From IMG/VR virus record IMGVR_UViG_3300033571_005398, positions 1 to 64,000 of that record: DNA of 64,000 bases, one strand, 5' to 3'. Below the pieces are notes generated by a model. The model did no database searches. It was not told where the DNA came from and saw only the letters and a program-made list of their open reading frames with translations. A program made the translations under genes and the position numbers. This stretch comes from a virus. This document shows positions 1 through 64,000 of the stretch, piece after piece; the first letter of the stretch is position 1; each line of letters starts with the position of its first letter.

Positions 1-6
1 ACGACA

Positions 7-81
7 GCCAGACCAGCAGGCTCCCGGGTGCAAGCCCCGGGCTGGCACGACCGGCCTTGCCGGGAAACGAAAGGAAACAAC
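7..81 (+). promoter_or_regulatory. Structured 5' leader, copy A
   Basis: First of four related leaders. P1 pairs GCCAG (7-11) with CTGGC (42-46). It encloses the conserved ACCAGCAG and hairpin P2, CCCGGG (23-28) with CCCGGG (36-41) around the 7-nt loop TGCAAGC. A third hairpin P3 pairs CCGGC (51-55) with GCCGG (59-63). The ribosome binding site (AAAGGA) and the ATG at 82 follow directly. P1 differs from the other copies by compensating changes on both sides of the stem, which supports pairing. Function unknown; position suggests control of translation or transcript stability. Confidence 0.75.
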
Positions 82-297
82 ATGGCACTCACCTTCACAT
101 ACACCGAAACAAGAACACACCGCATCACCGTAGATAGAGACGTTTACATTCCTGCCGTAGGCGTTGCTGACCGTCTCCTTGACGGAGAATGCGACCTCAA
201 CGACCCCCGGGTAATCTCGTGGGAGAAAGAGGAGTCGACCTTTCAGTTGGAGGGTTGGAAGAAAGCAGAACCTACAAAACCTGCCCAAGAGCAATAG
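82..297 (+). CDS. Hypothetical small early protein (71 aa)
   Basis: Not recognised. The start at 82 is chosen because AAAGGA lies just upstream and because the structured leader ends there; an in-frame ATG at 28 lies inside the leader. The product is acidic and charged, with no membrane segment or Cys motif. It heads the small-gene arm under leader copy A, so it may share regulation with the genes behind copies B, C and D. Confidence 0.6.
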   Translation: MALTFTYTETRTHRITVDRDVYIPAVGVADRLLDGECDLNDPRVISWEKEESTFQLEGWKKAEPTKPAQEQ

Positions 298-313
298 CAC
301 AAGCATTACCAAA

Positions 314-387
314 GCCTGACCAGCAGACACTCCGGTGCAAGTCCGGGGCAGGCACTACGGCCTAGCCGTACAACAGAAAGGTACACA
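314..387 (+). promoter_or_regulatory. Structured 5' leader, copy B
   Basis: P1 pairs GCCTG (314-318) with CAGGC (349-353). P2 pairs CTCCGG (330-335) with CCGGGG (343-348), including one T.G wobble, around loop TGCAAGT. P3 pairs TACGGC (356-361) with GCCGTA (365-370) around a 3-nt loop. GAAAGG and the ATG at 388 follow. The P3 sequence is entirely different from copies A, C and D but the pairing is kept. Confidence 0.75.
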
Positions 388-654
388 ATGAGCATTACAA
401 CAGAGAAAGTAAGCCCCAACATTGCAACCACCCGACGTGACGATGGGCGTGGAGACCCGGTGGTAGTCACGACCACCTTGACCCTGAGCGACATGACCCT
501 CATCGAGATTCGCTTGAGTAATGGAACCAACAGAATCAAGAAACTCTCGTGCTACATTTCGAACGAACACGCTCGATTGTTCGCCGAGGCCATCCTGACC
601 AACGTAAGCAACTTTGAGCAGGGCGTAAAAATCTTTGAGGAGGCAGGCAAATGA
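388..654 (+). CDS. Hypothetical small early protein (88 aa)
   Basis: Not recognised. It starts right after leader copy B with GAAAGG upstream of ATG. The sequence suggests a small alpha/beta domain with a Thr/Val-rich beta stretch in the middle and a C-terminal helix; no catalytic motif is visible. Its stop overlaps the next start by 4 bases (ATGA), so the two genes are probably translated together. Confidence 0.6.
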   Translation: MSITTEKVSPNIATTRRDDGRGDPVVVTTTLTLSDMTLIEIRLSNGTNRIKKLSCYISNEHARLFAEAILTNVSNFEQGVKIFEEAGK

Positions 655-944
655 GCCCCAAGTACCGAGTGTGGTTCAAGGACTACGAAAACCGTTGTTG
701 GATGCCCCTGAGTTGGTCGCCCATCTTTACCTCGTGGGACGAGGGGAAGGCGTGGATGGCCAGCGACGAGCGTGACTGGGAGTTCCCGGTCAGCCTTGAA
801 GCCATCGCTTCCTGTGAAGAGTGCGATGGCCTCATTGGCAATTCGGTCTTCGAGCAGACCCACGGCTACACGCTGTGCCACAACTGCATTACCAACAAGA
901 CAGCAAAACCTGTATCCATGCACGCCCCCGGATACGGTGACTAG
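651..944 (+). CDS. Small putative zinc-binding protein (97 aa)
   Basis: Two CxxC pairs (CEEC and CHNC) about 20 residues apart look like a zinc ribbon or treble-clef knuckle in the second half. The N-terminal half is rich in Trp and acidic residues. Family not recognised; the zinc site is inferred from Cys spacing only. It is translationally coupled to the preceding gene through an ATGA overlap and is followed by leader copy C. Confidence 0.6.
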   Translation: MSPKYRVWFKDYENRCWMPLSWSPIFTSWDEGKAWMASDERDWEFPVSLEAIASCEECDGLIGNSVFEQTHGYTLCHNCITNKTAKPVSMHAPGYGD

Positions 945-951
945 CACCAAA

Positions 952-1025
952 GCCTGACTAGCAGAGACCCGGGTGCGACTCCCGGGCAGGCACTGCGACT
1001 CCGGTCGCCTAACGAAAGGAATACC
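952..1025 (+). promoter_or_regulatory. Structured 5' leader, copy C
   Basis: P1 pairs GCCTG (952-956) with CAGGC (987-991). P2 pairs CCCGGG (968-973) with CCCGGG (981-986) around TGCGACT, the most divergent of the four loops. P3 pairs GCGAC (995-999) with GTCGC (1004-1008) around TCCG. AACGAAAGGA and the ATG at 1026 follow. Confidence 0.75.
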
Positions 1026-1310
1026 ATGAGTACAAAATACATACGCTTCGCGTACAACAAGTCGCTCGACCGACTGAGCGCCGAGTTCCTCGTTGTTGAG
1101 CCTCTCGACATCGTGACCGAACACGAGACCAACCTGTCCAACACTGAGATTGAGTTTCTCGAAGAGTACCTCGACTTCACGCGCCTGTACAACGGCGATG
1201 CGATGTTCGTGACCGTCAAGCCTGAAGACATCGAGCGCGTGTTCGAGACCAGCGAGATGGACGACACCAACTTCCGAGACATGTACGACCGATTCGTGGA
1301 GGCAAAATAA
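1026..1310 (+). CDS. Hypothetical acidic early protein (94 aa)
   Basis: Not recognised. Start at 1026 with AAAGGA at the usual distance, directly after leader copy C. The protein is strongly acidic (many Glu and Asp), which is common among small phage proteins that bind host factors or mimic DNA, but no such role can be claimed. Its stop overlaps the next ATG by one base. Confidence 0.6.
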   Translation: MSTKYIRFAYNKSLDRLSAEFLVVEPLDIVTEHETNLSNTEIEFLEEYLDFTRLYNGDAMFVTVKPEDIERVFETSEMDDTNFRDMYDRFVEAK

Positions 1311-1816
1311 TGGGAAAAATCACACTGGATATTGCTGGTAGTGGCTCGTTTATCAACGCTGAGGGCGACCTCGTTCGTGGCAAGCGCTCGGTGACCGTTG
1401 CCGAGGGCGACCTCAAGAGCGCGTCATACGCGCTGACCAACGGTAACTGCCACAGTCTTGCTGTGGCGCTCCACCTCGAAACTGGATTCCCCATCGTGGC
1501 GTTCTTTCCCAACGAGGCCGATGTCGACGATGTCGACGACGAGTGGTACGACGAGGGTTACTCGGAACGCGTACAGCACTTTGCGGTGCTGTCGCCCGAG
1601 GGCTTCGTCCTCGACGGCGATGGCGCTCAGCCACTAGACGAGGTGCTTGACCGCACATTGTGGGAAGAGTCTGAAGGCTGGACGATTGACCAACTGATTG
1701 CTCAGATTGACGAAGAGAACCAGCAAGAAGACGTGTCTTGGAACCCCTTGTGCCCTCCTCTTGTACAGTCATTCGTACAGCCAATACTGGATGTGTACAA
1801 AAGCCTCGCCAAATAG
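1310..1816 (+). CDS. Predicted papain-like cysteine protein (168 aa)
   Basis: The segment GNCHSLAVALHLETG (Cys47), followed by HFAVLSPEG (His90) and then LDGDGA (Asp102/104), has the Cys...His...Asp order and spacing of compact papain-like or transglutaminase-like folds. A hydrophobic helix follows the Cys, as expected in such folds. The family is not named with certainty and catalysis is inferred. It is coupled to the preceding gene (TAATG overlap). Possible roles are a protease or amidase acting on host proteins, or an inactive domain of that fold. Confidence 0.55.
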   Translation: MGKITLDIAGSGSFINAEGDLVRGKRSVTVAEGDLKSASYALTNGNCHSLAVALHLETGFPIVAFFPNEADVDDVDDEWYDEGYSERVQHFAVLSPEGFVLDGDGAQPLDEVLDRTLWEESEGWTIDQLIAQIDEENQQEDVSWNPLCPPLVQSFVQPILDVYKSLAK

Positions 1817-1869
1817 AGTTCCGTGCGAACGGCCGCGGGAGTTCCAGCAACACCTCAGCAATACATGTT

Positions 1870-1887
1870 TTGTACAAGCCTGTACAG
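1870..1887. promoter_or_regulatory. Two 8-bp palindromes one helical turn apart
   Basis: TTGTACAA (1870-1877) and CTGTACAG (1880-1887) are perfect palindromes sharing the core TGTACA, with centres 10 bp apart. They lie just upstream of the ribosome binding site of the gene at 1916, in the 99-bp gap after the gene ending at 1816. Further TGTAC elements occur in the preceding 120 bp. The spacing would suit a dimeric regulator; this is an inference. Confidence 0.35.
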
Positions 1888-1915
1888 AGCCCATACAAAA
1901 AGGAGAACCAAGCAG

Positions 1916-2083
1916 ATGGATGAAAACACTCGGCGCATCAACGAAACCGTACGAATCATCAAAACGTACACAGAAGTGATGAAGGTGGCCATTTCGTACA
2001 CAGAAGGGATGATTACTCCGCAAGTAGCGATGGAGCAAATCGTTTACCTGTGCATGGATAGCAACCCCGAAGATGCCAAGTGA
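1916..2083 (+). CDS. Hypothetical small protein (55 aa)
   Basis: Not recognised. ATG at 1916 follows AAGGAG by about 10 bases; an earlier in-frame ATG at 1823 would start inside the palindrome-containing gap and lacks such a site. The product looks largely helical with no Cys or membrane segment. Its TGA overlaps the next GTG (GTGA), indicating coupling. Confidence 0.55.
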   Translation: MDENTRRINETVRIIKTYTEVMKVAISYTEGMITPQVAMEQIVYLCMDSNPEDAK

Positions 2084-2313
2084 AGAGCGTCACGGACAAG
2101 CAAGCCGTGGCAGAAGCAATCCACGAACTGTGGAAGTGTTACGTCGACCACGGTCGGCCAATGACAGAGGACACGCTGGAATGTTTGCGCGTACTCAACA
2201 ACGCTAAGGAGGAGGCCGAGTGGCTCGACGACGAGGCCTTCTCTCAGCAATACCAAAACGCTATTCAGATGGCACGAACAATAAAAGGAGAACACACATG
2301 CAAGACGAAGTAA
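2080..2313 (+). CDS. Hypothetical small helical protein (77 aa)
   Basis: Not recognised. It starts with GTG in a GTGA overlap with the previous gene and has only a weak ribosome binding site, so it probably relies on coupling. The product is acidic and predicted helical. Its 3' end carries AAAAGGAG, the ribosome binding site of the next gene, within the coding region. Confidence 0.5.
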   Translation: MKSVTDKQAVAEAIHELWKCYVDHGRPMTEDTLECLRVLNNAKEEAEWLDDEAFSQQYQNAIQMARTIKGEHTCKTK

Positions 2314-2477
2314 CTCTCAGCCTTGAACAGGTGCGCCGGATGTCGGCAGAAGCCTTTCAAGCAGGCGTACAGAGCGAGCGTGAGCGCTTGCTGGAAGTTG
2401 TAAAGGACGACACGCACCCCATCTGGTTTGGGGCGCGTCAGTCCGCTTTCATCGACCTAGTGGAGGGGAAGGTATGA
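2298..2477 (+). CDS. Small protein with GxxxERER motif (59 aa)
   Basis: The start at 2298 is fixed by AAAAGGAG eight bases upstream. The product contains GVQSERERLLEVV, matching the G-x3-ERER-hydrophobic pattern also seen in the products at 2474, 17534 and 17833. The family is common in actinobacteriophages but has no function that I know. The gene overlaps its neighbours on both sides. Confidence 0.6.
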   Translation: MQDEVTLSLEQVRRMSAEAFQAGVQSERERLLEVVKDDTHPIWFGARQSAFIDLVEGKV

Positions 2478-2632
2478 CTTCACCCACCTCAGCACAACGC
2501 AATTTCGTGCGTGGTCAGGAGGCTGAGCGCGAGCGCATCATCGCGCTTCTCGAAACCGAATGTGAGTGTGACCCTGACCACCGGTGCACTTATCACCGCA
2601 TGATTACGATTATCAAGGAAGGAAACAAATGA
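2474..2632 (+). CDS. Small protein with GxxxERER motif (52 aa)
   Basis: ATGA overlap with the preceding stop sets the start. The product carries GQEAERERIIALLE, then a Cys/His stretch (ECECDPDHRCTYH) that could hold a metal ion, then a helix with MITIIKEG. Architecture matches the products at 17534 and 17833: ERER helix, variable middle, second amphipathic helix. Function unknown. Confidence 0.55.
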   Translation: MTSPTSAQRNFVRGQEAERERIIALLETECECDPDHRCTYHRMITIIKEGNK

Positions 2633-2805
2633 ACACCTACGAAATAACTTGGCAAGAAACAACGCTAAGACGCGTTATCGTCGAAGGCGCTTCCCGACAA
2701 GAAGCGTGGGAGTTGTTTGGGGAGAGCAAGGGGAAGGTGGTTCGGAGCAAAAAGATTATGGTAGGTGTTCCGGCGATTCAACTCATAAACCCCGAGAGCA
2801 AGTAG
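2629..2805 (+). CDS. Hypothetical small protein (58 aa)
   Basis: Not recognised. ATGA overlap with the previous gene, and AAGGAA upstream of the start. The sequence suggests a beta-alpha-beta fold (a VIVEG strand, an Ala/Glu helix, then a final hydrophobic strand). Leader copy D begins eight bases after its stop. Confidence 0.5.
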   Translation: MNTYEITWQETTLRRVIVEGASRQEAWELFGESKGKVVRSKKIMVGVPAIQLINPESK

Positions 2806-2812
2806 CAACAAA

Positions 2813-2885
2813 GCCTGACCAGCAGACCCCCCGGTGCAAGTCCGGGGCAGGCACAGCGACTAGGTCGCGTAACGAAAGGAGCAAC
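2813..2885 (+). promoter_or_regulatory. Structured 5' leader, copy D
   Basis: P1 pairs GCCTG (2813-2817) with CAGGC (2848-2852). P2 pairs CCCCGG (2829-2834) with CCGGGG (2842-2847) around TGCAAGT. P3 pairs GCGAC (2856-2860) with GTCGC (2864-2868) around TAG. AACGAAAGGA and ATG 2886 follow. Compared with copy B, the T.G pair of P2 has become C-G, another change that preserves the stem. Confidence 0.75.
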
Positions 2886-3215
2886 ATGGGTACGATACAA
2901 AACATATTCAAAGATGCTGTAGTGGCCGTACAGGCCATACAGGAAGCACGACACCATCGAAAGAGGTACCTCTGGGTAGCCTTCTGGTCTACCGGACGTG
3001 AGCAGAACGTAGAGTTCACGGCCAAGTCCTCACGTCTTTTGAAGCGTGAGGTGGGTGACCTGCTCAAGGGCATGGTGATTGCCAACGCAATAAAAGAGTC
3101 GACTGGAAATACCGACATACTTCTGTCGGCACACCTCATCAGCGCAACACAGGGGTTGCTCTCCGAGTACCTTGTGGAGAAAGACCAAGTCGTCGAGTTG
3201 GATGTAAGGAAATAG
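2886..3215 (+). CDS. Hypothetical protein (109 aa)
   Basis: Not recognised. The start at 2886 directly follows leader D and AAAGGA; the reading frame is open further upstream, through the leader, but that part is not expected to be translated. The product is basic at the N terminus and mostly helical. It is the last gene before a strong terminator, so it closes this small-gene transcript. Confidence 0.6.
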   Translation: MGTIQNIFKDAVVAVQAIQEARHHRKRYLWVAFWSTGREQNVEFTAKSSRLLKREVGDLLKGMVIANAIKESTGNTDILLSAHLISATQGLLSEYLVEKDQVVELDVRK

Positions 3216-3249
3216 TTGTAAAGCCGCTGCACCCCGTGGCGGTACCCAT

Positions 3250-3300
3250 GATGGACGGCTGTTGTACATACGCGTACAGCAGTCGTCCATCTTTATTTTT
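3250..3300 (+). terminator. Rho-independent terminator
   Basis: An 18-position stem (GATGGACG-G-CTGTTGTAC with GTACAGCAG-T-CGTCCATC; one mismatch and one wobble) is closed by a 6-nt loop and followed by TTTATTTTT on the + strand. It ends the small-gene operon. The next gene starts 13 bases after the T-run, so it needs read-through or its own promoter. Confidence 0.85.
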
Positions 3301-3312
3301 ATTGGAGGTCTC

Positions 3313-3477
3313 GTGCCAAAAGAATCCCTTGGTACTTCGTTGTTTGGTTGGTGTCTACCGGATGATAACAACCACAAAAACTGCATCGTAGCGTTTGAAT
3401 CGTACAATGCGACCGTCACTTGTGGGTGCGATTGCCACCCTAAAGACGCAAAAGATGTACCAGAAGAAACCGACTAA
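3313..3477 (+). CDS. Small Cys-containing protein (54 aa)
   Basis: GTG start at 3313 preceded by TTGGAGG. An in-frame ATG at 3262 falls inside the terminator hairpin and is rejected. The C-terminal half holds a CGCDCH cluster plus another Cys, possibly a metal-binding site. Not recognised. Confidence 0.5.
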   Translation: MPKESLGTSLFGWCLPDDNNHKNCIVAFESYNATVTCGCDCHPKDAKDVPEETD

Positions 3478-3499
3478 ACTAATCACAGGAGGGTTAGAA

Positions 3500-4000
3500 A
3501 TGCAGACATTTATTACATCGACCAATGGGCGTTATGCGTTTGAAATGACCGCACAGCAGTTGGACAACAAGCGCCTCAACAAGCAGGCGCTTGAGGCTTG
3601 GCAGATTATGCTGACCAACCTCAAACTCGACCCAGAGGGCAACCACCGGGAGCCCAAGGGCTGGTACAACCACCCGGCCACCAAGATGTGGCGAGGCTAC
3701 GAAGTTGCTTTGGGGCACTACATAGATTGGATGTGCGAAGAGTGGCGCGAGCGTGGTTACAAGACCACCATCGACACCAAAGCACACGCCACACTGGAGC
3801 GTGCCCGAGCACTGGGCATCCTTGACGAGGCCGGAACATTACCGCCATGGGCCGAAGACGGCCCTCGGATGGATGCTATTGCTTCAAGCCACCGCACGGC
3901 CCTGCTGTGCAAGAACTACGCGTGGTACAGCCAGTTTGGCTGGGCTGAGGATACTGGAGTCGCCCCAGAAGCCTATGAGTACGTCTGGGGAGCCCGATGA
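3500..4000 (+). CDS. DenV-like pyrimidine dimer glycosylase family protein
   Basis: It matches the actinobacterial MSMEG_6728-type proteins related to T4 endonuclease V (Pyr_excise) as I recall them: an N-terminal MQTF, then LDNKRLNKQALEAWQI, GWYNHPATKMWRGYE and a C-terminal SSHRTALLCKNYAWYSQFGW. T4 DenV removes UV-induced pyrimidine dimers by glycosylase and lyase action; the activity of this branch is inferred. The start at 3500 follows AGGAGGG. The stop overlaps the HicA-like start (ATGA). Confidence 0.7.
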   Translation: MQTFITSTNGRYAFEMTAQQLDNKRLNKQALEAWQIMLTNLKLDPEGNHREPKGWYNHPATKMWRGYEVALGHYIDWMCEEWRERGYKTTIDTKAHATLERARALGILDEAGTLPPWAEDGPRMDAIASSHRTALLCKNYAWYSQFGWAEDTGVAPEAYEYVWGAR

Positions 4001-4209
4001 GGGGAACCCCTAAAGAACTGACTATCCTCATTCGCAAGGCCGAGAGGCAGGGATGGATAGTCACTCGAAGAACCAACAATCACCTGAAGTGGAGGTCTCC
4101 CGATGGGACTTCTGTATGGTCGTCCGGCACACCGTCCGACATCAACGCCGTGTTTCAAATACAGCGGAACCTCAAACAGCACGGCTATCAAGAGCAGGAA
4201 GCACAATGA
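3997..4209 (+). CDS. HicA-like dsRBD-fold protein (70 aa)
   Basis: The whole length fits the HicA/YcfA family: GWIVTRRTNNHLKWRSPDG with the conserved His (His29), then SGTPSDINAV and a C-terminal helix ending in G. HicA toxins are small mRNA interferases normally paired with a HicB antitoxin. No HicB-like gene adjoins it; the neighbours are a glycosylase and WhiB, joined by 4-base overlaps. It could be a solitary RNA-binding protein rather than a toxin. Confidence 0.75.
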   Translation: MRGTPKELTILIRKAERQGWIVTRRTNNHLKWRSPDGTSVWSSGTPSDINAVFQIQRNLKQHGYQEQEAQ

Positions 4210-4511
4210 ACACCCCCCAAGTTGACCCCGACAATGCGCTCTGCGCTCAAACAGCACCAGACGTATTCTTTCCACCCCCGGGCGACAGTGGCATGTCTAA
4301 CTCGGCCAAGCGTATTTGCTCAATGTGCCCCGAGGTAGAAGTCTGCCTAACTGTTGCCATAGCAAACAATGAAACACATGGTATCTGGGGAGGCGCGTCA
4401 GAGTGGGAGCGTGCTCGCATCCGTCGTGGTCACCGTACAAAAGAAGTACACATCAAAGAACTGAAGGAGCGATTCAATGAAAACAACACCTCGAAAGGTA
4501 AAAAGAAATGA
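4206..4511 (+). CDS. WhiB-family transcription regulator (first copy)
   Basis: 101 aa with the four Cys of a [4Fe-4S] WhiB domain (Cys13, Cys38, Cys41, Cys47; CxxCx5C) followed by the GIWGG turn and a basic tail. WhiB proteins bind the primary sigma factor region 4 in Actinobacteria and redirect transcription. The start at 4206 sits in an ATGA overlap; the frame is open further upstream but lacks a site. Lying next to the xis and int genes, it may control the lysogeny decision or superinfection, as reported for mycobacteriophage WhiB proteins. Confidence 0.9.
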   Translation: MNTPQVDPDNALCAQTAPDVFFPPPGDSGMSNSAKRICSMCPEVEVCLTVAIANNETHGIWGGASEWERARIRRGHRTKEVHIKELKERFNENNTSKGKKK

Positions 4512-4711
4512 ACAACCTGAGCAACAACTGGATGACCGCAAGGGAGTTGGCCGAGCACGCTGGCATAAACTACCCAAATCTCTGGACGTATCGAAAGCGA
4601 GGCATCCTTCCAATGCCGGATATGTACGTCGGGAACAAGCCCCTGTGGAGCAAGGCGCTAGTCGACTCGTGGGACTTCCAAAACCAAAAGATTGAATTAG
4701 TGGAGGAGTAA
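4508..4711 (+). CDS. xis: Excisionase-like HTH protein (67 aa)
   Basis: A short winged-helix protein of the MerR/excisionase type: MTARELAEHAGINYPNLW is the helix-turn-helix, followed by a wing and KRGILPMPDMY, then the W-S-K-x-L-V-D-S-W signature typical of phage Xis-like proteins. It lies directly upstream of the integrase (1-base overlap), as excisionases often do. The name rests on context and fold; it could also be a repressor of the operon. Confidence 0.65.
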   Translation: MNNLSNNWMTARELAEHAGINYPNLWTYRKRGILPMPDMYVGNKPLWSKALVDSWDFQNQKIELVEE

Positions 4712-5964
4712 TGGTCTACGCCATAGCGCGTGGCAGTCGATTCACCGGGTACTACCGAGACAAAGGTGGTACCCGGAAATCGGCCGGTACGTTTGATACA
4801 GAAGCAGAAGCCTTAGCAAGAGCAGAGGTTGCCCAAGAGCAGGGCGAACTTGGAGAGTACCGCCTGAGCATGACTTTGGCCGAGTACGTCCGAGCATGGC
4901 TGGCGAACGCCGACCTGATGCCCATCACCAAAAAAAATTACCAGTCTGTGTTGTCTACACATGTATTGCCAGTGCTGGGCACAAAGAAGATTGGCGAGAT
5001 TACTCGTGTGCAGGTTCGGATGCTGCTTCAACGGCTTTCTACGGCTGGATTGAGCGGTGCTGTACGCACGCATGTGAAGTCTGCTTTGGGCTCTGCCTTC
5101 AAGGAGTTGCTGGAGTATGACCTAATCGAGGTGAACCCTACCCACAAGGTTACGGTGAAGACCGTACGAAAGACCGTGGGAATCAACGTGATGAGTCCAG
5201 AGGAGTTTCACGGAGTATTGCCGTACTTGCCAAACGACAGCGCGAGGTTGCTGGCCAAGATGCTTGTGGTTTCTGGGTGTCGATTTGGTGAGGCAACAGA
5301 ACTCCGACTGTCAGACTTGGATGCGACTACGAATGAAGTCCATGTTCGCCGTCGCGTAAGTGACCTCGGTGCGCAGGTAAACGAAGGCAAGCGCTTTCGA
5401 GTAATCGAAGGAACAAAGAGCGGCCGAACAAGAGTAATTACTCTAGGAAAGCCTCTAATGGATGAGTTGATGTCTTACGCTGTACAGCACCATGTACAGC
5501 AAGAGGAGTTACTGTTTCCCCGCCGCCGGGTTGCCAAAAAGATTGTGGACATCTCGTCGCCGAAGAAAGAGATGGAGCATGAGCATGGAACTCGAACCGG
5601 GTACACCAAGGGCGGTTGTCGATGTGTCGAATGTCGAACAGCCAACATGCTGTACCAGCAGAACTGGAGAATGCTAAAAGGTCAGTTGACTGGTGCGTCC
5701 AGCACCAATAGCGAAGACCATCTCTCTCGAGATGTATGGCGTACGATATGGCGTACAGCAGTTCGCCTGTCCGGCATGACATGGATGCCTCGAACGCATG
5801 ACCTGCGCCACACAAACGCAACTCAGTTACTCAAGAATGGAGTTGACTTGCACGAAGTCAAGGAGCGTCTTGGCCACCAGTCAATTTCTACAACAGAAGG
5901 GTACTTGCACCGAGTCCGTCAGCAAGTATCGAAAGCACATGAAGCAGTAGCAGACTTCATGTAG
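4711..5964 (+). CDS. int: Tyrosine integrase with inserted zinc-knuckle-like segment
   Basis: 417 aa. N-terminal arm-binding and SAM-like core-binding domains (to about residue 155), then the catalytic domain: Arg near 191 (GCRFGEATELRL), HDLRH near 362, LGHQS near 388 and the nucleophile Tyr near 398 (EGYLHR). Residues 288-318 carry an extra segment, HGTRTGYTKGGCRCVECR, inserted between the Arg I box and the HxxR box. Similar GCRCxxC segments occur in other actinobacteriophage proteins. Integrates phage DNA at a host att site. No att core could be identified. Confidence 0.93.
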   Translation: MVYAIARGSRFTGYYRDKGGTRKSAGTFDTEAEALARAEVAQEQGELGEYRLSMTLAEYVRAWLANADLMPITKKNYQSVLSTHVLPVLGTKKIGEITRVQVRMLLQRLSTAGLSGAVRTHVKSALGSAFKELLEYDLIEVNPTHKVTVKTVRKTVGINVMSPEEFHGVLPYLPNDSARLLAKMLVVSGCRFGEATELRLSDLDATTNEVHVRRRVSDLGAQVNEGKRFRVIEGTKSGRTRVITLGKPLMDELMSYAVQHHVQQEELLFPRRRVAKKIVDISSPKKEMEHEHGTRTGYTKGGCRCVECRTANMLYQQNWRMLKGQLTGASSTNSEDHLSRDVWRTIWRTAVRLSGMTWMPRTHDLRHTNATQLLKNGVDLHEVKERLGHQSISTTEGYLHRVRQQVSKAHEAVADFM

Positions 5965-5978
5965 AGAAGCCGTACCAG

Positions 5979-6017
5979 AAGAGGAAGCCTTACCAGAAGG
6001 GTGGGGCTTCCTCTTTT
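5979..6017 (+). terminator. Hairpin between convergent operons
   Basis: An 11-bp stem AAGAGGAAGCC / GGCTTCCTCTT with a 15-nt loop, followed by a short T-run on the + strand. It lies just after the integrase stop and touches the stop codon of the leftward endonuclease gene, so it probably ends the rightward transcript and may also act on the leftward one. Confidence 0.7.
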
Positions 6018-6387
6018 ACATGCGCTCAGCGTGCTTGTCGGTTACAAAAACCCCAAGGCCACCTTTGCGAATATAGCGTGCAAGTTTGGTGATTCGTTCC
6101 GGGCTATCTTCAAGCCACCCCAAAGCTGTATTGCAGCCCGAACACAAGAGCCCCCTAACTTCATTAGTAACATGGTCATGGTCAAGGCAAAGCGTATGCT
6201 CGTATCCTCGCGCGTCGTCTCCGCAGGAAGCACACTTATAGTTTTGAGCCTTGGCGATAGCCATGTACTGGTCTTCGTCAATTCCGTACAGATAACGTTT
6301 TTGGCTAAAAGCCTTTCGCCTAACACGGGTAGTGACAGGTTCGTCAATGATAATTACTTCGCTGTTTTCGAGAGTCCGTTGTTTCAT
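6016..6387 (-). CDS. Recombination endonuclease VII-like HNH nuclease
   Basis: 123 aa. KCASCG (Cys52, Cys55), LDHDH (69-72), VRGLLCSGCNTALG (Cys82, Cys85) give the treble-clef HNH fold with the zinc Cys pairs of the T4 gp49 / endonuclease VII family. Such enzymes cut branched DNA, including Holliday junctions, before packaging. It is the last gene of the leftward set, separated by 26 bp from the preceding one. A homing-type HNH is less likely because of the specific DHDH...RGLLCxxCN pattern. Confidence 0.85.
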   Translation of the reverse strand: MKQRTLENSEVIIIDEPVTTRVRRKAFSQKRYLYGIDEDQYMAIAKAQNYKCASCGDDARGYEHTLCLDHDHVTNEVRGLLCSGCNTALGWLEDSPERITKLARYIRKGGLGVFVTDKHAERM

Positions 6388-6413
6388 AGCCTATGTAGTC
6401 CTATTGTCTACTA

Positions 6414-7910
6414 TCAGTCTTCGATTGACTGGCGGATAATTGTCGTCGTCTGCTCTTCGTTGAGCGGTTGTTCCATTTCTCTAAGTGCCTGTGCTCTGTC
6501 GCCAAATATAGCCGAGAGCACACCTCCAGCAGACTGTCGTTCTGCGGTGATTCGTACAAACTCCCGGTTCTCTTCCAACTCCTTTACAGACTGGACAAGT
6601 TTGAACAACCGGTCGATTTCTTGCGAGGTGTTTGGGTCGGCGTAACCGCCATTCATTTCTTCAGAGAAACGCATAAAAGCCACTCTTTGCCCTTGCATTT
6701 CAATTATTGCAGTGAGCAGAGACTTGAGTTGTTCTTTGGTTTTTACCTCTACTGGAAGATTGAAAGCACAGGTGTTATTCTCTTTGAAAGCAGGGCATGT
6801 AGAGGCCACAAAGCAAGTGTCGCACTGGCGGATAGATGTTGCATTTGTGTGTACAACAGGAACCTGTTTGAGGATGTCGTTGCCCGCATCGTCGGTGTCC
6901 ACAATAGTCTTCATTTGGTAGCCAAAGACAGGCATGGAAGTGACTTCTTGTGGGTCTCGCTGAATTACCTCTGCCCGTTCGGGTTTCCGCATCTCAACAC
7001 CGCTGTTAGTAGAAGTACCCCCTATCAAATCCATCAAACCGGTGTATAGGGTGTCGTCACTGTTGTCTACTATCTTGCCACCTTTGATGGCTTTCAAGTC
7101 TGGTTTGTCTTTATCCATGGTCTTCTCCAACTGTAAATATGACCAGATTGCTAAGCGGGTGGCCTCAAGAGTGTCGTCTGAAATGAACTTATCGAAGTCT
7201 AGTCCGGCGTTTGTCACTACCGCTCGGTAACGAGGACGAGCTTGAGCCTTCATCTTCTTGGGGTAACGTACGAGTTTTGTACCATCCCATACGATGGTTT
7301 CTCCGCGTCGCATAGGCGACAAGTAAGACAGAGTAGAAGCAGAAGCAAAAGGAATCTGACGAAGGTTGTCTGGCTTGGCCGTAGCCAGTGCATGGAACGT
7401 GACGGGGTGCTTGCTCAACAAGCCTCGAGTCAGGCCAGCCAAAGAAGTCACCGACTCGATGGTAGAAGATGGAATAGCAATGTTGGAGTACTCCGCTGCC
7501 CATCGCTGGAGCACCATTGTGCCGTACGCCTCATGCCAGACCACCCACATCTTGGGGTCATGTTCAAAGGCTGCACGGTTCTGCTGAATCTTGGGCAACC
7601 CAAATTTCTGGCTGTCAAACTCAACCCAGCCCTCAATGCGGTCATGGTTTACAGCAATAAAATCTTCGTAATCTGCAGCGTACTCTTCAAGTTCACGTTC
7701 AGACAAGTTAGATTTGTCGGCCTGTACAGCACCAGAGTCAACCCAGACTTTCATGCCGGGAAAGAAGTGCTCGTCAATGAGGTACAACTTGGTTTTAGGA
7801 AGCCCGCGTTTGCGCAAGCCCCAGTAAGAAAGCATGACTTGCTCAACGCCGTTGCGCTCAAGAAGAGTCCTGTTACTGGGAATCTCTACTCCGCCAAAAA
7901 TCAACTTCAT
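6414..7910 (-). CDS. Predicted TIM-barrel protein, TGT/DpdA-like (498 aa)
   Basis: I see the order of elements of tRNA-guanine transglycosylase paralogues such as DpdA: WVDSGA (residues 56-61), a helix with a Tyr/Phe-rich EEYAADYEDF, WVEFD (95-99), an N-x-N-type helix, WHEAYGT, an Ala/Ile-Pro strand, then HALATAKPDNLRQIPF and SASTLSYLSP where DpdA has a SVDST motif. The C-terminal third adds a four-Cys cluster (about 359-380). DpdA inserts 7-deazaguanine bases in DNA; here the key SVDST is altered, so activity is uncertain. The fold call is from memory of motifs only. Confidence 0.5.
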   Translation of the reverse strand: MKLIFGGVEIPSNRTLLERNGVEQVMLSYWGLRKRGLPKTKLYLIDEHFFPGMKVWVDSGAVQADKSNLSERELEEYAADYEDFIAVNHDRIEGWVEFDSQKFGLPKIQQNRAAFEHDPKMWVVWHEAYGTMVLQRWAAEYSNIAIPSSTIESVTSLAGLTRGLLSKHPVTFHALATAKPDNLRQIPFASASTLSYLSPMRRGETIVWDGTKLVRYPKKMKAQARPRYRAVVTNAGLDFDKFISDDTLEATRLAIWSYLQLEKTMDKDKPDLKAIKGGKIVDNSDDTLYTGLMDLIGGTSTNSGVEMRKPERAEVIQRDPQEVTSMPVFGYQMKTIVDTDDAGNDILKQVPVVHTNATSIRQCDTCFVASTCPAFKENNTCAFNLPVEVKTKEQLKSLLTAIIEMQGQRVAFMRFSEEMNGGYADPNTSQEIDRLFKLVQSVKELEENREFVRITAERQSAGGVLSAIFGDRAQALREMEQPLNEEQTTTIIRQSIED

Positions 7911-8392
7911 TCGAAGGGGAGACTTTCTGTACGGGTTAGACGCAGGTCTTGTGTACGAACCGCGTTTTGTTTGTCTATGGCCGCCTGCACCTCATCCCAT
8001 GAGCGTACCCGCTTTGGAGCGTCTGGACGGAACTCTGGGCGAGAGTACTCCGGTGCACCAAACAGCACCGAAGGAATGCCTTGCTCAAACGCAAAGACCC
8101 ACATGCTGGGGTTACCTGTTATGAACAGTTCGACAGGGCCTCGAGCCCGAGCAAAGATTAGTTGACGTTTAGCCAAAGGCTCGTCTACAAGACCAACAGA
8201 CCTGTCGATGATGTTGTCAAAGTCCACAATTTTGTGTGTGTCTAACCAACGAATAGCCTCATCCTCAGCAGATGAAGTCATATATGTAAGCCTGTTGTAC
8301 GCCGTAAGCGTGGAGGCCATAATGACTCCTGCAGGAATCGGTTTGTCTTCTTGGTTTTTTAGCACGGTATCAAGTTCTACAAGTATGTACAT
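7907..8392 (-). CDS. HAD-like protein, degenerate (161 aa)
   Basis: MYILVELDTVL resembles HAD motif I (usual DxDxT), TSSAEDEAI motif II, LAKRQLI motif III and ITGNPSMWVFAFEQGIPSVLFGAP motif IV. The first nucleophilic Asp is replaced by Glu and the acidic pair of motif IV by Asn-Pro, so phosphatase activity may be lost. It starts after GGAG and overlaps the TGT-like gene by 4 bases, implying a joint function. Alternative: another Rossmann-like fold without catalysis. Confidence 0.4.
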   Translation of the reverse strand: MYILVELDTVLKNQEDKPIPAGVIMASTLTAYNRLTYMTSSAEDEAIRWLDTHKIVDFDNIIDRSVGLVDEPLAKRQLIFARARGPVELFITGNPSMWVFAFEQGIPSVLFGAPEYSRPEFRPDAPKRVRSWDEVQAAIDKQNAVRTQDLRLTRTESLPFE

Positions 8393-8406
8393 TTAGTTCT
8401 CCGAAG

Positions 8407-9294
8407 TTAGTTTCTCCCGTATAAAGCAGCGCGTCGAATAAGTGTGTCCGCGGTGGGGAGTTCTACCCCATAAGTAGAAGCCTCTTGTTTTGTTTTTAGA
8501 GTGTCGCTGTACTCTCTAATCTGCCTAAGTTTTTGTATAGTACCAAGACGCTTTCCGGCCTGCCAGCGATAGTTGTTGAAATCCGAGTACCCTTCTCCGC
8601 TACCAGAGAAAGCAAGGTTTCTGTTTGCGTGAATCTCATCGAACAATGCGTTGCCCTGTTGAAGCGCTGCCAGTAAACGTGCTTCGGCGTTGCGTCGATG
8701 CGCATCGCTTTGAGAATACTTGATGTCTTGCGTAGCCTGCGCAAACCTAAGGCCTATTTGTTTAGCCATAGTCGCATCCGACTCGGCAGAGTGTTCCCAA
8801 TCGGCATCTTCCGGAGCACTGGCCATTGGGTTAGGTGTGACTGTCCACTCGTTATACGTCAAGTCGTATGCAGCATACGGCTTTATTGTACGGATGTCTG
8901 TTGCACCGGGGTTGACGTAAAACGTCAGCTCGTAGCCATTCCAGTCTTCTGTACCGGGCTGGAGGTCAGAGCGAAAGCCTTCATTTATCTGCTGGCTAAT
9001 CTCGGTGTCGGAAAGCCCTGCAAACTCAGGGTTTGCTTTACGAAACTGGATGTAGTCAACCCCCACTAGACAATCTAAGTCTCCGGGAGAGCGAGCGGCC
9101 GACCATTGGTAAGACACACCCGACCCGGCAAGCCATGCGTGTGCCCACAACTCTGGGTGTCGGTAGTACCTGTTTAGAAAGTCGTACAGCAACGACAAAA
9201 TACCTTGACGAACCCACGACTTTATCGTTCGGCCCTCAAAGAGGGTGGGGTCAAGGCTAGTTGCTGGCTTACTAAAATACGACGTTTCGTACAT
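8407..9294 (-). CDS. Predicted nucleotidyltransferase-fold protein (295 aa)
   Basis: LAGSGVSYQWSAARSPGDLD contains the GS...DxD signature of the nucleotidyltransferase superfamily (Gly57-Ser58, Asp72, Asp74), which binds two metal ions and transfers nucleotidyl groups. A third acidic residue may lie on the later strand near YELTFYVNPG. The C-terminal half is helical. It is followed at 14 bp by the HAD-like and TGT-like genes, forming a three-enzyme set. Substrate unknown; tRNA, antibiotic-like and protein targets are all known for this fold. Confidence 0.6.
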   Translation of the reverse strand: MYETSYFSKPATSLDPTLFEGRTIKSWVRQGILSLLYDFLNRYYRHPELWAHAWLAGSGVSYQWSAARSPGDLDCLVGVDYIQFRKANPEFAGLSDTEISQQINEGFRSDLQPGTEDWNGYELTFYVNPGATDIRTIKPYAAYDLTYNEWTVTPNPMASAPEDADWEHSAESDATMAKQIGLRFAQATQDIKYSQSDAHRRNAEARLLAALQQGNALFDEIHANRNLAFSGSGEGYSDFNNYRWQAGKRLGTIQKLRQIREYSDTLKTKQEASTYGVELPTADTLIRRAALYGRN

Positions 9295-9338
9295 GTAACC
9301 AGTCTACTTGGTGTACGCCCGTTATCTCTGGGCTAATA

Positions 9339-9626
9339 CTAGACGGTCTCTGACGGCTCGATGCCTCGTTTGTTCAAAGCGTCCTTCACCATGTCCGCGG
9401 GAGTAGCAACTGGTTTTGGGGCAAGTGCAAAGAGCATCTGCTCAACTCGCTCAATAATAAGTTGACGTTCAAGGTCACTGACGAGTTTGCGAGAGGCGTC
9501 TATGATGTCAAAGATGTTTGCTTCTCGTTCAATCTCTGACTCTTTTCCTTCCGGAATGTTGGGGTCTACAGAAGCAGACCCATCTACATTCATGGACACT
9601 GTGAACTGGAATCGAGTATTAGGCAC
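9339..9626 (-). CDS. Hypothetical protein (95 aa)
   Basis: Not recognised. GTG start with AAAGGG upstream, overlapping the end of the previous gene by 8 bases. A short beta-rich N terminus (FQFTVSMNVDGSA) is followed by an acidic helix and a C-terminal segment with MVKDALNKRGI. It is coupled to the zinc-binding gene upstream. Confidence 0.5.
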   Translation of the reverse strand: MPNTRFQFTVSMNVDGSASVDPNIPEGKESEIEREANIFDIIDASRKLVSDLERQLIIERVEQMLFALAPKPVATPADMVKDALNKRGIEPSETV

Positions 9627-10182
9627 TGTACAACCCTTTCGCCATACGCTTGTTGCTGGTTACGATGCTGTGCATAGGACAGAAGTTGCACAGATAAATC
9701 TTTGGGCCGGGGGCGTTCTCTGGGCTTTCAATACCCACGTCAGCACGTTCTTTTGCCGTGTTTGGCAGCAGGCGCTTCTCGGGAGTGCCATAATCAGGAC
9801 AGCCTACTTGCGGTCGGTTATGCCGTTCGTAGCACGTCATGGCGTCTTCGGCAAACTGGCTCTTGGTGGCGTAGTAGTTTCCCTCGGGGGAAAGCGCATC
9901 AAGACCGGCAGAAGCCCCTCCACGCAGTTGCTGGATGATTTCCTTACGAGAGCTTTCATTTGCCCATGTTTTTACCGGAAGAAGAAAGAGCTTACCCTTG
10001 TGCGGCTCTCCTGACGGGAATACGTGCTTCTCAACAGAAATTTGTAGCAAGTAGTCTTGGTCGCTTGGACCGTTGTACGACGGAAGTTCCTCAATAGAGT
10101 TGCATACAAAACACATCAACAACCGAATAACTGGCCCATCGTGCTCAAACTCGCGTTTACCGATAAGGGGTGCGTCCGCCAT
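9619..10182 (-). CDS. Predicted zinc-binding phage protein (187 aa)
   Basis: Cys and His residues are arranged as CFVC near the N terminus, CYERHNRPQVGC in the middle and CNFCPMHS near the C terminus, suggesting one or two structural metal sites. Family not recognised. It starts after AGGACA. No catalytic motif can be named. Confidence 0.55.
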   Translation of the reverse strand: MADAPLIGKREFEHDGPVIRLLMCFVCNSIEELPSYNGPSDQDYLLQISVEKHVFPSGEPHKGKLFLLPVKTWANESSRKEIIQQLRGGASAGLDALSPEGNYYATKSQFAEDAMTCYERHNRPQVGCPDYGTPEKRLLPNTAKERADVGIESPENAPGPKIYLCNFCPMHSIVTSNKRMAKGLYSA

Positions 10183-10196
10183 TTGTTGTCCTTTTG

Positions 10197-10757
10197 TTAG
10201 CGAGCAATTTCGTGGTATTCGTAGGGTACGTTGTTGTAAAACACATGCTGAACAAACTCTTCAGGAATGGCCACAGCATCTCGGCTGAAAGCAACGTCAC
10301 ACCATGAACAGTATAGTGAATTACGCAGAGTATTCACTGCATACAGCCACCGTTTGGCACGGCTTGTTTTTCGGCCAAGGTACCCTATCAGCAGGGTTAG
10401 TCCAAAAGCCAGTATCCCCGAGACAAAAAACGCTGAAGGGAATACTGTAATTAAGCCGGTTACCCAAGAGTCAGAAAATGGAATGGCTTCTACAAAAATC
10501 CAAACAAAGAGTATGACCAGCCACCACCCAAGCAGCTTCCATGGAGTTGGATTACCGGGGACTGCGGGGTGAGCAAACCGTTGGGCAAGTCCCGAAACGT
10601 TTGTGGAGTTGTACGCCGTAAACGCCATCCCATTTTGGGCTCCCAACATATACGTGTAGCCTTGCCCTCGAGTGTTGGTGGTTCCAGCGTCTAGTATTGT
10701 GCCAATAAACTGTAAGCCGTCTTGGCGATTGCATAAATAGCAATTTGGAACGTGCAT
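10197..10757 (-). CDS. Membrane protein with terminal Cys pairs (186 aa)
   Basis: Two hydrophobic segments (about residues 73-92 and 103-127) separated by a short polar loop predict two membrane passes. A CxxC near the N terminus (CYLC) and another after the membrane part (CSWC) suggest that both ends lie on the same side and may bind one metal. Not a recognised holin. The ribosome binding site (GAAAGAGGG) is partly inside a hairpin. Confidence 0.55.
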   Translation of the reverse strand: MHVPNCYLCNRQDGLQFIGTILDAGTTNTRGQGYTYMLGAQNGMAFTAYNSTNVSGLAQRFAHPAVPGNPTPWKLLGWWLVILFVWIFVEAIPFSDSWVTGLITVFPSAFFVSGILAFGLTLLIGYLGRKTSRAKRWLYAVNTLRNSLYCSWCDVAFSRDAVAIPEEFVQHVFYNNVPYEYHEIAR

Positions 10758-10765
10758 GTTTTCCC

Positions 10766-10799
10766 TCTTTCTTAGCTAGCCGAAGCCAGTAAAGAAAGA
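10766..10799 (-). promoter_or_regulatory. Hairpin over the ribosome binding site of the 10757 gene
   Basis: On the leftward RNA, TCTTTCTT and AAGAAAGA (8 bp) enclose CTGGC-TTCG-GCTAG (5 bp with a wobble and a UUCG tetraloop), separated by a 2x2 internal loop. The 3' arm AAGAAAGA runs into the purine-rich AAGAAAGAGGG that should bind the ribosome, so folding could lower translation of the membrane protein gene. Confidence 0.5.
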
Positions 10800-10830
10800 C
10801 TACCGCCTTAGACGCGGGAGCGCAAGTACC

Positions 10831-11037
10831 TTACTTGCCGGGAATTACAGGATTTGGGTACTCAGAAGTGGCAAACCCGTAGCCGTAGAAAGGGTGGAGG
10901 GTCTGCTTGTTGTCGAGGGTTTCTTCTGAACTAACTCCGGGGATTACCTCGGTGTCGGGGCGAGCCTTGCGGTACTTACCGTCGGTGGCGCCCTCATTGA
11001 GGCCCTGATTCATTGAGCGAGAGGTGTTGACTGCCAT
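10831..11037 (-). CDS. Hypothetical small protein (68 aa)
   Basis: Not recognised. AGGAG precedes the start. The sequence is polar, rich in Gly, Thr, Asn and Tyr, with few hydrophobic stretches, so it is probably disordered or part of a larger assembly. It stands alone between two gaps of about 70 bp. Confidence 0.5.
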   Translation of the reverse strand: MAVNTSRSMNQGLNEGATDGKYRKARPDTEVIPGVSSEETLDNKQTLHPFYGYGFATSEYPNPVIPGK

Positions 11038-11101
11038 TGTTTTCTCCTAAAACGATACTTCTAGTATTGCAGTTGGTAGGTAGTTGCGCACGCTTAGCGT
11101 G

Positions 11102-11689
11102 TTAGTCGCTTTCTAGGTAAGCCTTGATTGTGCTGTCTAAGATTTTGGTGGGTGGAGTTGGGAACCCTCGTTCGAGGTGACCACGACGGCGAGTATCGGC
11201 GGCACCCTTCTGTATTGTACGTATAGCTGCACGTACACCAACCCCCGCAGCAACCATTCCCGGAATAGCCTCATTGCGTTGCCCATTTACGTGGAACCGT
11301 GCGGATTCGTGCAAGTGCTCTAGTGACCTATTCAAAGCAGTCTCTACACCGTTACGCTCAGACTCGTCTGAAACAAGAGCAGAATTTGCGGAATGCAGTG
11401 CGCTAATTAAGTTTGACATAACGGTGTGGTGAGGAGGCAGGTTAGGCGTGCTAAGGGTAACCGCCTCTGGCGATGCGCCGGGAGTTGCGTAGTACAGCTG
11501 GTCAGAACTTTCTTCCTGAACAGGCGTGTACGTTGTTGGGTTTTCTGGGTCACTGGTCTGCGTAGCAACAACTTTGCGTCGAGTGACATCAGTGTCTCCG
11601 ATGTCAGCGCCAATTGTAGGCGTGGCTTTAGGAAGCCCAGCCTGTGGACTGGCGGCACGACGTGCCTTTCGAGCGTCTGATGATGGCAT
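11102..11689 (-). CDS. Hypothetical protein, disordered N terminus (195 aa)
   Basis: The first 75 residues are basic then Thr/Pro-rich and look disordered; the rest (from about PPHHTVMSNLISALHSANSAL) is helical, with an Ala/Gly/Val stretch (GMVAAGVGVRAAI). Not recognised. It begins three bases after the previous gene, with AAAAGG upstream. It is one of a run of unrecognised genes from 11.1 to 16.4 kb. Confidence 0.5.
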   Translation of the reverse strand: MPSSDARKARRAASPQAGLPKATPTIGADIGDTDVTRRKVVATQTSDPENPTTYTPVQEESSDQLYYATPGASPEAVTLSTPNLPPHHTVMSNLISALHSANSALVSDESERNGVETALNRSLEHLHESARFHVNGQRNEAIPGMVAAGVGVRAAIRTIQKGAADTRRRGHLERGFPTPPTKILDSTIKAYLESD

Positions 11690-11691
11690 GC

Positions 11692-12069
11692 TTAACCCTT
11701 TTCTACGTGAACAACTTTGCCGTTTACAAGAATCCTCTTTGAAATTTTCGGACCAACTTGAGTTCGACGGTAGTGTGCCGCCGCGGCGCGTTCATTGTTG
11801 TGTACCTTAACGGTTTTCCAACCCTTGTCTTCTTTATTTACTTGAATCTCGTACTTGTCCGGAACTTCTTCAATTGCATTTGGGTTTTTAGCAACAGTCT
11901 TACGAAATTGACGTCCTAAAAAAGTCTGGTCTTTTAGGGCACGTTCAGCGGGGGTCATTGCGCCAGAGCGAGCAGCTGCTCTGCCAGACCGTACGGTCGT
12001 TGTAATCTCTTCCTGAGTTTGTGCCGAAGCAGGCTCACCAGTCAGGGGTGGTTTCGGAGTCTTTTCCAT
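11692..12069 (-). CDS. Hypothetical basic protein (125 aa)
   Basis: Not recognised. The N-terminal half is low-complexity and basic; the C-terminal half looks like a small beta domain (YEIQVNKEDKGWKTVKVH, then KRILVNGKVVHVEKG). The start lies in a TGATG overlap with the preceding gene. Confidence 0.5.
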   Translation of the reverse strand: MEKTPKPPLTGEPASAQTQEEITTTVRSGRAAARSGAMTPAERALKDQTFLGRQFRKTVAKNPNAIEEVPDKYEIQVNKEDKGWKTVKVHNNERAAAAHYRRTQVGPKISKRILVNGKVVHVEKG

Positions 12070-12269
12070 CAGGCCAATCGTTTCCGAACCCGCATGGCCA
12101 TACGGTCAGCGTGACAAACCGTACACAATCCCTTGCTGTACATGTACTCCACAGGGTTCATAACTACACCGCACTGCGGGCAGGGTGCAGACCCCCTGTA
12201 AACCATTGCATTTTGCGCAATTGTACGAGCCTGCAACTCCATAGTGTACGCGCCGTCGCCGTCGTCCAT
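12069..12269 (-). CDS. Small zinc-ribbon protein (66 aa)
   Basis: CPQC and CTVC, 21 residues apart, form a probable zinc ribbon, followed by a basic C-terminal tail (MAMRVRKRLA). The start at 12269 lies in a TAATG overlap; an in-frame ATG 63 bases upstream falls inside the preceding gene and is less likely. Could bind nucleic acid or protein. Confidence 0.55.
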   Translation of the reverse strand: MDDGDGAYTMELQARTIAQNAMVYRGSAPCPQCGVVMNPVEYMYSKGLCTVCHADRMAMRVRKRLA

Positions 12270-12661
12270 TAGTTTCCTTCCAAACTGTTGCGGGAAGAAC
12301 CGGAGTAGCTTCCAACGCCCCCCGAGTACCATGATACGCGAGGCTCGGTGTACACACGGTCGATACTTACAACGTCTTCAATGTCGGGTTGAGTACGGGG
12401 CCCGTATCCAAAACGGTCGGGAAACAATCGCAACTGGGGCAGATTAGGTCGAACAATGTCTTGAATGGTAATTCCCGGTAGGGTTGCAACCACCAAAGCC
12501 TGCTGAGTTAGCCGTTCTTCGTTGGATGCCCAAGGGCCAAGGTACGACCAAGACTTTTCTGCCGAAGTTGGGGCATAACGATTAGTGGCGTTTGCACCAC
12601 TATCGCCCGGACCTGCCCACGGCTTAGTCTGGTCGTAGTTTCCATCGAATCTAGTCGTCAC
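12269..12661 (-). CDS. Hypothetical protein (130 aa)
   Basis: Not recognised. GTG start in a GTGA overlap with the previous gene. Rich in Gly, Asn, Tyr and Trp, lacking clear secondary structure at the N terminus, with a segment LVVATLPGITIQDIVRPNLP that may be a short folded unit. Composition fits a virion-associated or assembly protein, but nothing proves it. Confidence 0.45.
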   Translation of the reverse strand: MTTRFDGNYDQTKPWAGPGDSGANATNRYAPTSAEKSWSYLGPWASNEERLTQQALVVATLPGITIQDIVRPNLPQLRLFPDRFGYGPRTQPDIEDVVSIDRVYTEPRVSWYSGGVGSYSGSSRNSLEGN

Positions 12662-13590
12662 TGTGTCGGCTTTCTATAGCGAACTCCGGGACGGACTTTG
12701 GGGTAATAGCTTTCAAAGTTGGGGTGGTGTGGCGGAGGTGAGCCTAAAACATTGTTAGTCAATGTCTTCTTTGCGTACCAAATGGTGGACTGGGCTTCAT
12801 TAGGGTTAAGGCCGTGTTCGTTTGCTACGTTTCGTACAGCCTCTGCCATAAAGTGGTATACATTTTTATGCTGAAGTCCGGGGGCACCTCCACCCCCTGT
12901 ATTGACTCGCCCAAGGGATGGGTTGTTCTCAACCTTCCACGGACGCACCCAACCGGTCATTCCGTGGTGCATGTGGGTATCTACAGTAATTGAATCACCA
13001 GAAGGGTTATGGATGCTTCGCATGAAGTTACCCTCCTTCAAGTCTCCAAGAACTTCTTGAGGGTCTTCACCAGCCAAAATCCTGTGAGCGTTTGCAATTC
13101 GGCTGCGTTCTACACCCTTAAGCTGAGACGGCTTGATAACAACCCCTGCTTCGTAAGCAGACAAAAACTTCTCTGCATTTGCCTTATTCTTTTCCCATTC
13201 ACCACCACCACCAGACATCGAGGCGATGATTCCCGAAGCCTGTTCGTGAGAGATGCGGTAACGGTGAGACAACTCGTGAGCGTAATCATGGGCATGCACA
13301 TAAAACTGGCTCCACTCCCGGGTTTTTCCCCGAGAAGAAGCGTAATCCATGAGCGCGTTTGTATTCCCTATCATGGTGTCAAACTGACGGCTTAGGTCTA
13401 GAGTCCTACGTCCATGGGGTAGCAAGTACAGCCCAGCTTGCTTAGGGGGAATGGTGTTAGTCGTGCTGGTATTCCCAAAATTAACTGCTTCAATTCCAGC
13501 GTTATGCAAAACCTGTTGGCTAATATCTCCGTTAGAGATACGTAACACAGCGCTGTTCTTCTGACGACCCGCAACAAACCGCTCGGCCAT
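12658..13590 (-). CDS. Conserved phage protein, possible HhH-like fold (310 aa)
   Basis: The central part (about residues 100-240) reads as a helical domain: YAHELSHRYRISHEQASGII, ASMSGGGGEWEKN, AHRILAGEDPQEVLG, then FMRSIHNPSGDSITVDTHMH. This order resembles phage proteins I recall with a helix-hairpin-helix DNA-glycosylase-like core that place an Asp in a TVDTH-type motif. No activity can be assigned. GGAG precedes the start. Confidence 0.45.
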   Translation of the reverse strand: MAERFVAGRQKNSAVLRISNGDISQQVLHNAGIEAVNFGNTSTTNTIPPKQAGLYLLPHGRRTLDLSRQFDTMIGNTNALMDYASSRGKTREWSQFYVHAHDYAHELSHRYRISHEQASGIIASMSGGGGEWEKNKANAEKFLSAYEAGVVIKPSQLKGVERSRIANAHRILAGEDPQEVLGDLKEGNFMRSIHNPSGDSITVDTHMHHGMTGWVRPWKVENNPSLGRVNTGGGGAPGLQHKNVYHFMAEAVRNVANEHGLNPNEAQSTIWYAKKTLTNNVLGSPPPHHPNFESYYPKVRPGVRYRKPTQ

Positions 13591-13591
13591 G

Positions 13592-14125
13592 TTATCTCCA
13601 AACCGGTTTGAGATAGTTCAGCATATCCGCGCGGCGGACGTTGATTGTTCCCGGTTCTCCGGCTCGCGTGTTGGCTTTTCCGTCGTTAACAAGGTGCGGT
13701 GCAGGAGTAAGTCGAATATCTTGCGTAAATCGAGGAATCTGGTAAGACATGACGCCATTAACCCGAACAGGTTTTGCCTTCATTTGGCGACGGATTCCGT
13801 CCTCTGCACCAAACTCTGGTGCCCAAAAGTATGACGAGGGTTCAATCCGCTCACCCTTGTGTACACCACGTTGGTACGACTTTTGGTTGACACGGTTTTT
13901 AATGCTGTCAAGAATGCGGTCATCACGGCGCGAGCGGATGGTGCCAAGATAACCGTCGGGGTATTCGGCCGAGGGAACGCGGCCGGTACCAATGCGAACG
14001 GCGTCTAGGTCTGAACGCGCAATCGGCGTACCAGAGCCACCTTGGTTGTTGTACCCGTTCAGTCCCCCGGCACCGATTGACTGCCAGTTTTGGGACGGGG
14101 ACATGTTATTAAATCCACCGGCCAT
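13592..14125 (-). CDS. Hypothetical protein (177 aa)
   Basis: Not recognised. Gly/Asn-rich N terminus, then a basic segment with RRDDRILDSIKNRVN, and a C-terminal part rich in Pro and Arg. It starts in a TAATG overlap with the preceding gene and ends just before the next, so it belongs to the same translationally coupled run. Confidence 0.5.
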   Translation of the reverse strand: MAGGFNNMSPSQNWQSIGAGGLNGYNNQGGSGTPIARSDLDAVRIGTGRVPSAEYPDGYLGTIRSRRDDRILDSIKNRVNQKSYQRGVHKGERIEPSSYFWAPEFGAEDGIRRQMKAKPVRVNGVMSYQIPRFTQDIRLTPAPHLVNDGKANTRAGEPGTINVRRADMLNYLKPVWR

Positions 14126-14604
14126 TAGCTGTCCTTCGAGTAATCTACGGGAATATCACGTTCGTTTTTTACATCATAAATAGCGTCTTCACGACGAGTA
14201 CGGGCAACCCCCATAGCTTGACCCATATCCTCGTATTTACGAGAAGCGTCGAAGACTACGTTTCCTCTTTCGTTATTCCATGCTCCAAGGTAAACCTCTC
14301 CGGAGTTTCCAACAGAAGTCTTTACTCGATGCAACTGGTTAACAATATCGCTCAAAGGAGGTTCATTTGAACCTGCGATAGGGGGCAACTCTGCTGGGGC
14401 TACACCCTCTTCGCCACCAACCATGTACACAGGCTCATTCTTTTTAAGGAACTCGTTTGTCTTCAGATTGATTGAAGCTCCGCCGGTATTGCGAATGGCA
14501 GCACCAAACGCAACGGCGCTGATAACGGGGTTGCCCAAAAACTTTGTTTGTTTATCTGAGTCTGAGAGTGCCTTGTCCCAGATTGCGGCAGAAAGGCGGG
14601 TCAT
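14125..14604 (-). CDS. Hypothetical protein (159 aa)
   Basis: Not recognised. A possible short hydrophobic stretch (NPVISAVAFGAAIRNTGGA) near residues 26-44 is followed by mixed alpha/beta sequence. It is coupled to the downstream gene by a TAATG overlap. The ribosome binding site is weak, and a small inverted repeat lies just upstream. Confidence 0.45.
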   Translation of the reverse strand: MTRLSAAIWDKALSDSDKQTKFLGNPVISAVAFGAAIRNTGGASINLKTNEFLKKNEPVYMVGGEEGVAPAELPPIAGSNEPPLSDIVNQLHRVKTSVGNSGEVYLGAWNNERGNVVFDASRKYEDMGQAMGVARTRREDAIYDVKNERDIPVDYSKDS

Positions 14605-14609
14605 ATATC

Positions 14610-14630
14610 CATGTTCCCGTATAGAACATG
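14610..14630. promoter_or_regulatory. Inverted repeat before the 14604 gene
   Basis: CATGTTC and GAACATG (7 bp arms, 7-nt spacer) sit directly upstream of the start at 14604; a second small palindrome, CCAGTAAACTGG, lies nine bases further on (14638-14649). They occupy the 48-bp gap between two genes and may be an operator or an RNA hairpin; the evidence is positional. Confidence 0.3.
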
Positions 14631-14652
14631 TAATATCCCAGTAAACTGGCGG

Positions 14653-14856
14653 TTAGTTAGCGCCAATCAATGCCGTGTTACCGTAGTCATCTCGCTGGTA
14701 AACCAACGTACTTCCATCTGGAAAGTCATGCACTGTATCCAACGTAAGCATGAGCTTTCCTCCGGAAACCGAGGCAGAAAGAATCCGCGTTCCTTCAGGA
14801 AGGTCAAGCATATACTCTGCGGTAGGAATGTCTACTCCTACAGTTTTCTTATTCAT
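14653..14856 (-). CDS. Hypothetical small beta-rich protein (67 aa)
   Basis: Not recognised. Alternating hydrophobic pattern (TRILSASVSGGKLMLTLDTV) suggests four or five beta strands. It overlaps the end of the preceding gene by 8 bases. No Cys or catalytic signature. Confidence 0.5.
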   Translation of the reverse strand: MNKKTVGVDIPTAEYMLDLPEGTRILSASVSGGKLMLTLDTVHDFPDGSTLVYQRDDYGNTALIGAN

Positions 14857-15640
14857 TTACTGGTCCAAATGCCCTCTCGTGTGCCCGCTTGGCCTGCGCA
14901 AATGCTGTTTCAAAAACAGTACGACGACCAATCGGAGTGATTAATTGCGTTGAAGGCAATGTTATCACTTTGTTTGGGGCATACGCACCTCGGGTCAATC
15001 CACCATAATTGTTTGTTGAATTCTGGCCACGAGTTTCAACGGCCATGGCTTGACGCGCCAATGGTCCGTACATAGCGTAGTGGCTTCGAAAAGCGGCCTC
15101 TTCACCGTGAGCGTCAAACCCTCTACCTATTGCTGCGTGCCCAAACACGTCGTGCACACCACGAAACATGTCATTCTCATCGTCTGTAAAATACGGATGC
15201 GAACCTGTTGTACGGGTAGAAAGCACTTTAATACGGTTGTTTTCCGAAACGTCCCGCATCATTGCCGCGGGGTCCGGTGCGTCGTACTCAGAGTCTGGGT
15301 GAATAGACGGTTTGGTGTACGGGTCAGTAGCAGACACTTCAAACGACATCCCCATTCCACCGCGATTACGGGGACGAGTCATGTAGTCAAATTGATGTTT
15401 TGTCTCTTCAGCCATTGCACGGAAGTGTGGCTCGGCTGCCGGGTCGTATTCCGGTGCGGTAAGATAGTCTTGGGCAATGCGTCGAGCTTGAGGTTCGTTA
15501 ACAAGAACATTGTCAAACCGGTTAGGTCGTACCAAGCCTATCTGTCGCGCGTACTCAGCGGCTCCCTGCGCTGCATTTGGAGCCGAGGCATCCCGTCCTA
15601 CAGAGGCGCCTTCTTGAAGGTCACGAACGTTCCGGGCCAT
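14849..15640 (-). CDS. Conserved phage protein with HDxFGH motif (263 aa)
   Basis: The most conserved-looking part is FRGVHDVFGHAAIGRGFDAH (His163, His168), then GEEAAF (Glu180/181) and AVETRGQNSTNN. Two His five residues apart plus downstream Glu could bind a metal; HDxxGH is also the iron-site motif of aromatic amino acid hydroxylases, though nothing else here shows that family. The N-terminal third is basic and variable. It starts shortly after the gene ending at 15643. Function unknown. Confidence 0.5.
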   Translation of the reverse strand: MARNVRDLQEGASVGRDASAPNAAQGAAEYARQIGLVRPNRFDNVLVNEPQARRIAQDYLTAPEYDPAAEPHFRAMAEETKHQFDYMTRPRNRGGMGMSFEVSATDPYTKPSIHPDSEYDAPDPAAMMRDVSENNRIKVLSTRTTGSHPYFTDDENDMFRGVHDVFGHAAIGRGFDAHGEEAAFRSHYAMYGPLARQAMAVETRGQNSTNNYGGLTRGAYAPNKVITLPSTQLITPIGRRTVFETAFAQAKRAHERAFGPVNE

Positions 15641-15642
15641 CG

Positions 15643-15936
15643 TTATACCGGCGGACGCGGTGTGGCCGCGGGGTTGTCAAACGAAACGCTCCAACCCTTG
15701 TTCCAAGCGCCCTGACCGACAACGTGGCTTGGATTACGGGCTTTCCACGCAGTCATGGAACCCATTGACGTGTTGGTGGCTGAGGAGTGAGAGGCAAACG
15801 ACGTGGCATCTTTAGCCGCACGGTCATCAAAGTTGTTTTCGTGCATGCCTTTAATGCCGTAGTTGCTTGGAGGACCGGCTGTCCCCAAGTACTTCCCAGC
15901 ACCAAACGCAGCAGAAGACAAGTTGCCTACTGACAT
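15643..15936 (-). CDS. Hypothetical small protein (97 aa)
   Basis: Not recognised. Low-complexity Gly/Ser/Asn/Ala sequence with a Trp-containing C terminus (AWKARNPSHVVGQGAWNKGW) and a Pro-rich tail. Composition fits a structural or intrinsically disordered protein. Confidence 0.45.
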   Translation of the reverse strand: MSVGNLSSAAFGAGKYLGTAGPPSNYGIKGMHENNFDDRAAKDATSFASHSSATNTSMGSMTAWKARNPSHVVGQGAWNKGWSVSFDNPAATPRPPV

Positions 15937-15947
15937 GGCTTTGCCCC

Positions 15948-16361
15948 TTAGTAGCTCTGTTGCATACCCGAATCGAAGTTCGGGTTAACGCGGCCCTGAA
16001 TCGAGGGGACAATGCGAGCAGAAGCCATCGTGGCACCTGCAGCAGGGTCAATGGATACGCCCATCTTTGCAGTAACGCGATAGGTAGCACCAAGGCGCTC
16101 AATGTTTACGCGGTTCTGCTTTGAACCGGGGTCTGATGGGTCAGCGGCCTGCGTGTTGTTCCGGGGCATCATAGTGCCCTGAAACTCGGGCGTGGCTCCA
16201 ACGGGGACGCGAGCGCTGCCCATGTATGCGGACTGCTCCATTGCCTCGTCAGAGGTCATGTGATTACGTTCTGCCATTTCGTGACCTGCCGATTCGTGGT
16301 GGTTTGATGGCGCACTCATGCGGCGGCGCATACCGTGACCCATGTCGGACCAATTTGCCAT
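15948..16361 (-). CDS. Hypothetical His/Met-rich protein (137 aa)
   Basis: Not recognised. The first 45 residues are rich in Met, His and Arg (MANWSDMGHGMRRRM); the second half contains a beta-like stretch ending near SARIVPSIQGRVNPNF. AAGGAG precedes the start. Upstream lies a 38-bp gap with a short CTCTT/AAGAG hairpin. Confidence 0.45.
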   Translation of the reverse strand: MANWSDMGHGMRRRMSAPSNHHESAGHEMAERNHMTSDEAMEQSAYMGSARVPVGATPEFQGTMMPRNNTQAADPSDPGSKQNRVNIERLGATYRVTAKMGVSIDPAAGATMASARIVPSIQGRVNPNFDSGMQQSY

Positions 16362-16399
16362 GAGAACTCCTTAGCTCTTATATCAAGAGTAGAGGTTAT

Positions 16400-16693
16400 T
16401 TAACTCGCTGTAACGGCAAAAACAATTGCAGAAATATCGCCATCTCGAGACGAGATTGTTGCAAACCCCGGCTTACACGTGAGGTCTAGGCCACGAGGGG
16501 CTACGTACCCGCGAGCAATGGCGATGGCCTTAACAGCCTGATTTACAGCGCCTGCACCTACGGCCCTAACCTTTACGGCGTGAGTGTCGTAGATTGCGTG
16601 AGCGATTGCTGATGCCACGTTTTGGGGATTGGAGCCTGCACTCACTCGGAGAAACGGCTCTTCTGACGAATTAATAACGATGTCTTCTGACAC
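16400..16693 (-). CDS. spoVS: SpoVS-like protein (97 aa)
   Basis: The full length matches the stage V sporulation protein S family: LRVSAGSNPQNVASAIAHAI, VRAVGAGAVNQAVKAIAIA, then RGYVAPRGLDLTCKPGF and a final beta strand. SpoVS is a small Alba-like fold, probably nucleic-acid binding, that affects sporulation and septation in Bacillus. Its presence in a phage is unusual; it lies next to RuvC in the replication and recombination arm, so a DNA- or RNA-binding role is plausible. No sign of truncation. Confidence 0.9.
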   Translation of the reverse strand: MSEDIVINSSEEPFLRVSAGSNPQNVASAIAHAIYDTHAVKVRAVGAGAVNQAVKAIAIARGYVAPRGLDLTCKPGFATISSRDGDISAIVFAVTAS

Positions 16694-16749
16694 GGGTAGT
16701 GTTCCTTAATATTAGCGATGCCCGTCCTCATACTCAGGGTACAGAAGTC

Positions 16750-17337
16750 CTACTGTATTTGGTCCCTATACTTTGGGTCAGAAACTTGTTCGACAATCGC
16801 CTTTTCTATGGCGTCAATGTGCACGCTTCCAGCCAATCTGGCGAGGGCGTACGCATCGGCCGCGTTGTCGTCGTTAAACTCGATGCCCCACCGCTTGTAA
16901 ATCTGAAGTAGCATCTCTTGCTTCTTGGAGGTGCCCTTACCTGACGCGTACTTCTTTAGTGTCATGGGCGGAATCTGCAATGGTGTACGTAGTTCTGGCT
17001 GATTTCCGTGCATTACCCACAGTGTCAGTTTGACAACAGCAGACAGCTCACCAAGCACCAACGCGGACTGAGACGCCAGAACCGTACCCTCCATGGCAAC
17101 GTCTACAATCTTGTGGCCAGACATCAGCATGAACTTTCCACGCATCCACTGGGATATGTCGTACAGCCTCTGTACGCCGTTGTACGGGGACTTGTACACC
17201 CATGTGTCGTGATGGCTAGGGTCGTCTAAACTGACCGCTGACAGGGCAAATCCGGTAAGTGACTGGTCAATGCCGATGGCAATGAACTTGGTCTTGGATA
17301 CTCCGGGACCAAAGTGCTTTTCTCTACCGGCAGTCAT
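16750..17337 (-). CDS. ruvC: RuvC-like Holliday junction resolvase
   Basis: 195 aa, RNase H fold: GIDQSLTGFAL (Asp24), VAMEG (Glu83), PMTLKKYASGKGTSKKQEM (the loop typical of RuvC and its phage relatives) and DDNAADAYALA (Asp156, Asp157, Asp161). It cuts four-way junctions arising in replication. It overlaps the next small gene by 4 bases. No RuvA or RuvB gene is seen, as usual in phages. Confidence 0.88.
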   Translation of the reverse strand: MTAGREKHFGPGVSKTKFIAIGIDQSLTGFALSAVSLDDPSHHDTWVYKSPYNGVQRLYDISQWMRGKFMLMSGHKIVDVAMEGTVLASQSALVLGELSAVVKLTLWVMHGNQPELRTPLQIPPMTLKKYASGKGTSKKQEMLLQIYKRWGIEFNDDNAADAYALARLAGSVHIDAIEKAIVEQVSDPKYRDQIQ

Positions 17338-17537
17338 TTGTTTCCTTCTTCTGCAAACTCTGCCAATTGTCTACCTTGTTTTTGGATTAACCTATCTACA
17401 ATTACTGAGAATTGAGCGTCTCCTATTTCGGCAGATATAAACCCTAAAAAGTACGACAACCGTTGAGATTTAGTCCACCCGTCGAAACGCAACTCCAGTG
17501 CTTTGTCGGCAATAAGAAAGTACTTGCGAGCAGTCAT
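17334..17537 (-). CDS. Hypothetical small protein (67 aa)
   Basis: Not recognised. Mostly helical, mixed charge, no Cys. Overlaps both neighbours by 4 bases, so it is translated with the RuvC gene and with the ERER-motif gene upstream. Confidence 0.5.
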   Translation of the reverse strand: MTARKYFLIADKALELRFDGWTKSQRLSYFLGFISAEIGDAQFSVIVDRLIQKQGRQLAEFAEEGNK

Positions 17538-17737
17538 TTGCCTATGATTCCTAACAAATCGTTTATTTCTTTTACCTTATTTTCTCCAGTGATAAGCCCA
17601 ATAATGTGTCGCACGTATGGGTCAGCAATCTCGGGTGCATCCCACACCTCGGCTTCTAGTAGCGCAAGGATGCGTTCCCGCTCTTGCTTTGCGCCAGTTC
17701 GGATGTCGTGCTGGCGAAGAGGGCTTTTCTCCTTCAT
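17534..17737 (-). CDS. Small protein with GxxxERER motif (67 aa)
   Basis: GAKQERERILALLEAEV in the N-terminal half, a variable middle, then HIIGLITGE. Same plan as the rightward products at 2298 and 2474 and the leftward one at 17833. AGGAG upstream supports the start. Function unknown; likely a small helical pair. Confidence 0.6.
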   Translation of the reverse strand: MKEKSPLRQHDIRTGAKQERERILALLEAEVWDAPEIADPYVRHIIGLITGENKVKEINDLLGIIGK

Positions 17738-17747
17738 TTGAGTTCTC

Positions 17748-17861
17748 CTAAAGGTTTAATAAAATAATTACAGCTATTGGTGAAACGATAACCACGATAA
17801 GTATGGTTATCCACCAAGCCCACGCTTCAAATTCATGTATATGTTTTGGGCGTTTTGCCAT
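17748..17861 (-). CDS. Tiny single-span membrane protein (37 aa)
   Basis: ATG at 17861 opens a 37-codon frame: a basic start (MAKRPKH), then a Trp-rich and strongly hydrophobic segment (WWITILIVVIVSPIAVIILL). It overlaps the 3' end of the upstream gene, and its stop is fused to the next ribosome binding site (TTTAGGAG). No clear ribosome binding site of its own. Short phage membrane peptides can serve lysis or exclusion; nothing more can be said. Confidence 0.5.
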   Translation of the reverse strand: MAKRPKHIHEFEAWAWWITILIVVIVSPIAVIILLNL

Positions 17862-18027
17862 TAATCAGTTCAATCGCCATTTCAATACCGCGTGCGCGGT
17901 CCATGTCTCCTGCTACATCTTTGACTTCGTCTGACAGCAGTTGGTGCAGACTTGCAAGTATCTTTGCGCGCTCTGCTTTTGCGCCTATTTCCATCCAGTA
18001 AGCGTCTGTAAGTTTACGGTCACCCAT
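17833..18027 (-). CDS. Small protein with GxxxER motif (64 aa)
   Basis: GAKAERAKILASLHQLL followed by a variable acidic part and GIEMAIELINGK; same layout as the products at 2474 and 17534. ATG at 18027 lies in a TGATG overlap with the previous gene. Confidence 0.55.
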   Translation of the reverse strand: MGDRKLTDAYWMEIGAKAERAKILASLHQLLSDEVKDVAGDMDRARGIEMAIELINGKTPKTYT

Positions 18028-18488
18028 CAAACTCCCCAGTCCTTACGCAAAGCACGTTGGTCACTGCCACGTCGAGTAATCTCACGAGAAACTAAAGACA
18101 GGTCTCTTTCGTGGTTGTTGAGAAGCATCTCCATCAACTTGCGATATGCGTAATTGTCTTCGTATTTTTGAGACAGGCTAACAATTTTATCATCAACAGA
18201 AATCTGTGCTTTGACAAGGGTGATGCGCTCGCCCCGAGCTGCGGAACCCATCTTGGTAACGAGTTGCTTGTTCTCTTCAAAGTCAAGGGCTCGCTGCGCA
18301 GCTCGCTCTTCAATTTGAGCCACGGCCAGTTGAGAGGCAATGTAGTCTGCCCATGCGGTCAACGCGGTAAACTTCTCCGCCAGCTGCTCACTGCTCAGCA
18401 TGGTGATGTCTGGGGGCAGGGTTACTTGCTCTAAAGAAGGCTTGGTAAACACCAGCCCCATTTCTTCAAACTTATCCAAAGCAGACAT
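18027..18488 (-). CDS. Hypothetical coiled-coil protein (153 aa)
   Basis: Long helical heptad-like sequence through residues 30-140 (EQLAEKFTALTAWADYIA, then Ala/Glu/Arg-rich helix), ending in a basic tail. The start at 18488 is set by a TGATG overlap with the Cas4-like nuclease gene; an in-frame upstream ATG falls inside that gene. Position beside a nuclease suggests an accessory recombination role, but no family is recognised. Confidence 0.55.
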   Translation of the reverse strand: MSALDKFEEMGLVFTKPSLEQVTLPPDITMLSSEQLAEKFTALTAWADYIASQLAVAQIEERAAQRALDFEENKQLVTKMGSAARGERITLVKAQISVDDKIVSLSQKYEDNYAYRKLMEMLLNNHERDLSLVSREITRRGSDQRALRKDWGV

Positions 18489-19342
18489 CAGACCTCCTCG
18501 TAGGGAGCGCACTGCTTGCAGGTTCCTCCCAAATTGTTAGAACATACGGGGGCAACTCCAGCGTCGATTGCTTTTAGAACTTTCTCTGCGCCATCAAACA
18601 CATGGCGAACAAGTTCATAGTCTCTTTTTATAGTGAACTCTTTCGAGGACTGGTCGGCCTTGAGTTCGTAGATAAACACAATCTCTTCTACAGGGTTACC
18701 CATTCGACGCATAAGCTCGAGGTACACCTGCCCCTGAAGAATGTGCGGAGAGAACGGGCGACGGACGTTGCCCCATGCCTTCATAAAGTCTCCGCCAGCA
18801 TCCTGCATCAGGCTGGGAGCCTCTACGCGGATGGTGCCCGGACCAATGGACTTAATCTCAATAAGACAATCATCGCCCATACCCTTTAGCCAGCCGTCGG
18901 TGTGGCCTGCAATGCGCAGTTCTTCGTCGCGGAGGGTTACTTCGTTGTAAATCAACTTTGCCCATGGGGCGTCACAGTGCACGCACTCTTTTGGGGAAGT
19001 TCCCAAAGTTACCTTGTCACACACCAAACAAAGAAACTGTCCGTGAAGTACACCCATTTCTTGAAACCAGCGTTGCCACTTAGAGTGAATGGCGTGTCCT
19101 TCATCAAAGATGGACTGAAGTCGAAGAGGAATCTTCTCGTGTACCTTTGGTACACCGTTCAGCAAGAAGTACGAAGCACGCTTACACCAGTCTCGCTTAA
19201 TAATTTCGGAGGGGTGAAGGACGGTGGTAGACCGGTCACCCGGTGGCTTTGCCATAAGGTGGCGCTCAATGTCCCCCATAACTCGAGATGGGCGGGCTTT
19301 TGCGTCTAAGAATTTACGCAAGTCTGACTTTGGCTCTGGCAT
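18488..19342 (-). CDS. Cas4/RecB-like PD-(D/E)XK exonuclease with zinc knuckle
   Basis: 284 aa. HPSEIIKRDWCKRA (Cys53), EGHAIHSKW, AGHTDG (146-150) and LIEIKS (160-165) form the nuclease core; C-terminal Cys residues (CSNNLGGTCKQC) with Cys53 recall the Cas4 iron-sulphur site. An extra Cys4 knuckle (CLVC...CVHC, residues 105-123) is inserted before the core. The start at 19342 is preferred because it lies in a TAATG overlap with WhiB. Probably resects ends for RecA-dependent recombination. Confidence 0.8.
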   Translation of the reverse strand: MPEPKSDLRKFLDAKARPSRVMGDIERHLMAKPPGDRSTTVLHPSEIIKRDWCKRASYFLLNGVPKVHEKIPLRLQSIFDEGHAIHSKWQRWFQEMGVLHGQFLCLVCDKVTLGTSPKECVHCDAPWAKLIYNEVTLRDEELRIAGHTDGWLKGMGDDCLIEIKSIGPGTIRVEAPSLMQDAGGDFMKAWGNVRRPFSPHILQGQVYLELMRRMGNPVEEIVFIYELKADQSSKEFTIKRDYELVRHVFDGAEKVLKAIDAGVAPVCSNNLGGTCKQCAPYEEV

Positions 19343-19656
19343 TATTTCCCTCTTTCTGGATTCATGATGTACTCCTGCAAGGTCATTCCTTGTGGAGACT
19401 TCTTCCACTTTCTTACAAGAGCGTTTCTTTCCCTATGGCTCATGCCGCCCCAGATGCCATGAACCTCGTCTGAGTCTATCGCATACCACAAGCACTCTTT
19501 AAGAACTGGGCAGGGGGTGTTCCCATTTGCGCCAAAGCAGTAGGCCTTGGCCTGTGTAGCAATGTCTTTGTACTTATTTTTATCCCTAGGAGGGAAGAAT
19601 AACTCCGTGTCTATTCCAGAACACCGTGCGCGTTCGCGCCACGTTTCATCCTTCAT
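19342..19656 (-). CDS. WhiB-family transcription regulator (second copy)
   Basis: 104 aa with Cys12, Cys40, Cys49, Cys55 and the VHGIWGG turn plus a basic C terminus. The usual CxxC pair is widened to Cx8C by an insertion (FGANGNTP), so cluster geometry may differ. It lies between two nuclease genes in the replication arm, unlike the first copy near the integrase, and could act at a later stage or on a different sigma factor. Confidence 0.88.
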   Translation of the reverse strand: MKDETWRERARCSGIDTELFFPPRDKNKYKDIATQAKAYCFGANGNTPCPVLKECLWYAIDSDEVHGIWGGMSHRERNALVRKWKKSPQGMTLQEYIMNPERGK

Positions 19657-19978
19657 GCTTGTTCCACATTTCTAGAAAATCAGTTTCCAGAAGGATGACG
19701 TAGTCTTCTCCGTCTAGATGGATGCCAAATACAGGTAACCGACCATCCATGATGGCTTCAAGAGTTATCTTCTTTAATTCAACAGAACTAATTGTTTTAG
19801 TTTTTTTGCCTGTCCACTTATGCTCAATCAACAAATCAGCGTTGCGCACGTCGCCTTTACGGCTCCAAAAAGCACCGGAGGCAGCAGTAGTGCTGCCTCC
19901 GATTGCTTTGGCAATACGTTTCTCGTGCGCCTGTGATTGTTTTTGGCCTTCGCTACGCAAGCTCAACCTTGCCCTCAT
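19646..19978 (-). CDS. PD-(D/E)XK resolvase-like nuclease (110 aa)
   Basis: AHEKRIAKAIGGS (Glu19), SGAFWSRKGDVRNADLLIEHK (Asp43, Glu52, Lys54) and LKKITLEAI match the archaeal-type Holliday junction resolvase / phage RecB-like fold. The start is uncertain: ATG at 19978 after AAGG is preferred; TTG codons slightly downstream are alternatives. It overlaps the preceding small gene and WhiB. A second junction nuclease beside RuvC. Confidence 0.75.
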   Translation of the reverse strand: MRARLSLRSEGQKQSQAHEKRIAKAIGGSTTAASGAFWSRKGDVRNADLLIEHKWTGKKTKTISSVELKKITLEAIMDGRLPVFGIHLDGEDYVILLETDFLEMWNKHEG

Positions 19979-20192
19979 CGGCTGCCTTAAGAAGGCGGGG
20001 GGTAAAAAAGAACAGCGTCTCTCGGGTTGTGCAGGTGTTGCAACCACAAAACGGTTCTCCAGAAAGAGTCTCAAAAGGCTCATCATCAGCATCCGCGTCT
20101 AAAGATTCAAAACAAGCCTCCATGTACACCTCGTACTGGAATTCGAGTACCTTTGCCCACTCAACATCGTTGATTACAAAGTCTTTAGTCAT
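19953..20192 (-). CDS. Small Cys-containing protein (79 aa)
   Basis: GCNTCTTRETLFFFTPRLL suggests a small metal-binding turn (CGCNTC). The N terminus is acidic. GGAGG precedes the ATG. Coupled to the RecA-like gene by an 8-base overlap. Family not recognised. Confidence 0.55.
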   Translation of the reverse strand: MTKDFVINDVEWAKVLEFQYEVYMEACFESLDADADDEPFETLSGEPFCGCNTCTTRETLFFFTPRLLKAADEGKVELA

Positions 20193-21231
20193 TAACTGCC
20201 TCCATAATGCTGTCGGGTGTATCTAGAATTTTTTCACGAAGTTCTTCCATGAAGTCTACCTCTTCACGAATAGAAGATACCAATGCCTCTTGGCCATTCC
20301 ACTTGCGCTCACCGTAGTATATCCAACCGCCCTTGCGGTCTACAATTCCCTTGACAATCACCATTGCCGCAATTTCCTTGGCAAAATCGTAATCACCTGC
20401 GGAGTAGATGCTGTGGTTCTTGAAGTAATAGTCAATGTACGCAACCTGCTGAGGCGGGGCGACCTTGTTCTTTATCGTACGAATCTTGATTCGCTGACCT
20501 ACGCGTACTTTGTTGTTTCCGGAACCCGTCTCAATCCACTCATCGCGACGAATCTCAGAGCGGGTAAAGAAAGCGTAGTCCTTGCCCTGTCCACCGGGTG
20601 TCGTACGAGGGTCGCCGTGCATGACGCCAATCTTCATACGGTACTGATTAATAATAAGTCCCAGAACTGGGCGCTCTTCTTCAATGAGACTGCGCTTCAT
20701 GGCATCCCCCACTACACGGAAGAACTTGTTGGTAAGCAGGGCTCCACGACCAACAGTCATCTCATCCATTGTCTTGTCCATCTCGGGCTGAGGAACCAGC
20801 GCCGGAAGCGAGTCAATAACAATGGCGTCCACTGCTTTGGACTTGGCGAACTCAATGACTGCTTGGTATGCCTCTTCCATAATGTTAGTTTCAACAACAA
20901 TGACGCGGCTGGTGTCGACACCGCACATCGCGGCGTACTCAGGAACCCACTGCTCAGCCGCGACCCACACCGTGGTGTGCTCAGGGTTCAACGCTTGATT
21001 AGCGGCGATGCACTTGAGCGCAATGGCGGTCTTTCCGTGGCTGGCTTCTCCAATGAGTTCGTTCCACTGGTTGCCGGGGAATCCTCCACCGAGAACATAG
21101 TCAAACGTCGTAGACCCTGTTGTAATTTTGGAGATAAGACCCGCACGGATGTCTTCACCAACTACTACAACATTCTCGCCAAACCGCTTATTGATGGCAA
21201 GCATAATCTTTCGTGCTTCAGCGTTAATCAT
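20185..21231 (-). CDS. recA: RecA/UvsX-like recombinase
   Basis: 348 aa RecA fold: GEASHGKTAIALK is Walker A, VDAIVIDSLPAL Walker B, then LIINQYRMKIG (L1 region) and a GGQGKDYAFF segment like the L2 loop. It catalyses strand exchange on ssDNA. ATG at 21231 is preferred over 21237 because it is better spaced from AGGGA; longer forms run into the preceding gene. Flanked by nuclease-like genes, fitting a recombination cassette. Confidence 0.88.
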   Translation of the reverse strand: MINAEARKIMLAINKRFGENVVVVGEDIRAGLISKITTGSTTFDYVLGGGFPGNQWNELIGEASHGKTAIALKCIAANQALNPEHTTVWVAAEQWVPEYAAMCGVDTSRVIVVETNIMEEAYQAVIEFAKSKAVDAIVIDSLPALVPQPEMDKTMDEMTVGRGALLTNKFFRVVGDAMKRSLIEEERPVLGLIINQYRMKIGVMHGDPRTTPGGQGKDYAFFTRSEIRRDEWIETGSGNNKVRVGQRIKIRTIKNKVAPPQQVAYIDYYFKNHSIYSAGDYDFAKEIAAMVIVKGIVDRKGGWIYYGERKWNGQEALVSSIREEVDFMEELREKILDTPDSIMEAVND

Positions 21232-21631
21232 TGTCATTATCCCTAATCCATTCTCGGTGTCCTCGTGCAATTTCAGAAACCGTAAGCAAAACGCCCTCAC
21301 TTGGGTTGGGCTCGATGTCGCAAGTAATCGGTCGACCGTGATTTTCTACGGTATAAATAAACGACTCGATTGGAACACAGATTAACATGCCATCAAGATT
21401 GTACGTAAAAATCTCTGCCTCGAGCGTCGGGGCGTATACCCCTGAAGCTTCCCATGTTCGAGTTGCGTTTTTCCAGCAACGGGTTTCAACGTAAATATTG
21501 TTGGTGTCTCTCCAACGACGGTCAGTCTTTACTTCACTTTTAAACCCGCCGGTAAAAACCTCTTCAACATACGCTTCGCCGAGTTGACCAAACTTTAAGT
21601 CAATGTCAAAGTTTGAAAATGCCTTACCCAT
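21224..21631 (-). CDS. PD-(D/E)XK-like endonuclease-fold protein (135 aa)
   Basis: GEAYVEEVF, SEVKTDRRWRDTNNIYVETR and a WEASGV segment suggest a restriction-endonuclease-like core with a conserved E-K-D-W-T-N-Y-E pattern often found in phage VSR-like or resolvase-like proteins. Catalysis is inferred. It lies directly upstream of recA with a small overlap, and its start overlaps the end of the zinc-ribbon gene. Confidence 0.55.
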   Translation of the reverse strand: MGKAFSNFDIDLKFGQLGEAYVEEVFTGGFKSEVKTDRRWRDTNNIYVETRCWKNATRTWEASGVYAPTLEAEIFTYNLDGMLICVPIESFIYTVENHGRPITCDIEPNPSEGVLLTVSEIARGHREWIRDNDND

Positions 21632-22008
21632 TATTCGCCAATCCTTCCAATGATGCCTTGGGGGTTCCAGTTACTAACGGGGTTGTTTCCTGCCGCCGAG
21701 CGCGCAGCCCCTTCGACGTGAGCGCCAGCAAGAGAGCCGTAACGAGAGCCAGACTGCTCCAGAGGGTAACCGCAATCAAAACAACGGGGAGCAGTATTAG
21801 CCACTGACATGTAGTTACCAGACCCACAATCAGGACATGAAGCCGTTTGTGCTGCACTTTGGGCCCTTTCACTCGAAGGTCGTTGGAGCTGCGGCATTTG
21901 CGCCATGGGTTGCTGGCTTATGGGCGCTTGGGGAGTTGGGTCTTGCCGGGGTTGTGGTGTTGGAGCCTGTTGACCTAACTTCTTAGCCCACCAGTCTGCG
22001 TTATTCAC
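21631..22008 (-). CDS. Zinc-ribbon protein with Pro/Gln-rich region (125 aa)
   Basis: Residues 15-55 are Pro/Gln-rich and disordered; SCPDCGSGNYMS...RCFDCGYP forms a classical zinc ribbon (two CxxC pairs 15 residues apart); the tail is Gly/Ala-rich. Such proteins recur in actinobacteriophage replication arms without a known function. Could be a protein or DNA adaptor. Confidence 0.6.
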   Translation of the reverse strand: MNNADWWAKKLGQQAPTPQPRQDPTPQAPISQQPMAQMPQLQRPSSERAQSAAQTASCPDCGSGNYMSVANTAPRCFDCGYPLEQSGSRYGSLAGAHVEGAARSAAGNNPVSNWNPQGIIGRIGE

Positions 22009-22270
22009 TGATTTTTTCTCCTACAACTTTATTGACAAATTGAATGTGCTCCCAATGAGCAGCGATGTCTTCTTCAAAAGTAAAACTATCGATGTTGTAC
22101 TGCTTACCCAGCTCAAGCATTGCAACCAATTCCGGTAGCAATGAGTACAAAAACTTTGCCTCTGAGTACCAGACCATAGCGGGATGTTTGTCTGACATCT
22201 TTTTTAGTTTGGCAATAGCAATGTCAAACTTTTCCTCGTAAGTCATAGTCTTCTTTAACGGTTCTTCCAT
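22001..22270 (-). CDS. Hypothetical helical protein (89 aa)
   Basis: Not recognised. Acidic and helical, with aromatic residues (AMVWYSEAKFLYSLL). Overlaps the genes on both sides, so it is part of the coupled run from the polymerase to recA. Confidence 0.5.
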   Translation of the reverse strand: MEEPLKKTMTYEEKFDIAIAKLKKMSDKHPAMVWYSEAKFLYSLLPELVAMLELGKQYNIDSFTFEEDIAAHWEHIQFVNKVVGEKISE

Positions 22271-22722
22271 CTTGACTTCCTCTTCTTTTCCGGTTCGAGG
22301 TTAAGGTATCCCATATCCACCATTTGAGATACGGCTCCCATAAGGGTATTCAAAGCAACGTGGGTAAACGCCTTCCGAGTTGCTGCCCAAGCAGCAGCGT
22401 TCATTCCGTTGAGGTCTTCGTCATCGAGTTCGGCTTCAGCGTGGGTGCGCTGGTGGTCTACAACGCCATCAGCCATTGTCTTTGCGTACATGTACATGAT
22501 GGGAATAAGGTGCTCTACACGAGACATCCGGATATTGCTTTCATCGGATTCTTTGTCGGCAACCTCATCGCTAGTTGGTGGGCACCCGAGAAGACCGCTT
22601 ATGTGGTCGGCCTCATTAACTTGGGAATCTAAAATAAACCCTCGGATGCGGGAAGTAATCTCGGTCAAAGAAAAATTAGGAGATGGTGGTCTTCTTCTTA
22701 AGCTCACTTTGCCTCTCCCCAT
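22255..22722 (-). CDS. Hypothetical helical protein (155 aa)
   Basis: Not recognised. Basic N terminus, then three predicted helices including VEHLIPIMYMYAKTMADGVVD and FTHVALNTLMGAVSQMVDMG, and a Lys/Arg-rich C terminus. Its start lies inside the 3' end of the polymerase gene, suggesting an accessory to replication. Confidence 0.5.
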   Translation of the reverse strand: MGRGKVSLRRRPPSPNFSLTEITSRIRGFILDSQVNEADHISGLLGCPPTSDEVADKESDESNIRMSRVEHLIPIMYMYAKTMADGVVDHQRTHAEAELDDEDLNGMNAAAWAATRKAFTHVALNTLMGAVSQMVDMGYLNLEPEKKRKSRWKNR

Positions 22723-24707
22723 TTGTCTACAATGTATACTTCTGCCTTTAATGGAAGTGTAATCTCCTTAAGATGTATTCCTTCCATGGACACGCGGATA
22801 GCCTCTGCCGCCTCTTCGGCCCGGTCCTCGGGGCAAATAGTAACCAACTCGTCGTGTACAGTAAGTACAACATTTATATCCGGCTCGTCTATAAAGCAAG
22901 AGTGTGCGCGGGCGATGGCCAACTTCATGATGTCTGCAGCCGAACCTTGGATGACCGTGTTGAAGGCCTGCCGTTCGGCACGCGAGATTAGTCCACGCTC
23001 AGTGGCGGTGGTCAGCTCGGGGATATACCGACGACGTCCGAAGATAGTTTCGACAAAAGGTACTGGAGAACGGTTACGTGCCAGTGCGACTACTCGAGCC
23101 TTGTACAGAGGGATGTTGCGGAACCGCTGCTCAAAGTTTTTAAGCAGGTCACGCGCTTGCGTTACGCTACACCCAATGCTGGAGGCAATCTTGTCTGGGC
23201 CTACGCCGTACGAGATGGCAAGCACAAGCACCTTCCCAGCCTTACGGTCGACTCCCATAGTGTCACCAATGGTGGTGTAGATGTCCCCACCATTAAGGTA
23301 GTTTTCTACCATGATTGGGTCTTGCGAAAATGCGGCAATAACTCGCGGCTCAATCTGCGAGTAGTCGGCAACAATAAGTTTGCACCCCGGAGGAGCAATG
23401 AACAGGTTTCGGATTAACTTGCCGTACTTCCCTGATGAGGGGATGTTTTGCAAGTTGGGCTCACTAGAAGAGAACCGGCCAGTCTCTGCCCCATGAGCTT
23501 TAAAGTTTGTGTGGACACGCCCATTGATGAGAAGGCTCTTACGCTCAGTAATCTTTTCTTTACCGTTAGTGACGTGCTTAACCGAACCGCCTTTGTACGG
23601 AGTAACGTACGTAGTCATCAACTTGTTGAGGTCTTGGTATTCTAAGAGAGCGTCAACAAGAGCGTCCTTACCCCGGTGAAACTCAAGCGCGTCTGCTGAT
23701 ACTGAGAAGTACGCCGGAACCAACTCTTCTCCGGCACGTTTGGCATCCTTGCCCTTTGGTGTAAGCGATGTCGGGATGTTTACGTTTGGTTTAATACGAG
23801 GCTTGTTTCCGTCAATCTCTGTAAACAAAAGACGTTGCTTCTCGGGTATGGAGTTAATCGAGAAAGCCTTGCCAACAATCTTGTAAGCCCGAGCTTCTGC
23901 AGCTTGCTTATCCGCGCTAATCTGCTCCGCCAGAGAATCTAGCTGAGCCTCGTCAATGTAAGCTCCGGCCTGCTCCATGTCGCAGAGGGCCGCAAGGACA
24001 TCCATCTCGAGTTTCCAAACACGGGCCAGTGAACCCACCAATTGTGGGGCAAGCTTTTTGTACAACTTCCACGTAACTTCTGCATCAATGCCGGAGTACT
24101 TCGCAACATCCTCGAAGGAGTGCTCAGCCACGTTGGCTCCTACACCTTTCTCTACATCTATGCTGAGTTCGCGCTTAACACACGCGGCAAGGCCAAGGTT
24201 ATTCTTTGTGAGGTTATTGGCAATAAAGGAGGCCATGAGAGTGTCAAAGAAGGGCTTTGTAGGGACTCGTCCACGGAAATACTTGGCAACAGACTTCAAA
24301 TCAAACTTTACGTTATGACCAATCTTGAGTGCGTCAGAAAACATGAGCGGTTCAATCGCCCGGAATACCTGTGCTGGAGTAAGTTGCGCCGGAGCATCAT
24401 CAAAGACAGGTACCCACAATTTAGAGTTCTTTGAATAGTGCGCGTCAGTTAACGGCTTGCCTGCAGCAATTCGGCGCTTGCCCTCAAGCAAGACGGGCTT
24501 GGTGTGAAACAAGAACGAACCGTTAGGATGTCCCATTGGAATGACGTCTACACGGCCTTCAATGGCAAACGAAATCCAGCACACGTCATTGATGATGGGG
24601 TAGATGCGGTTCTCGCCGATGGTCTCTACGTCAAATGCAAATGCGTCGACCTTTGAATAGGCGTCGACGAATTCCTGCAACTGAGCTTCAGTTGTAATTA
24701 TGTTCAT
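22704..24707 (-). CDS. polA: DNA polymerase I family (family A) with 3'-5' exonuclease
   Basis: 667 aa. Exonuclease motifs: FAFDVET, GHNVKFD and YSGIDAE. Polymerase motif A is VADYSQIEPRV, motif B RKAGKVLVLAISYG and motif C VLTVHDELV. The residue matching E. coli Phe762 is Leu (Leu496), a variant seen in many viral PolA proteins. No 5'-3' exonuclease domain. This is the replicative polymerase. It is separated from the SSB-like gene upstream by a strong hairpin. Confidence 0.95.
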   Translation of the reverse strand: MNIITTEAQLQEFVDAYSKVDAFAFDVETIGENRIYPIINDVCWISFAIEGRVDVIPMGHPNGSFLFHTKPVLLEGKRRIAAGKPLTDAHYSKNSKLWVPVFDDAPAQLTPAQVFRAIEPLMFSDALKIGHNVKFDLKSVAKYFRGRVPTKPFFDTLMASFIANNLTKNNLGLAACVKRELSIDVEKGVGANVAEHSFEDVAKYSGIDAEVTWKLYKKLAPQLVGSLARVWKLEMDVLAALCDMEQAGAYIDEAQLDSLAEQISADKQAAEARAYKIVGKAFSINSIPEKQRLLFTEIDGNKPRIKPNVNIPTSLTPKGKDAKRAGEELVPAYFSVSADALEFHRGKDALVDALLEYQDLNKLMTTYVTPYKGGSVKHVTNGKEKITERKSLLINGRVHTNFKAHGAETGRFSSSEPNLQNIPSSGKYGKLIRNLFIAPPGCKLIVADYSQIEPRVIAAFSQDPIMVENYLNGGDIYTTIGDTMGVDRKAGKVLVLAISYGVGPDKIASSIGCSVTQARDLLKNFEQRFRNIPLYKARVVALARNRSPVPFVETIFGRRRYIPELTTATERGLISRAERQAFNTVIQGSAADIMKLAIARAHSCFIDEPDINVVLTVHDELVTICPEDRAEEAAEAIRVSMEGIHLKEITLPLKAEVYIVDKWGEAK

Positions 24708-24730
24708 ACCATCCCCTCAGATGATGAAGG

Positions 24731-24770
24731 GGGGGCTGAGATGAAGAAAGGATAAGACATCTCAGCCCCC
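24731..24770 (-). terminator. 13-bp hairpin between SSB-like and polymerase genes
   Basis: GGGGGCTGAGATG and CATCTCAGCCCCC pair perfectly around a 14-nt loop in the 73-bp gap. No proper T-run follows on the leftward strand, so it may be a weak terminator or an RNA stability element that lets the SSB-like gene be expressed above the polymerase gene. Confidence 0.6.
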
Positions 24771-24780
24771 GTGGAGTGGG

Positions 24781-25446
24781 TTAGCTTACGAGCGAACGCG
24801 CAATCTGAAGCAGTTCTTCGCGAGGGGTTACGTAGACTGTTTCAGGGCCGTACATTACGGCTTCCTGCGCGAGCGCATCGAGCTTCTCAGCATCGAGCTC
24901 CCACTCATCGGCAAGGTCGGTCGCACGTACACGCTCAAGGCCGTACGTGGTCTGGGGCCCGGTTCCCTGCCGAGAGATTGACCAGTAGTACTTGCTCAAA
25001 GGACCGCGACGAGCGTCGTCGTTTGCAGCACGGAGCTGACGAGCGAACATCGGCGGAGCAGTGAGAATCTGGACAGTTGGATTCTCGTCACTTACAACGA
25101 GAACGTTAAAGGCGAACTTGCCACGAGGCTTGTCGCCAAGGATGTCGCACAACGGGCACTGGTCGCCGAGGCAAACGAACGAACGCTTTCCCTCAGTGCG
25201 GTCAAGCCAGTGCTGGTAGTACACAGAGAACGGCTCGTTCTCAAGGAAACGGACCAACTGGGCCGAGTCGCTGAAACGGAAATCGTTCGGGTAGTCTCCC
25301 TTGTCCCGCGCGGGCTTCAGAAGAGCGTCGGCTGCTCCCCATCCAGACTGGACGGAAGTGCCGTGCTTGGGAGCCGCGTCAGGCGCGTCCTCCGCAAGGG
25401 CGATGGGGATGTCGTAATCTGTGGCATCCATGGTGGGGTTCTGCAT
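24781..25446 (-). CDS. Probable ssDNA-binding protein with zinc site (221 aa)
   Basis: The first 60 residues are polar; the centre has FVCLGDQCPLCDILGDKPRGKF... (Cys92, Cys97, Cys100, plus nearby His) then beta strands (FNVLVVSDENPTVQIL), like phage gp32-type or zinc-containing SSB proteins. The start at 25446 follows AAAGGA; an upstream in-frame start lacks a site. Located next to polymerase. The exact family is inferred from motif and place. Confidence 0.6.
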   Translation of the reverse strand: MQNPTMDATDYDIPIALAEDAPDAAPKHGTSVQSGWGAADALLKPARDKGDYPNDFRFSDSAQLVRFLENEPFSVYYQHWLDRTEGKRSFVCLGDQCPLCDILGDKPRGKFAFNVLVVSDENPTVQILTAPPMFARQLRAANDDARRGPLSKYYWSISRQGTGPQTTYGLERVRATDLADEWELDAEKLDALAQEAVMYGPETVYVTPREELLQIARSLVS

Positions 25447-25494
25447 TTTGTTCCTTTGGTAATGAGGCTTACGCACTCGGTTGGATGTGAGGCA

Positions 25495-25977
25495 TTACTG
25501 CTCTCGGTGCACGGACTCTTTCCAGCGACGCACTAGCGTCTCAGTCAAGTCCCCGTGTTGACTCCACTCTATACGAGAAGAGCCAAGAAGTCCACGTCGG
25601 TTAAACTCTTCAATGGCAATTTCAATCAGGTCACGAGTATACACGCGATTCCCGTTTACCTTTTTACCTTGAAGCGTCTTTGAACGCAAACGATAAGGAG
25701 CGATAGGGATATACCCCTTATTCTCCCACAAGCGGATTGTGACAATCTTTTTCTCCAACGCGTGTGCTAACGCGCCGATGGTAAAGATTTCAGTCTCCAC
25801 TCCTTGAAGAACCTTGATGGTAGGACGTTCATCCCAACCGTTTGATTCTCCGTAGGCTTTTGCCCGTCGACGGTCTGCAGCTTCAGTGCTGCTTCGTCGA
25901 GGTTTCTTTGACCCCGGAACCTTGTCAAGACCCTCAAATGCTTTGAGAATCTCTTCTTCGCTACGTAAGCCAGCCAT
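25495..25977 (-). CDS. MerR-like HTH protein (160 aa)
   Basis: FTIGALAHALEKKIVTIRLW followed by ENKGYIPIAPYRL and NRVYTRDLIEIAIEEF gives the winged HTH of MerR-type or Xis-type proteins, with an unusually long basic N terminus (about 60 residues). DNA-binding is likely. It sits between SSB-like and coiled-coil genes in the replication block; it could regulate this operon or mark an origin. Confidence 0.65.
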   Translation of the reverse strand: MAGLRSEEEILKAFEGLDKVPGSKKPRRSSTEAADRRRAKAYGESNGWDERPTIKVLQGVETEIFTIGALAHALEKKIVTIRLWENKGYIPIAPYRLRSKTLQGKKVNGNRVYTRDLIEIAIEEFNRRGLLGSSRIEWSQHGDLTETLVRRWKESVHREQ

Positions 25978-26420
25978 TACTTCTTCTTTGTAACGAGTGC
26001 CCAGATAACCTTGGCCGGAAACATCCGGTCAATTTCTTCTTCGGTTACCTTGCCATCGTACATAGAAGCCATAAGCGCGTCTTCATTGATTACGCGCTTC
26101 ATCTCGTAAACCGCATCTTCGAGGCCGTGTTCAGCAATAATCTCGTCAGCAATGCTCTCATCTAGCTTTCGTTGAACTCGGCGGTTCTTTTCAATCCGAA
26201 CAACGCCGTCAATCTCTGCGTCAAACTCAATAAGGACGTTACCCTTGTCGTCTTCGTAGCCATCCTCATCAAGACGGGCAAACAAGGCTTCGCGCAGAAC
26301 CTTCTGTCGAGCCTCCATCGTCTCAATTGTAGACTTGACTTTTACGTACTCGCGCACCTGCGCTTCAAGGCTGTCAGGGTCGGTAAACCGGACCTGCTCC
26401 TCTGGAATTGCGTTAGCCAT
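25977..26420 (-). CDS. Hypothetical coiled-coil protein (147 aa)
   Basis: A helical N-terminal half (LEAQVREYVKVKSTIETMEARQ) predicts a coiled coil; the second half is mixed with an acidic surface. Such proteins lie beside helicase genes in several actinobacteriophages; I do not know a function. One-base overlap with the MerR-like gene. Confidence 0.5.
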   Translation of the reverse strand: MANAIPEEQVRFTDPDSLEAQVREYVKVKSTIETMEARQKVLREALFARLDEDGYEDDKGNVLIEFDAEIDGVVRIEKNRRVQRKLDESIADEIIAEHGLEDAVYEMKRVINEDALMASMYDGKVTEEEIDRMFPAKVIWALVTKKK

Positions 26421-26430
26421 GGATACCCTC

Positions 26431-28014
26431 CTAAATCATTTTGATACTAAGAAACTCTATCAAGCTGCCTACTGTCAGGTCAACTCCTCCTTTGGAGTTT
26501 ATACCCTTACCGTCAATAACTGCACCGGCCACGTTCTTTTTCTGCTTAAGCGTGTCGTATTGACGTTGTTCAATCGAACCCTGAATGAGAATGTCTTGAA
26601 TAGTTATTGTTTGCCAAGTGGAGGACGTTCGGTTGATTCTTCCGTTTCGTTGTACAGATAGACCTGCTGACCAAGGTTGGTCGTAATTGACCAAAAGATT
26701 GGCCTGCGGCAAGTCGACTCCATAGCCCCCTGCGTCCGAAGATACAAGAACGCGTACTTCTGCCTCAGTCTGAAATTTGACTTTGGTTGCTTCTTTTTCT
26801 TTGGCATTCATCTCTCCCGTGTAAGCAACGGCTGAATAGCCTTTGGCGTTTAGTCGATTAACTATCTGGTCAACGGAGCCAAGGTACGAAGAGAACACAA
26901 CGGCTTTGTACGTAGGGTCAATGTCTAGGTGCTCTGCTAAATATGAGACGGTGGCATCGAGTTTAGGAGATTTAGTTAACCCGTCTAACAACCCCTCTGT
27001 GCCTAGGCCATGAACATACGCGCTTCCCTTGCCATTTTGTTTGCTGAATTCCGCGTAACTGGTTGTTAGCAAGGACGCGTTGGAGCAGAGCATCCTAAGA
27101 GCGGTGATTCGTGACATTATCTTCCCGCGGTATTCATTGGCTGGGTCGCCAAAACTTCCACCCTGACCGTAGTGGTGTTCAAGACTAAACCCAGAACCAA
27201 ACAACTGGCTAACCTCCACCAACAACTCCTGTAGGTCATTGGCAATGTAGTTGTAGAGCAACTTACTGGCTCTGTCTAAAGGAACCATTAGCGGGGCTCG
27301 GTACACTGCGTCAGGAAGATACGGTGCTACGTCTGGGTCTTTCTGCGATTTCCTAACGGTTGACTCAGACAACGTTTTATGCAGCGTGGGTAAGTTGCGG
27401 TAACGCTGAACTCCGCCAAAGTGGTTACGTACAATAAACGTCTTGTCAAAGAGGTCAAACCTACCCAGAACATCGGCATCAACAAATTGCATGATGGAGA
27501 AGATTTCTTCAGGACGGCCATTCTCAATGGGAGTTCCTGTAAGTGCAAACCTAATTGGAATCTTTTTGGCGAGCTCTTTTACCTTCTTAGCTCGCTTGGC
27601 TCTAAACCCTTTGATGGCCGTGGCCTCATCGCACACAATTGCAGAAATGTCAAGTGTTTTTATGGTATCCCAGTCATTAACTACTTGCTCATAGTTCATG
27701 ATGATGTAGTCGTATTCGTAATACGAATCGTAGAACGCCTGTCTTTGCTTGGGCGTACCGTCAATGACAAGCGCAGTCGAGTCACTGAACTTCTCGATTT
27801 CAGACTTCCATTGGTACTTTAGGCTGGCCAAGCAGAGTACCAGAACAGTTGTTTTGTACACATCGTACGGTAATGTATGTACAGAAGACTCTATGGCGGC
27901 AATAGTCATTGGCGTCTTTCCGAGGCCCATCTCATACGCCACAAGCATCTTCTTCTTGTCAACCATCTCTTGTACGGCATCTACTTGGTACGGCTTTAGC
28001 GTTCCCTTAAACAT
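26431..28014 (-). CDS. SNF2-family DEAD/DEAH-type helicase or translocase
   Basis: 527 aa. Motif I AYEMGLGKT (26-34), motif II CDEAT (128-132), motif III FALTGTPIENG, and C-terminal motifs VLVSSDAGGYGVDLPQANLLVNYD and QRNGRINR. SNF2 proteins use ATP to move along duplex DNA and remodel bound proteins or forks. It overlaps the primase gene by 8 bases, so it belongs to the replication operon. Confidence 0.92.
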   Translation of the reverse strand: MFKGTLKPYQVDAVQEMVDKKKMLVAYEMGLGKTPMTIAAIESSVHTLPYDVYKTTVLVLCLASLKYQWKSEIEKFSDSTALVIDGTPKQRQAFYDSYYEYDYIIMNYEQVVNDWDTIKTLDISAIVCDEATAIKGFRAKRAKKVKELAKKIPIRFALTGTPIENGRPEEIFSIMQFVDADVLGRFDLFDKTFIVRNHFGGVQRYRNLPTLHKTLSESTVRKSQKDPDVAPYLPDAVYRAPLMVPLDRASKLLYNYIANDLQELLVEVSQLFGSGFSLEHHYGQGGSFGDPANEYRGKIMSRITALRMLCSNASLLTTSYAEFSKQNGKGSAYVHGLGTEGLLDGLTKSPKLDATVSYLAEHLDIDPTYKAVVFSSYLGSVDQIVNRLNAKGYSAVAYTGEMNAKEKEATKVKFQTEAEVRVLVSSDAGGYGVDLPQANLLVNYDQPWSAGLSVQRNGRINRTSSTWQTITIQDILIQGSIEQRQYDTLKQKKNVAGAVIDGKGINSKGGVDLTVGSLIEFLSIKMI

Positions 28015-29008
28015 AGGCGGACTCTCCCTTTAAAAAGGACTGTGAGTTCTCAACGCCCCAAGCAATCTCTTCGTTGGTCATGTCTCCCGGGTCTTTCTTG
28101 CCAGTATCTCCGTAGTTGAAGTACGACATGTTTAGTCCGTATTTCAAGGCGTACTCTTTGATTTGTGCGGAGGCGGCTTTACCCGCGGCGTCTACCTTGG
28201 GGTTATCAAAGGCAACAATAATACGAGAGGCGTTACGAATCAGCTTTATCTGGGTTTCGTTTATTGTGGCTCCGCAAATAGCAAGGGCCCCGGGGAACCC
28301 CGCGGTGTGGAACCGTAAGCAATCAAGCGGAGACTCGACCAAGTACGCCACATCGTCTCGAAGTTGGGATAACCCAAACAACGTTTTTGAACGAGGTAAC
28401 CCGGGAGGACGGTTCATAAACGTTCGCTCTTTAGTCCCCTTTTCCTGCCACCCAAGAAGGCGTCCAGTAATTGGGTCACGAAAAGGAAGTACCCAAGTTT
28501 CTCGTGAAGCATCCCACATAACTTCATACGCTGCTGCCGACTCCCAAGAAACATTTCGTTCTTCTAGCTTGTCCGGGGGTGGGGAACCGAAGACAGCAAG
28601 GCGGGCCTCCGACATCTCTGGAAGAGGAGCGTACTGCTCTACTCTGGAGGGTATCCGCTGGAAAGCTACGGCAAGTTTATCCGGAGAAATGTCCGCAATA
28701 GAGGCCAGCCAACCGTGCGCGGCAGCGATGTCGTGGTCAACGATGTCTCCCCATGACGGCAGATAGAACTGTTTTACGTCAGCGATAAGGTGGAACAAGT
28801 TACCTTTGTACTGGCAAGAGAAGCAGATGTGCTGTCCGCTGTCTAGGTTTATCCACCAAGAAGGTGAGTTGTCATCTTTACCTGTCCGAGTTTTGTGCAT
28901 GGGGCACAGGGCGTTGGCCTCCGAACCGCGAACGGTGTAGTCAAATCCCAGTTCGTCTAGAACTTGCTCTATGTCTACGCTCACGGGGTTCCTATGGTAG
29001 GTGACCAA
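28007..29008 (-). CDS. dnaG: DnaG-type primase
   Basis: 333 aa. CHC2-type zinc finger (Cys35, His38, Cys62, Cys65), then a TOPRIM domain with VESPLDCLRF and IIVAFDNPK. Makes RNA primers for the phage fork. Shorter than bacterial DnaG: no C-terminal helicase-binding domain is visible. Adjoins the helicase gene with a 28-base overlap. Confidence 0.9.
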   Translation of the reverse strand: MVTYHRNPVSVDIEQVLDELGFDYTVRGSEANALCPMHKTRTGKDDNSPSWWINLDSGQHICFSCQYKGNLFHLIADVKQFYLPSWGDIVDHDIAAAHGWLASIADISPDKLAVAFQRIPSRVEQYAPLPEMSEARLAVFGSPPPDKLEERNVSWESAAAYEVMWDASRETWVLPFRDPITGRLLGWQEKGTKERTFMNRPPGLPRSKTLFGLSQLRDDVAYLVESPLDCLRFHTAGFPGALAICGATINETQIKLIRNASRIIVAFDNPKVDAAGKAASAQIKEYALKYGLNMSYFNYGDTGKKDPGDMTNEEIAWGVENSQSFLKGESAYV

Positions 29009-30246
29009 GGAACGCAGAACTTACAGGTATTGCGCTCATCCTCATCGTGAAAGCACCCGCGTTCCCAGTCCCAAACCAAAAGGGCGTCAACCGGACCACA
29101 GTTTCGAGACTGGACTACCTTGAGGATTCGGGACATAGCGTCTTCTTCCGCAGTCGGCTCGAGGCCAAGAATTACATCGGAGTCTTGGAAAAATGACGAG
29201 GAGTACCCGATGGAGTCCGCGGTTACCTTTCCGCCCTTCATCTTCCACAGCAGAGTCTGAGTAGTAATAATCACAGGAATGTCCAACCGCTGGGCTACGC
29301 GCTTCAGACCTCGGGTGATGTTGGTCAAAGCCTGTGGTGTGTTGGCCTCACCAGTTACTTGGTCAAGCATCAGGTAGACGCCGTCTACGAAAAGGATGTC
29401 GGGCTTCAGTTGCTCTGCTTTGGCTACCAAAGAGTCAATGGTCAACCCGTTGATGGCGTCGACGAGATGAAAGGGGTGTCGCGTGGCCATTGCTTTGAGC
29501 ATGTCGCGGTAACGCTGCTCCTCCACGATGGGAAGCTTTCCTAGACGAAGATTTTTGTGAGAGATATGCGCACGCATTGCGTCATGCCGTTGAGCCTGCT
29601 CGTGGTTGTTCATCTCAAAAGATTGGAACATGGGAGTCTTACCGGCCTCGTGTACGTTGATAGCCATCTTTAAGGCAATCTGTGACTTACCAGTCTTGGG
29701 TGGAGCGATGATTGTAATCAGCTGACCGCCCTGCAACCCGGCAGTGGCGTCGTCAATCTTTGCAAACCCGGTAGGTATGCCAAGCAGTGTTTGATTCTGT
29801 ACACTCTCGTACTCTTCAAAACGAGCGTCAGGGTTTTTTGACAAGTCAATGTGGTGTGTACCAATAACGCCCTGCTCATTAATGAGCGTTACTGTTTTCG
29901 ACATCTCCAGAATGGCGGACTCGTGGTCGTTACCCTGCAACTCGTCGACCATCTTACTGACGCCGGAAAGCGTCAAGGTACGTCGACGAAACTCCACCAT
30001 CTTGTCGATAAGGTACTCAATGGTGTCCTCGACATTGAGCGCTTGAAAGTTGGGAAAGTTATCTTTGACAGAAGTGTACGTAGGAACTTCGCGGTACTTT
30101 GCATAGTGCTCGCGAGTGAACTTCCAGACACGGCGTAGGTCGTCGTCGACAATCCAGTCATCTTTAAGTCCGGCCTCTATGACAGGTATGATGTGCCGGT
30201 CTGCAATGACCTTGCTGATTAGTCGGTACTCGTTATCGTGTGCCAT
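28981..30246 (-). CDS. dnaB: DnaB-like replicative helicase
   Basis: 421 aa. Helical N-terminal domain, linker, then RecA-type ATPase: GIPTGFAKIDDATAGLQGGQ, Walker A APPKTGKS (181-188), Walker B ILFVDGVYLM and a C-terminal motor segment with VIITTQTL. Ends with an unusual Cys pair (CKFC). Loaded by the DnaC-like protein encoded downstream of the initiator gene. AAAGAGGG precedes the start. Confidence 0.92.
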   Translation of the reverse strand: MAHDNEYRLISKVIADRHIIPVIEAGLKDDWIVDDDLRRVWKFTREHYAKYREVPTYTSVKDNFPNFQALNVEDTIEYLIDKMVEFRRRTLTLSGVSKMVDELQGNDHESAILEMSKTVTLINEQGVIGTHHIDLSKNPDARFEEYESVQNQTLLGIPTGFAKIDDATAGLQGGQLITIIAPPKTGKSQIALKMAINVHEAGKTPMFQSFEMNNHEQAQRHDAMRAHISHKNLRLGKLPIVEEQRYRDMLKAMATRHPFHLVDAINGLTIDSLVAKAEQLKPDILFVDGVYLMLDQVTGEANTPQALTNITRGLKRVAQRLDIPVIITTQTLLWKMKGGKVTADSIGYSSSFFQDSDVILGLEPTAEEDAMSRILKVVQSRNCGPVDALLVWDWERGCFHDEDERNTCKFCVPWSPTIGTP

Positions 30247-30260
30247 GTTGTTCCCTCTTT

Positions 30261-30680
30261 TTACAAGTTCTCTAGTTCAATGCCCCAAGAACCATACCGC
30301 GCAACTCGGTCTCGAATGTCTATGACACCCTTTAGATTTGGTCGATATGGAAGTTCCCCGATGAAATCTTCAATACTGTCGTACAGTTCTGCATAGTTGA
30401 AGGGGTTAGCCCCACGGCTATCCAGCCGAGCCATCAGCTTATCGAGGTGTTCCTGTGTCCACAAGTCAGTTGCAAAAGCAGCCAGTTCTACGGACAACCC
30501 AAACTTAGCTGACTTATTCCAAAGAAACGACAATGCGGGGTTGTTTAGGCCAAGGACACGGCGAGTTAATTTGGTTGAAACAAGAAGCCGACGTTCTTCG
30601 GCAATTTCCGAAGTTACTACGGTGTCAATATTGACAATGAGGCGGGGAGGAGTCTCATTGGAGATGTCCCCATTTATCAC
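30261..30680 (-). CDS. Hypothetical protein (139 aa)
   Basis: Not recognised. Begins with a strand (PRLIVNIDTVVTSE) and continues with several helices (GLSVELAAFATDLW). The opening recalls HAD or Rossmann folds, but the later motifs are absent. It overlaps the SWIM-type gene by 4 bases and precedes the helicase gene. Confidence 0.5.
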   Translation of the reverse strand: MINGDISNETPPRLIVNIDTVVTSEIAEERRLLVSTKLTRRVLGLNNPALSFLWNKSAKFGLSVELAAFATDLWTQEHLDKLMARLDSRGANPFNYAELYDSIEDFIGELPYRPNLKGVIDIRDRVARYGSWGIELENL

Positions 30681-30985
30681 TCGATTACTTCAATCTTGGC
30701 GTTGTCAATTAAAAACTTTCGAAAGAGTTCGCGGTCTTTCATTGCCGCAATGACTTCTTCGTCGTTTACAGTCGAGGGAATCTGAATGGCGTACGTTCCG
30801 TCGTTCTCTTCAATACGGCGACGAACGTGGCGTATGTGCTTACACCGTCTACCGGTTTTGTAAAAGGAGCAACTGCAGCGCATCTTTTGGTAATCTTCTG
30901 AGTCGGCTTCAAGCTCGTACACACCGTCATCCTCAAGGAAGATTTGAATAGTGCGCCAGTCAGGCATTGAGGTTGAGCCTTTCAT
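30677..30985 (-). CDS. SWIM-type zinc-finger protein (102 aa)
   Basis: CSCSFYKTGRRCKHIRHV fits the SWIM consensus CxCx(n)CxH, a small zinc module that binds DNA or protein partners. Before it are beta strands (VYELEADSEDYQKMR), as usual for SWIM. TGATG overlap with the helicase-loader gene. It probably works in the replication complex; exact role unknown. Confidence 0.7.
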   Translation of the reverse strand: MKGSTSMPDWRTIQIFLEDDGVYELEADSEDYQKMRCSCSFYKTGRRCKHIRHVRRRIEENDGTYAIQIPSTVNDEEVIAAMKDRELFRKFLIDNAKIEVIE

Positions 30986-31701
30986 CAGCGTTGGTCCTTA
31001 CCTTCTAGTGTAACGCGTCGAAAAGCTTCACGGGCAAAAGAGTGCATTGCCTCCGAATAATCTTTCTTCCATTGGGCCAAGGGCTTGTTGGTGGTGATGA
31101 TGGTGGGCATTCCCTTGTCGTATCGAGCGCGGAGAATGTCGTCGAAGGTAACCTTGTTGAACTCCGACCCATATTCCTTGCCAAGGTCATCAAGGATAAG
31201 CACGCGGACGTTTAGCCAGTCCTCCTTGGCTCGCCCGTAGAACCCGTCTAGCTCGCGCTGAAGCTCCCGCTTCTCATCAGGGTCTGCATCCCATACTGCC
31301 TTCTTCTGGTTGATGAAGTCGGGCATGGTCAAGTAGTACACTCCACGGGTGTTGAACCCACAGTCAGTAGGTGCGTAGTGAAACACTTTAGCAATGTCGG
31401 CCGGAGCGTCAGGTAACTGTCGGACAATCTCCATGATGGTTGTTACTGCGGTGGTGGTTTTACCGCGGCCCGGGTCACCTTCCAGCAGGATTCCCACACC
31501 AGTCTCGCCCAAGCCACCGGGGTTCTTGATAATCTTTCCGGCCAGCAGGTCGGACACCCAGTCCTTGACATCCGGCAGTTCTTGCCCGGTGTCTCTTTGG
31601 ATGTCTGCAAAATTGCGGCCCCAGAATCGCTCCGGTATGTTTCCGTTGCGCGCTATCCAGTAACGCTTTATTGGGACTAGCTCTCCAATTTGGTAGGTCA
31701 T
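30985..31701 (-). CDS. dnaC: DnaC/IstB-like helicase loader ATPase
   Basis: 238 aa AAA+ ATPase: GDPGRGKTT is Walker A (75-83), VLILDDLGKEYGSE Walker B, TIITTNKPLAQW sensor 1. It loads the DnaB-like helicase onto origin ssDNA. It follows the HTH initiator gene by a 4-base overlap, the same order as phage lambda O and P or Salmonella phage 18 and 12 arrangements. Confidence 0.88.
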   Translation of the reverse strand: MTYQIGELVPIKRYWIARNGNIPERFWGRNFADIQRDTGQELPDVKDWVSDLLAGKIIKNPGGLGETGVGILLEGDPGRGKTTTAVTTIMEIVRQLPDAPADIAKVFHYAPTDCGFNTRGVYYLTMPDFINQKKAVWDADPDEKRELQRELDGFYGRAKEDWLNVRVLILDDLGKEYGSEFNKVTFDDILRARYDKGMPTIITTNKPLAQWKKDYSEAMHSFAREAFRRVTLEGKDQR

Positions 31702-32684
31702 ACTTTCCCCTTCAGGCGCTCTTCATGCCGTTCGGCAAGCTTACGTCCAACCAGAGTATTGTCAAACCGGCGACCATCGCTGGCGAAGATGTACTCTGGC
31801 GTGTCGGAAGGCTCGTGTACTTCCATGGCAGAGCCTGTGTGACCAAGGTTTTCAAGGGCCTTTGGCAAATGGGACTTGAACATTCCGAGGTAGATGTTAG
31901 AGGCTTTGTAGGGGTCTTTATCAACGACCCGCATGATGTGGGCGTCATCGAAAAACATTTCCATAATTTCCAACTCAATGTCGGCATTCGTTCGATAATT
32001 CTTTCGATAAGACGCTAAAGCACCGCGAATCTTACCGACGTTGACCATGCCAGCGGTGTAGGGCAGCTTTCGTCCCAGCTTTTGGGAAAACTCCGTAGCC
32101 ACGTCATTCGCAGTCCATTCAGAGCGGGTCCGCTGCCCACGAGTCTTGCTGTCGCGCTTATCCGCTTTGGGCTTTGGCTGACCAGCCTCCATCTCATCTT
32201 CGAACAAACCAAATCCGGCAATGCCTTCGTCTTCCTCAGGGTTCCATCGGCCCACAACAATCTCCTCTCGAGTCGCGCCCCCGGCGCGTACCAAGAAATA
32301 CGAAGTATTTCTTGTACTGGTATTACTAGTACTTACTGGTATATCTGTACCAGCTGTCACCTCATCAGCTGTTGATGCCTCTGGTGGGAGGCATGGTACA
32401 GTCTCTGATGCCTCTGGCTGGAGGCATGGTAACAAGAACTGGTACGCGTTTTTGTGATACTTTCCAAGATTACGTTTGGTACGAGTAGTCTCCAGAAAGC
32501 CGAGTTCTTCCATCCGGCGAATGGCGCGACGAAGTGCTTCACGGCCGTAACCTGTGAGCACGCCAAGCTCTTCCATGGTGACATCTACCTTTCCGGTAGG
32601 TGTTGACAAATGGAACATACCAACCGCCACACGGAACTCCGTTGGGGTCAGCTCTGCACTGAAAAATTCAGATGGTAATTGCAT
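31698..32684 (-). CDS. O-like replication initiator with winged HTH (328 aa)
   Basis: N-terminal winged HTH (about 12-85: LTPTEFRVAVGMFHLS...MEELGVLTGYGREALRRAI) followed by a Ser/Thr-rich linker and a C-terminal part. GAGGAGG precedes the ATG at 32684. The linker region holds palindromes and a 33-bp direct repeat in the DNA, as the lambda O gene holds its own origin. The protein would bind those repeats and recruit the DnaC-like loader encoded immediately downstream. Confidence 0.72.
   Translation of the reverse strand: MQLPSEFFSAELTPTEFRVAVGMFHLSTPTGKVDVTMEELGVLTGYGREALRRAIRRMEELGFLETTRTKRNLGKYHKNAYQFLLPCLQPEASETVPCLPPEASTADEVTAGTDIPVSTSNTSTRNTSYFLVRAGGATREEIVVGRWNPEEDEGIAGFGLFEDEMEAGQPKPKADKRDSKTRGQRTRSEWTANDVATEFSQKLGRKLPYTAGMVNVGKIRGALASYRKNYRTNADIELEIMEMFFDDAHIMRVVDKDPYKASNIYLGMFKSHLPKALENLGHTGSAMEVHEPSDTPEYIFASDGRRFDNTLVGRKLAERHEERLKGKV
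32292..32427. repeat. Intragenic palindromes and iterons: candidate replication origin
   Basis: CAAGAAATAC-GAA-GTATTTCTTG (32292-32314, 10-bp arms), a TACTGGTA-type AT-rich stretch (to about 32350), then two copies of ATGCCTC-N6-GAGGCAT (32375-32394 and 32408-32427) spaced exactly 33 bp. All lie inside the initiator gene linker. This arrangement of palindromic iterons beside AT-rich DNA inside an initiator gene matches the lambda-type origin plan. Confidence 0.55.
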
Positions 32685-32714
32685 ATGCCTCCTCGCGGCA
32701 CTAAGCGTATACCA

Positions 32715-32990
32715 TTACTGAAGTCTGCGCGACATGACTTGCTGAATTTGTACTGGACGGTCAAGCCAACGCAGTATTGAAATGTAAATAAAGGCTGAAG
32801 CAAACCCGCCGATTACAAGTGTCCATCCAGAAACACCTAAAATCCAGCACGAAAGAACAGACAGGCCAGCGGCAATAATTCCTTTAATGCCTGCAGGAAT
32901 TGTCACGTATCCGTTTAATGCAGTTGCAATAACCTCTACAAAAAAACCGACGGCCAAACTAGAAATGAAAATGCTAATAAGTATATCCAT
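32715..32990 (-). CDS. Small membrane protein, holin candidate (91 aa)
   Basis: Two to three hydrophobic segments (about 2-27, 32-52 and 54-72) and a basic C terminus (DRPVQIQQVMSRRLQ) fit a class I or II holin. It stands between tail protein I and the replication operon. No endolysin gene is next to it, so the lysis role is only a possibility. Confidence 0.45.
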   Translation of the reverse strand: MDILISIFISSLAVGFFVEVIATALNGYVTIPAGIKGIIAAGLSVLSCWILGVSGWTLVIGGFASAFIYISILRWLDRPVQIQQVMSRRLQ

Positions 32991-32999
32991 GTAGTCAGT

Positions 33000-35375
33000 C
33001 TACGATGAAAATCCAGAAAACTCGACACCCTCTACGGTTTCAACCGTATAGGGGGTGTTTGAAGGCAAGTACATTTTCATTTCTTCAACAAGTCGTGGGA
33101 ATCTAAACGGTTTGTTGACATACAGGTAAGAGATTGCATTGTGGATGTTTGCATTGCCTCCCTCCCACTCTGCACCGCCAATGATGTAGTTGCCATCAAA
33201 GTAATCCGTAGGCAGATAACTCGGCTCTAGTTGAGCCGCATCTACGCGGATGGTTCCAGTAGTACCTACAATTCCTGCTTCTAAGGTAATGTTTGTGTAG
33301 CTACTGGGAACAAACAAAGTAACTGAATATCTTGCCCAAGAAGAAGTTATCGCGGTTGCATACGCGGCCGTAGGGTTTGCTGGGGTTTGTACGGAGTTGG
33401 CTCCGCTAGTTGCTTTTAAGTAAACGCTTGCGTTTACTGTGCTTCCGGTTGATTTGGCGTAAATAGAAAATGTGTACCATTTTCCCGCCAAAAGTGCTCC
33501 CCCGTAGCTTACTCCACCCGTTGTCGTTGTATTGATGGGGTTGCCCGAAGACAGTGTTGCTTGAAGACATTTTGTCCCACCGACAAGGCCAAGAGGACTG
33601 TCGGTTGGTCTACTAGAGCTTGTTGCTGTCCATCCCGTGCTGCTCGCTTCAAATGACGGGTTGTAGATATAGTTAACCTTATTCGCCGATACTCGAACAT
33701 TGGCTACTCGAGCCTCTTCGTAAGGGTGGTCGCAGTTTGCCGTGGCCCCACTAACGGCGGTTCCAGTAGCGGGGTTTCGTACAGTAAACCCTGTAGCTGT
33801 AGCGTCTTCTACAAATACGTTTGTTAGATTAAACGCCGCGGTAGACAACCCAGAAATAGAGACACGTTGTCCAGAAACTAAAGAGTTGGTTGACGTGTAC
33901 GTCACGATTCCCCCGCTGGCCGATGCGGCAGTCACGGTATACCGAGGAGAAAACATTACTGCGTCTAAATAATACGTTCCAGCGGATGCAAAAGACAGAC
34001 TAATAGACGCATATACAGCACCTGCCGGAGATGTTAGGTCCGTAGTTTTTTTGGCCCAGCTAGTAGTGGCGGAAACAGCAGTACTGGCTGCCGGAGTTCC
34101 TATAACCGTTCCGTTATAGTCGTACCAAGTTATGGTTGGCGTAATGTTTGCTGAGCTAGAAAGCCTTTTTGCGTAAAAAGAAAAACGGTATTTTGTAGAC
34201 GCACGTACCGGAACACCCAAAGTAGTTGGTGCAGTTACTCCATTTGAGATAACTTGGCTAGAACCTGTAGTGACTACTTTTCCGCAGTATGACCGGTCTA
34301 ACGCGTACTCACTAGACGTTGCAGCATTGGACAGGTCGCCGTCAAAATCTTCTGGAACAGGGGGCGCTTCCGCAAAGTCGGCGGTTAAAGTCACCCCTGC
34401 TCCCGCTACCCAACTACCAATTCCTCCACGAAATGTGCTGTCTTGTTGATTAGCCATGTAGTTTGTGAAGTCAATAATGGAGGCGTTATACCCCGTCATT
34501 GCCTCAATCAAAGTACCTAACGCTAGGGCAGTTCCTTTTCGAGTGTAAATATACCGAGACTCTCGCACAAGAGCGCGCTGTGTTTTAAGCGAGCCTTGAC
34601 TATCAGGCATAAGTGCAAGCTCGTAAGCTTTTGAGTCAACTATCTCTTTAGAGAAGTTTTCTGCTGTATGGTTTGGCAAAAGCAAATCTGCGTAGGTCAT
34701 CGCCTCATCGTAAGAGTAAGCCAGCCCTTGCATAAACAAGTACAGGTCGCTTCCTTCATCTACAACATCGAGCGGACTTTGACTGGCGGTTGTGTACACT
34801 CGTGGAAGCAGTTCCATCATTTTTTCATGTGTCGTACGTGTACGCGTACGTGACGTGCTGTTTAGTAATTCATCGTCGGTGTTGGCCAAAAGTGTATCGT
34901 GCGATTTAGCAAGAAGAGTTTGCGCTACACCTGCACGGTACCACAGGGTATTCCCGCCATCTGTACGAAGAATCCATGCAGCGTAGTAGATTATTCTACC
35001 CGGAGCAATGGCACGGGTGTTTATTGTAGAGAAAGGAACACTTTCACGATGGTCCGTAAAATAAACCGTCTTTGAAGCAGTCCCCTCTCTAGACACACCG
35101 TCAATAACTCGCGTAAGTCCAGAGTTAAACGGGGCTTCGACGTCTACGATGATGATGCCGTCTTCTTGTGTTTCCGGAGGATGCGTATGGCTTCTAACAA
35201 TACGGAAGCGGGTATACGGACTAGTAACAGGAACGTTTACAGGTTGCTGCCAAGAAACGACTATATTGTCGTAATTAATTGCGCGAACTTCAAAGGGCTC
35301 AATCCCATAGGTTGTTCCTGAGGTGTCTCCATAAAGAACACTCGTGTTGTATATAAATGAGTTATACCGTGCCAT
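33000..35375 (-). CDS. Tail protein I-like with lectin-type modules (791 aa)
   Basis: Order: an FN3-like N-terminal domain (to about 190), then a P2 gpI-like segment (ELMPRVYTTASQSPLDVVDE; KGTALALGTLIEAMTGYNA), then two carbohydrate-binding jelly-roll modules (about 320-470 and 570-740). gpI proteins join the baseplate wedge to tail fibres. The jelly rolls suggest surface-sugar binding. It lies downstream of the J-like gene as in P2-type tails, though separated here by fibre genes and a glycosyltransferase. Confidence 0.72.
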   Translation of the reverse strand: MARYNSFIYNTSVLYGDTSGTTYGIEPFEVRAINYDNIVVSWQQPVNVPVTSPYTRFRIVRSHTHPPETQEDGIIIVDVEAPFNSGLTRVIDGVSREGTASKTVYFTDHRESVPFSTINTRAIAPGRIIYYAAWILRTDGGNTLWYRAGVAQTLLAKSHDTLLANTDDELLNSTSRTRTRTTHEKMMELLPRVYTTASQSPLDVVDEGSDLYLFMQGLAYSYDEAMTYADLLLPNHTAENFSKEIVDSKAYELALMPDSQGSLKTQRALVRESRYIYTRKGTALALGTLIEAMTGYNASIIDFTNYMANQQDSTFRGGIGSWVAGAGVTLTADFAEAPPVPEDFDGDLSNAATSSEYALDRSYCGKVVTTGSSQVISNGVTAPTTLGVPVRASTKYRFSFYAKRLSSSANITPTITWYDYNGTVIGTPAASTAVSATTSWAKKTTDLTSPAGAVYASISLSFASAGTYYLDAVMFSPRYTVTAASASGGIVTYTSTNSLVSGQRVSISGLSTAAFNLTNVFVEDATATGFTVRNPATGTAVSGATANCDHPYEEARVANVRVSANKVNYIYNPSFEASSTGWTATSSSRPTDSPLGLVGGTKCLQATLSSGNPINTTTTGGVSYGGALLAGKWYTFSIYAKSTGSTVNASVYLKATSGANSVQTPANPTAAYATAITSSWARYSVTLFVPSSYTNITLEAGIVGTTGTIRVDAAQLEPSYLPTDYFDGNYIIGGAEWEGGNANIHNAISYLYVNKPFRFPRLVEEMKMYLPSNTPYTVETVEGVEFSGFSS

Positions 35376-35390
35376 TATGGCGTGCTCCTA

Positions 35391-35837
35391 TTAGGCAGAT
35401 GTTCCGCCATCGATGTTTTGCGTAATGAACTTGCCTTCGTGAGTAACAAGTGTCACAGGGTCTCCGGCTGAAGTTGCTTTGAGCTCCAAAAGATTAGCGG
35501 ACTGGCTAGTTGCACCGGCAATGACGAGCCCCTTGACGTTTGCGGCCGAGGCAACAATGCTTGAGCCACCTACGTTGCTGACAAGGAGTGTGTTGGCTCG
35601 AAATGCGCCATTCTCTACGTTATCTAACCGTGACTTTACGTCAGTGTGTGCGGCGTTTCCGCTCGACGTCCATGTAGTTAGCCATGTGCTTGAAGACCTC
35701 TGCCTTGGGTTAAGCCCAAGTTCAAGGCCAAGTGCAGCCGCCTCACCGTAGACAACGTTAACATCCGCCGCAACAACCGCGTCTACACCGTCTACCTTAT
35801 TGGTAAACGAAATTGGCCCAGCGGGGTAATTAGCCAC
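35391..35837 (-). CDS. Small tail fibre-like protein (148 aa)
   Basis: GTG start after AAGGAG. A short folded start (FTNKVDGVDAVVAADVN) is followed by Ser/Thr/Ala/Val beta-rich repeats (FRANTLLVSNVGGSSIVASA) typical of fibre shafts, ending in a polar tip. Probably a minor fibre or tip protein. Confidence 0.5.
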   Translation of the reverse strand: MANYPAGPISFTNKVDGVDAVVAADVNVVYGEAAALGLELGLNPRQRSSSTWLTTWTSSGNAAHTDVKSRLDNVENGAFRANTLLVSNVGGSSIVASAANVKGLVIAGATSQSANLLELKATSAGDPVTLVTHEGKFITQNIDGGTSA

Positions 35838-35899
35838 AGTGTCTCCTTAAAGTCTTACTTCTATTCTGCCGGAATACCTAGGCAGATATAGGGCAAAGG

Positions 35900-36667
35900 C
35901 TAGGCAAGAGCCTCTTCAATGGCGTCCTTGTACTGGGCAGAAATCTCTGCAACATACTGTTGAATTTTTTCATTCTGCTTACGTTGAGCAGTGTGCGCAC
36001 CTACGTGCTGCTTGTAAATTACCTTGGGGATATGTGAAAAGTCAGTCACAAGGGCTGTACGTACAACCAGCTCATAGTCATCGGCAATCTCCAACTGCGG
36101 GTTGTGCCCGCCAAGTTCGCGGTAAACAGATGCGCGCCATGCACGGACGTGGTTGGGCGCGGACACGATGTGCCCTAAGGTAGTCGAGTTAATCTCCGCA
36201 ACACGGGAGCCCCACAGCTGTAGGTCGTCATCCCAATAGTGCTGCCCATAGCCAAAAGCCCAGCCGTCAGGGTATTTTCCAGATTGACCATCAGCAAGTA
36301 TTTCTGTCCAGTCAGAGTAGACAAACCCGATATTTTCTGCCTCAAACTCTTTGGCAATTAACTCAAGAGCATCGGGGGTCAATTCGTCGTCATGGTCAAG
36401 TTCAACAAGAATGTCGCCTTCCGCCACCATAAAGCCTCGGCGCTTGACTTCCCCGATAGAGCCGGAGTGGACGTGGGACCGATGCGCAGTTATCTTAAAG
36501 CGCTCATCAGAAGCGAAACCGTAAATCTGCGCCCATGTCTCTGGAACAGTAGAGTCATCCCAGATAACCCATTCCCAATCCTTATAGGTTTGAGACTTAA
36601 GCGATGCCCATGTGCGGGCAAGTACATCTGGCGGTGTGTTATATGTGGGTGTAATGACCGATATCAT
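35900..36667 (-). CDS. GT2-family glycosyltransferase (255 aa)
   Basis: GT-A fold: MISVITPTYNTPPDVLARTW, WVIWDDSTVP, then DILVELDHDDEL (DxD-type metal site) and IADDYELVVR acidic motif. It transfers a sugar from a nucleotide sugar. Placed among fibre genes, it may decorate virion proteins such as the Thr/Ser-containing collagen-like spike, or alter the host envelope. No membrane anchor is seen. Confidence 0.85.
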   Translation of the reverse strand: MISVITPTYNTPPDVLARTWASLKSQTYKDWEWVIWDDSTVPETWAQIYGFASDERFKITAHRSHVHSGSIGEVKRRGFMVAEGDILVELDHDDELTPDALELIAKEFEAENIGFVYSDWTEILADGQSGKYPDGWAFGYGQHYWDDDLQLWGSRVAEINSTTLGHIVSAPNHVRAWRASVYRELGGHNPQLEIADDYELVVRTALVTDFSHIPKVIYKQHVGAHTAQRKQNEKIQQYVAEISAQYKDAIEEALA

Positions 36668-36705
36668 AGTAAGACCAGCCTAGTGGGTTAGCTAAACTTT
36701 TTGCC

Positions 36706-36987
36706 TTACAAACCGATTACAGCGCGGACTTCTTCGGGGGTTAGACCAAGCATAGCTAGTTTTGCCATAGCAGAAGCGCGCTGCTCTTCAAGTTCTTGGG
36801 CGGCATCTTTGGCAGCCTGTTCTTCTGCGGCAATTTGCTCAGCGACAACGGGGAAAGCCTCGTCGACTTCTTCTGCGGTTGGCTTAGGTGAGTCATCTAG
36901 CCAAGTAAGGCCTTCATAAGAGTCCCCGTCCAATGTCCACTCAGCACCGGGGCGAATTCGGTTTAGGACGGTCTGAATGTCGACCAC
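36706..36987 (-). CDS. Fibre-assembly-type small protein (93 aa)
   Basis: VLNRIRPGAEWTLDGDSYE and LTWLDDSPKPTAEEVDEAF match short proteins commonly encoded after tail fibre genes; an Ala/Glu helix and GLTPEEVRAVIGL end it. Probably a fibre chaperone or tip component; the role is inferred. One-base overlap with the spike gene. Confidence 0.6.
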   Translation of the reverse strand: MVDIQTVLNRIRPGAEWTLDGDSYEGLTWLDDSPKPTAEEVDEAFPVVAEQIAAEEQAAKDAAQELEEQRASAMAKLAMLGLTPEEVRAVIGL

Positions 36988-38933
36988 TATGCAACCTCCA
37001 TAACTGTAATTGTTGACGTTGACGGCAAGCCCGTGTTTTGGGAGTACGCGCCTACATAGCCGGTGGTTGAGGCACCGGTCAACATAGAAAGTTTGTAAGT
37101 AAGTGCGCTAGTTGACGCTGGTGAGTCAAGAAAAGTTAGTGCCATCCAATAACCTGTAAGACCGCCCTGAAAGGGACTTGAGTAATACGTTGAACCAGTT
37201 GCGCCGATACTGGTTGAACCACGAATGATGCGAAATGAGTTTGTAGTAGCTGTGTTGTTGGTGCTCTGTAGAAAATTCACCATAACGAGGATAGTGCTAC
37301 TTGTTGACTTTGGCGTGATGGTCACCGACATACCCGTCACATCTACAATAGACGTGGACGTTGTAGAAAAAACGGTCGTCTTTGCGGTGGAGAGAACTTG
37401 AATAACGGAGCCCGTGGGAAGGTTCGACCACTGAGTGTCATAGTTTGTCGCACTAACTTTTGTAAGAAATTGACCCGCAGTACCTCCTGCGGGTACTCCC
37501 ACTCCTTGAGGACCCTGTGAGCCTTGCGGACCCTGTGCACCTTGTGGTCCTTGTGTTCCTTGTGTTCCTTGAGACCCCTGCACCCCCTGTGTTCCTTGAG
37601 AACCCTGCACTCCTTGAGGACCCTGAGACCCCTGCGCCCCCTGCGGTCCAAGCTGAGTGTACATAACTTGTTGAGCAGTAAGTATGACTGAAGGAGTAGC
37701 AGGAGCCACATGAGGGGTTGTTTGAGCGGCTTTGTATTCCAGACGAGGATTCGTCGAATCCGCGGCCCACATAAGCTCAAGGTAATCACCAGCAGATAAA
37801 TCTAAGATGTAATTCCACGCGGCCATCGCATACGGCATTTGATTACTGAGGTTTACTGTTCCGGTTGTTTCTGGAATGTTTGTCCCATTAAGCCGTAGCC
37901 AGAAGTCAATACTAGGTGAGCCGTTTGAAGGCTCGTGTACTTGAGCAGAAAACTGTACGTTATACGTTCCAGAGTACGCAAACGTCACACGAGAAGACGA
38001 TGCTATAGAAACGCCGTTTGAGTCTGGGTCAGTTGTGTTTAGCGTAACCGCGTTTACGGCTGAAGAGCTGGCTGTTGTTTGAGTGCTTGTAGACCAAAAA
38101 CTGCCCCAATAACCAAGCGCACCACCAGCACCCGTAGAACCGGTCGAACCTTGTGGACCTTGCGTACCTTGAGGTCCAGTACTCCCCTGCGGTCCTTGAG
38201 GTCCGGCAACTGTAGATGCTGCTCCTTGACTTCCCTGCGGACCTTGCGTTCCTTGAGGTCCCTGAGGACCTTGTGAGCCTTGAGAGCCTTGTGCCCCCTG
38301 TGTTCCTTGGGGACCTTGAGAGCCAGTAGCACCCTGAGAACCTTGAACACCTTGAGGTCCTTGCGTACCCGTCGCACCTTGAGCACCTTGTGGGCCTTGC
38401 GTACCTTGAGGTCCTACAGTCCCCTGCGGTCCCTGTGAGCCCTGCGGTCCGGCTACCGTAGAGGCGGCTCCTTGGGCACCTTGTGCCCCCTGTGTGCCTT
38501 GGGTACCCTGCGGACCCTGTGCACCTTGAGCCCCCTGCGGACCCTGTGCACCTTGAGCCCCCGCTCCGGGAATCCAAGAGCTAGACGAAGCTTGGTAAAC
38601 AATGGTTTGCCCGTTAGTAACTCCAGCAGTGTTGACGTCTGTAAGGTCATTTAACGCAAGTTTTAACTTAGCCGTATCGGCAAATGTACCAACCCAGACA
38701 GGGAATGACGGGTCGCCCCCCTCAAACTGTACCCAGACACCTTGGCCAATTTCTGGCGGGTCTACCTGAACTCCATGGGCTTGTTGAACCCAAGCCCAGT
38801 CAGTAGTGGCGTCAAACAGGACCTGCGGAACCCGTACCTTGACCCTGTTTTGGCTTAATGGGTCGGCATTTTCAACTACTACGCCTCGGTAAAGGCCGTA
38901 GAACCTGCGGTTCCCATAACTGTCTACCTGCAT
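36987..38933 (-). CDS. Baseplate OB-fold spike fused to collagen-like fibre (648 aa)
   Basis: Residues 10-85 form a gp5/V-type OB domain ([38 protein letters not shown]). Residues 123-271 and 429-478 are Gly-X-Gln collagen-like repeats. Between them is a C1q-like jelly roll (about 275-420), and the C terminus (490-648) is a second beta sandwich. The N-terminal fold normally sits at the tail tip; the fusion makes it also a long fibre. Repeats resemble collagen but lack a Pro-rich X-Y bias; Gln fills most Y positions. Confidence 0.75.
37490..37650 (-). repeat. Collagen-coding repeat tract 2
   Basis: About 50 codons of the Gly-X-Gln type (residues 429-478) built from near-identical 9-bp units (Gly codon, variable codon, Gln codon CAA/CAG). 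Tandem near-repeats like this can change length by slippage or recombination. Confidence 0.8.
38120..38567 (-). repeat. Collagen-coding repeat tract 1
   Basis: About 149 codons (residues 123-271) of Gly-X-Gln/Thr repeats, interrupted twice by the same GAASTVAG break, which points to duplication of a larger unit inside the tract. Confidence 0.8.
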
Positions 38934-38942
38934 AAGAACCTA

Positions 38943-40850
38943 CTAGAGGGTAACAACGACTGTGTAAGTAGTCGTAGACGACCCGTCCGCGGAAACGCTG
39001 GTAACTACAAGGTTGTACGTTGCCCCAGACACCGCTACCGGCCGCGTTGCTCCCGAACTAGTGAGGACGTTGCCGACCGCAATGCTGGAGTTGAAACCGC
39101 TTGTTGGCGTTACCAGCAAGGTGGTCGCACCCGTTGCAGTTGCGGTGTAGCTGGTGGTTGTTCCGCTAAACGAGGGGCTCAGAGTAATTGCGGTTGTTCC
39201 GTTAAAGATTGTCAATCCAGACAACGTAGAAACGGGGCTCGCAACGTTAAAGGTAACCTTTGCTGCGTCAGCTCCCCGCAGCACAAAGATTTCATTTACG
39301 GCTCCAGTTAGAGTGGCTGGGATTTCTGCCCCACCAGTACGGTAAAGCTTGTTTACTTTAACGGTCTCTACTCCGGGGACATACTGCAAAAATAGTTCTA
39401 TGTTTTGAGGAGACAACGCCATGTTGAACTCCATTTGATTGTATGAATAATACGTATTTAAGAACTGGCGCATAGAAAGCTCCACCTGACTACCGTCAAA
39501 TCCGGGCGCCAATTTGTACACTACGTTTAAATACACATCAGTGTACAGCGGGGGTGAGACGGTAACGTTTGCACCAATGAGCTTCTTTGTTTCCAGCTCG
39601 TTCTGTACAGCAGTCTGTAGCGTTGTCCATGCAGGGGTTACTGCGGTATTTGTCGAGTTTTTTCCGGGATAAACATCGGTCAGCGAAACCAACGTGCCAT
39701 CGCGGCGAGGAGCAATGTACACGGTTACGTTGTTCCAGATGCTGGCGGAACTATTGGATTTTCCAACGCCATCAACTTGAAGCGCTAGGCCGTTGTAGTC
39801 TTCTAATGTAATTGCTCGGTTTGTGCTGGAGTACGCTTGCGGAGCCGCTTGCCTAACTGACTCTAGAGATTCGGGCTCAACTCCGCCCGTAGCGATTGTA
39901 TTAGAAATTTGTAGAGCTGCTCTTACAGCGTTAAGCTGTGTGCTGTTAAAGCCGGGAATGTACTCAAATTCTTTAAGCGTGTTTTCTCCAACATTACCCA
40001 AAGAACCGCCACCAACAACATACTGCGCCTTTATTGCTGCGTACGTATTAGGGATAGCTCCTGATACACCGTCTCCAAATTGGACATACGTGTTTCCCGC
40101 TCCATCAGTAGCCGTTTGATACACGGAGTCAACCGGGCCGTAGTCTGCAAGGTGGAGCGTCTGCTCCCACTCACCGTACGAGTCACCCACCTGAACAAAT
40201 ATCTTAATACTTCCATCGACAACTTGGTTCTCTGCAAGTTTAAAGACTTGGTTGGCTGTTCCGTCCGAAGTGCCGAGTATTTCTCCGGCAACATCTTGCG
40301 CATTAGCCGCGGGGTAAACTGACGTTACGTTATACCCGTGTTGTGCGGTAACTGACACGGTTGCCGGTACAGGGCTCCCAGTAAGTATGGCTGGTTGGGT
40401 GGTGGTAAACCTAATCTGCCGGATGACGTCTCCGTCAGTCACTGAGCCAACTACTTGCGTACCAACAGGAAGGGTAGAAAGTCCAGAAGTAAGTGTCGCG
40501 TTGCTAAACGTCAGCGTAGTAGTCGCTGCGCGATAACCCCCGGGAGTGTACCCGTATGACTTGGCAAGGTTGAACACGCTGTCGCGCTGTGTTGCTGTTC
40601 TTAGTAGCGTTTCGTTAGCAATTCTATCGACATAGTAGTTCATTACGTCGCCCATGTACGCAAAGGCCTCAATCAGAGCTACCCCAAAGTCAGAGGTGTC
40701 ATTTCCGTACCATTTGGAGTCATTTCCCGTATTTATGCGGTCTTTTACCTGCGCAATAAGGGCCTCCCTAAGGGAGTAAAAGTCTCTGTTTGTGTAATCA
40801 ATAGAAAGGGGAACTGGGTTTGTCCCCGTAGTTGTTGGGTCAGTAGTCAT
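38943..40850 (-). CDS. Baseplate J-like protein with C-terminal Ig-like domain (635 aa)
   Basis: Typical gpJ family start (PLSIDYTNRDFYSLREALIAQV), central QTLHLADYGPVDSVYQ region and later SMRQFLNTYYSYNQMEFNMALSP. After about residue 540 comes a cadherin-like beta sandwich (LSGLTIFNGTTAITLSPSF...TYTVVVTL), an addition often found in actinobacteriophage J proteins. Forms the baseplate wedge. It overlaps the gp25-like gene by 4 bases. Confidence 0.85.
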   Translation of the reverse strand: MTTDPTTTGTNPVPLSIDYTNRDFYSLREALIAQVKDRINTGNDSKWYGNDTSDFGVALIEAFAYMGDVMNYYVDRIANETLLRTATQRDSVFNLAKSYGYTPGGYRAATTTLTFSNATLTSGLSTLPVGTQVVGSVTDGDVIRQIRFTTTQPAILTGSPVPATVSVTAQHGYNVTSVYPAANAQDVAGEILGTSDGTANQVFKLAENQVVDGSIKIFVQVGDSYGEWEQTLHLADYGPVDSVYQTATDGAGNTYVQFGDGVSGAIPNTYAAIKAQYVVGGGSLGNVGENTLKEFEYIPGFNSTQLNAVRAALQISNTIATGGVEPESLESVRQAAPQAYSSTNRAITLEDYNGLALQVDGVGKSNSSASIWNNVTVYIAPRRDGTLVSLTDVYPGKNSTNTAVTPAWTTLQTAVQNELETKKLIGANVTVSPPLYTDVYLNVVYKLAPGFDGSQVELSMRQFLNTYYSYNQMEFNMALSPQNIELFLQYVPGVETVKVNKLYRTGGAEIPATLTGAVNEIFVLRGADAAKVTFNVASPVSTLSGLTIFNGTTAITLSPSFSGTTTSYTATATGATTLLVTPTSGFNSSIAVGNVLTSSGATRPVAVSGATYNLVVTSVSADGSSTTTYTVVVTL

Positions 40851-41266
40851 CGGCTTGCCTCAGTTAGTAGTGTGTTTTTAGAAATGGTTGCAATGCCAAC
40901 TTCGGTTGACACGCCGTCTTGATTGGGAAGTGTGTACTCAATCTCAGCAGAAACAATGTTTGTGTAAGGGTCAACCTCAGTGGTTATGTTTGTCCACGTT
41001 AGGGTTGGAAATGCAATATTGAACATAGACGACACCTCCTCCATGATGGTTTCCTCCATGACAGAGGCGGTGTCCCACTCGGACAAGGGAATGTTAGTAC
41101 CAAAATCGGAGTGCATTACACGCTCTCCAATGGCAGTCCCAATTGCTCCGCGTACCCTGTCTCCCCAAATTTCTGTTTGTTCTGTGGTGGTTTTTACTGC
41201 ACCGTTTGCTCCAAAAGAAAAGGGCAACTTAATAGCCGTTTCTGAGATTTTGTTCGGGGCGGTCAT
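40847..41266 (-). CDS. gp25/gpW-like baseplate wedge protein (139 aa)
   Basis: Matches GPW/gp25 folds: LPFSFGANGAVKTTTEQTEIWGDRVRGAIG, then GERVMHSDFGTNIPLSEWD. It triggers sheath assembly at the baseplate. Start 41266 is in an ATGA overlap; an earlier in-frame ATG lies within the hub gene. Confidence 0.85.
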   Translation of the reverse strand: MTAPNKISETAIKLPFSFGANGAVKTTTEQTEIWGDRVRGAIGTAIGERVMHSDFGTNIPLSEWDTASVMEETIMEEVSSMFNIAFPTLTWTNITTEVDPYTNIVSAEIEYTLPNQDGVSTEVGIATISKNTLLTEASR

Positions 41267-42558
41267 GTCGTGGCCTTCCATCGAGTGGGTGTTTGGTTAA
41301 ACCCTTGTTGAGAGCTAACCGTTGGCGGTACCGTTTGAATTAACCTTGTTGTTATGTTTTGCGCAGATTGTGCAAGAGAGCTTGGTCGAGAAACTAGTTC
41401 TGGAATATTCAAAATACTAGTAAATAGATTTTGAGTTCCACGAAATGCTGTTTTTTCATTTTGCCCAGTACCGTCTGTGACTACAGTCATAGTGATGTTG
41501 TAGTCTCCAAACTTTTGAAAAATATGGGTAACGTCTTTTACGAGCCAATACCCGTCCGTCTTCTCTCCGGTGCCAAGTATTTGCACTGTACCGTACGGAT
41601 GTATCCGAGGGTCTCCTTGACATTTTACCTTGGCTGGGAGTTTAAAGCGACCCATTTGCGCGGCGCCTTTAGACATTTGTACGGAGTCTGTATAGCTGGA
41701 AACAACTTGGTCTGTACGATACTCAGAAAACAAAACGTCATTAGCGGTAGTTCGTAGGCTATCTCCCACGTCTTTTGGCGATGCGGTCGATGTGTTGGCC
41801 CGTCCTGTTAAAGGGTCCACCCCACCAACTGTTTTTTCAGAACGTCGAGTTACCCCTTGCTCAATTAAGTCGCCTTTAATAACTTCAAAGGAATCCAACG
41901 TACGGTCGTGTAGCTGGCCTCGATATTGGCTTGGCGTATTTCCTGCATAGAGAAGAGGAACTTGGGTAATTTTTTGATTAATATACGAATCTAAATCTCT
42001 AAAGTACAACGTGGTGTTGTGCATGACCACGGCAAACCCAATTCTTTTTGCCTGCTCTTGAATCCATTCCCAATAAGAATGCCCCGCCATTGTTAGCTGC
42101 GGAAACCTTCGAGGATGTTGGTCACCAACAAAGGCTAACCCGTGTTGTTTAGCAATAGTTTCGACAGCTTCGGGAATAGTTGAATCAGAAAAAACTCTAT
42201 TTGCACGTTCTTTTAGGGGGAAGGATGCCCCAATACACTGAACTTCCATGGTCTGCTCACGTTGAGATTGCGCAACAAGCTTGGATACTGAAGAAACATA
42301 GCCATACCATGTGGCGCTATTATTTTCTTGCGCCCATGAAAATTGAACAGGAAGACCAGTCGGTATTTCGTCAAACCATACTTTGCCTGTGATAGGGAAG
42401 CTGATTATCAAAATGTCGTGGTGGTTCTGTACTTGCCGAAGCTCTACTTTGCGGGGGGTTCGCTTTAACGAAGGCATCGTGGGGAACGACAACTTAAAGC
42501 TTGTATTTCTACGAGCTTTAAACGCCGGGTTATTCCGGTGAGCAGGGTCATTCAACAC
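41263..42558 (-). CDS. Baseplate hub protein, gpD-like (431 aa)
   Basis: Resembles phage late control D / gp27-type hub proteins: an N-terminal beta domain (VELRQVQNHHDILIISF), WIQEQAKRIGFAVVMHNTTLYF and a second barrel with KGDLIEQGVTRRSEK. It forms the trimeric hub to which the spike binds. A long Gln/Thr-rich tail ends the protein. It overlaps the LysM gene by 11 bases. Confidence 0.78.
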   Translation of the reverse strand: MLNDPAHRNNPAFKARRNTSFKLSFPTMPSLKRTPRKVELRQVQNHHDILIISFPITGKVWFDEIPTGLPVQFSWAQENNSATWYGYVSSVSKLVAQSQREQTMEVQCIGASFPLKERANRVFSDSTIPEAVETIAKQHGLAFVGDQHPRRFPQLTMAGHSYWEWIQEQAKRIGFAVVMHNTTLYFRDLDSYINQKITQVPLLYAGNTPSQYRGQLHDRTLDSFEVIKGDLIEQGVTRRSEKTVGGVDPLTGRANTSTASPKDVGDSLRTTANDVLFSEYRTDQVVSSYTDSVQMSKGAAQMGRFKLPAKVKCQGDPRIHPYGTVQILGTGEKTDGYWLVKDVTHIFQKFGDYNITMTVVTDGTGQNEKTAFRGTQNLFTSILNIPELVSRPSSLAQSAQNITTRLIQTVPPTVSSQQGFNQTPTRWKATT

Positions 42559-42826
42559 TAGGAATCCTCAAAACTGTTCCAACAGGAATATCGAATGGGT
42601 TAAGAATCTCGGGGTTGTAGTCCATAACTTTCCACCATGCACCTGCTGTATTGAGAAATTTTTTGCATACTAAATCAATTCGGTCAGACTCTTGCCAAAC
42701 GTATAGAAAGTATTGGGCTTTACCTGAGGGGAAGTTTCTAAATACGGTGACGTCGTAGTCCTGTTTTCTTTGGTTAAACGCCTTAAACAGAACTCCCGTA
42801 GCATACCTGCTGTCTGTAAATATCAT
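42548..42826 (-). CDS. LysM-type tail protein (gpX-like, 92 aa)
   Basis: The C-terminal 45 residues form one LysM-like unit (DRIDLVCKKFLNTAGAWWKV...NPFDIPVGTVLRIP). In P2-like tails gpX and T4 gp53 carry such a module and connect hub and wedge. The N-terminal half is beta-rich (TVFRNFPSGKAQYFLYVW). Confidence 0.78.
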   Translation of the reverse strand: MIFTDSRYATGVLFKAFNQRKQDYDVTVFRNFPSGKAQYFLYVWQESDRIDLVCKKFLNTAGAWWKVMDYNPEILNPFDIPVGTVLRIPSVE

Positions 42827-42832
42827 AGTTAT

Positions 42833-43981
42833 CTAAATTCCTGCATAGTCTGGAATACGGTTAAAGTTTAGGCTAAGTGTAGAAAACACAGGAACCATCT
42901 TTTCATTGAAAATAACGTGCTTTACACTAAAAGCATTAATATACCCAAGATACTTTAGTCCTTTTCCAAGATTTAGAGTCACTGGTCGGCCACTGAGCCA
43001 ACCAACATCTGCCGTTCGGCCGCGGTACTTGGTTTCTATTTTGTAGCCAATAACCGTAGAAAGCAGAAACTCTACATCGTACATTGTGCCTTTTTTATAT
43101 ATTTCAAGTTGTTCAGTAGGGCTGGGAAATCTGGGCGCATACAAATTGTTGCGGTCGGGTACACTCGCTTTAATTCTTCCTTTTTCGTCGTAATACTTCA
43201 TGTCCGCTACACGATTCAACACAATGTCTAGCGCAAGCGTACTCTGGCTGACTTGCGCACCAATAAGGTTAAACTTTTCTTGACCAGACATCTCCAAAGC
43301 AGCGTCTGTGTTTGGCGCGCCAGAGTACACCATGTCAATGCTGGTTGGGTTGTAGTGAAATTGAAATCCGTACTTTTCCCACTCTTTAGGCGAATATGGG
43401 CTTCCCTCAACGGGCGTCACGGCGTCTAGCCCCATGCCCGTATCCTTGGGCATAAACAGGGTAATCATTCCTTTATTGGTCCCTGCTCTTGACCAGAGTT
43501 CTTCAGAAGAAGCTATTGTCACTGGGCTGTCTTTAATCGAACCCTTAGCGTTGGGAGTCAATGCTTGATGAAAAGACTGTCGTTTACTGAAGTACGCATC
43601 CCGTACACACCCAATATTGTACGAAAACTTCTTGTCGTCGTAGTTCAAAACAACGGGTGCGGGGGCCGGAGCCGAGTCACCACCACCACCACCACCCGCG
43701 GCGGCAACCCGCTGGTTATACAGCTCGGTCAACGCTGGTCCGGCGGCGTTCAAGGCCGCGCCAGCAGCGTTCCACTTTTTCTTCCAAGCCTCAATGTCGG
43801 CTCCGGTCCCGGCGACGCCGATGCCGTTAAAGTACGTGCCGCCTCGACCAACGGCGGTTCCGTCGGGGCGAAACCCTGTGCCTTTAGCGGGGTCGTATTT
43901 GGGCGGCGGCGGTTTGCCCGTATTCATTCGATAATTGACGAATGTCAGTCTTGGGTTTTCCCACGGTTTTAAAAATACCAT
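42833..43981 (-). CDS. Tail baseplate/tube-initiator-like protein (382 aa)
   Basis: Contains FQFHYNPTSIDMVYSGAPN, a form of the NP-x-x-I signature of tail proteins between tape measure and hub, then TLALDIVLNRVADMKYYD. The N terminus has a Gly/Pro/Ala-rich linker with polyGly. Probably tube initiator or baseplate-hub connector. It ends eight bases upstream of the LysM gene and its start overlaps the tape measure stop. Confidence 0.6.
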   Translation of the reverse strand: MVFLKPWENPRLTFVNYRMNTGKPPPPKYDPAKGTGFRPDGTAVGRGGTYFNGIGVAGTGADIEAWKKKWNAAGAALNAAGPALTELYNQRVAAAGGGGGGDSAPAPAPVVLNYDDKKFSYNIGCVRDAYFSKRQSFHQALTPNAKGSIKDSPVTIASSEELWSRAGTNKGMITLFMPKDTGMGLDAVTPVEGSPYSPKEWEKYGFQFHYNPTSIDMVYSGAPNTDAALEMSGQEKFNLIGAQVSQSTLALDIVLNRVADMKYYDEKGRIKASVPDRNNLYAPRFPSPTEQLEIYKKGTMYDVEFLLSTVIGYKIETKYRGRTADVGWLSGRPVTLNLGKGLKYLGYINAFSVKHVIFNEKMVPVFSTLSLNFNRIPDYAGI

Positions 43982-46683
43982 TATGAACTTCCCATCTGAC
44001 TAAACATGTCATCTTGGTCAATGTATTCTTTAACCATCTTTGCCAATCGTTTGGCCTCTGCTTCAGAGGCTTGTTGAACAGTAACGTTAATTGTGACGTT
44101 GTTCCCGCCGCTTCCGCCAAGCTTTCCGCTTTGGAGAGCTTTGCGCCATGTGTCTGCCTGTTGTGAGGTAAGGATGGCCTCACCAGCGTGCACGTTGACG
44201 GGGCCGTCTTGGGCGACATAAGAGTCTCCCTGCTTGGCTCGAGGTGCTCCGGGCAGGTAGATTCCCATGCGGTTGTTGCTCACAAGGTTTTGCTGACTAT
44301 TTCCTACCATGAGGTTGTTGCCACCAGCCGAGCCACCGGGAGCAGCGCCTCTTGCCATTCCACCATTAGCGCCAGATATTCCGCCGACTCGTTCAGCACC
44401 CACCTTGGCTCGAGAGTCAATCAGCGAGTTTAAGTCCTTGGCTACTGCGCCTCCACCGGAAACAAACCCCTTGCTGCCCTCAGCGCCACTCATGCTACTT
44501 GGAGCACCGCCACTAATAACCTTCAAGGGGTCAATCTTTGCGCCCTTTTCGTCGTGCATACCAAAGTGAAGGTGTGCGCCTGTAGACACTCCAGTGTTTC
44601 CTACGTAACCTATCAACTGGCCTTGACGAACTTTTGCGCCTACACCAATAGCAAAGCGGGACTGGTGAGCATAAAAGGTGATGTAACCATTGGGGTGTTT
44701 AATCTCAATGTACTTACCGTATGCGCCCTTGTCCCCCGCGACAGTTACAACACCCTCGGCTGACGCACCGATGGCCGCGCCCTCAGCAGCGCCAATGTCA
44801 ATTCCATCGTGGAAACTGCTAGCCCCCGGAGCCGGAGGAGTCCTCGGCCCAAACCCGCTAGAGATGTTGCCATTAACAGGCATAATAAAGCTCAGCTTGT
44901 TTCCAGCACCACTGCCTGTGGGTTGACTGCCACTAATGGTGCTGTTAGTTCCACCTGTACCAAACATGCCGCCGATTGTACCGCCGAGCCAGCTACCTAC
45001 GTAGCTGCCTGCCATACCACCAAGAACAGTACCCACAGGACCAAGAAACGTGCCGAGCGCACCGCCGAGTACTGCACCGGCAGTTCCGCCGATAGTTGAG
45101 CCCATATCAGTGCTGAACTGCTTGGTTCCCCAGCCGTGTCCGTTTGCGATGTCGTCAGCAAGCGTCAAGCCTCCAATGACAGCGCCAGCAATTCCCATGC
45201 CCTTACCGAGCTGGCCCGCTGTTTTAAGGACTTGACGACCCGCTCCAAGTTTAGGCGCACCATCTTTAGGTGTTTGGTCGGCCGGAGCCAAGTACTTAGA
45301 GTTACTAGCTCCGGTACGCGGGTCAGCGGCAAACTGGCCGGTTTTATCGTTTCGAAATCTACCGGGGCTTACCTCGGTGTAACCCGGAGGAAGCTTGTTG
45401 CTGCCACGTCGGCCTCCACCCCCACCGCCACCACCGCGGCGGCCACCGCCACCGCCACCGAATCCGCCGCCCATAGCGGTACCAACAGCTGTGGATAGAA
45501 CATCACCGCCTGCGCTAAGCATGGCCATTTTTCCAAAGACATCTCCTGCGCCAGCTTGGTTGCCCTGCATAAAGGATAGTGTGGCTTTTGCAAGGCCCTC
45601 AACCCCCGCAGCAGCTTCACCGGCTGTCTTGCTAAGACTTTCTAAATGCGGAAGGATGTCTTGAATTGCTTTGGTGTAGTTTTCTTGGGCAACAGCCATT
45701 GCTTGTGTATCATACGTATTGCTTTTGTAGCCCATAGTTGCGGGGTTTAACCCAGAAGTTTTGGCCAAATCAGCCATAGCCGCATCGTCAGACAAGTCCA
45801 TGGTTTTGCCCTGAGCCTTGGCAATCATGAACTGTTTGAACATTTGCTGTTGGTCATCCGACAGGCCCATGCCTGACAAAGATGCCCCAAGGTTTCCTCT
45901 GCGGAATGAGTCGTTTACATCTTCTACAGAGAAGGCGCCCCTACCAGCAGTAAGTCGGTTTGAAATCTCATTAAAGATTTGCGCCTGACCCTTTTCTTTA
46001 CCAGTAGATACATCTGATGTATAAATACCAAGGTTATTAAGCAAAGACCTAGATGTAGCGCCACTGGTAAGGCCTTCAATGGCCGCCATTGAACGTTCGT
46101 TGCTCATGTTCAAGTACTTGGCCGAGTTGCTAACTCCGCGAACAGTTTGCATATACGTCGAGTTAGGGTTGGCATTGTAGTTCATGCCTCGAGAACCAAG
46201 GAACTCTGAAACCATGGCGTCATTGCCTTTGGCAGTCAACCCGCCTGACATTGCAGAAAGGGTTGAGGACTGCATGCCTCGCATTCCACTTCCGCCAATG
46301 CCCATTGAAATACCGGCATTATAGGACGAGGTGGCCCTGTTCATGGTTGCCTGAACGTCAGGCATTCCCATAAACCGTCCTTGGTAAACTCCTACACCTG
46401 CGGCAATACCGGCTGAGAGTAGCCCCGGGAGGAGGCTTCCCATGCCGCCCATGCCGCCCATTCCAGAACCCCCGGAAGGCGGAGCGATGTTCGCAAAAGT
46501 GCCCCCGGGCATCATGGGCCCAGTGGAGCCTCCTCCGCCACCAATTTTTCCGCTACCGCCCATAGCCTTGTAGACAGCTTGAGCAAGCTCTTCATACTCT
46601 TTGACAAGCTTTTCTACCTTGACTGTCTGCTTGTCAATGGCCGCACTGGCCTTATTTAGCCCGTTAGTGACCTCATCCGCCAT
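43981..46683 (-). CDS. Tape measure protein with M23 peptidase domain (900 aa)
   Basis: N-terminal helix, Gly-rich low complexity (GGGGGGRRG), hydrophobic segments around 545-585, then an M23 metallopeptidase (about 605-715: SGFGPRTPPAP, HDGIDIG, AHLHFGMHDEKG) with zinc residues His, Asp and His. It sets tail length and probably cuts peptidoglycan during entry. Rather short for a myovirus tape measure. AAGGAT precedes the ATG. Confidence 0.85.
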   Translation of the reverse strand: MADEVTNGLNKASAAIDKQTVKVEKLVKEYEELAQAVYKAMGGSGKIGGGGGSTGPMMPGGTFANIAPPSGGSGMGGMGGMGSLLPGLLSAGIAAGVGVYQGRFMGMPDVQATMNRATSSYNAGISMGIGGSGMRGMQSSTLSAMSGGLTAKGNDAMVSEFLGSRGMNYNANPNSTYMQTVRGVSNSAKYLNMSNERSMAAIEGLTSGATSRSLLNNLGIYTSDVSTGKEKGQAQIFNEISNRLTAGRGAFSVEDVNDSFRRGNLGASLSGMGLSDDQQQMFKQFMIAKAQGKTMDLSDDAAMADLAKTSGLNPATMGYKSNTYDTQAMAVAQENYTKAIQDILPHLESLSKTAGEAAAGVEGLAKATLSFMQGNQAGAGDVFGKMAMLSAGGDVLSTAVGTAMGGGFGGGGGGRRGGGGGGGGRRGSNKLPPGYTEVSPGRFRNDKTGQFAADPRTGASNSKYLAPADQTPKDGAPKLGAGRQVLKTAGQLGKGMGIAGAVIGGLTLADDIANGHGWGTKQFSTDMGSTIGGTAGAVLGGALGTFLGPVGTVLGGMAGSYVGSWLGGTIGGMFGTGGTNSTISGSQPTGSGAGNKLSFIMPVNGNISSGFGPRTPPAPGASSFHDGIDIGAAEGAAIGASAEGVVTVAGDKGAYGKYIEIKHPNGYITFYAHQSRFAIGVGAKVRQGQLIGYVGNTGVSTGAHLHFGMHDEKGAKIDPLKVISGGAPSSMSGAEGSKGFVSGGGAVAKDLNSLIDSRAKVGAERVGGISGANGGMARGAAPGGSAGGNNLMVGNSQQNLVSNNRMGIYLPGAPRAKQGDSYVAQDGPVNVHAGEAILTSQQADTWRKALQSGKLGGSGGNNVTINVTVQQASEAEAKRLAKMVKEYIDQDDMFSQMGSS

Positions 46684-46697
46684 GTGCGTACTTATCC

Positions 46698-46838
46698 TTA
46701 ACTATGTTTGGCAATGTCTAACCACGTTTTACGTTCGCGGAATGACAGGTTCTGAATTTCTGTGAGAGTCCACCCGGTAAAGGCCCGAGTAAGGGCTACC
46801 CATTCCGTAAGTATTTCTCCGTAAGACTTATTACGAGA
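46698..46838 (-). CDS. Tail assembly chaperone, frameshifted C-terminal extension
   Basis: The frame that is +1 (equivalently -2) to the upstream chaperone gene stays open past that gene's stop for 46 codons and ends 14 bases before the tape measure start. It has no ATG, GTG or TTG of its own. The product segment WVALTRAFTGWTLTEIQNLS and RERKTWLDI fits the T part of G/GT-type chaperones. So it is probably made as a frameshift fusion near the CTCTCGTAATAA end of the upstream gene. The shift site is not proven. Confidence 0.65.
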   Translation of the reverse strand, partial: SRNKSYGEILTEWVALTRAFTGWTLTEIQNLSFRERKTWLDIAKHS

Positions 46839-47652
46839 GCTGAAACAAAGCTCCGATGCTAATCGGAACCACCACCTCGGACTCGCAGTCCGGGCACACT
46901 ACTGTGATGTCTTCGAACTTTGGGCCGGGGTTTCTTTCAGCAATCTCTTCACTGATTTTTCGACGGTCACGAATACCGATGCTCTGCACTTGTTCAGGGC
47001 TATACACCGGGGAACCGTTAATAGCAATTACCGTTCCTTTAAGAAGAATGGAGCTTAGTGCAGGGATGTTTGCATCCTCAAGCATGTTCATTTCTTTTTG
47101 AACAGCTCCGCTAGGAAGCAGAACGGTGTACGTGCTCTTCAATCCTTGTACCGTAAACTCGCGGTCTTCTTTGGGGTTAACCAAAATACGAGTTTTAATA
47201 TCCGCATTTAGGTCTACTTCAATGTCTTTGTACTCTGAGCATCCGCCACAGTACGCAGCCAGTTTTGCTGGGTTTCCAAAAGTTACCTTGTAGATTCCCA
47301 GCAAGAGAGCGTCTCGGTCACCCGAGAGGATGCCGTCCAACATGTTCTCGGTAGCGGGCTTGCCGCCAATAGACACCACGCCGCGGCTCAAGGCAATGTT
47401 GAGCATGCGTCCCAAGGTAGACGCCTTGGCCAACGCCTCTTCGTCGCGCCCGTTGAGCTCTCGAACTTCTGCGGTCTGGTAGACCTCCCCCTCTGTGGTG
47501 ATGTACCCACCGGGAAGGTCTACCAGAGTGTCCGAAGGAAGTTCAATAGTTACTTCTTGTGGCTCATCTTGTGTCGGGTCAGCAATTGCCTGCGCAACCA
47601 GCTCATTGGCCAGTGTTGGGTTGTCAGTTGCTTTTAAACTATTTGTATCCAT
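46831..47652 (-). CDS. T4 gp26/51-like tail assembly chaperone (273 aa)
   Basis: Matches the T4_baseplate/gp26-type family: VDLPGGYITTEGEVYQTAEVRELNGRDEEAL, LDGILSGDRDALLLGIYKVTFG; the middle and end carry YCGGC and CPDC, a zinc ribbon split by a long insert. In contractile phages the gene between tube and tape measure acts as the tail chaperone. It ends with tandem TAA codons, where a frameshift would extend it. Confidence 0.75.
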   Translation of the reverse strand: MDTNSLKATDNPTLANELVAQAIADPTQDEPQEVTIELPSDTLVDLPGGYITTEGEVYQTAEVRELNGRDEEALAKASTLGRMLNIALSRGVVSIGGKPATENMLDGILSGDRDALLLGIYKVTFGNPAKLAAYCGGCSEYKDIEVDLNADIKTRILVNPKEDREFTVQGLKSTYTVLLPSGAVQKEMNMLEDANIPALSSILLKGTVIAINGSPVYSPEQVQSIGIRDRRKISEEIAERNPGPKFEDITVVCPDCESEVVVPISIGALFQLS

Positions 47653-47676
47653 TATTTAGTCCTTTTGGTTTAGGTG

Positions 47677-48375
47677 TTAGCCGATTGTTGTGCGCTGGAG
47701 CTGGGTCGCCCGGGCGCGGGGGTTAGCCTTCGCGCGAGTTGTGGCTACCCGGGTTACTGCGGCTGACGAGTTAGTGTCAAAGTCAGGTGCCGAGGTGTTG
47801 AAGTCCGGAGCCCAGTTGACATCAAAGCCCTCGTGAACCAGAGTCATCTGCTCCACGTAGATGGCGTTGTCACCCGCGTTAAGGTCAGAGTACGCAACGG
47901 AGGTAATCCATGCGTTGTAAACCTGAAAACGAAGGGCAACGTGGTCGCCGTAGGGCGTAGCTGTCGGGTCTCCGGGGTTAGCCCCCGCAATGGGGTGACT
48001 AAGAACCTGAATCTCGAGGTCAGCGCGGAAGTCCGTGATGAGGTCGGTGCTTCCACCAGCCTGTACCGTACGGAACAACTTACGCATCCATTCCCAGTTC
48101 TGGTTTGAACCAAGAATTACACCACGCTGCAAGCTAATTGGTGAGAACGTGGTCTGTCCCGGAATCTGGTGAACCGTCGTGTTGTACCCACCTTCACGGT
48201 AGGGGATGCTGTCAGTGGTTACTGACAGACCAGAGATTGAGGTAAACCCAATCGGCACTGCTCCACCGTACAAGTTCAGTTGGTTGGAGTTGTGCGGTTT
48301 GAAGCTGACGAGGAACCGAAAGTTCCTAATCGGGTCGGTCGCAAGATTTGACCGGTTGTTAATAATGGTTGCCAT
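47677..48375 (-). CDS. Tail tube protein (232 aa)
   Basis: Resembles T4 gp19-type tube proteins: DPIRNFRFLVSF, GFTSISGLSVTTDSIPYREGG, QRGVILGSNQNWEWMRKLF. The last 35 residues are Arg/Ala/Thr-rich and probably disordered. It polymerises in the sheath. It follows the sheath gene by 18 bp. Confidence 0.88.
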   Translation of the reverse strand: MATIINNRSNLATDPIRNFRFLVSFKPHNSNQLNLYGGAVPIGFTSISGLSVTTDSIPYREGGYNTTVHQIPGQTTFSPISLQRGVILGSNQNWEWMRKLFRTVQAGGSTDLITDFRADLEIQVLSHPIAGANPGDPTATPYGDHVALRFQVYNAWITSVAYSDLNAGDNAIYVEQMTLVHEGFDVNWAPDFNTSAPDFDTNSSAAVTRVATTRAKANPRARATQLQRTTIG

Positions 48376-48393
48376 TATTTATTTCTCCTTCGG

Positions 48394-49893
48394 TTAGTTT
48401 GCAGTCTTTTGACTGAGAGTGATGACAACAAACTCAGCAGGGTATTCAAGCGAAACCCCAACCTCGATGTTTACGATTCCCTGTGCAATATCAGAGTCCG
48501 GGTTGTTTTCCCGGTCACACTTGACAAAGAAAGCCTCATCAGGGGTGGTTCCAGCAAGGCCGCCAATATTGCGGTAATCGTTCAAGAACACACTCAGCGT
48601 TGTGCGAATCCGGCCCCACAGGTTGGAGTCGTTATTTTCGAACATAGCAAACTGCGTAAGGTCTTTGAGCTGCTTTTGGATGTGAATAAGCGAGCGTCGC
48701 ATAGAGACGTAACGGTTAGCCGTTCCATCCTGCAGCAGGGTGCGAGCACCCATAACCACTACACCTGCGCCGGGGATATCGCGAATTGCGTTTACCGGCG
48801 AGCTGCTGGAGTTAAGGGTATCCAACTCTGCTGACGTAAAGCGGCGTTCAAGAGCAACTACGCCACCAAGCTCGGTGCGCAAACCGGCAGGCGATTTGAA
48901 CGGCCCTTGAGCCCGGTCAGTTGCAATGTACAACCCAGCCACAGAACCTGCAGGACCGCACTTACGGACCGACGTAGCATTCCGACCAAACGGGTCAGCA
49001 ATGAAAACGTTGGGGTAGTACATTGCGACATTGCTCTGGTTTGCACGGCCATCGGCGTAAGTAATTGCGGAAGCTACCGACAAGTCTGGCGCCGTTTCGG
49101 CAACCACAAATACGTTGGTTGCAGTTGCAGCATACGAAATTATCGTGTCTAAGACAGTTGCTGCCGTAGTTGCGCCACCCGCAGCAAACGTTTGGCGGTG
49201 AAGCTCTGGGCTAAACATAACAAGAGGACGGTCAAGCGCGTTAAAGTCGGCCAGCGCAGACGTAAAGTCGGCTGTTGCAAGCCCCGCACCATTAGCGCCG
49301 CTTGTAAAGCCAACCGGAGTTGTTACGCTAGGAACCTTGGTCTGGTCACTGACAGTCACCGTAATGTAGGCCGAGGCATTGTTAATGACATCTACAATAA
49401 AGTCGCCTGTAACAGGGTCGTTATCGAACATGACATTGTCATACTGCTCAAGAACTACATCGGCAGTTGTTCCAACGTCCTTGCTGACAATGACATTGTA
49501 GTAGGCACTAGACCCTACTTGAATAAACTGAACAGCAAGCTTATTCCCGTCAACACCCTTGGCGCGAGCAGTGATGGTACCTACAGTACCTGCCGAAGCC
49601 GCAATAGTCATACTGGCAGCAACTGCATCCGATGCAAGAACGCGACGGACGTAAAGCTCATTTCCACCGCTTTTGAAGAACTGCCCAATGCCAAAAGTTG
49701 CGGGGTAGTTGAGGTCGTATCCACCAAAAGTTTGAGTGAATTCGTACCACGAATTTACAAGAGTAATATCCGTGGGGCCCTGTCCCAAGCTGCAGATGAC
49801 GGCTCCAGCCGCAGCCGTGCCACCTCCGGACGAGATGGGGGCAGGAAGAAGACGTTCCGTGATGTAAACGCCGGGGCGACCATATGCGGCCAT
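48394..49893 (-). CDS. Contractile tail sheath protein (499 aa)
   Basis: Start MAAYGRPGVYITERLLP is the standard sheath opening; TDITLVNSWYEFTQTFGGYD, an N-terminal insertion domain with beta repeats, and a C-terminal part with GVVVMGARTLLQDG, YVSMRRSLIHIQKQLKDLTQ and NIEVGVSLEYPAEFVVI complete it. Contraction drives the tube into the host. It shows that this is a myovirus. Confidence 0.95.
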   Translation of the reverse strand: MAAYGRPGVYITERLLPAPISSGGGTAAAGAVICSLGQGPTDITLVNSWYEFTQTFGGYDLNYPATFGIGQFFKSGGNELYVRRVLASDAVAASMTIAASAGTVGTITARAKGVDGNKLAVQFIQVGSSAYYNVIVSKDVGTTADVVLEQYDNVMFDNDPVTGDFIVDVINNASAYITVTVSDQTKVPSVTTPVGFTSGANGAGLATADFTSALADFNALDRPLVMFSPELHRQTFAAGGATTAATVLDTIISYAATATNVFVVAETAPDLSVASAITYADGRANQSNVAMYYPNVFIADPFGRNATSVRKCGPAGSVAGLYIATDRAQGPFKSPAGLRTELGGVVALERRFTSAELDTLNSSSSPVNAIRDIPGAGVVVMGARTLLQDGTANRYVSMRRSLIHIQKQLKDLTQFAMFENNDSNLWGRIRTTLSVFLNDYRNIGGLAGTTPDEAFFVKCDRENNPDSDIAQGIVNIEVGVSLEYPAEFVVITLSQKTAN

Positions 49894-49935
49894 TGTTTCT
49901 CCTTAGTTAGATGAGTATTGTGGGGGGACCAAATA

Positions 49936-50610
49936 TTAGGCGATGTGGATTTCATCAATACCTACCCAGTACGGGTCGCCGGGACGGCCGCCATTTAGCG
50001 ACAGGTACGATGATGGAGTAGTTATGTCGATAGATGTGACTTCGTAGATTCGTCGTGCTGCATCTACCGATACCTCACTAGAAACACGTACGGTTATTAC
50101 ATTTACAAACAACCGCTTTGCTTGTTCCGTGACATCGCGTTTATTGACATCCATGATGTCCAAACGACGAAGTGTGTGTTGGGGGTTGCCCTCCCCGTCT
50201 ACCTTTCCTGTGTCTACAGATAGGTAGCCGAATCTTATGGGGAACTTCTCGTGAAGCAACTGGCTCACGATAGCTCGGTCGTGGCGCGGGTGTCGCGCAT
50301 ACGACGTAATCTGGTAATCGATAGTTACCGGAATAGGCAGCTGGATGTCAAAGCCATCAGCATTAGGGGTTTCTGGGTCGAGGTACCACGGCGACACAAT
50401 TCCACGCATTTCACGGGCTTGGTCACGTTGAATATCCAACATATCAATCGTAATGTACGGATACCCCTGTGAACGAATTTCTTGGTCAGGCTGCCCAAAC
50501 CAAACGCCTACCGAGCGAGGATTGCCGTCCCCCTCTGACTTCTGGTCAGTTACCGTCATTCCTTGAAGCTTCTTTCGAAGGGCCTCATCTTCAGAGATTA
50601 GAAATGTCAA
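49936..50610 (-). CDS. Tail terminator/completion protein (224 aa)
   Basis: TTG start, overlapping the preceding stop, with GGAGG upstream. The N terminus and GYPYITIDMLDIQRD, IPVTIDYQITSYARHPRHD are consistent with a tail terminator of the gp3/15 or Z type located just before the sheath gene. Family not certain; position is the stronger evidence. Confidence 0.6.
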   Translation of the reverse strand: MTFLISEDEALRKKLQGMTVTDQKSEGDGNPRSVGVWFGQPDQEIRSQGYPYITIDMLDIQRDQAREMRGIVSPWYLDPETPNADGFDIQLPIPVTIDYQITSYARHPRHDRAIVSQLLHEKFPIRFGYLSVDTGKVDGEGNPQHTLRRLDIMDVNKRDVTEQAKRLFVNVITVRVSSEVSVDAARRIYEVTSIDITTPSSYLSLNGGRPGDPYWVGIDEIHIA

Positions 50611-50918
50611 AACAACCCTCCCAGAACATGCTTGTGCAGGCTAATTAGGTAGGCCTCTTCGGCAGAGGATGAGTTGTCATACCTACGCACCGTAGCTTTT
50701 GGGGGGTTGTTCTCATCCCCGTACTCGTGCCTGAACGCACGGTCACTGTGCTCCGGTGAGACTTTTGCTTTAAATTTGCCGTCCTCGTAGTGCACGCGAA
50801 TACTGCTGGCAACGTCTTCGTCCCAGCCGTGCTCGTGCGCGCGGTTTTGCAAGTCTGCGGTCATGTACACGGCAGTTTCATGCGCGGCTCGTTTAAGGCC
50901 TTCTTGTATGCGCTTCAC
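50607..50918 (-). CDS. HK97 gp10-like neck protein (103 aa)
   Basis: GTG start. HETAVYMTADLQNRAHEHGW followed by SIRVHYEDGKFKAKVSPEHSDRAFRHEYGDENNPP has the plan of gp10-type head-tail joining proteins (helix, beta hairpins, EYG-type motif). It overlaps the terminator gene and follows a structured leader. Confidence 0.6.
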   Translation of the reverse strand: MKRIQEGLKRAAHETAVYMTADLQNRAHEHGWDEDVASSIRVHYEDGKFKAKVSPEHSDRAFRHEYGDENNPPKATVRRYDNSSSAEEAYLISLHKHVLGGLF

Positions 50919-50935
50919 TTGGCACCTGCACTAAC

Positions 50936-51019
50936 GGGGATGAATGTTGAGACGCCTGCATGACAAGTAGCGGTAAACATTCAAATCCCCTTTCGAGGCA
51001 CGCAAGCCAGCCGAAGCTG
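50936..51019 (-). promoter_or_regulatory. Structured leader before the neck and tail genes
   Basis: On the leftward RNA a CAGC-UUCG-GCTG hairpin (51008-51019) precedes a long stem: GGGGATTTGAATGTT (50976-50990) with AACATTCATCCCC (50936-50948), a 13-bp pairing with a small bulge, enclosing 27 nt. It lies in the 183-bp non-coding gap after the terminator at 51061-51084 and ends 18 bases before the GTG at 50918. It may be a cis-regulatory RNA, a small RNA or a processing site. Confidence 0.5.
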
Positions 51020-51060
51020 TATAGGGTCCGCACGGATTACCTACACTTTAAGGATAGAGA

Positions 51061-51084
51061 AAAGCCCCGCATTTAGCGGGGCTA
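51061..51084 (-). terminator. Rho-independent terminator
   Basis: AGCCCCGC-N5-GCGGGGCT with TTTT directly after on the leftward strand. It ends the operon of small basic proteins and isolates it from the tail genes downstream. Confidence 0.85.
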
Positions 51085-51101
51085 ACTCGTTTTACTTAAA
51101 A

Positions 51102-51353
51102 CTACTTCTTACCAGCCTTAATCTTCTTGGCAAGAGCGTTGTCTTTCTTAGTGTCTTGCGCCTTGGTGAGCTTGGTGTTCCTGTCCATCTTGGCGTCTTC
51201 TTTGTTGAACTTTGCCTTCTGGGCAGGGGTCATGCCCTTCGTCGTCTTGGCATCCTGCTTCTTATCAGCAGATGAACCAATATAGGGCTTGTTCTTTTTA
51301 TCGGCTGCACGCTTCTTACAAGCCGCGCACGTACCACACTTACACATTGCCAT
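51102..51353 (-). CDS. Lys-rich protein with CxCxxCxxC start (83 aa)
   Basis: Starts MAMCKCGTCAACKKR, then a Lys/Ala/Asp-rich sequence with MTPAQKAKFNKEDAKMD. The Cys cluster could bind zinc; the rest is very basic and probably disordered. A shorter paralogue lies directly upstream with the same start. Last gene before the terminator. Confidence 0.65.
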   Translation of the reverse strand: MAMCKCGTCAACKKRAADKKNKPYIGSSADKKQDAKTTKGMTPAQKAKFNKEDAKMDRNTKLTKAQDTKKDNALAKKIKAGKK

Positions 51354-51520
51354 TATTTACCTTTTTTCTTGTTCATCTTGGCGGCAGTAATAACATCGCC
51401 ACGGGTGATTTTCTTTTTGTCTCCATACATCGAAGCAAGCTTTGCGTTCTTTCCCGTGGGGGCGTCTTTCTTTGCACGGGCTTTACACGCAGCACATTTG
51501 CCACACTTGCACATTGCCAT
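51353..51520 (-). CDS. Paralogous Lys-rich Cys-cluster protein (55 aa)
   Basis: Begins MAMCKCGKCAACKARAKK, almost identical in its first 12 residues to the downstream gene product, then KLASMYGDKKKITRGDVI and a Lys-rich tail. TAATG overlaps on both sides fix start and stop. It looks like a recent duplication of the Cys-cluster segment. Confidence 0.65.
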   Translation of the reverse strand: MAMCKCGKCAACKARAKKDAPTGKNAKLASMYGDKKKITRGDVITAAKMNKKKGK

Positions 51521-51834
51521 TATTTCTTACCCTTCTTAGCGTCAAGACGCTTGCTTATTGCTGCGGCCTTACTTTTGGCGTCAGCTTTACTGGATGCTCC
51601 CCATGCCTGAAGTGACAAGAGAAGACGTGTGGGTTCCCCGTTGGGCTTGCGCTCTGGACCGGGCATGTTACCCATGCGGGCCAAGAACGACGCTCGGCGA
51701 GGATTGTCGCCAGACTTTACCGGGGCTTTCAAGTCAGAGCCGGGGTTAGCCCGTTCGTAGGACTTACGGCCCTTTTCATTAAGGCCACCCTTAGCATTCT
51801 GACCAACTTTTTTCTGCCATGCTTCACTTGCCAT
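51520..51834 (-). CDS. Small basic protein, DUF6321-like (104 aa)
   Basis: GGLNEKGRKSYERANPGSDL, then KAPVKSGDNPRRASFLARM and GNMPGPERKPNGEPTRLLLS recall what I know as DUF6321, a family common in environmental phages. Strongly basic C terminus. Role unknown, possibly DNA-associated. TAATG overlaps join it to the neighbours. Confidence 0.65.
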   Translation of the reverse strand: MASEAWQKKVGQNAKGGLNEKGRKSYERANPGSDLKAPVKSGDNPRRASFLARMGNMPGPERKPNGEPTRLLLSLQAWGASSKADAKSKAAAISKRLDAKKGKK

Positions 51835-52085
51835 TAGCTGCTCCTTCTATACTTGGCGGTTTTTTCAGCAATCTTTTTAGGTTGAGGAGCAACCTGCTTA
51901 CCCGACTTTCCTCCGTCACCCTTCGCCTTTGCGCGATTAGTGGCTGCTTTTTCTGCGGGGGTTAGGGCGTCCCAAGCTTTTGCAGGAAGATACCGTCTCT
52001 TACCTTTAGAGGGACTACCATCAGACGTAGTCCACTTTTCTCTTGTCCACTTATCTAGGGACTTTTGAGAGGCTGCTTTAGCCAT
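51834..52085 (-). CDS. Small basic protein, DUF5872-like (83 aa)
   Basis: SQKSLDKWTREKWTTSDGSP, RRYLPAKAWDALTPAEKAAT resemble DUF5872 proteins as I recall them, found in many phages and some eukaryotic viruses. The start at 52085 lies in a TAATG overlap; an earlier in-frame start would lie inside the upstream gene. Confidence 0.65.
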   Translation of the reverse strand: MAKAASQKSLDKWTREKWTTSDGSPSKGKRRYLPAKAWDALTPAEKAATNRAKAKGDGGKSGKQVAPQPKKIAEKTAKYRRSS

Positions 52086-52273
52086 TACTTGTAGCCACCT
52101 CCTGCTTTCTTGTACTCTGAGGCCAGCAGTTGGGCTTTGCGAGCAGACCACTCTCCGGGGTCTCCGCCCTTAGTACCGGCTTTAATCTTTTTGAACAGGC
52201 GCTCTCGAAGAGCAGGTTTCGTATAGTTACCCGCCTCATTGACTCGAGACTTGGCCTTCTTTTTTTCAACCAT
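52085..52273 (-). CDS. Small basic protein (62 aa)
   Basis: RERLFKKIKAGTKGGDPGEW and KAQLLASEYKKAGGGYK are typical of short basic proteins encoded with DUF5872-like and DUF6321-like ones. Function unknown. Fully overlapped by TAATG junctions on both sides. Confidence 0.6.
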   Translation of the reverse strand: MVEKKKAKSRVNEAGNYTKPALRERLFKKIKAGTKGGDPGEWSARKAQLLASEYKKAGGGYK

Positions 52274-52314
52274 TACCGTTTACCTTTTCCGCAAGTGCAG
52301 TTACCGTTACACAC
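52273..52314 (-). CDS. Possible 13-aa Cys peptide
   Basis: GTG at 52314 opens MCNGNCTCGKGKR, stopping in a TAATG overlap exactly like the other junctions of this operon. The CNGNCTCGKGK pattern recalls the Cys clusters of the two genes at 51.1-51.5 kb. Very short, so it may be a coupling leader or a remnant. Confidence 0.3.
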   Translation of the reverse strand: MCNGNCTCGKGKR

Positions 52315-52477
52315 TACTTCTTCTCCCTTTTTTTGTCCGGGTATTCTTTGTTTCTTGGCCGCCTGATTTCTTCTCAGGAAGCGGCCTATCTTTTGGAGTG
52401 TGGGCTTCCCAACGTGCCGCCATCTTTGGGTTGTTTGCGTACATCCACGCTCGTTGGCGTTGCGATTTAAACGGCAC
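52307..52477 (-). CDS. Small phage protein with MPFKSQxQRxWMYAN start (56 aa)
   Basis: GTG start gives MPFKSQRQRAWMYANNPKMA and RWEAHTPKDRPLPEK, a short motif protein that I recall from many phages, then a basic tail. Its role is not known. First gene of the tiny-protein operon; it ends inside the 13-codon frame. Confidence 0.7.
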   Translation of the reverse strand: MPFKSQRQRAWMYANNPKMAARWEAHTPKDRPLPEKKSGGQETKNTRTKKGRRSSV

Positions 52478-52478
52478 T

Positions 52479-52871
52479 TTAGTTCTGCGCCATAATTACC
52501 CAGTTAGTTCCGTTACTAACTATGGTTGTCCACTTACCGGCTGTGTTGGCGGAGAAGAGCGTAGCCGCAGCAGTGGTGGTTGCCAACGGGATTACGTTAG
52601 AAGAGGCCGAGGTTACTGCGCCTGTGTTAATCGTTTTCAAACCCAACGTGCGACCGGGAAATGCTGAGGCACTTGGCAGTGTCACTGCAATCGCCGAAGC
52701 AGAGTTAAACGTAACAAACTTGGCAGTTTGTGGCACGGTAAAGGTGGCGGTCGTGACGGGAGTCGTGACATTGGCTACCGACAGTGCGGTGTCTTTATCT
52801 AAGTAGTCAAGGCAAGTGTTGAGGGCAGCCCCCCAGTTACTTTGACCAATAGTAGGTTTTACAAGAGGCAT
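52479..52871 (-). CDS. Tail fibre-like protein (130 aa)
   Basis: Short N-terminal helix (NWGAALNTCLDYLDKD) followed by Thr/Ala/Val-rich beta sequence (FTVPQTAKFVTFNSASAIAVTLPSA...) and a Trp-containing tip (WTTIVSNGTNWVIMAQ) typical of fibre ends. Not assigned to a family. Confidence 0.55.
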   Translation of the reverse strand: MPLVKPTIGQSNWGAALNTCLDYLDKDTALSVANVTTPVTTATFTVPQTAKFVTFNSASAIAVTLPSASAFPGRTLGLKTINTGAVTSASSNVIPLATTTAAATLFSANTAGKWTTIVSNGTNWVIMAQN

Positions 52872-52874
52872 TTT

Positions 52875-53492
52875 CTAATCTCCATATTTTCCGGAACCGT
52901 ATTCTCCGGCTCCATAAATTGACAAACGGGGTTCTGTAGTTGCAGGCAGAGCATACGCTTGGAACTGCGGGTCGTTGACCAGCTCTTCGGAATTGACTTG
53001 GTTGCAGTCAATGGTGACAACGGCGTACTGGTAACCAAAAGAGCCGCGTGGAAGAACGCGGGTCGGGACAAACACTTGGTTGCGGTAAATCACTCGGTCT
53101 TTAATGTGCGTGCTGGGCACAGTCATCATTCCGGGAATCAGGCGCTCAATGTCTCCAACGTTAACCACCAGCCGAAGAGTATCCGTGACATAGAAACCGC
53201 GTTCATTCATTACGTTGCTTGAACGGATTAGCTGCGCCATAACAGTGGGCAACTTGAATGGCTTTGCCCAGCGGCGGCCATTGGCCCGGTTATTGGTATC
53301 AAAAGACGCATTGGATACATCGTATACGTCATCTACAACAGTCGAGTAGTTCTGCTCAAAGTACTCTTCGGACCATTCGTACCAGTCAACCTCTTGACCG
53401 ACAGTGCCGCCAAGGTCGTCAGCAATACCTTCATACATGGATTTACTTTCGTAATCCATGTTGAATCGGCCTTGAAGCTTAATCCCACGCAT
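52875..53492 (-). CDS. Head-completion or neck protein (205 aa)
   Basis: Not recognised by name. MDYESKSMYEGIADDLGGTVGQ, then FKLPTVMAQLIRSSNVMNERGF and SRAFY-type beta strands look like an adaptor or tail-tube-proximal protein. Position between fibre genes and the tail block suggests virion assembly. Confidence 0.45.
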   Translation of the reverse strand: MRGIKLQGRFNMDYESKSMYEGIADDLGGTVGQEVDWYEWSEEYFEQNYSTVVDDVYDVSNASFDTNNRANGRRWAKPFKLPTVMAQLIRSSNVMNERGFYVTDTLRLVVNVGDIERLIPGMMTVPSTHIKDRVIYRNQVFVPTRVLPRGSFGYQYAVVTIDCNQVNSEELVNDPQFQAYALPATTEPRLSIYGAGEYGSGKYGD

Positions 53493-53500
53493 CCTGCATC

Positions 53501-55141
53501 CTAACTAAACGGTGTCCATGCACCTGCGGTAAACTTTTGGGCAGTAGCAATCGTTACCCATCCCGGGCTGCCGCTTCCGGTGTCTGCCACATATCTCTGC
53601 CCCGTAAGCATTCTCACCCAACCAACTGCCGTACCAGTAGAGCTGGAGTAAGTTCCTTGGGCAGAGCTTGTAATTACAAATTGGCTAGCAGTTGCTGATG
53701 TAATTGTTGCGTTGGTCAAGTTGTATGCACTTGGATTTACGCCCGTAATGGTCACTGTGTTACCTGCTGAAAACTCGTTTGAAGCAGTGTAGGTGGCAGC
53801 CCCAACACTGACAGCTGTGCCACTAATAGAAACAGTTCCTAGTCCTTCATTATTTGCCCCCGTGCTAAACGAATCGACGCCAAAAACGCTAACGTTTGTG
53901 TACGTTTGATTCAGGTAGTCATAAGGGGCTGCAATTCCAGAGACGATTACGGTCTGTCCAGTAGAAAAACCGTGAGCAGCGCTAGTTGTAAAATCAGTAC
54001 CAAACTCAGTTCCAAAAACGCTAGTTATTGTTGCAGTTCGTGCAGTAGTTGTGACATTAGTAATTGAGCCAGAAGTAGCGTAACGGCGTCCATACGCAGA
54101 AATAAAAGCCGAGCTTGTGGCAGTATATGGCGAAGTCACCGATGCAGCGTTAGTGTACCTTGCACGAAAGTAGTAGGTTCTTCCCGGAAGAAGACCGGTA
54201 ATGGTTGCTGTACCCGGGCTTGCTATCGTTACTGAGCTGGGTGTCCCACCAAACCCAGAGTCAGTGCTGTACTCTACTGTGTACGAACTAATCGCAGAGC
54301 CGCCATTTGAAGACGGTGCAGCCACTACTACGGAGGCTGTAGTTCCCACAGAGGTAACCGAAGTAATAGTTGGGGCCGCGTAAGCTACCCTGCTTGCCGA
54401 CCAAGGGCCGTACCCCTCGGAGTTGCTAGCATAGGCGCGTACTTGGAAATAGTACACGGTTCCCGGAACAACAGTAATAGGGGCTGTTGGCCCAAAATCT
54501 GCAGTTCTAGTCGTGCCGAGACCATTAACATTATTCAGATTGTAGGTAGTCCACGTTGCGTTATCGGTACTGTATCGGTACTCGTACCAACTGATGGCTG
54601 AGGTCCCATTCCCAGTTCCATTCGCTGCTGTTCCCGATGGCGGCGTTGAGGCAGTCCACTCAAGCCTGATTGTTGTTCCAGTAGCGGCGGTTCCGGCCTT
54701 CGGGCGAGTTACCGTAAGCGTAGGAGTGGTGGGTTGTCGGACCGCATTAAATAGAGTTATTGTCGCTGCCGCAGTGTATGAAGTAAACCTAACTGCGTAT
54801 GATGGAATTTGACCCGCAGTAACATAGTATGCGTCTACAGTGGCAATTGCCGAACCGTCTGAGTTATGAGTTACCGTATACGCCGAAGAAAATATGGCAG
54901 TGCTGCTGTTTTGCCCCAATGAGCGTAACTGGTCGTCAAAACGTTGCGTGATGTTGCCACTGCCGCGAACTGCCGCAGAAGCATAGTCGCTGAAAGAGTT
55001 TGCTCCTGAGCTAAGGTATACCGTGTAATACACGGTACTCGTGTTGGTTGTTGCGTTGTAAAAAGCAGAGTCCGAGGATACATCTACTTGAAGGGTGTAG
55101 TTGTTTATTGTTGATGAATTAGTGCCTGAGTATGCAACCAC
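53501..55141 (-). CDS. FN3-containing fibre or minor structural protein (546 aa)
   Basis: N-terminal DUF859-like domain (SSAYTVTHNSDGSAIATVDA, about 1-130), two FN3 domains (about 135-240 and 250-345; e.g. GTVYYFQVRAYASNSEGYGPWS and GRTYYFRARYTNAAS), then beta-rich repeats ending in WVTIATAQKFTAG. Likely an adhesion or surface-decoration protein of the particle. Confidence 0.65.
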   Translation of the reverse strand: MVAYSGTNSSTINNYTLQVDVSSDSAFYNATTNTSTVYYTVYLSSGANSFSDYASAAVRGSGNITQRFDDQLRSLGQNSSTAIFSSAYTVTHNSDGSAIATVDAYYVTAGQIPSYAVRFTSYTAAATITLFNAVRQPTTPTLTVTRPKAGTAATGTTIRLEWTASTPPSGTAANGTGNGTSAISWYEYRYSTDNATWTTYNLNNVNGLGTTRTADFGPTAPITVVPGTVYYFQVRAYASNSEGYGPWSASRVAYAAPTITSVTSVGTTASVVVAAPSSNGGSAISSYTVEYSTDSGFGGTPSSVTIASPGTATITGLLPGRTYYFRARYTNAASVTSPYTATSSAFISAYGRRYATSGSITNVTTTARTATITSVFGTEFGTDFTTSAAHGFSTGQTVIVSGIAAPYDYLNQTYTNVSVFGVDSFSTGANNEGLGTVSISGTAVSVGAATYTASNEFSAGNTVTITGVNPSAYNLTNATITSATASQFVITSSAQGTYSSSTGTAVGWVRMLTGQRYVADTGSGSPGWVTIATAQKFTAGAWTPFS

Positions 55142-55146
55142 CTAAA

Positions 55147-56112
55147 TCACCAGAACCAGAGGTCGCCTACTGCAGCTCCGCCAGCAGGTGTGGGTGTAGT
55201 GGCTTGTACAAAAATACGAAGGCCTTCACGGGCACCGGCCACGGTGTCTGCACCAGTTCCGCCTCGGTTAAGCGGAAGAATTCCAGTTACTTCCTGTCCA
55301 GCAGCGCTTAGAGTAACCAAGTTACCGCCAGTAACTACTCCGGAAGCGTTAATCTTAGCCACACCAGTAGACGCGCCGCTCGAGCCAGACAGAGTAACTG
55401 TGCCAGAAGCTGTTAGTGCGTCGGTTGTCAGGACCTTACCAGAAGGCACCGTCAAACTTGCAGTGAGAGTCTGTGTAGTTGCGCTTGTCTTAGAAACAAA
55501 GTTGGTGGTGACATCTCCGGCAAGCGCTACAGTTCCGCTAGTTGCGGGAAGGGCCAGCGCGACAGTGCCGCTAGCGTTTGCTGTAATTGTGGTTACACCA
55601 GCAGATGCCCCGTTTACAATAAGGCTTGTAGAAATGACTGGAGAGGTGAGTGCTGGGTCCGAAGCAAACACCGCGTTACCGGTTCCCGTTGTACCGTTAA
55701 TAATCCCGCGGAGTTGAGTTGCTGTAGTGGTTGCCAGCTGGTCAAGTCGAGGAAGCCCCCACGAAGGGGCAGCAGCTCCGTTTGACAGAAGAACCTGTCC
55801 AGAAGTTCCTGCAGCCAAAAAGGTTGTGGTGTTTGCAGCTGTGTTGTACGGCACCTGTCCAGCACCTCCGCCAGCAAGGTTAGTGGCACGGGCCACAGCT
55901 ACTGTTGACGTAGTTCCTGAGGTAGTTAGGTAAGTCAGTCCCGCGGGGGCATACGGCAGCGAGGCCCATGCCGTAGTTCCGTCACCAAGCTTGAACTTGT
56001 TAGTGTCGGTTTCAAAGCCAACTTCTCCGGCAGCCAAAGTTGGGCCATTGGTTGTCCAGTTTGCCGCCAAATCGCGACGAAGCTGAATAATGGTTCTTGT
56101 AGGAGCAGGCAT
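55147..56112 (-). CDS. Fibre protein with Mtd-type N-terminal domain (321 aa)
   Basis: RTIIQLRRDLAANWTTNGPT, LAAGEVGFETDTNKFKLGDG and TTAWASLPYA form the short beta module known from major tropism determinant and hyaluronidase-type fibres. The rest is Thr/Val/Ala/Gly-rich beta sequence. Probably attaches the particle to the cell. Confidence 0.72.
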   Translation of the reverse strand: MPAPTRTIIQLRRDLAANWTTNGPTLAAGEVGFETDTNKFKLGDGTTAWASLPYAPAGLTYLTTSGTTSTVAVARATNLAGGGAGQVPYNTAANTTTFLAAGTSGQVLLSNGAAAPSWGLPRLDQLATTTATQLRGIINGTTGTGNAVFASDPALTSPVISTSLIVNGASAGVTTITANASGTVALALPATSGTVALAGDVTTNFVSKTSATTQTLTASLTVPSGKVLTTDALTASGTVTLSGSSGASTGVAKINASGVVTGGNLVTLSAAGQEVTGILPLNRGGTGADTVAGAREGLRIFVQATTPTPAGGAAVGDLWFW

Positions 56113-56120
56113 AGTTATCC

Positions 56121-56246
56121 TTACTGGTATTCTGCACTGTCAGGATAGCGCGGACCATTTATAGGAAGCACCACCGCAGGACGGGTAGGGTAGTCGACAC
56201 TCGGGGCAAACTTTAATAGAAATATGTCTTTTGGCAATTCTGGCAT
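56121..56246 (-). CDS. Hypothetical tiny protein (41 aa)
   Basis: MPELPKDIFLLKFAPSVDYP and a Pro-rich rest; starts in a TAATG overlap with the preceding gene and ends eight bases before the fibre gene start. No ribosome binding site of its own, so expression would rely on coupling. Not recognised. Confidence 0.5.
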   Translation of the reverse strand: MPELPKDIFLLKFAPSVDYPTRPAVVLPINGPRYPDSAEYQ

Positions 56247-57586
56247 TAGAGGATTACCTCGCTTGCCCTGACTGTAAAGAAGTTGCTTTCGTAAATAACG
56301 AGACTCTCGTCAGTGAATGGGTCAATGGCACGGATTTCCCACCAAGTGCGGTTTGCAAGGTAGCGCGTTTGGTCCGCAGTAAGAGAAATCGTAAATATGT
56401 AGTTTTGGTTGGCGTTTACATCTACCGTTCCGGTAAGAGCACTCAACGCCAATACGGTAGTTGCGGTTCCCGTTACCGTGAATGTTGTAGAGGTAACTGC
56501 CGTAATCGTCCGTGTTCCGTTTACGGTTCCATCTACGTCAGTGATTACTACGGAAGTGCCAACCGTAAGATTGTGCGTGTATGGTGTTGTTAGCGTGATG
56601 TTTGTGCTGCCTGCTGTTCGAGCCGCATTTGTAATCGCAAAGTTTGGAAGGCTAGAGTTAACGTTAAGCTCAAAGCCCTGCACAATTTGCAAAGAACCTC
56701 GTTGCAAAACGATGTTTGCAACAAACGTCTTTCCTGCGTAGTTTTTGGCTGTAAGAGTAAGGTCGGTAGTGAAAGCGCGTCCTTGGTAAGCCGTGAGCTC
56801 TCCGTTTTCTGTTGGGAAAGGAATTGGCTGAGCACCATACGTAGGCAGAGACATTCTCGCACGCTGGGCAAACGACCGGTCGTCCACCTCTTGTGGCTTG
56901 TACACGGGGACATACCGGTTTGTGGTTTTGGAGATTCGACGCAAAGAAAATACGTCAATCTTGTACAGACCAACGCCGAGGTGCACACACAGGTCCCGGT
57001 ACTGCTGTTGACGAGTTTGCATCATCTCCATGAGCTGGCGGTAACGCTCGGCTCGAGGAATGGTCACGCCATCGGGAGCTTGAATGTCAATGTCAAACGC
57101 TGCATCTGTAGCTAGCGTATACAGCGCTAGGGTAGTGGCGTACACAGCCACTGGGTACTCTTCAATGGTGGGCAAGTTGCTGACTACGATTTTACGACCA
57201 ATAGCATCAACGTGCTTTGCGCTGTGCTGCTCAACGGCGTCCGTGACAAGTGTTGTAAGTTCTGCGTTTGTAAAATACCTAAAATACGTACCACTAACAA
57301 GAAACTCAACACCCGACTTCGGCACAGTCTCTCCGGAGTTAACCAGCGCGGGGTACTCTGCGTTAGTGAGTGTCACTACCAAAGCTCCGGTAGAGGCCTC
57401 TACGTACGAATCTGAAGATACGTCAATCCCGTCGGCAATCACCGTGACGCTTGCCGGGTCACACGGTGCGTAGTGCAACTGAAAGCGCCCAGTTGTTCCA
57501 TCAGAAACAAACTGGGTTGCAAAAGACTTGCCTAGGTCGCCCAGTTCTAGGCGGACCTTGCTAATCAAACCATTAATGTCAGCCAC
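56246..57586 (-). CDS. Structural adaptor-like protein with Ig-like repeat (446 aa)
   Basis: N-terminal part begins ADINGLISKVRLELGDLGKS and contains a helical segment with ERYRQLMEMMQTRQQQYRDL, as in large head-tail or baseplate adaptors; the C-terminal third has Ig-like beta strands (TTPYTHNLTVGTSVVITDVD). Exact role unknown; probably a neck or whisker protein. Confidence 0.5.
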   Translation of the reverse strand: MADINGLISKVRLELGDLGKSFATQFVSDGTTGRFQLHYAPCDPASVTVIADGIDVSSDSYVEASTGALVVTLTNAEYPALVNSGETVPKSGVEFLVSGTYFRYFTNAELTTLVTDAVEQHSAKHVDAIGRKIVVSNLPTIEEYPVAVYATTLALYTLATDAAFDIDIQAPDGVTIPRAERYRQLMEMMQTRQQQYRDLCVHLGVGLYKIDVFSLRRISKTTNRYVPVYKPQEVDDRSFAQRARMSLPTYGAQPIPFPTENGELTAYQGRAFTTDLTLTAKNYAGKTFVANIVLQRGSLQIVQGFELNVNSSLPNFAITNAARTAGSTNITLTTPYTHNLTVGTSVVITDVDGTVNGTRTITAVTSTTFTVTGTATTVLALSALTGTVDVNANQNYIFTISLTADQTRYLANRTWWEIRAIDPFTDESLVIYESNFFTVRASEVIL

Positions 57587-57651
57587 AAAATCTCCGTATT
57601 CCTCTGTATCTATGTTCCCGGATTATGCGCGCAAATACAGGGCAAAGAGAA

Positions 57652-57691
57652 GTCCCCCTGCAGGGAGGAGGGCGAGAACCTGCAGGGGGAC
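57652..57691 (-). terminator. 13-bp hairpin after the head gene
   Basis: GTCCCCCTGCAGG / CCTGCAGGGGGAC with a 14-nt loop and a pyrimidine-rich TTCTCTTT on the leftward strand. It follows the stop of the gene at 57704 and likely ends or attenuates the capsid transcript. Confidence 0.7.
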
Positions 57692-57703
57692 CGTTTGGTA
57701 GGA

Positions 57704-58078
57704 CTAGCCTCCGGGAGCCCAGACGTATCCGAGCTGTTCCAGATATGCTGCCAAATCTCGAGGGACGGAGTACTTTACTCCAGCCTTGAAGGTGTAGTGG
57801 TTTCCTACACCATAGGTCATTTCTTCAATATCCGTAATGGTCCGAATAATGACCTTATCGTTGTTGACCGATACGCCAACTTCTACAACCTCATCAATAA
57901 GGATGGGCTGGTCAGGCCTTTTAGGGTCGAAGACTTGAGTCTCCAACTCAATGGCCTCCTGAGCGCGGCTGATAGAAATCTCGTCTGCACGCTCTTTAAT
58001 GGCCTTTGCGTTTTGTTTAGCTGCCTTCTCGGCAGCTGCGCCCGTTGCATCCAACGGGCTGGTGGGAAGGTTTGCCAC
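57704..58078 (-). CDS. Head-associated hypothetical protein (124 aa)
   Basis: GTG start after AAGGAG. Ala/Lys-rich N-terminal helix, then VEVGVSVNNDKVIIRTITDIE and HYTFKAGVKYSVPRDLAAYLE, a small beta domain with a C-terminal helix. Just downstream of the major capsid gene, it may be a decoration or head-completion protein. Confidence 0.5.
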   Translation of the reverse strand: MANLPTSPLDATGAAAEKAAKQNAKAIKERADEISISRAQEAIELETQVFDPKRPDQPILIDEVVEVGVSVNNDKVIIRTITDIEEMTYGVGNHYTFKAGVKYSVPRDLAAYLEQLGYVWAPGG

Positions 58079-58111
58079 GATTTCATTTCTCCTTGTATTA
58101 ATTTTGTGTTG

Positions 58112-58137
58112 GGGGGAGAGCCGAAGCCCTCCCCCCG
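58112..58137 (-). terminator. UUCG hairpin after the capsid gene
   Basis: GGGGGGAGGGC-TTCG-GCTCTCCCCCC: eleven pairs (one wobble) capped by a UUCG tetraloop, ending 12 bases after the capsid stop. No T-run follows, so mRNA protection or partial termination is more likely than full termination. Confidence 0.6.
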
Positions 58138-58149
58138 ATGAAGCAGTCG

Positions 58150-59283
58150 TTAGTTGGTGTAAGCCTTAACGATAGCTTGGTCGGTGATGACACCGAGGCC
58201 CCAGATGGAGTACCATGCGAGAGCGTGCTCACGACCGAAGTCGAGAACGCCACCGTCACGGAGCTCAACCGGAAGGCTGATGGCGTGACCAAACGCGTTG
58301 TCACCAATCATGATGGACTCGTACACGTCAGCCGTGTTACCGGTAGCCGAGGTAAGGTAACCAGCCTCAGCCGTGAAGTCAGCCGACGTAGGGTTACCAC
58401 CCTGACCGGGGGCGGTGTTCGCCTTGACCGGAACCACGCCAGCGTTAGCAGGAACGCCAACGTTGGTCGAAGTGGTGTACGTGCCGTTCGCAGCGAGCAG
58501 CTTGACCTGAGTGGTCTCGATGAACACAACGTCGTAGAGGCGACCAATCTCACCAAGCATGAAGTTACCGGGGGCGGCGTACTTCGTGACTTCAATGAAC
58601 TCCGGGTTTGAGCGGAGGTCACGCGACTGCTTGGGGTGAATGAACATGACGTAGGTCTCACCAATGCGGGGGATGTTCTTACCGGCGAGGGTAAGAGCAG
58701 CGTCCTTGATGGTACCGGTCGTCAGCTTGTGGTTACCGTCGAGGCTCGAGATACCCGTACCAACCGTACCTTCAGCGTAGGTGTTGAAGGTGGTCGATGC
58801 CGAGAAGCCAGAGCGGTCGTAACCGAAGACAGCCGAGGTGGCAGCCGACAGGGTGTTACGAGCCTGTACGTCGAGGTACTGAGCCATGTGGCGACCGAGA
58901 AGACGCGAAGCCGAAGCCATGATGTCGTCGAACGAGGCGTTCAGCAGCAGCTCGGAAACTGCAACTGCGTAGCCGTGCTCAGCAACGGTGATGGCAATCT
59001 GCTCAGCCGTCAGTGCGTTCGTGGTCATACGAACACCTTCAGTGAGGGGGGTCGGGTCAACCGAGAAGTTCTTGTAACGCAGGAAGTTCACGCGGAGACC
59101 GGGAGCAACACCAAGTTCCGTCTTCTTTACAGCGAACTGCTCGAAGCGGAGGATGGGCATTGCCTGAAACAGGATTTCCTTGGACCAGATGGTCTGGATG
59201 GCCTGCGAGAGCTGGCTGTTGGAGCCAGAGTAAGCGGTAGGAGCAGAAGCGAGCTGCCCAGAACCGGTAATGGCGGATGCCAT
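58150..59283 (-). CDS. Major capsid protein, N4-gp56 family (377 aa)
   Basis: Sequence pattern of the N4 gp56 capsid family: QAIQTIWSKEILFQAMPILRF, FLRYKNFSVDPTPLTEGV, ITVAEHGYAVAVSELLLNAS, a C-terminal beta domain with AYLDVQARNTL earlier and LPVELRDGGVLDFGREHALA near the end. It is an HK97-type fold that forms the shell. AAGGAG precedes the ATG. Strong expression is expected from the flanking hairpins. Confidence 0.85.
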   Translation of the reverse strand: MASAITGSGQLASAPTAYSGSNSQLSQAIQTIWSKEILFQAMPILRFEQFAVKKTELGVAPGLRVNFLRYKNFSVDPTPLTEGVRMTTNALTAEQIAITVAEHGYAVAVSELLLNASFDDIMASASRLLGRHMAQYLDVQARNTLSAATSAVFGYDRSGFSASTTFNTYAEGTVGTGISSLDGNHKLTTGTIKDAALTLAGKNIPRIGETYVMFIHPKQSRDLRSNPEFIEVTKYAAPGNFMLGEIGRLYDVVFIETTQVKLLAANGTYTTSTNVGVPANAGVVPVKANTAPGQGGNPTSADFTAEAGYLTSATGNTADVYESIMIGDNAFGHAISLPVELRDGGVLDFGREHALAWYSIWGLGVITDQAIVKAYTN

Positions 59284-59315
59284 AGTTTTCTCCTTAAGAG
59301 GTTAGAGGTTGTGGA

Positions 59316-60086
59316 TTAACCGAACAATCCCTGACCGCGATTTGTACCGGTAGAGCCGAGAAGCTTGTCTCGGTTTTTGGCATACTCTGCCATCGACATA
59401 TTCCGAAGTGCATCCGGAGAAGCCGTCTGGGAGTCCGAGTCATTATCGAGGGGTCCGTTTGCCGGAACGGTAATGCGTGCTCCGACCATTTCTTTCCGAG
59501 TCTGCTGTGACGCTGAGGCCACTGATTCGAAAATTCGAGTTGACTTGTCTTTCAACTGAGAAACGCTGGATTCAATTTCATCCTTGGTGTTTCCTTGAAT
59601 GAGGTCAATCAACTCAGGAATAATATTTTCGCGCTCCTGCTCAAGACGCTGCTGGCGGTAGGCCTGCAAGTCCTGATATTCACGCTCTCGCTCAAGAAGG
59701 GCAAGTGCTGCTTCACGCGCTGCGCGTTCGGCGTCAATCTGAGCTTGAAGTTCTTCTTCTTTCTTCTTAAGAAGTTCCTTCATACCCATCTCTTGCTCAG
59801 CCTCTTCAGCCTTTTTCTTGGCTGCTTCGGCCTCACGGGCGGTACGCTGTGCACGACGCTCAGCTTCCCTGCTCGCGCGTTCCTGCTCCTGCTGCTTGAG
59901 CTGAGCAAGTTCTTCCTTCATCTTCTCCATTGTGGAGTACACCTTCTGCTTTTCCTGCTCACGAGCCTTCTTGATATCTTCTGCTGTGAACTGGGCGGGG
60001 AAGGGATTCTCTTCGGGAGTCAATTCCGGGGTAATGAGCGGTGCATCGGTGGCGGGGTCGGCCGCAACCTCTGTGTTTTCATCCAT
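59316..60086 (-). CDS. Scaffolding protein (256 aa)
   Basis: Acidic N terminus, then a long Glu/Ala/Lys/Arg coiled coil (about residues 50-165), and a C-terminal capsid-contacting part with EYAKNRDKLLG. Start at 60086 (GAGAATCATA upstream); the frame is open 75 bases further. It guides prohead assembly and leaves before packaging. Confidence 0.75.
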   Translation of the reverse strand: MDENTEVAADPATDAPLITPELTPEENPFPAQFTAEDIKKAREQEKQKVYSTMEKMKEELAQLKQQEQERASREAERRAQRTAREAEAAKKKAEEAEQEMGMKELLKKKEEELQAQIDAERAAREAALALLEREREYQDLQAYRQQRLEQERENIIPELIDLIQGNTKDEIESSVSQLKDKSTRIFESVASASQQTRKEMVGARITVPANGPLDNDSDSQTASPDALRNMSMAEYAKNRDKLLGSTGTNRGQGLFG

Positions 60087-60182
60087 TATGATTCTCTTTT
60101 CATTCTCTTGGTCGTTTTCCGAATTAGTGACACATGACCTGACTGATGTAACACAAGTCAATCTACGAAAGATTAACTTGTC

Positions 60183-60207
60183 TTCCTAAAATCAATGATT
60201 TCAGGAA
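60183..60207 (-). terminator. Small hairpin between portal and scaffold
   Basis: TTCCTGAAATC-ATT-GATTTTAGGAA: 11 pairs with one G.T, placed directly after the portal stop in the 126-bp gap before the scaffold gene. The gap also holds TTGACT (about 60151-60156), which could be a -35 element for the head operon; no good -10 was found. Confidence 0.5.
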
Positions 60208-60212
60208 ATTAT

Positions 60213-61946
60213 TTACTTGTCCCTGTCAACTGCTCGACGAGACGGAAGCTTTGTTCCGTACGCATCAGTAACAAGCTTGTTTCGGATTTCTGCTTCACCC
60301 TGAATCTCAACACCGTTAGTGTTTGTAAGTGGGTCTTGCTGCGATTCCGTAGTAGAGGGGCCGAGGATACCATCGCCCATAGTGTCGCCGTCGCCAAGCA
60401 TGGTCGGGTCCATAGGAATGGCCGTGCCATCGGGGCCAGACATCATTCCTGTCATGTCCATGATTTGCTTCTGAACCTGAAGCTTAATGAGGTTGAGTGC
60501 ACCATCGGCCTCAGCATCCTCAATAAGTTCAAGACGAATCTCTTCCAGCTTCTCTTCGGGGAATTCTTCGCCAAGAGCCCGGAGGGCGCCCTCCTTTGAC
60601 TCCAGTCCCATTCCCATCTTCTGCTGAAGTTCATTGAGTAGAACCAGCTTGTCAAGCGGTAGGGGCGGAGGAAATTGTGCGTACGTTTGATACGAAAGAG
60701 GGTCGTTTGGGTCTAGCCGGTCGAACTGGCCTTCCTTGAGGGGTCCGTCCTCGTCCGGGTTCCACAGGAATGTCTCGGGCTCTTTAACGGCAAGATTAAG
60801 CATGATAATCTCGTTAATCTTCTCAAGACCAGCACCATACTGTGCGGTCTTTTGAGACCAACGGTTCATAAGAGGCTGGTACTGGATAGACAGAGCAACA
60901 CCCGAGGTGTTAGAGATGGGCTGAACTTGACCCAGAGCGGTTTCCGGGATGTTCATCAACTCGTGCATTGAGCGCTTGAGTGTCTCCATGTACTGCATAG
61001 CACCAGACAGCCCAGCAGAACCACCTTCAAGGTTAAACACACTCGAGTCTTTGGGCAGACCTCCCCAAACCTTTTTGGCACCCTTTTCAAGATTGGACGC
61101 CTTGGCACCAATGATTACGGTAACGGGTGCCGCGTGATAGTTAATGATGTCTGCGACATCGGTAGCTATTTCGTTGTACGACCGATTAAGCGTGATGATG
61201 TCGTGGGCGTCTGCGAGTCCCCACGGTGAGCCAGCTACAGGGATATTCGGGATGTGTACAACGGGAATCTCACCAAGCGGATTAGGCCGCGAGTCAATGA
61301 GCTCGTCGTTGATGTACTCTTCAATGATGTCATCAGTCAAAATCTCCGTGTAAGTAAAAACTTGACGGGTTCCCTCAAGAGAGGTTCCCCAAAAGCGGTA
61401 CTTCTGCTTAAACCGTAGCAGACGAGTCCGGTCGTGGGGGTGAAACTCCGGGAAACAGAACGCGCTGTTCAAGGGGAGAATACGGACACGCCCGGGGTGA
61501 AACCTCCCAATAGAGTCGGTCCACGCCTCTTCGTAAGCAATCTTTACAAAGCAGTCACCAGTGATTGAACCAATCTGAGACATCTCAAACAAGATTCGCT
61601 GCTTGTCATTGTCTACTTCCCACACGCGCGCGAGACGGTCCGGAACAATCGCCTCGGTTGCCTTGGGAGAGCGGAAGTGGATTCCCTTACCAAAAGTAAA
61701 TCGAGTCAAGTAGTCAATGAATGCACGGTAGTAGTTAAACGATACCTGCATCTCTCCTTGCTCGCGGCGGTAGCCCCAGTGGTGGCCGAGGTACATTGCC
61801 CAGTTGAGCGAGTAGCGATTTAGGCGAGGCCCGTGAACCTCAAACTCTTCATCAGCAAGTTCTACAAGCCCAAGGGGCGAGATGCTGATGGTTAGGTCAG
61901 AAGATGCCGCCCTATAACTAGGCGGCGAAAAATCTGCAAATGACAT
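60213..61946 (-). CDS. Portal protein (577 aa)
   Basis: Large portal: YLGHHWGYRREQGEMQVSFN, YYRAFIDYLTRFTFGKGIHF, then clip and stem regions with HIPNIPVAGSPWGLADAHDI and LMNIPETALGQVQPISN. The C terminus is acidic and disordered. It is the dodecameric channel for DNA. It lies between the terminase-side genes and scaffold, as expected. Confidence 0.88.
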   Translation of the reverse strand: MSFADFSPPSYRAASSDLTISISPLGLVELADEEFEVHGPRLNRYSLNWAMYLGHHWGYRREQGEMQVSFNYYRAFIDYLTRFTFGKGIHFRSPKATEAIVPDRLARVWEVDNDKQRILFEMSQIGSITGDCFVKIAYEEAWTDSIGRFHPGRVRILPLNSAFCFPEFHPHDRTRLLRFKQKYRFWGTSLEGTRQVFTYTEILTDDIIEEYINDELIDSRPNPLGEIPVVHIPNIPVAGSPWGLADAHDIITLNRSYNEIATDVADIINYHAAPVTVIIGAKASNLEKGAKKVWGGLPKDSSVFNLEGGSAGLSGAMQYMETLKRSMHELMNIPETALGQVQPISNTSGVALSIQYQPLMNRWSQKTAQYGAGLEKINEIIMLNLAVKEPETFLWNPDEDGPLKEGQFDRLDPNDPLSYQTYAQFPPPLPLDKLVLLNELQQKMGMGLESKEGALRALGEEFPEEKLEEIRLELIEDAEADGALNLIKLQVQKQIMDMTGMMSGPDGTAIPMDPTMLGDGDTMGDGILGPSTTESQQDPLTNTNGVEIQGEAEIRNKLVTDAYGTKLPSRRAVDRDK

Positions 61947-61949
61947 TAC

Positions 61950-62252
61950 TTATCGCCCTTTTTCTTTTTGTTTGTTAACCCGCCGTGCGAGTTGTTCGCG
62001 CTTCTTCTCTTCGAAGTGCTTTTTTGCCATCTTTTCTTGACGAGTCTTTACCGACACATCCGCAAACTGACCGCCATGTTTAATGTACTGGTCGTGCACC
62101 CAGTGGCTTGCGCCCGGGGACGGGTACTTAGAAAAACGAGCTTTGGCCTGCATGATAATCATGCTCCAAAGACGCTCGTTAGTCGGAACCTTGTGTCCAC
62201 CAGAGTGGTCACCCTTGTGAACTAGGCTCCCGCGTTCGTTACGCGAATACAT
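61950..62252 (-). CDS. Small basic protein between terminase and portal (100 aa)
   Basis: SLVHKGDHSGGHKVPTNERL, ARFSKYPSPGASHWVHDQYI and a highly charged C-terminal helix. It recurs next to portal genes in actinobacteriophages as I remember; the role (packaging or head maturation) is not known. Starts after a UUCG-free gap and a terminator-like hairpin. Confidence 0.6.
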   Translation of the reverse strand: MYSRNERGSLVHKGDHSGGHKVPTNERLWSMIIMQAKARFSKYPSPGASHWVHDQYIKHGGQFADVSVKTRQEKMAKKHFEEKKREQLARRVNKQKEKGR

Positions 62253-62271
62253 CTGCTCTCCAATCTGAGAG

Positions 62272-62320
62272 AGGCTCCACTACAACCACTGCCGTAACGA
62301 CGGGGGCTGTGGTGGAGCCT
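62272..62320 (-). terminator. Hairpin after the 62332 gene
   Basis: AGGCTCCAC and GTGGAGCCT (9 bp) enclose a G/C-rich stretch with additional CCAC/GTGG pairing in the 79-bp gap. Followed by a CTCTCTC tract rather than T, so the strength is uncertain. Confidence 0.5.
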
Positions 62321-62331
62321 TTCGTCAGAGT

Positions 62332-62727
62332 CTAGTCGTTTACGACAGTCGGGTTGAGGCGCTGAGTGCGAGCACCCGAGCGAGCAACGACCTCAACAGT
62401 CTGCTCAGCGTAGTTCGAGAACGAACCGTGAGCAAACTCTCCGAGGAACGTCGGGGCCTCAATCCAAGAGCAAGAACCAACGTGAGCACGCTCGCCAAGG
62501 GTCTCAGCGGCAGGCTTCTGCCATACGGGGGCATTCCGGTTCGGACGACCGGGAGCGGAAGCAAAGCCGCTCATGATTCCCTTCTGGAAATCGGTGGGGA
62601 CATCCGTGTCAGTCGCAATACCTTCTTCGAAACGAAGAGGTCCACGACGCTCAAGGTTGCCAGCGGCCTTCATGTCGTAAGACTGAGGCGAACGCTCCGG
62701 GAAAACGGGTGCGGGTCCAATACCCAT
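62332..62727 (-). CDS. Hypothetical virion-region protein (131 aa)
   Basis: AAGGAG precedes the ATG at 62727. Starts MGIGPAPVFPERSPQSYDMKA; Pro/Ala/Gly/Arg-rich, with WIEAPTFLGEFAHGSFSNYA. Not recognised; an 18-bp palindrome lies just upstream of its ribosome binding site, so its expression may be controlled separately. Confidence 0.5.
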   Translation of the reverse strand: MGIGPAPVFPERSPQSYDMKAAGNLERRGPLRFEEGIATDTDVPTDFQKGIMSGFASAPGRPNRNAPVWQKPAAETLGERAHVGSCSWIEAPTFLGEFAHGSFSNYAEQTVEVVARSGARTQRLNPTVVND

Positions 62728-62745
62728 GAGAAACTCCTTAGTATG

Positions 62746-62763
62746 TTGAAATGCGCATTTCAA
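62746..62763. promoter_or_regulatory. 18-bp perfect palindrome
   Basis: TTGAAATGCGCATTTCAA lies in the 85-bp gap between terminase and the 62332 gene, 18 bases upstream of its ATG. Perfect dyad symmetry with no spacer fits a dimeric repressor or regulator site. No second copy was noticed. Confidence 0.45.
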
Positions 62764-62812
62764 TTACAAGTCTGACAAGTTTTAGCTCCAAAGTGTTATC
62801 AAACTCTAAGTA

Positions 62813-64000
62813 TTAGAAAAATGCACTAGAACTTACCTGAACCTCTGGCATGACCAAATCGACTGTCATTGAGCAAGCAATGGCCAGTGAGTCTACGTAG
62901 TCATCGTGCGCGTACGTTTCATCTGGAGCAGCCACTGTAAAGTTTGGCCCTTTGTACTGGATTTCTGCATCAGTCATTTGCTGCGTAAACCGCTTCCAAA
63001 GTCGAAGTCGACGGGTCTTTGCATGGGCAGGAAACGACAGCATGCGGCGTTGCATTAACGCTTGGAGGTGCTTGAAGCGCTTGGACTGCTCGGACTGACT
63101 AGACGTAAGCGCAATGACTTCTGCTCGGGGCATAAGCACTTTGAGTCGTTGGGCCACGGCGTCACCGACACCGTTAGCGTCTACACCAATGGCAAGAACA
63201 TCGTAGTTACTCAAGAAGTTGACAATCTGGAAGTACTGCTCTTCCCAGTCATCGCCCTGAATCTCGAGCCAATTAAGCACGCGGTGGTCAAAGTACCCGA
63301 ACTCGTCTGGCCTATCCCAGTCGACCCAAACGACAGTCACCACGGTGGAGTCCATTTTACGGGCCGGGTCAATGCCGACAACCACGGGCGTTTTGTGCCA
63401 CATCTTTACAAGCTCTTGGCTGGTATCCCCAAGCTCATCCATGAGAGTCTGCGTAACAAACATTCCTCGTTCAAGCAGCCACTTGCAGTTGTATGACATT
63501 TGAAACTCGTCTGAGTCTTCGCCAATTCTAAGTTTCTCTTTGCTGATGAATTTGGCGTAGTTTTCGTTTACTTTAGCAACGTCTTTCCAGTCCCACTGAA
63601 AGTGGTTCTGTCGTGCCCCTCGGCCAGTAGCTCGGCGTTTATTTAGCTGAATGGCCCTGTAGAAGTTGTTTTTGCTTGTAGTTGGGGTACCGGTCTTAAT
63701 CATGGTTCCGGCGTAGTACGCCAGCATGGGAGAAATTGACTTAGATACCGTAAAGTCGTCGGCCTCTTGACACTCGTCAATAACAACAACGTGAAACGAC
63801 TTAGACTCAATCTTGGCGCGAGGGTTGGCCGTCATCATGGTCAGTGTGGACCCAGAACGCTGTAGCCTAATCATTTTGGTAACGCCACCAACACGTTTGG
63901 CAGAGTCGTCAATCTCTGGGTCGCCAAGAATCTCAATAGCACGCTCTGAGGTAAGCCGCGTAACGGTTCGACTGAACAGGGTTTCTGCCTGTGACTCTGT
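62813..64000 (-). CDS. terL: Terminase large subunit, partial
   Basis: The reading frame runs to the right edge of the window, so the N terminus (with Walker A) is missing. Visible are HVVVIDECQEADD (Walker B), ATPase coupling region, and the nuclease domain with VVGIDPARKMDSTVVTVVW, DVLAIGVDANG and ETYAHDDYVDSLAIA acidic residues. It powers DNA packaging and cuts concatemers. At least 395 residues are present. Confidence 0.9.
   Translation of the reverse strand, partial: TESQAETLFSRTVTRLTSERAIEILGDPEIDDSAKRVGGVTKMIRLQRSGSTLTMMTANPRAKIESKSFHVVVIDECQEADDFTVSKSISPMLAYYAGTMIKTGTPTTSKNNFYRAIQLNKRRATGRGARQNHFQWDWKDVAKVNENYAKFISKEKLRIGEDSDEFQMSYNCKWLLERGMFVTQTLMDELGDTSQELVKMWHKTPVVVGIDPARKMDSTVVTVVWVDWDRPDEFGYFDHRVLNWLEIQGDDWEEQYFQIVNFLSNYDVLAIGVDANGVGDAVAQRLKVLMPRAEVIALTSSQSEQSKRFKHLQALMQRRMLSFPAHAKTRRLRLWKRFTQQMTDAEIQYKGPNFTVAAPDETYAHDDYVDSLAIACSMTVDLVMPEVQVSSSAFF

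Follow-up and report, generated by a model that had tools for sequence, protein, structure and literature searches.

The window, by which we mean the whole stretch of 64,000 nucleotides analysed here (positions 1 to 64,000 of IMG/VR virus record IMGVR_UViG_3300033571_005398), carries near its left end four copies, A to D, of a 42-nt element on the plus strand, with cores at 7–48, 314–355, 952–993 and 2813–2854. All four were found where a first-pass annotation of the bare sequence had placed structured leaders, each ahead of the ribosome binding site (RBS) of a different small phage gene, and this arrangement was seen for A to D. Copy A consists of the stem P1 (7–11/42–46), a D-loop-like strand (12–22), the stem P2 (23–28/36–41) with its T-loop (29–35), and a tail AC (47–48); it scored 64.7 bits with model R1, in whose training set it was included. 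A P3 hairpin (51–63) and a gene for a 71-aa protein (82–297) follow. Copy B (63.8 bits) has P1 at 314–318/349–353, P2 at 330–335/343–348, the loop at 336–342, the tail AC at 354–355 and P3 at 356–370, and precedes a gene for 88 aa (388–654). Copy C (59.5 bits), with the pseudoknot AG/CT, is followed by P3 at 995–1008 and a gene for 94 aa (1026–1310), and copy D (64.9 bits) by P3 at 2856–2868 and a gene for 109 aa (2886–3215). These hairpins and genes also lie on the plus strand, and the four proteins are of unknown function, without PHROG or Pfam match.

Upstream, a TAG ends 7 nt before P1 of copies C (942–944) and D (2803–2805), and the stop codon before copy B ends 16 nt away. For copy A, a stop codon ending 7 nt upstream is seen in G005, a sequence of 94,541 bases that is identical to positions 1–3909 of the window and has two further copies upstream; three cores in G005 are identical to each other. 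A strong terminator-like hairpin on the plus strand (3250–3300; 18 pairs, T-rich tail) is the likely end of the transcription unit holding copies A to D. A fifth copy was found neither in the window at a significant score (best match 11.9 bits at 17028, E 1.2) nor in the 74,760-base record at E ≤ 0.001. Promoter-like sites in window 1–6000 numbered 0 versus 3.2 in shuffles, a count that is uninformative for actinobacterial promoters.

Predicted fold and covariation

In copies B, C and D, P1 is GCCTG/CAGGC, and in copy A GCCAG/CTGGC. The joining strand is ACCAGCAG, with the variant ACTAGCAG in copy C, P2 has 6 bp and a loop TGCRANY in all four copies, and a variable P3 follows, in line with the first-pass annotation. 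Its claim that stems are kept while the sequence changes also held: in the four-copy alignment, U-A alternates with A-U at columns 8:41 and G-C with C-G at columns 24:36. Taken by itself, the folding energy does not stand out (z −0.12, −1.13, −1.51 and −1.11 for A to D), so the case for structure rests on covariation.

Using a first pattern that was blind to the stems, 59 of 67 distinct matches in viral contigs paired P1 5/5 and P2 in at least three of four free pairs, compared with 10% (1333/13,400) in a control in which the 3′ halves were dealt anew; stem pairing is therefore not due to chance. In total, 374 distinct cores were collected, for which P1 5/5, P2 at least 5/6, A6, A12, U23, A27 and C42 were required. 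Covariation among them supports both stems (P1 of 5 bp, P2 of 6 bp), a pseudoknot of 2 bp and a D-arm of one pair, while stem covariation in this set and in the 115-core and 76-core sets is partly imposed by selection and only the count of 59/67 is stem-blind. Two-sided changes at 13 of 14 pairs, along with G.U pairs within the stems, occur in the filtered alignment A4, whose 76 cores were hand-picked among the first 150 cores of a non-redundant set of 160, so that the further covariation anticipated for other phages was indeed present. For A2, a core had to form 9 or more of its 11 stem pairs, and 11 rows were dropped, including L012 and L049, which may be true copies. All counts given here ignore kinship, and loci from one record overlap.

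P1 and P2 abut to form a stack of 11 bp resembling an acceptor/T-arm, followed by an unpaired A-C tail. Residues 9–10 of the D-loop-like joining strand contact loop residues 24–25, residues 14–15 pair with 28–29 in the pseudoknot, and 7–13 is the single D-arm pair. The contact between D-loop and T-loop alternates between G.U and A.G in 371 of the 374 distinct cores. These contacts were also counted in 130 distinct cores outside all six search patterns, where they are not imposed by the descriptor: 9-24 is G.U in 109 and A.G in 19, 10-25 is G-C in 129, 7-13 is paired in 124, and 14-29 and 15-28 are paired in 129 each. Where G or U was allowed at 24 after G9, U was present in at least 191 matches (at least 110 distinct) and G in none of those listed; a mismatched A9..U24 occurred in one stretch only. 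The T-loop closing pair G22-C30 was present in 115/115 distinct cores, a count that indicates consistency and not proof, because the descriptor demands U23 and A27 and the scan patterns demand GG..CC. In the same 115 cores, the least variable residues lie in the joining strand and the loop.

Downstream of the stack, position 41 is A or G in 480/495 contexts, position 42 is C in 482/495 and position 43 is C in 37/495, and the first pair of P3 lies at nt 43–46 in 329/374 distinct cores. Class I elements and the armed G005 form have a stack of 11 bp, which one extra P1 pair lengthens in some class I copies; the stack measures 12 bp in class II, in one 6+6 form, in a minihelix and in a tmRNA-type form. 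From these patterns, we predict for the 42-base RNA a fold like that of the elbow half of tRNA (contacts 18.55 and 19-56, T-loop U54-A58), and this fold, together with the placement between cistrons described below, is well supported at the sequence level. Thereby, the likeness of the P2 loop to a T-loop, already remarked upon in the first pass, gained support from the elbow contacts, and the structured repeat was confirmed and proved larger than first described.

Placement, carriers and other forms in the same slot

The typical site of the element is 7–8 nt past a stop codon (190/495 contexts) and about 40 nt ahead of a start codon; elements close to the end of a locus are left out of the 495 contexts. 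In 350/495 contexts, an ORF open for at least 30 codons has its stop codon ending 5–15 nt before P1, compared with 145/1485 random points, and a start codon with a Shine-Dalgarno (SD) sequence lies within 110 nt downstream in 433/495, compared with 80/490 in the antisense control. The distance from element to start ranges from 25 to 77 nt (5th–95th percentile). Elements are oriented with the genes, with 0/53 reverse-strand matches. Among the rows listed, the gaps that hold the element are mostly without annotated feature in the matched records. Gaps of about 90 nt occur between many small genes of these phages. The description as leaders is correct as far as the position before the RBS of small genes is concerned, but the copies are intercistronic, with a stop codon 7–16 nt upstream, so the term is partly misleading.

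The element was present in 11 of 12 named phages examined, with 1–10 copies each, and many records have several copies per genome. Carriers are phages of Streptomyces, Mycobacterium, Gordonia, Actinomyces and Bifidobacterium. In phiC31, tested as a possible carrier, matches to R2 did not exceed 17 bits (E 0.52). A near search with L318 against phages gave no match. The AT-rich loci L218 and L313 fit the descriptor.

In some phages, the slot is taken by a T-loop minihelix of 12 bp, by other D-loop types or by a tmRNA-type domain. The 12-bp minihelix, which is not knotted, was found in the slot in Predator. The tmRNA-type form has 77 nt, scores 58.2 bits against a gathering score of 47 for RF00023 and starts 6 nt past a stop codon; it ends with ACUA, followed by the SD-like AGGAGGA, and is without tag reading frame, the nearest long-open ATG lying 75 nt further on. 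In the stretches examined from five phages, which were taken around matches (phiC31 excepted) so that the share of filled gaps differs from a whole-genome share, 36 of 53 gaps of 60–330 nt carry a tRNA-like form and 17 of 53 gaps of carriers lack it; the controls gave 0/2650 for shuffled gaps and 0/53 for reverse strands, and phiC31 had such forms in 0/15 gaps. Some single gaps contain tandem arrays, with six detected units of two mixed classes in 787 nt in L318 and five units in 523 nt in L206. In L148, which belongs to the window's own virus, P1, P2 and the AC tail are present on the minus strand at about 5830–5770 with the loop CTCACGA, which is not a T-loop. These forms and arrays, like the elbow contacts and the intercistronic placement, go beyond the first-pass annotation, and they hint that these viruses use tRNA look-alikes to set off one gene from the next in their mRNAs.

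Comparison with known RNAs and repeats

No Rfam 15 family reached its gathering score in the window, in agreement with the earlier statement that no named family has this layout. Within window 1–3000, only mir-254 and sul1 appeared at E ≤ 10, both below gathering; sul1 RNA (RF03058) was rejected with 18.8 bits against a gathering score of 36.2, for copy A only and at E 2.6. The L5 hairpin of the cobalamin riboswitch, GGTGNAANTCC, resembles a T-loop. The resemblance to this riboswitch that had been suggested at first was not borne out, as Rfam returned no cobalamin match in that range at that threshold. A riboswitch was also discarded as the lead reading, with no Rfam gathering match and with least variable residues that fit a tRNA elbow. 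Ordinary tRNA genes were rejected as well: ARAGORN reported none in the window and none in the stretches of Predator, Joe and Konstantine, and, on 14 loci, none in 12 and one tRNA each in L277 and L206. For tmRNA (RF00023), there were 0 matches in the window and no scanned 42-nt copy reached threshold; elsewhere, one domain-only match was found in L155 and a 21-bit match, below gathering, in Predator. The likeness to the tmRNA domain concerns the 77-nt form of one phage slot.

With tRNA, the element shares the elbow (T-loop U54..A58, C56 paired to the G19 equivalent, 18.55 contact) and, like the acceptor/T-arm minihelix, abutting acceptor and T stems with an unpaired N73-C74-like tail. It differs from tRNA in its stems of 5+6 bp instead of 7+5, the absence of an anticodon arm, a D-arm of one pair, a common A.G version of 18.55, an extra 2-bp pseudoknot with loop positions 59–60 and its location away from a 3′ end. 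According to PMC4919922, tRNA-like structures inside longer RNAs include mascRNA (MALAT1/MEN-beta), plant viral 3′ TLS and mitochondrial t-elements, several of which are processed by RNase P/Z. Those are eukaryotic or from RNA viruses and mark 3′ ends or sites of end processing, whereas the present element is repeated between cistrons of DNA phages; with the mascRNA model, one copy in Joe reached 26.2 against a gathering score of 42.5. The SAS/ESAS of cluster K mycobacteriophages are repeats just 5′ of start codons, mostly of non-structural genes, and similar repeats occur in Microbacterium phages, the function of SAS-type repeats being unknown; the accessible parts of these reports describe a 13-bp SAS and 17-bp inverted repeats and no tRNA-like fold (PMC3203893, PMC7302621). 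In the window, GGGATAGGAGCCC with up to two mismatches had one match against 0.91 expected, and SAS/ESAS was rejected. A literature search, with most subscription journals and all bioRxiv preprints lying outside it, yielded no description of the 42-base element among the papers listed, and the element looks like an undescribed RNA family of actinophages.

Possible roles between cistrons

Tentatively, we take the element to punctuate polycistronic phage mRNA as a mimic of tRNA, with host RNase P as the most likely reader, and regard this as quite possible while stopping short of calling it probable. Each copy would be a minimal tRNA mimic between two cistrons, recognised by host tRNA machinery, most likely RNase P. 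A cut at the 5′ edge of P1, or close to it, would separate the upstream from the downstream cistron; the latter would keep a structured 5′ end (P1, then P3) slowing 5′-dependent decay, and a long early transcript would be turned into units with separate stability and translation. RNase Z might instead cut on the 3′ side, but the retention of C74 makes this the less likely option. The apparently interchangeable use of different tRNA-like forms in one slot speaks for punctuation. Elbow stacking, the length of acceptor plus T-stem and the RCC tail are features read by RNase P, whose substrates include acceptor/T-arm hairpins as well as some mRNAs and phage RNAs (PMC11143913, PMC4810234). By BLASTP of ORFs of at least 70 codons, an insensitive test, no protein family was common to more than three of eight carriers, which matches the expectation for a host reader and argues weakly against a common phage-encoded partner. 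Against punctuation by RNase P stand the class I stack of 11 instead of 12 bp, the tail A-C-N, rarely A-C-C, the rarity of U at −1 (16/495), a base preferred by the E. coli and B. subtilis enzymes (PMC4919922), the L148 form without T-loop, the 17 empty gaps and phiC31. Binding without cutting would give an identical sequence pattern.

An unlikely alternative is that the elbow mimic contacts the ribosome, e.g. at the L1 stalk or another elbow site, and aids its retention and re-initiation after termination. With stop codons most often 7–8 nt upstream, the element presumably abuts the footprint of a ribosome standing on the stop codon, and the SD start lies about 40 nt downstream; the start distance varies, however, and tandem arrays in one gap make little sense for a single initiation event. 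At each of its three sites, the ribosome binds the elbow of tRNA, and the T-loop device used by the L1 stalk is the same as in RNase P (PMC4810234).

It is rather improbable that the elements are released by processing to serve in trans as mini-tRNAs, e.g. as decoys for host factors that bind or cut tRNA, the site between cistrons then being simply convenient. The arrays in L318 and L206 and the several copies per genome would suit such decoys, but the SD start that follows, the stop codon at 5–15 nt that precedes and the register of P3 are signs of a role in cis.

We give little credence to an exonuclease roadblock, in which the compact pseudoknotted fold, lying 5′ of the downstream cistron, would halt 5′-to-3′ decay that follows cuts further upstream and so protect downstream cistrons. 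RNase J, the candidate exonuclease, is present in actinobacteria, but Predator's plain minihelix occupies the same slot without a knot. Equally little credence goes to a regulatory leader that would switch a set of early genes on binding a single protein, of phage or host, or a small ligand, as in a riboswitch, along the lines of the first-pass suggestion of one signal or protein controlling a set of phage genes: the element precedes the RBS, P3 could serve as expression platform, and joining strand and loop contain the least variable residues, but these residues are those of the tRNA elbow, forms with other joining strands share the slot, no protein family spans the carriers, and a genome may hold up to 10 copies. 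A DNA-level repeat (operator, cruciform or mobile repeat) without RNA function is disfavoured as highly improbable, since the A.G/G.U switching at 9-24, the G.U pairs in stems, the gene-wise orientation and the stop-codon register have no obvious reason at the DNA level, even though the identical G005 cores show that copies duplicate and actinophages have DNA stoperators (PMC3029335).

Beyond punctuation by RNase P, we suggest with some reserve a layer of gene expression built on tRNA mimicry, in which interchangeable look-alikes in near-fixed register would let host machinery cut or hold the mRNA and arrays would release mini-tRNAs. The look-alikes range from the 12-bp minihelix to the tmRNA-type domain, between stop codon and next RBS.

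For the heavily sequenced actinophages, the element represents an apparently new RNA family. If true, punctuation by a tRNA mimic would explain how long phage transcripts may be divided and what the gaps of about 90 nt contain. Also, a 42-nt elbow mimic would suit as test substrate for recognition by RNase P, the ribosome and T-boxes, and the A.G that naturally takes the place of the 18.55 contact amounts to nature's own experiment on tRNA tertiary structure.

Layout of the four copies and predicted tRNA elbow

The four leaders described by the first-pass annotation were recovered on the plus strand between small genes, as copies of a 42-nt element with cores at 7-48, 314-355, 952-993 and 2813-2854. 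Downstream of each copy, a hairpin of variable sequence (P3) is followed by a purine-rich SD sequence and an ATG. Since a strong terminator lies behind gene D (2886-3215), the four copies probably share one transcription unit. Genes for a pyrimidine dimer glycosylase (3500-3997), a WhiB-like regulator (4206-4508) and an integrase (4711-5961) fit a temperate actinobacterial phage.

Numbered from the first base of P1, the core comprises stem P1 (1-5/36-40), a joining strand (6-16), stem P2 (17-22/30-35) abutting P1 directly on the 3′ side, a loop (23-29) and the tail A41-C42. Folding energies of the four copies are ordinary (z −0.12 to −1.51), and RNAalifold found two-sided changes in 4 of 16 pairs. 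From its sequence, loop 23-29 is read as the equivalent of tRNA positions 54-60, closed by G-C, and element positions 9-10 as that of 18-19. In tRNA, A18-G55 can replace G18-U55. The predicted pseudoknot of the element (14-15/28-29) employs the equivalents of positions 59-60, which in tRNA normally bulge out. According to the accessible part of PMC4810234, 19-56 in the tRNA elbow is a Watson-Crick pair and 18 is intercalated and bonded to 55. The element is thus predicted to stack its two stems (5+6 bp) like the acceptor and T arms, with a D-arm of a single pair and the elbow of a tRNA.

In agreement with the first-pass annotation, which could name no family with this layout, no Rfam family fits the 42-nt element; at gathering score, no match was obtained in the window or in loci L148, L318 and L206 fetched around matches. 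In the open-access literature searched, as far as its text was accessible, no description of the element was found, and the actinophage gap repeats described in PMC3203893, PMC12699233, PMC7302621 and PMC9302106 are other motifs, presented without a tRNA-like fold in the accessible text.

Relatives, covariation and distribution

A fixed-spacing pattern blind to the stems matched 93 stretches in viral contigs. In 59 of the 67 distinct 42-mers all five P1 pairs and at least three of the four free P2 pairs are formed; the same pairing occurred in 1333 of 13,400 controls with 3′ halves dealt anew. Further copies and covariation in other phages, named by the first-pass annotation as what a covariance search would have to show in support, were found. 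A covariance model from 70 cores (R1) detected up to six copies per record in 49 of 50 records selected for containing a pattern or BLAST match, phage Byblos being the one without. Because divergent copies showed new variation, scans for these variants were added and a second model (R2) was built from 76 cores. Its alignment, for which stem pairing was an entry condition, has 99.7% of 1064 cells paired and two-sided changes in 13 of 14 pairs; among 500 shuffles, the paired percentage and the covariation score were reached by none and the number of changed pairs by nine.

Since stem pairing was imposed, more weight goes to the contacts that were left free. Changes between A and G at position 9 go together with changes between G and U at loop position 24: with cores taken as they come, uncorrected for relatedness, 374 distinct cores hold G.U 274 times, A.G 97 times and other combinations three times. 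When G or U was allowed at 24 after G9, U stood in all 191 matches listed (110 distinct; at least 120 stretches), and the opposite mismatch, A9 with U24, turned up in one stretch only in its scan. Both types are present in 44 of 338 loci (loci from the same record may overlap), pointing to repeated switching. Of the 130 distinct cores that fit none of six search patterns, 128 have G.U or A.G at 9-24, 124 have 7-13 paired, and 129 each have 14-29 and 15-28 paired; every one of the 14 column pairs with the strongest covariation is a proposed contact.

Searching 50,697 phage records with the GG/UUC query gave 155 with matches at E up to 0.5, 139 of them covering 80% or more of the query. Hosts were Streptomyces (113), Mycobacterium (29), Gordonia (6), Microbacterium (4), and Arthrobacter, Actinomyces and Stenotrophomonas (one each); at a laxer limit, many extra matches were annotated tRNA genes. 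R2 copies numbered 10 in Send513, 8 in Joe, 7 in Lika, 5 in Predator, 4 each in Konstantine and the window record, 3 in ObLaDi, 2 in MrMiyagi, 1 each in xhp1, BP677P1, Rabbitrun and LittleE, and 0 in Byblos. The GG/UUC query matched none of 72,556 plasmids, a stricter A9/G24 pattern matched four stretches in 84,980 prokaryote species genomes, and R2 found single copies in six genomes, the centre genome among them, out of 394 from the class Actinomycetes. The family looks mainly viral and actinobacterial. Descriptor matches were also seen in AT-rich, non-actinobacterial-looking loci (L218, minus strand, 9900-9400; L313, 5430-5490).

The intercistronic slot and its other occupants

In 350 of 495 distinct contexts (random points, 145 of 1485), an ORF open for at least 30 codons has its stop codon ending 5-15 nt before P1; in 190 contexts the distance is 7 or 8 nt. 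Stops at 5-15 nt were TGA (174), TAG (92) and TAA (90). An SD with an open start follows within 110 nt in 433 of 495 contexts (median 41 nt; antisense control, 80 of 490). A41 is present in 424, C42 in 482 and U at −1 in 16 of the 495 contexts. Of 374 distinct cores, 329 have the first P3 pair at 43-46, and in 60% P3 has a better fold than its shuffled versions (z below −1.5). The longer record G005, identical over window 1-3909, places a stop codon 7 nt from copy A and carries two copies beyond the window's four. In seven loci (L045, L061, L043, L028, L047, L314, L350), a common stretch around AGATCTnYCGGCCC lies downstream of the copy in place of a nearby SD and start, followed in some by a promoter-like TTGACA; promoter-like sequences also lie downstream of copies in L113 and L042.

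G005 also has a form with D-loop-like GTTGGTAC and an extra arm. Another form, at its locus L148 (minus strand, about 5830-5770), keeps P1, P2 and the AC tail, but its joining strand contains a hairpin and its loop, CTCACGA, is no T-loop. Other forms occupy the same slot. In Konstantine, Send513 and Predator, annotated gaps also hold the joining strands GATGGTCGNA, AACGGTTTTCG and GTAAGGCGTA, and one gap of Predator has a 12-bp hairpin, perfectly paired, whose loop is TTCGACT and whose tail is GCGA. Viral record G024 carries a tmRNA-type tRNA-like domain of 77 nt without message domain (L155, 5873-5949; 58.2 bits, gathering 47), the only Rfam match above gathering in five further loci. This domain stands 6 nt after the stop of an 85-codon open frame and ends in ACTA, followed by the SD-like AGGAGGA.

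A relaxed descriptor (only a T-loop, two abutting stems totalling 10-13 bp and an R-C tail) was applied to gaps of 60-330 nt in fetched stretches and matched 7 of 13 in Konstantine, 10 of 14 in Send513, 7 of 10 each in Joe and Lika, and 5 of 6 in Predator. No match was found in shuffled gaps of these carriers (0/2650), reverse strands (0/68), phiC31 gaps (0/15) or shuffled phiC31 gaps (0/750). Inside some intergenic gaps, tRNA-like units are repeated in tandem with GC-rich GGCAAGGC-type spacers between them: six detected units of mixed classes in 787 nt (L318, about 6200-7000, minus strand), five in 523 nt (L206, about 2460-3000, minus strand), and shorter arrays in L196, L277, L190 and L319. 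In phiC31, a real tRNA-Thr gene adjoins a phage gene start (L348, 40702-41015), a single base separating its end from the annotated start of gene 29.

Putative readers of the element

Forms with little else in common substitute for each other between cistrons, and what they retain is what the tRNA machinery uses to recognise its substrates. RNase P fits best as putative reader, because it stacks on the elbow, gauges the combined length of acceptor and T stem, base-pairs with the RCC tail, and cleaves acceptor/T-arm hairpins as well as some mRNAs and phage RNAs, as described in the accessible parts of PMC11143913 and PMC4919922. Arguments against RNase P are the 11-bp stack, the absence of C75, the low frequency of U at −1 and the variant that has no T-loop. 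The stop-codon register also agrees with a ribosome model of the element's role, and the arrays agree with a trans-acting model. If RNase P is the reader, a cut at P1 would split the message between cistrons; the element may thus serve as RNase P-type punctuation of phage mRNA, a tentative reading to which we give somewhat less than an even chance.
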